Below, in pieces: positions 1-10,059 of a stretch of 10,059 nucleotides of DNA. Under the pieces are notes generated by a model. It was not told the DNA's origin and did no database searches. It saw nothing but the letters and a program-made list of their open reading frames with translations. Origin of the DNA: an uncultured Oscillibacter sp. (GTDB lineage Bacteria; Bacillota; Clostridia; Oscillospirales; Oscillospiraceae); the NCBI GenBank assembly GCA_905233795.1, contig CAJOFP010000042.1, positions 1 through 10,059 of the forward strand, written 5' to 3'. The number at the start of each line of letters is the position of its first letter. The stretch's first letter is position 1. Both the position numbers and the translations under genes were made by a program.

Positions 1-443
1 CGAACGGAACGGAAACGGATGAAAATGAACCGGGGGAATCTGATTCGCCTCCGCCGACCTGTTTCGCGGAAATTGAACGGATGTTTCACGCTATGCCGTT
101 GACAAAATATGAAATACCGTCTGAATTGGCGCAGGAGTGGTTAAAAATCGCCGTGGCTGATTATGAGTTAGATATATCAACGGATTTGCGATATGACGCG
201 GAAAATTTAATCTTCGCGGAAAAGTTAGATAATACGATTGTCAGAACGCTTGCTTTGATGATTTATGTCAGCTATTTACAGCGCGAGTTAAGCCGCGTAA
301 TGGCGTTGAGCGGCATATACGGAAAAGACGTTCAGTTGACGGGTATGGACGCCACAAAGCGCGTGACGAAACAGGAATTTGACGACGAGTTAGAGCGGGT
401 CGGGCAAATGCTTCACAAACAGAAACAGCATTGTTTTAAATAA
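1..443 (+). CDS. Probable head-tail connector/adaptor protein, 5' end outside window
   Basis: The reading frame is open from the first bases of the window to TAA at 441-443, so the gene starts upstream. An ATG at 81 is possible, but the residues just before it (CFAEIERMF) look like the first helix of the same domain, which argues against it. The visible N-terminal part is an acidic, proline-containing stretch (roughly TETDENEPGESDSPPP), probably a linker. The rest is helical: an amphipathic helix (ELAQEWLKIAVADYELDI), then a long helix (NTIVRTLALMIYVSYLQREL), then a lysine-rich end. A small helical protein just before a neck protein and a tail-terminator-like protein fits a connector of the gp6/gp15 type that docks on the portal. 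The assignment is by position and helical character only; no family signature residues were recognised. The next gene follows after 13 bases. Confidence 0.55.
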   Translation, partial: NGTETDENEPGESDSPPPTCFAEIERMFHAMPLTKYEIPSELAQEWLKIAVADYELDISTDLRYDAENLIFAEKLDNTIVRTLALMIYVSYLQRELSRVMALSGIYGKDVQLTGMDATKRVTKQEFDDELERVGQMLHKQKQHCFK

Positions 444-456
444 AAGGCGGTGCGGT

Positions 457-1416
457 ATGCCGAAAGAATGGTATTTGTTAAATCGCCCGTTGTATAATTC
501 CGGTCTTGAAAACAATGAGTTTGACGCTTACGCGCAAGACGGTTTTCAGGAGCTTTTAGAATCTTTTATCGCCAAGGAAGTTTTGATTTATCCGAAAACG
601 ATTATGAAAGAGCCGATTATTACGCGGGCGATTGTTCAAAATGTGACTTCCGATACGTCCAATAATACGCTGATTCGTCAGATACTCTGTCCGATTGGGC
701 TTTTAATGTGTGGGCAGTATGTAAAAATCGGCGAATCGTATTGGCTTGTGGCGACGTATCCTGATAACAATCAGATTTACGAAAAAGCTGTTTTATGGAA
801 ATATCCGACGTATAGTCTGAACTCCACGCAGTACGGCACGGGCGAATACAACCGGGAACATATTACAGTCGGCGAGGGACAGCATTTAATGTATTTGCCA
901 TATAATCAAGAAACTGTATTATTAGACGATCAGTTTCGTTTTATTATGGATCGTAACGCGGCGAATCCGACGGTTTATCGTATTACGCAGGTAGATAATA
1001 CTTCATATGCCGTCGGGCATGAGAACGAGGGCGGTTTAATCGAATGGCACACGGAAGAGGTCAGATTTAACGAGGCGACGGACTCCGGCGAATATATGAT
1101 CGCGGATTATATTTCAATAAAAAACACGGAAAACCCGGATGACGGATCGGATGAGATTCCGGACGGCGAAAGCAAGATTATTTTATATGACTTGGACGGC
1201 GATTGTAAATTAGCGTTGGGCGAAAGCAAACAAATCCGCGCAATGTACGCGACGCCGGACGGAATAGAAAAGCCTCTGACGGATTATATTGTAAATATCA
1301 CGCCGGACAATGACGGCGTGAAATTTTCCTGTGATGGTAGTATTATCACGATTGCCGCGAATAATCAAAGAATATTGATAGGAAAATCATTTATAATAGG
1401 CGTATTGGACCGGTGA
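457..1416 (+). CDS. Phage neck (head-closure-like) protein with C-terminal Ig-like domain
   Basis: This is a 319-residue protein starting at ATG 457 behind AAGGCGGTG (444-452). Residues 1-220 form a mixed, beta-rich domain opening with MPKEWYLLNRPLYNSG and containing hydrophobic strands such as QILCPIGLLMCGQYV and ESYWLVATYP. Residues about 223-238 are an acidic linker (ENPDDGSDEIPDGES). Residues 239-319 resemble a bacterial Ig-like (BIG2-type) domain: strand-rich, with LALGESKQIRAMY and GSIITIAANNQRI. Such domains commonly decorate phage virions and may bind surface glycans or stabilise particles. Position between a connector-like protein and a tail-terminator-like protein suggests a stopper or head-closure role, but this is inference. 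The C-terminus (FIIGVLDR) is oddly short for an Ig fold. The plus-one frame continues with TGEIKIQIVNL to a TAG at 1442-1444 and would supply a last beta strand, so a frameshift near 1403-1409 is possible. Confidence 0.55.
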   Translation: MPKEWYLLNRPLYNSGLENNEFDAYAQDGFQELLESFIAKEVLIYPKTIMKEPIITRAIVQNVTSDTSNNTLIRQILCPIGLLMCGQYVKIGESYWLVATYPDNNQIYEKAVLWKYPTYSLNSTQYGTGEYNREHITVGEGQHLMYLPYNQETVLLDDQFRFIMDRNAANPTVYRITQVDNTSYAVGHENEGGLIEWHTEEVRFNEATDSGEYMIADYISIKNTENPDDGSDEIPDGESKIILYDLDGDCKLALGESKQIRAMYATPDGIEKPLTDYIVNITPDNDGVKFSCDGSIITIAANNQRILIGKSFIIGVLDR

Positions 1417-1457
1417 GATAAAAATTCAAATCGTGAATTTGTAGGGGGGGTGACGTA

Positions 1458-1949
1458 TTGGCGGCGCGTTTTGAGGCGGTTATTATCGAGAAAGACGCTT
1501 TACGCGGGGCTTTGTTGAGAAGTCAGGAAATTGTAAATTTATTGATGAATACCGGGAAAAACGCGGCGGAATTTACGGATTTCGCAACCGGAAGCCGAAG
1601 TCCGGCGAAAGAACGCGTCATAAGCCGCTTTTTCGTCCCCGGCACGACGCAGGTTGACAAGAATTTCATCACAATGCGTTCCGCGTTGTCATATTCTCCC
1701 AACGGGTCTATAAATCGGGCGCGGCTGTTTGTTTATATTATCTGCAATGAGGATCAAATGGATTTGGAGCAGGGGTCAAGAGCCGATTTGTTAGCGAATG
1801 AGATTGATAAAATTTTAAATCGCCCTGATTCTATTTTCGGTTTGGGCGGCGTCCGGCTGATTGGTTCCGAAGAGACGCAGTTTAATAATAATTTTTACGG
1901 TCTTACATTGACTTACGCCACGAATGAGCATAACAGGGACGCGGGGTAA
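1458..1949 (+). CDS. Probable tail terminator / tail completion protein
   Basis: This is a 163-residue protein read from TTG 1458, placed 7 bases after a strong G-rich ribosome binding site (AGGGGGGGTGA, 1443-1453). No ATG or GTG fits better. The N-terminus (ALRGALLRSQEIVNLLMNT) is helical. It is followed by strands including RARLFVYIICNE and, near the end, GLTLTYATNE. The segment LEQGSRADLLANEIDKIL is a helix between strands. A 150-170-residue alpha/beta protein with this strand-helix-strand order, located after the neck gene and before the tail tube gene, matches tail terminators (the lambda gpU / SPP1 gp17 role), which cap the tail tube and join it to the head. I recognised no diagnostic motif, so the role is from position and size. 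It ends seven bases before the preferred start of the next gene, and its last codons contain that gene's ribosome binding site. Confidence 0.5.
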   Translation: MAARFEAVIIEKDALRGALLRSQEIVNLLMNTGKNAAEFTDFATGSRSPAKERVISRFFVPGTTQVDKNFITMRSALSYSPNGSINRARLFVYIICNEDQMDLEQGSRADLLANEIDKILNRPDSIFGLGGVRLIGSEETQFNNNFYGLTLTYATNEHNRDAG

Positions 1950-1956
1950 CAGAATC

Positions 1957-2673
1957 ATGTCGGGCATGGATCAATTAAAAATCTTTCGCGGCGAGCCGTA
2001 TTATATCACGGATAAAATTATAATAAAACAGCCGAGTTTAGATGAAATCGTAACTTACGGGGAGCGCGAATATTTTTCTCTTGTACAGACAATCGCCGCG
2101 ACTCCGGCGGACAAAAAAGTGGAAATCTGGGATTCGCTTGGAATTTATTGGGATGAAATGAGCGAATATGATTTATTTTTATCAATCTCGCGGGGGTTGC
2201 GGGATATAGACGCGTCTATTATTTTCCCCGGTCTGGATTTTTCAAGTTTTCGTCTTGTAATAGATAAAAACGAATTAATCTTGCGCAATCGTGACGGCGT
2301 GGAAATAGACAAAACGATTTATATTTTTATCGCCGATTTTATCAGGCAAATTCATAATTTCACGAAAAATCAGGAAAGAGGCTTTGATAATTATACAAAG
2401 CAAATCATGATTGAGGATGACCGGGAAGAACAAATCAAAGCGGCGCGAAAACCGTTTCAGTCCGTTTTACTCCCGCTGATTTCATCATTGACGAACTGCG
2501 CGGATTTTAAATATAGATTTGACGACGTTTGGACATTGCCAATCGGAGCTTTTTTAGACGCTGTAAAGCGTCTTTTAAAATATCATGAATATAAAAATTT
2601 AATGCGCGGCGTTTACGCGGGGACGATTGACGTTAAGAAAATCAATAAAAAGTCCCTGAACTGGATGTCGTGA
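1957..2673 (+). CDS. Conserved phage morphogenesis protein ending in LNWMS
   Basis: This 238-residue protein is read from ATG 1957, which lies 7 bases after GGGGTAA (1943-1949). An upstream in-frame ATG at 1924 has no ribosome binding site and would overlap the previous gene, so it is not preferred. Recognisable features are an early FRGEPYYITDKIIIKQPSLDEI strand-helix segment, a YGEREYFSLVQTIAATPADKK segment, a lysine/aspartate-rich middle and the C-terminal LNWMS. From memory, phages of gut Bacillota carry related proteins with the same order of motifs (QPxLxEI, YGExxYFS, C-terminal LNWM) near the tail tube gene. This recollection is unverified. A tail assembly chaperone or tail-tube-associated role would fit, but no function is established from sequence. 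Leucine is mostly TTA here, unlike in the next gene. The stop codon is followed by the next gene's ribosome binding site 10 bases later. Confidence 0.5.
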   Translation: MSGMDQLKIFRGEPYYITDKIIIKQPSLDEIVTYGEREYFSLVQTIAATPADKKVEIWDSLGIYWDEMSEYDLFLSISRGLRDIDASIIFPGLDFSSFRLVIDKNELILRNRDGVEIDKTIYIFIADFIRQIHNFTKNQERGFDNYTKQIMIEDDREEQIKAARKPFQSVLLPLISSLTNCADFKYRFDDVWTLPIGAFLDAVKRLLKYHEYKNLMRGVYAGTIDVKKINKKSLNWMS

Positions 2674-2696
2674 CAAAAAAAAGAAAGGATGACCAT

Positions 2697-3506
2697 ATGG
2701 CTACTGATATTACGTCCGCCGAGTTAAACGGCGAATATACGATTGATCGGGTACGGCGTATCACGCGTATCAACAGCGCGGGGGAAATCGACTGGACATT
2801 GACCAGCATTGAGGACCCGACTGTGGAATGCACCGCCGAATACCGGGAGAAAACGGACGCGCAGGGCATTCGTCTGGCGCGGCTTCCCAGCGCGAAAGGC
2901 GTCACTCTTTCCGGGTCTAACTCTCTGCTTTCCACGGCTTTACTGGCTACACAGCTTGGCGCGACGGTGATTGAGGGAAGTTCCGCAAATAAAATCACGT
3001 CTACGATTATTGACGATCTTGTGTCCGCGCAAGATGAGAATAGCAAACAGACGTTTACGCTTTCGCATACGCCGAAAGCCGCGCCCGCGAGCATTTATGT
3101 ATATAGCAAAGGCAAGACGGGAACAAAAGTTGAGGTCGGGACGGGCGACGGGCAAGCCGTTTACGCCTCCGGGAAAATCACTCTGCCGGATTCTTATACC
3201 GGCGCGACCCGCGCTTTAATCGCGTATGATACGGAAATTGAGACCGGCATTAAAATTTCCAACAGTTCTGAAATCGCGGAAAAGGCGGGGACGGCGAAAT
3301 ATGTTGTGGAATGTCTGTTCGCGGATGTGTGCGATTCCACTCTGAAACGCTTTGGTTATCTGGTGTTTCCGAAAGCCGAGATTGACGCGAATTTCACGCT
3401 GAATCTGAATACCGAGGGAACGCACCCGTTCACAATCACGGCGAATAAAGACTATTGCGCCGACAATGAGGAGTTGTGTTACTGGACCTTTGTCCCGCAG
3501 TCCTGA
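2697..3506 (+). CDS. Probable major tail (tube) protein
   Basis: This 269-residue protein starts at ATG 2697, six bases after AAAGGAT (2684-2690). An in-frame GTG at 2670 lacks a site and overlaps the previous stop. The protein is beta-rich, starting MATDITSAELNGEYTIDRVRRI and ending in strands such as AEIDANFTLNLNTEGTHPFTITA, with a variable inserted segment around residues 120-190 (SHTPKAAPASIYVYSKGKTG). It has few cysteines. It is the best tail-tube candidate in the cluster because of its size, beta content, position after a terminator-like gene and before a chaperone-like gene and the tape measure, and its codon use. Leucine here is mainly CTG and CTT (about sixteen against three TTA), whereas neighbours prefer TTA, as expected for a very abundant structural protein. 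A stable hairpin overlaps its last codons and may protect its mRNA. An alternative is another major structural protein of the tail. Confidence 0.6.
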   Translation: MATDITSAELNGEYTIDRVRRITRINSAGEIDWTLTSIEDPTVECTAEYREKTDAQGIRLARLPSAKGVTLSGSNSLLSTALLATQLGATVIEGSSANKITSTIIDDLVSAQDENSKQTFTLSHTPKAAPASIYVYSKGKTGTKVEVGTGDGQAVYASGKITLPDSYTGATRALIAYDTEIETGIKISNSSEIAEKAGTAKYVVECLFADVCDSTLKRFGYLVFPKAEIDANFTLNLNTEGTHPFTITANKDYCADNEELCYWTFVPQS

Positions 3507-3529
3507 CGGATGAAAATCCGTCGGGATTG
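3498..3529 (+). promoter_or_regulatory. 14-bp RNA hairpin with GAAA tetraloop after the major tail gene
   Basis: The arms are 3498-3511 (cagtcctgacggat) and 3516-3529 (atccgtcgggattg), closed by the GNRA-type loop GAAA at 3512-3515. Twelve pairs are Watson-Crick and two are G-U. The 5' arm includes the last codons and the TGA stop (3504-3506) of the major tail gene. The 3' arm contains GGGAT (3523-3527), the only plausible ribosome binding site for the ATG at 3534. No run of T follows, so it does not look like an intrinsic terminator. Likely roles, by inference, are protecting the major tail mRNA from 3' decay and lowering translation of the next gene by hiding its ribosome binding site. Confidence 0.6.
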
Positions 3530-3533
3530 ATTC

Positions 3534-3791
3534 ATGATACGCGAATGTAAGATATGCGGCGCGAAGTATGAGACCTGTTATTTATGCGAACGCCAAAAAA
3601 GCTGGCGGGTTCATACGGATACGGCGTCGCATTATCAGATATTTGTTATTTTAATGGAATATCAAAGCGGGCGTGACGCGTCGGAGGTTTATGACGCCCT
3701 CCGGCGCGTCGGCGTTGATTTTAATAGTTTAAATATTTATCTGGAAGATATAAGGCGATTATTGGAGAAAATACGGGGTTATAGAATATGA
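3534..3791 (+). CDS. Small CxxC-CxxC zinc-ribbon-like phage protein
   Basis: This 85-residue protein starts at ATG 3534. Its N-terminus has four cysteines, C5-x2-C8 and C15-x2-C18 (CKICGAKYETCYLC), a spacing that can hold one zinc ion in a short ribbon or knuckle. The remaining residues 30-85 look helical (YQIFVILMEYQSGRDASEVYDALRRVG and IYLEDIRRLLEKIRGY). It is not a typical structural protein; a nucleic-acid-binding or regulatory role is possible. It overlaps the RuvC-like gene by four bases (ATGA, 3788-3791), so the two are probably translationally coupled and may act together. Its ribosome binding site lies in the 3' arm of the preceding hairpin. I cannot assign a named family. Confidence 0.6.
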   Translation: MIRECKICGAKYETCYLCERQKSWRVHTDTASHYQIFVILMEYQSGRDASEVYDALRRVGVDFNSLNIYLEDIRRLLEKIRGYRI

Positions 3792-4380
3792 TAAAAATTT
3801 TAGCGTTGGATCAGGCGCGGAACGGCGGCTGGGCGGTTTTTGATTATAATCAAAAGAAACTTGCCGCCTACGGATCGTGGTCTTTTCCGACGAATCGTTA
3901 TTCATACGCGCAAGCGATTGTTCAAATTGAAAGTTTTGTAGAAAATTTAATAAAAGCGTATGATATATCAGCCGTGTTTATTGAGGATATTCAGGCGCGT
4001 GTCAATATGCAATCGTTTAAAAAATTAGCGCAGTTGCAGGGTGTACTTGTCAATTTATTTGAAAAGGCGAATATAAGTTATGAATATGTCGCCCCGGCGC
4101 GATGGCAGTCATATTGCGGCGCGGAAATTCTTAAAGAAAAAGCGGAAAAGTCGGAAAACACGGAAGTATACGGCAAAAAGAAATCAAAAGTCATGTCCGT
4201 TCGATTTGTAAAAGAGAAATATAATATTGAAACGGATAATGCAATCTCGCGGACGCCTGTTGTATTGGGACGTGGGCTGTCAATCAATGTGAGGCGCGTA
4301 CAGACGACGAGGGGAAAGTTTTGATTATAAAGGCGGATAAAAACGCGAATAAGAGTAAACGCAAAAAAAATAAGGGGTGA
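3788..4380 (+). pseudogene. RuvC-like Holliday-junction resolvase, frameshifted near 4241
   Basis: The RNase H-like fold of RuvC-family resolvases is recognisable: strand 1 with the first catalytic aspartate (KILALDQA, D8), a turn GGWAVFD, and a second strand with the catalytic glutamate (AVFIEDIQ, E66), followed by QSFKKLAQLQGVLVNLFEK and PARWQSYCGA. These enzymes cut branched DNA using four acidic residues and two metal ions. As read, the frame runs to TGA 4322-4324 with an unrelated arginine-rich end and no late aspartates (178 residues). Adding one base between 4241 and 4242 gives D-N-D-N-L-A-D-A, the expected last acidic motif, then ACCIGTWAVNQCEA and a lysine-rich tail ending at TGA 4378-4380, just before the next gene's ATG at 4385. 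The restored protein would be 197 residues. This is either a real inactivating deletion or a sequencing error. Programmed frameshifting is less likely, because there is no slippery heptamer at the site. It starts in an ATGA overlap with the preceding gene. Confidence 0.8.
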
Positions 4381-4384
4381 AAGA

Positions 4385-5020
4385 ATGGCAAGGGGACCGT
4401 CTGTAAATACGATTAAAAATTTTGTAAAGCGGGAGAAAAGCGACGGCGAAATAACGCGGCGTTATCAGGTCGGCGACGACGGAACGTCTTTTGAGGTTAA
4501 GATTCAAACTAAGTTATCCGTATCTCAAAAGGCGGCGTTTATTCATAAAGTTTTAGAGGGCGCGTTCACGCGGGACGGCGAATACGCGCCTGAATATGTT
4601 TTACCGGCGTTTCGCGCGGCGGTTCTGATGGTCTGTACGAATATCACGCCGATTAAAATAAAAAATGAGAACGGCGAGCCGGATTATCTTGATTTGGACG
4701 CCATGAGCGAATTATATGACGCGCTGAAATTCGGCGAGGATAAATCCGACGGTTTCAGAGAATTACAGGAGAATATGGACGCGCTGTGTCATGAGGCGAT
4801 TTTATGGAAACAGCGTAAAATTTTATATTCCGGGCTGGACAGTCTCAGCATAGCCGCCCACGCGGTTACGGAACTGGCGGCGGCGTTAAAATCGAACGTG
4901 GACGGCGTTGACATGAAAAGTTTGTCCGAAACGGCGGCGGAAATAGCGAACCGGGCGGAGATATTCAACGAAGAAAATATATTGACGGCTTTGGATAAGA
5001 TTCACAATCGGGTATCGTAA
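4385..5020 (+). CDS. Probable tail assembly chaperone-like protein
   Basis: This 211-residue protein starts at ATG 4385 behind AAGGGGTGAAAG (4372-4383). The N-terminus (MARGPSVNTIKNFVKRE) is basic. It is followed by a strand-like segment (TSFEVKIQTKLSVSQKAAF) and helices (AAFRAAVLMVCTNI, LDLDAMSELYDALKFG, ILYSGLDSLSIAAHAVTELAAALKS). The C-terminus is helical and acidic. Position two genes before the tape measure, its size and its helical content fit tail assembly chaperones (the lambda gpG / SPP1 gp17.5 class), which coat the tape measure during tail polymerisation. From memory, MARGPS-starting proteins occur at this place in other gut Bacillota phages; this is unverified. No clear -1 frameshift extension (the usual gpG-T arrangement) was seen at its 3' end, where the next gene starts two bases after the stop. 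Confidence 0.45.
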   Translation: MARGPSVNTIKNFVKREKSDGEITRRYQVGDDGTSFEVKIQTKLSVSQKAAFIHKVLEGAFTRDGEYAPEYVLPAFRAAVLMVCTNITPIKIKNENGEPDYLDLDAMSELYDALKFGEDKSDGFRELQENMDALCHEAILWKQRKILYSGLDSLSIAAHAVTELAAALKSNVDGVDMKSLSETAAEIANRAEIFNEENILTALDKIHNRVS

Positions 5021-5022
5021 AT

Positions 5023-5520
5023 ATGACGATAACAGAGGCTTTAAAAAAAGTCAAGAAAGAAGCGGCGAAGAAAGTAAATCAGGTTCTCGCGGACGATGTT
5101 TTTAAAACGGTTCGTGATGAGGAATTGAAACAAATTGATGATACGGTTTACGCGATGGAAGTTTCGGGACGCTATCAAAGGCGTTTTGACGAAGGCGGAT
5201 TATTAGACCCGGATCATATTGTTATAGACGGCGGCGCGGTATCGGACGGGCGGCTTGTCGTATCGAATATCACTCCCGCGAATCCGTTTTTGAACGGTAC
5301 GGATAGCGAAAACGGGCTTTCCACAACGCCGTTAGACGCCAAAATCGCAAAATTAGTGGAGTTTGGCGAATATCATCCTAACGGGTACGGATATGACTGG
5401 TGGAAAAGGGCGAAACCGCGTCCGTTTATAGAGAATACGCGAAAAGTTTTAAAACGGCGCAAAAGTCATGTCGCCACTATGAAAAAGGGATTGAAAAAAC
5501 GCGGAGTAAAAGTTAGATAA
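5023..5520 (+). CDS. HK97-gp10-like phage tail/neck component
   Basis: This 165-residue protein has its ATG at 5023, two bases after the previous stop and without a strong ribosome binding site, suggesting translational coupling. It is strongly basic at both ends: TITEALKKVKKEAAKKVNQ at the start and KRRKSHV plus KKGLKKRGVKVR at the end. Around residues 111-147 is the pattern LVEFGE, then GYDWWKRAKPRPFIENTRKVL. In HK97 gp10-family proteins (tail completion or head-tail joining), an E-x-G-type segment followed by an RPF-hydrophobic-x-x helix near the C-terminus is typical, as is the helical N-terminus. Those proteins usually sit before the tail terminator; here the gene lies immediately before the tape measure, so the role could be tail assembly rather than neck. 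The family assignment is moderate and rests on the RPFIENTRKVL helix and size. Confidence 0.5.
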   Translation: MTITEALKKVKKEAAKKVNQVLADDVFKTVRDEELKQIDDTVYAMEVSGRYQRRFDEGGLLDPDHIVIDGGAVSDGRLVVSNITPANPFLNGTDSENGLSTTPLDAKIAKLVEFGEYHPNGYGYDWWKRAKPRPFIENTRKVLKRRKSHVATMKKGLKKRGVKVR

Positions 5521-5561
5521 ATTTATATTTTATATTCCGGCGATAGCGGGGTGATAAATTT

Positions 5562-8500
5562 TTGAATAATGACGACGATTTAAAGATAATTATATCAACG
5601 GAGTTAGAAGCCGATGAGGAAAAATCGGCGAAGCGTATCGCGGCGCAACTTCCCGGAATCGCGGCGTTAATCAATCAGAGAAGCGTAATTCGCGTAGGCG
5701 TGGAGATCAACGAACAGGGCGTCCGGGCGTCGGCGAATCAAATCGTCGCGGATTTACAAAAAATTGAGGCTCATCCGGTTCATGTGGAGTTTAATCTTGA
5801 CCGTGATTCTATCGGTCAATTACAGCGGGAATTGGCTGATTTAAATATCAATCCGGGGATTACGCGTCAGGTGACGGCGGAACTGGATCAAATGTTGACG
5901 CGGATAGACCGTGTCAGTCACGCTTGGAGCGAAACGGGGACTGAAAACGAACGGCTGTTAAATTTATCCATACGCGGCACGGATCAATGGGGACGCACGG
6001 TTGAGGTAGTCAAACAGTTTGTGGAAACTGTGGAGAACGGGGAACTGTCTCTTGAACAGACCGGCTCAACGCTTACGCGCATTACGTCTGATTTTGAAAA
6101 ACAGCGTCAATCGGCGCAAAGAGCGGCTAATGAGAGAATCGCCTATACGGATTCTCTGATGAGAAAATTGTTTGATTTAGAAGCCAGATTTACAGGCGCT
6201 TCCGGGAATCAGGGCTTGACCGACGCGAAATATTTACAAGAAGCGCAAGCTCTTTACGCGGCTATTAACGAAGAGATTAAAAATATGGCCGCCGGAAGCG
6301 GAGAATTGCAAAAGTCGGACAAGTCCCGCGTTGAAAATATGATAGCGTCGTTAAAATTAATGACAAGTCAATATCATACGGCGGAGACGGCGGCGAAAGC
6401 GGTTCAAAAACGGGACGAACAACGATTGTCTTTTTTGCGAAAGCAATCAGACGAACTCGCTAAAATCCAGAGTAAATATACCGGAGGCTCTTCCGCGCAG
6501 CCTGTTTTAAATCATGAACATTTGGCGGATTTAGGTGCGAAATATCAAGAGATCACAAAGATGATTGATAACTATCGCGCCAAACGCGGCGAATTGACGC
6601 GGACGGAAAAAGACGGGATTCAGTCGGCGATTAAAAATTTAGAGCTTTTACGTCAGGAATATCGAAACGCGGAGTATGTCGGCACGAATCTCAGACCGCG
6701 TGATGTAAATACAGTCAACGCGCGTTTTACGGAAGAGTTGCGGCAATACGAGGCGGAGTTGAAAAATTCCGGGAGTTTGACAGACAATTTCCGAGCCCGT
6801 ATTGAGACTTTGCGCGTTAGTTTAAGTACGGCTTTTGATCGAAATAGTTTAATAGCGTATCAAAAAGGCTTTGAGCAGTTACAGGCGGATGTAAAATCAT
6901 TTCAGGCCGCCGAAAAGTTAAAACATGATTTGAACGATATTGACGCGAAAATGACGGTTATGCCCGCCAAGATAGACGCGTTAAACGCCCGATTTAGACA
7001 ATTAAACAATCCCACGGAACAGTTAAAACATGATATGTCGGAATTGTCCGGGCTGATGGACGCTGTCGGACAGGCGAAAGGCGAAAATGAGAAAATCGCG
7101 GCATATGAGAAATTACAGCAAAAAATCAGATTATGCGGCGCGCAGTTAAGCGCTTTGAATACGTCCCAGAGCGCCGGAGTAAGAGAATTTAGATTAACGC
7201 AAAATATTGAAAAGGCGCGGACGGAGTTGGCGCGTCTTTCCAATGTTTGGAGCGCGTTTAAAAGCGACGCGAATTTAAACAAAGAATTTCTTGATCTTGA
7301 AAAGGGACTGGGCAAAGTCAGGACACAGGCGGATTTCCAGAAGTGGACGGCGCAATTTGGCGCGTGGCGCAGTCAGGTCAGAGCGGCGGGAAAAGATGTG
7401 CAGTCGCTATGGGACCAGTTCAAGGGTTTATTCTCAACCGTATCGCGCTATCTCGGCGTGACGATGTTATTGCACAGGTCTTTTATGATATTCAGAAACG
7501 CCGTGCAGACGATTATTGATCTGGATACGGCGATGATTGACCTGAGAAAGACTACCACAATGACCGGGAAAGAACTGACGGAATTTTACTGGGAAGCGAA
7601 TGAGGCGGCGAAACAGCTTGGCATTACGACAAAAGATATTATTCAGTCAGCGGCGAACTGGAGCCGTTTGGGTTTTTCAGACAAAAACAGCGCGATTGAA
7701 ATGTCGAAACTCGCCGCGCAATTTTCGGCGATTTCCCCCGGTCTTGACACGGAAAACGCCACGACCGGATTAGTCAGCGTGATGAAAGCATACGGCATTG
7801 AAGTCAATGACGTGCTTGACGGCGTAATGTCAAAAATTAACAAGATTGGTAATACAGCCGCGACATCGAATCAGCAAATTATAGAAGGTCTCAAACGGTC
7901 GGCGTCCGCGATGGCCGCTATGAACGGGAGTCTGGAAGAAAATATCGCTTTGTTTACGGCGGCGCAGGAAATCGTACAGGATGAGGCGTCCGTCGGCGCG
8001 GCTTTGCGGTCTATCGCGCTCCGGGTGCGCAAGTATAATGAGGAGACGGAACAGCTTGACGAAAATTTAACCAATATCGTCGGGGATGTGATTGATCTCA
8101 CCAAAACGGCGTCCAATCCGAAAGGCGTGTCGCTGTTCACGGACGAAACCCAGACGCGTTATAAAACGGTCTATCAGTATTTGAAAGAAATATCTGAAAT
8201 TTATGATGAGCTTGACGCGAAATCCAGACAGAAATTAGGCGAAAAACTTTTCGGGACGTTGAGACAGAATACCGGTCAGGCGATTTTGAGTAACTTTTCG
8301 GCGGCTGAAAAGGCAATGGCGGATATGGCGGACAGCGCCGGAAGCGCGGACGCTGAAATGTCGATTATCACGGAATCTCTTGAATATCGCATTAACAAAC
8401 TTGGTCAGACATGGGTCGGCGTCGCGCAGAATCTTATAACGGACGATTCCGTCAAAATCGTGATTGATCTTCTCACGGCGTTGTCTCAGACAATCGAATT

Positions 8501-8663
8501 TACAACAGATAAGCTGGGCTTACTCGGCTCCGTTTCCGTTTTAGGGGCGGCGGGGGCGTTGGTACAGCTTGCGAAATCCGCGGGTGAACCCAAACGGACG
8601 GGTTTCTGTCGCGCCCGCGTATATCCCGGTGGCGACACGGAACGAGTAAAATTCGCGGCGTGA
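5562..8663 (+). CDS. Tail tape measure protein, TP901 family, apparently cut short at the C-terminus
   Basis: This 1033-residue protein is read from TTG 5562, seven bases after GGGGTGA (5548-5554). It starts acidic (MNNDDDLKIIISTELEADEE). Residues about 197-610 are long helices with several degenerate 75-95-residue repeats, each with an ARFT- or SKYTG-like segment followed by helices, consistent with a coiled rod. Residues about 625-660 are hydrophobic (YLGVTMLLHRSFMIFRNAV), and about 650-900 form the conserved TP901/phage-tail domain: DLDTAMIDLRKTTTMTG, FYWEANEAAKQLGITTKDII, ANWSRLGFSD and VGAALRSIALRVRKYNEETE. A second hydrophobic stretch follows (LGLLGSVSVLGAAGALVQLA, about 984-1004). The last 27 residues (EPKRTGFCRARVYPGGD onward) are arginine/glycine-rich and unlike the rest. 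The protein sets tail length and is packed in the tail tube. Most relatives continue well past the hydrophobic stretch, so the gene is probably interrupted at about 8580, where structured non-coding DNA begins. Confidence 0.85.
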   Translation: MNNDDDLKIIISTELEADEEKSAKRIAAQLPGIAALINQRSVIRVGVEINEQGVRASANQIVADLQKIEAHPVHVEFNLDRDSIGQLQRELADLNINPGITRQVTAELDQMLTRIDRVSHAWSETGTENERLLNLSIRGTDQWGRTVEVVKQFVETVENGELSLEQTGSTLTRITSDFEKQRQSAQRAANERIAYTDSLMRKLFDLEARFTGASGNQGLTDAKYLQEAQALYAAINEEIKNMAAGSGELQKSDKSRVENMIASLKLMTSQYHTAETAAKAVQKRDEQRLSFLRKQSDELAKIQSKYTGGSSAQPVLNHEHLADLGAKYQEITKMIDNYRAKRGELTRTEKDGIQSAIKNLELLRQEYRNAEYVGTNLRPRDVNTVNARFTEELRQYEAELKNSGSLTDNFRARIETLRVSLSTAFDRNSLIAYQKGFEQLQADVKSFQAAEKLKHDLNDIDAKMTVMPAKIDALNARFRQLNNPTEQLKHDMSELSGLMDAVGQAKGENEKIAAYEKLQQKIRLCGAQLSALNTSQSAGVREFRLTQNIEKARTELARLSNVWSAFKSDANLNKEFLDLEKGLGKVRTQADFQKWTAQFGAWRSQVRAAGKDVQSLWDQFKGLFSTVSRYLGVTMLLHRSFMIFRNAVQTIIDLDTAMIDLRKTTTMTGKELTEFYWEANEAAKQLGITTKDIIQSAANWSRLGFSDKNSAIEMSKLAAQFSAISPGLDTENATTGLVSVMKAYGIEVNDVLDGVMSKINKIGNTAATSNQQIIEGLKRSASAMAAMNGSLEENIALFTAAQEIVQDEASVGAALRSIALRVRKYNEETEQLDENLTNIVGDVIDLTKTASNPKGVSLFTDETQTRYKTVYQYLKEISEIYDELDAKSRQKLGEKLFGTLRQNTGQAILSNFSAAEKAMADMADSAGSADAEMSIITESLEYRINKLGQTWVGVAQNLITDDSVKIVIDLLTALSQTIEFTTDKLGLLGSVSVLGAAGALVQLAKSAGEPKRTGFCRARVYPGGDTERVKFAA

Positions 8664-8782
8664 CGCGGCGCGTTTTACAAGGGGATATTGGCAAAACCGG
8701 TCTTTTTTAGACCGCCGAATATTTCTCAGCCGTCATAGAGAAATGGTAGGCGATGAAATTGGCTCCGAGGACGGCTATTTTA

Positions 8783-8828
8783 CCGGGGCGGCGAGTTTTC
8801 GTCATACTCGTCCGGGAACTCTTTTTTT
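8783..8828 (+). terminator. Possible rho-independent terminator of the tail operon
   Basis: A hairpin with CGAGT (8792-8796) pairing with ACTCG (8806-8810) is extended by G-U and G-C pairs and by CC (8783-8784) against GG (8814-8815), with an internal loop. After four to six further bases comes a run of seven T (8822-8828). Its place, about 120 bases after the tape measure stop and before a strong new promoter, fits the end of the late transcript. The stem is interrupted and the T run is not flush with it, so strength is uncertain. Confidence 0.4.
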
Positions 8829-8833
8829 GATTC

Positions 8834-8855
8834 AATTAAAAATTAAAAATTCAAA
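8834..8855. repeat. Short A/T tandem motif (ATTAAAA twice)
   Basis: Just after the T run the sequence contains two tandem copies of ATTAAAA followed by ATTC, giving a strongly A/T-rich island between two G/C-rich hairpin blocks. It may be an UP-like element or simply low-complexity spacer; no function is supported. It marks a composition boundary within the non-coding stretch. Confidence 0.3.
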
Positions 8856-9067
8856 TCAGGGAATCCGCAGCCAAACTCGCGTCAGGCGAGGAGGTTCAGA
8901 GCAGCGTAATATCGGCGTGGTGAAAATCACGATGGGGCGCTCCAAATCGACCGCGTAAGCGGAAAAATGACGCGCGGTTTCGTCGCCGCGGACCAAAAAC
9001 GACGAAATGAACAAAATAATATAAATATAAAAATTTTTGACTTTAAACGGATATTTTAGATTTAGCG

Positions 9068-9110
9068 TTGACAGAATCAATATCGCGTTGTATAATGATT
9101 GTGATATAAT
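9068..9110 (+). promoter_or_regulatory. Consensus sigma-70/sigma-A promoter of the Panacea module
   Basis: TTGACA (9068-9073) and TATAAT (9091-9096) match the vegetative sigma consensus at all twelve positions with an ideal 17-base spacer. A second TATAAT lies at 9105-9110, overlapping or just after the expected start site near 9103. The upstream 50 bases are very A/T-rich (from 9008). The promoter serves the antitoxin start at 9154 and so gives the module expression independent of late phage transcription. The paired -10-like repeats could be part of an operator for autoregulation, as is usual for toxin-antitoxin operons; this last point is inference. Confidence 0.85.
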
Positions 9111-9153
9111 AATATTGGCGGGACAGTGAATACGTCGTCAAGAGGTGATCGAA

Positions 9154-9648
9154 ATGCTTCGCGCTATGGATGTCGCGCAATATTTTTTGAATAAAGACCC
9201 GGAGCGTAAAATATTTGACAAAAATCTGGTTCATAAGGACGGGCGGACTTTTTACGCCGGGAACGCCAGATTGAACAAATATTTGCATATGGCGCAAAAT
9301 CTGTATATTGCGAAAACAGGGGATCGTCTGTTCTCGGATGATTTATACGCCTATGATAACGGGGCTGTGGTTCCCGACGTTCAGGAATACTATTCCGTTT
9401 TGTATACAAAAAGCGACGCCCCGTCATTGCCGGGAGATATAAAAATTTTTCTGGATCGGGTTTACAAATTTTTGGAAAACGCCAGTCTTGAAGAGTTAAT
9501 AGAGCTATCTCATGAGGATACGGAATGGGAGCGCAAACACGGTTATTTTTATAAGCCGGATCAGCGCATGGATTCTACGCGTCACGCGGAAGAATATAAA
9601 GAACAGTACCGAGACGCTTTGATTGTAATGGAGCGGATGACGGTATGA
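9154..9648 (+). CDS. SocA/Panacea-domain antitoxin
   Basis: This is a 164-residue protein if started at ATG 9154, which sits six bases after AGAGGTG in AGAGGTGATC (9141-9150), a near-complete anti-SD match. A GTG at 9145 would lie inside that site. The core at residues 38-83 has the SocA/GepA/DUF4065 ('Panacea') pattern: ARLNKYLHMAQNLYIAKTG, then RLFSDDLYAYDNGAVVPDV, corresponding to the family's K-L-x-K-L-x-Y-x-A-Q, L-F-x-D and Y-G-P-V-V-P segments (asparagine replaces the usual lysine or tyrosine environment here). A later helix ELIELSHEDTEWERK (115-128) matches the family's L-S-x-x-E-x-x-W segment. Panacea proteins are hyperpromiscuous antitoxins that neutralise unrelated toxins by direct binding. 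The next gene overlaps by four bases (ATGA), the standard antitoxin-toxin arrangement. The N-terminal extension (FDKNLVHKDGRTFYAG) is characteristic of a phage-borne subgroup, from memory only. Confidence 0.85.
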   Translation: MLRAMDVAQYFLNKDPERKIFDKNLVHKDGRTFYAGNARLNKYLHMAQNLYIAKTGDRLFSDDLYAYDNGAVVPDVQEYYSVLYTKSDAPSLPGDIKIFLDRVYKFLENASLEELIELSHEDTEWERKHGYFYKPDQRMDSTRHAEEYKEQYRDALIVMERMTV

Positions 9649-10059
9649 ATGATTTGAAAGTCGGACAGACGCTTGTCTTGAAAATCAGATATAATAATCT
9701 TGGCGATACCGCCGCGACAGCCCATCCATATTTAATCGTGGATATTGATTCCGAGCTTGGCGTCGTGGAGATCGCGCAATTAGACTCGTTAGCCGGTAAA
9801 GAGTATAAAGCGGCGTTTCGGAGTAATAAAGTAATTTACTGTGACAATCCGAAAGAGACAGTGATAGATAAAGACAGCTATATTCAGCTTGATAATAAAT
9901 TCATGCTGGAAAACTGCCCGGATTTATCGCGTTTTCGCCGCCAGACAGATCAATTAAGTCCTGAAAAACTGGAAGATGTTCTGAGGGCGTATCGTTCGTA
10001 TCATCGCGCTCATCATATTGATGAAAACAAAAACGTGTACATGAACAAGGAAGAAATTT
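9645..10059 (+). CDS. Putative Panacea-associated toxin, 3' end outside window
   Basis: The frame opens with ATG 9645 inside ATGA overlapping the antitoxin stop (9646-9648), with GGAG at 9630-9633 upstream, and stays open for 138 codons to the end of the window. The N-terminus is MNDLKVGQTLVLKIRYNN, followed by TAHPYLIVDIDSELGVVEIAQLDSL, a strand pattern with H-P-Y-L-I-V-D that resembles the core of small beta-barrel PemK/MazF-type proteins (R-P-V-x-V-V in that family). Then come YKAAFRSNKVIYCDNP and KDSYIQLDNKFMLENC, then a helical basic C-terminal part (LSPEKLEDVLRAYRSYHRAHHI). No transmembrane segment or nucleotide-binding motif is visible. The toxin role follows from the position after a Panacea antitoxin; the PemK-like reading is tentative. 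Translational coupling to the antitoxin is likely. Confidence 0.65.
   Translation, partial: MNDLKVGQTLVLKIRYNNLGDTAATAHPYLIVDIDSELGVVEIAQLDSLAGKEYKAAFRSNKVIYCDNPKETVIDKDSYIQLDNKFMLENCPDLSRFRRQTDQLSPEKLEDVLRAYRSYHRAHHIDENKNVYMNKEEI

Follow-up and report, generated by a model that had tools for sequence, protein, structure and literature searches.

A putative group I intron with toxin-antitoxin-like cargo in the tape measure gene of a contig from an uncultured Oscillibacter sp.

The tape measure gene and its break point

The DNA analyzed here (the window) is the complete 10,059-nt contig C42 of a MAG of 455 contigs that is 76.6% complete, and because it is a whole contig, later tail genes could not be visible in it. 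In profile searches, an ORF at 5562-8663 (1033 aa) matched the tape measure protein (TMP) family phrog_4211, its residues 508-1004 corresponding to profile positions 473-946 of 2625, and was also covered by TIGR01760 (residues 644-958) and PF10145 (residues 680-898). Past these matches the ORF had no further family match, and since phrog_4211 runs on to position 2625, the window TMP lacks over half of the family profile. The initial annotation had the ORF following the TMP family to about residue 1004 and then changing abruptly to a foreign tail. The phrog_4211 match indeed ends at residue 1004, and splice-site analysis placed the end of the family part at G1008 (base 8585; Table 1). The loss of family similarity was therefore borne out, but the tail comprises 25 residues rather than the 27 first given, and it is not peculiar to the window TMP, as it aligned with the tails of six relatives that had been chosen for similar tails. 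The tail is translated intron RNA and not a protein domain. The stop codon (8661-8663) does lie in a bulged 13-pair hairpin, as had been noticed, namely in the loop of the hairpin at 8646-8678 (-15.7 kcal/mol; 2 of 200 shuffles folded equally well). Upstream of the TMP gene, a RuvC-like resolvase is encoded at 3788-4324 (PF02075, phrog_159).

Table 1. Positions of the features in the window and the evidence for them.
Feature	Position	Strand	Evidence
TMP exon 1 (1008 codons), ending ..AAA TCC GCG GGT	5562..8585	+	phrog_4211 and TIGR01760 matches; gapless junction with exon 2 against intronless TMPs
P1: exon GCGGGU (8580-8585) / guide GCCCGC (8613-8618), U.G at splice site; inner hairpin P1a	8580..8618	+	Covariation in five sequences; fold
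Putative group I intron, 5' part and cargo; contig ends inside; 3' part proposed at L065 1-1115	8586..10059	+	R1 match, helices, exon junction
Intronic read-through tail (25 codons) and stop	8586..8663	+	Alignment with six similar-tailed relatives; splice-site analysis
P2-like hairpin, stop codon in loop	8646..8678	+	Fold; hairpins at comparable place in L009, L019, L079, L143
P3: GCCGA 8714-8718 / TCGGC 8912-8916	8714..8916	+	Strands picked by eye
Group I core Q-R, AATCCGCAGCC..GGTTCAGAG (P4 3' strand, P6, P7 start)	8862..8901	+	Model R1; shuffles
P7 region; 3' strand CGCTC 8938-8942	8893..8942	+	Strands first picked by eye
Sigma-70 consensus promoter-like site, 12/12, spacer 17	9068..9096	+	9 sites found in the stretch scanned vs 3.2 in shuffles
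Panacea/SocA-like antitoxin candidate	9145..9648	+	PF13274, 39.6 bits (cutoff 25.7)
Candidate toxin (predicted MazF fold), truncated at contig end	9645..10059	+	Conserved family; model of 99% relative and Foldseek

Continuation of the gene and its relatives

A search past base 10059 for the missing C-terminal part, as had been suggested, found the continuation on another contig of the same MAG. Contig C60 (L065) resumes the TMP, matching phrog_4211 at 961-1097 and later at 2218-2377 in the profile search. The tblastn alignment of the uninterrupted TMP of L008 to C60 starts at L065:1116, opposite residue 1002, and the same base was also chosen by codon phase and the P10 pairing. When exon 1 and exon 2 were joined at this base, the reading frame was restored, and the translation aligned with the L008 protein over residues 4-1238 (36%), gapless in the approximately 90 columns shown at the junction, and with the L055 protein over 4-1181 (35%), again with no gap around the junction. 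Exon 1 is open throughout and exon 2 for its first 1441 codons. Separately from the junction, exon 2 changes frame near L065:5429 (region L065:5400-6165), where approximately 11 residues are absent and the last part of the protein, corresponding to L008 2513-2758, continues in another frame. C42 and C60 are joined by no read or contig; they are probably neighbors, exon continuity and P10 being the two grounds for their contiguity. C60 shares pieces of 83 bp (96%) and 35 bp (94%) with the window intron, so that tandem copies or strain variants are possible. A transposase fragment lies at the start of C60 (PF01609 above cutoff, IS701-like below the NCBIfam cutoff), and C61 holds DNA similar to this region (84%). 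Further weak TMP-like stretches occur in the same genome on C179 (1617-2330) and C251 (1856-2134).

With residues 500-1033 as query, 513 proteins were retrieved, and 114 of the 120 listed (36 clusters) end near the same site; because hits were restricted to lengths between 0.55 and 1.75 times that of the query, full-length intronless TMPs were left out and this proportion is biased. Scanning viral contigs with the window TMP as a single sequence confirmed no relative. A search with a seven-row alignment recovered 57 TMP loci (L008-L064), 47 in viral contigs and 10 in genome contigs. Single-frame TMPs of 2759-3144 aa are found at L008, L011, L055 and L056. At 23 of the 57 loci, a count based on tblastn that includes near-duplicates, a gap of at least 268 nt is crossed with a step of at most 20 residues in the protein; L023 and L049 are counted solely for gaps of 339 and 372 nt, and up to three such gaps occur per locus (L019, L038 and L050). 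The TMPs of L045, L050, L019, L051, L052 and L064 carry two or three precise interruptions at several different residues.

The K-x-x-G break point that had been proposed for some phages of gut Bacillota was recovered in relatives whose TMPs break at the same codon as that of the window and some of which bear Bacillota host names (e.g. L060, Eubacteriaceae). Both the exon-intron boundary of the window and homologous intron sequence are also present in L009, L019/L020/L038 and L079. The TMP exon of G447 (the record of L089) extends to profile position 944, with the next TMP exon on the same 68-kb contig. The P2-side motif was found in 27 viral stretches, seven of which also show the core no more than 500 nt away (L069, L079, L081, L082, L086, L089 and L092, partly the same phages). 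Among bacterial genomes, only the genome of the window itself was found with the TMP at E<=1e-20 (60 genomes, own included), with the P2-side motif (391 class-level genomes) and with the MazF-fold family at E<=1e-15 (61 family genomes).

Intron anatomy and competing explanations

To explain the break, the initial annotation offered an intron, an insertion carrying the downstream toxin-antitoxin pair, or prophage decay. The group I anatomy found at the break (P1, P3, core, P10 and exon continuity) favors the intron, and the insertion is supported as well, because the pair sits within this intron. Exon continuity, core helices, splice-site pairings and cargo can all be read at the sequence level, and it is highly probable that a group I intron with this cargo splits the TMP gene after codon 1008, a statement about anatomy and not about splicing of this copy.

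A U.G pair stands at the 5' splice site in all five lineage members compared (window, L009, L019, L079 and L089). In these sequences 98.3% of the cells of P1 and P1a are paired and 7 of 12 pairs show two-sided changes, counts that are inflated by the relatedness of the sequences. Compared with 500 shuffles, P1/P1a was equaled by none on four measures and by 57 on the fifth (pair types). P1 and its inner hairpin are also present in the minimum-energy fold, with 12 of 200 shuffles folding equally well. An automatic scan for P1 at 22 loci, which used a lenient pairing rule, picked an incorrect codon in L079 and L024 and, in L009, a different guide. Seven of these loci have no K-x-x-G-type codon ending in T; among the remaining 15, at least six pairs formed in 10 and only three pairs in three, and at least six pairs formed at 10.8% of 1956 control positions.

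At the 3' side, the start of exon 2 can pair with the bases before the guide (P10) by 6, 5, 7 and 9 pairs in window/C60, L009, L019 and L079, respectively, and by 8 pairs in G447/L143, where the site is unique among 3591 positions. In the window two of the six pairs are G-U, and the cross-control is weak, exon 2 forming 6 pairs with its own guide, 5 with either the L019 or the L079 guide and 3 with the L009 guide; in L065, runs of six pairs are seen at 55 of 6242 positions. The intron ends in G (omega-G) in five of five cases (window/C60, L009, L019, L079 and L143), the 3' ends having been picked by codon phase and P10, first by eye.

In the core, the P3 strands of L009, L019 and L089 differ in their letters from those of the window and are still complementary, while the 3' strand assigned in L079 falls within its cargo and probably matches by chance. 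One copy of the Q-R motif is present in the window, and none of 200 shuffles contains it. P7 forms five of five pairs in L009, L019 and L089 and one of five in the same register in the window, whose 5' strand has one extra base compared with L009 and L019. Trained on 15 other viral introns with the window left out, the covariance model R1 matched the window core with 30.6 bits (E 5e-6 in 858 kb), and with 30.9 bits (E 5e-8) when run with filters off on the window alone; the training introns had been selected through a 17-nt core motif also present in the window, so this part of the score is not independent. In the filters-off alignment the P7 pairs of the window are partly non-standard and the 3' strand is placed elsewhere than 8938-8942. 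R1 gave 43-65 bits on L009, L019 and L089 and only 19.8 bits on L079 and its duplicate, because a stretch is inserted in their core. Of its matches at E<=10 in the 858 kb, 35 of 36 lie on the + strand. Outside the junctions studied, R1 gave further group I core hits (36-66 bits) at L015 5084-5184, L047 14744-14871, L051 17470-17551 and L039 23795-23923.

At gathering scores, Rfam returned no match in the window and seven loci, and RF00028 had no match at E 10 on window 8400-10059. Searching L019, L040 and L064 in E-value mode yielded three sub-gathering group I matches, of which L019 had none; the introns of L040 and L064 reached 40.7 and 38.6 bits against a threshold of 50. Five E-value-mode matches on window 8400-10059 were not group I and were taken as chance, the best being ncr952 (23.0 bits vs gathering 100).

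The competing explanation that survives best concerns this copy only, and it shares the anatomy just described. The window may hold an inactive group I intron copy, correct in anatomy and unable to splice, and hence without a functional tail, and we give this almost an even chance. The longer P7 5' strand, the frame change in exon 2 and the transposase fragment in the proposed intron speak for it; against it, the frame is uninterrupted through exon 1 and for 1441 codons into exon 2, and P1, P3 and P10 can form.

Prophage decay would have the TMP cut by a deletion, an insertion sequence or a rearrangement, with the downstream genes as unrelated invaders. The same frame change near L065:5429, the transposase fragment at the C60 start and the irregular P7 would suit it. 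However, each exon is a long open frame, relatives break at this same codon, P1 covaries and the tail is conserved in relatives, all of which make decay very unlikely. Decay leaves the break itself unexplained, but with the exon 2 frame change and the one irregular core strand the window copy may be damaged.

A group II intron or another element has nothing in its favor beyond the interruption itself. Group II introns start with GUGYG, whereas this intron starts with GAACCC; no Rfam group II match was found in the window and seven loci at gathering scores, or in window 8400-10059, L019, L040 and L064 in E-value mode. Group I core motifs are present, and P1, P3 and P10 also disfavor this explanation, which is extremely improbable. 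Equally improbable is an assembly chimera joining the TMP to foreign DNA, which the fragmentation of the MAG (455 contigs, 76.6% complete) might suggest, since the boundary and homologous intron sequence recur in L009, L019/L020/L038 and L079.

Intron cargo and its possible role

The Panacea gene (9145-9648) overlaps the ORF that starts at 9645. It scored 15.1 bits against the SocA antitoxin model NF047745, below the equivalog cutoff of 190. The 9645 ORF has 138 aa in the window, compared with about 139-152 aa in its relatives, and belongs to a family of 227 proteins, of which the 120 listed share at least 60% identity. A model of P0121, a 99% relative (pLDDT 84), was closest to MazF in Foldseek, and the first 15 rows were MazF, Kid, CptIN, CcdB or other toxin-antitoxin entries; the best match, S. 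aureus MazF, had E 8e-4 and TM 0.53 by query length, and only two rows reached E 0.001. On this structural model, the 9645 ORF is a toxin candidate of predicted MazF fold. Pfam had no match for the partner gene (L134 member), PADLOC found nothing in three cargo proteins, and for two of them searching solved structures by sequence was uninformative. The Panacea and MazF-fold unit was present in both viral loci found: in L134, the Panacea gene scored 44.3 bits and an integrase-like gene, as judged from its ORF, adjoins; in L135, the upstream ORF was assessed by eye. C60 bears a second Panacea gene at 538-981. Panacea domains neutralize many different toxins (PMC8832971, as far as its available text goes), and the window resembles PanA toxin-antitoxin pairs, as these are described in the accessible parts of PMC8832971 and PMC10440598, in that a small partner gene follows a PF13274 gene. 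Unlike PanA pairs, the window pair lies inside an intron, and its partner (L134 member) has no Pfam match and is a candidate toxin only. The pair may have toxin-antitoxin activity.

Other introns of the lineage carry other genes. The G447 intron, 2275 nt long and contained in one contig (L143 162-2436), holds a PemK/MazF-family ORF (PF02452, 67.5 bits), two other ORFs with no recognized antitoxin and two 12/12 sigma-70 sites, the sites found numbering 8 vs 6.5 in shuffles. The introns of L009 (13124-13828, - strand), L019 (5500-6192, - strand) and L079 (1874-2554, - strand) hold an antisense zinc-ribbon-like gene (~230 aa), whose Pfam zinc-ribbon scores are mostly below cutoff. Toxin-antitoxin-like cargo is thus present in two of five lineage introns and absent in three. 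The cargo ORFs scanned in these five introns (those of L079 with PHROGs only) matched no homing endonuclease family, and neither did the scanned ORFs of the window and L065, two contigs that may not cover the whole intron. Among the interrupted TMP loci, four ORFs located in such gaps (L040, L045, L064 and L089 1595-2374) were compared with PHROGs, and all four match endonuclease families.

A split TMP gene has a precedent in phage ICP1, where, according to the accessible part of PMC10448857, four exons separated by three introns, whose class is not named there, are joined in RNA. The ICP1 introns hold HNH-3 homing endonucleases, in contrast to the Panacea/MazF-fold pair of the window; phage and host are different, and splicing was demonstrated in ICP1, whereas for the window we infer it (PMC10448857). 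Phage group I introns, as described by RF00028 and the available texts of PMC11878797 and PMC3706429, share with the window P1 with U.G and omega-G, the window showing P3, P6 and P10 as well, and like the window intron they lie in structural or replication genes (PMC11878797; Cluster J mycobacteriophages, PMC3706429). The window copy differs from them in being missed by RF00028 and in having no homing endonuclease among its scanned ORFs. In the Bastillevirinae intron survey, the loop cargo consists of nuclease families, and tape measure and toxin never occur in the available main text (PMC11878797). Toxin-antitoxin cargo in a phage group I intron was not described in the literature covered, which comprised titles and abstract openings with few subscription journals. 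We regard the cargo, with moderate confidence, as unusual for group I introns.

The TMP intron is probably spliced, and splicing by the window copy itself is uncertain. Once transcribed with the late tail genes, the intron would fold as RNA and pair its guide with the exon end (P1); cleavage would follow the U of GGU, and exon 1 would be joined to exon 2, beginning at base 1116 of C60, to give a TMP of ordinary length. On unspliced RNA, translation would stop after 25 intron codons. Its own promoter-like site could make expression of the Panacea/MazF-fold pair independent of the tail operon, so that the intron would offer accessory genes a docking place within an essential gene. A benefit of this cargo is presumed. 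Tentatively, and somewhat short of an even chance, one TMP position in phages related to those of Clostridia may be a lasting docking site, occupied by a homing-endonuclease-free lineage of group I introns with exchangeable accessory genes (the Panacea/MazF-fold pair, the PemK/MazF gene or the antisense zinc-ribbon-like gene), partly behind their own promoters; an essential late gene would then host toxin-antitoxin or defense cargo at little cost, because the RNA would splice it away.

If this is true, group I introns in essential phage genes carry accessory cargo and not only homing enzymes. The intron would also explain the truncated look of the tape measures of this phage group in protein databases. 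Since such introns fall below the threshold of the standard RNA library or are missed by it, genes may be miscalled and tail lengths mispredicted in such phages.
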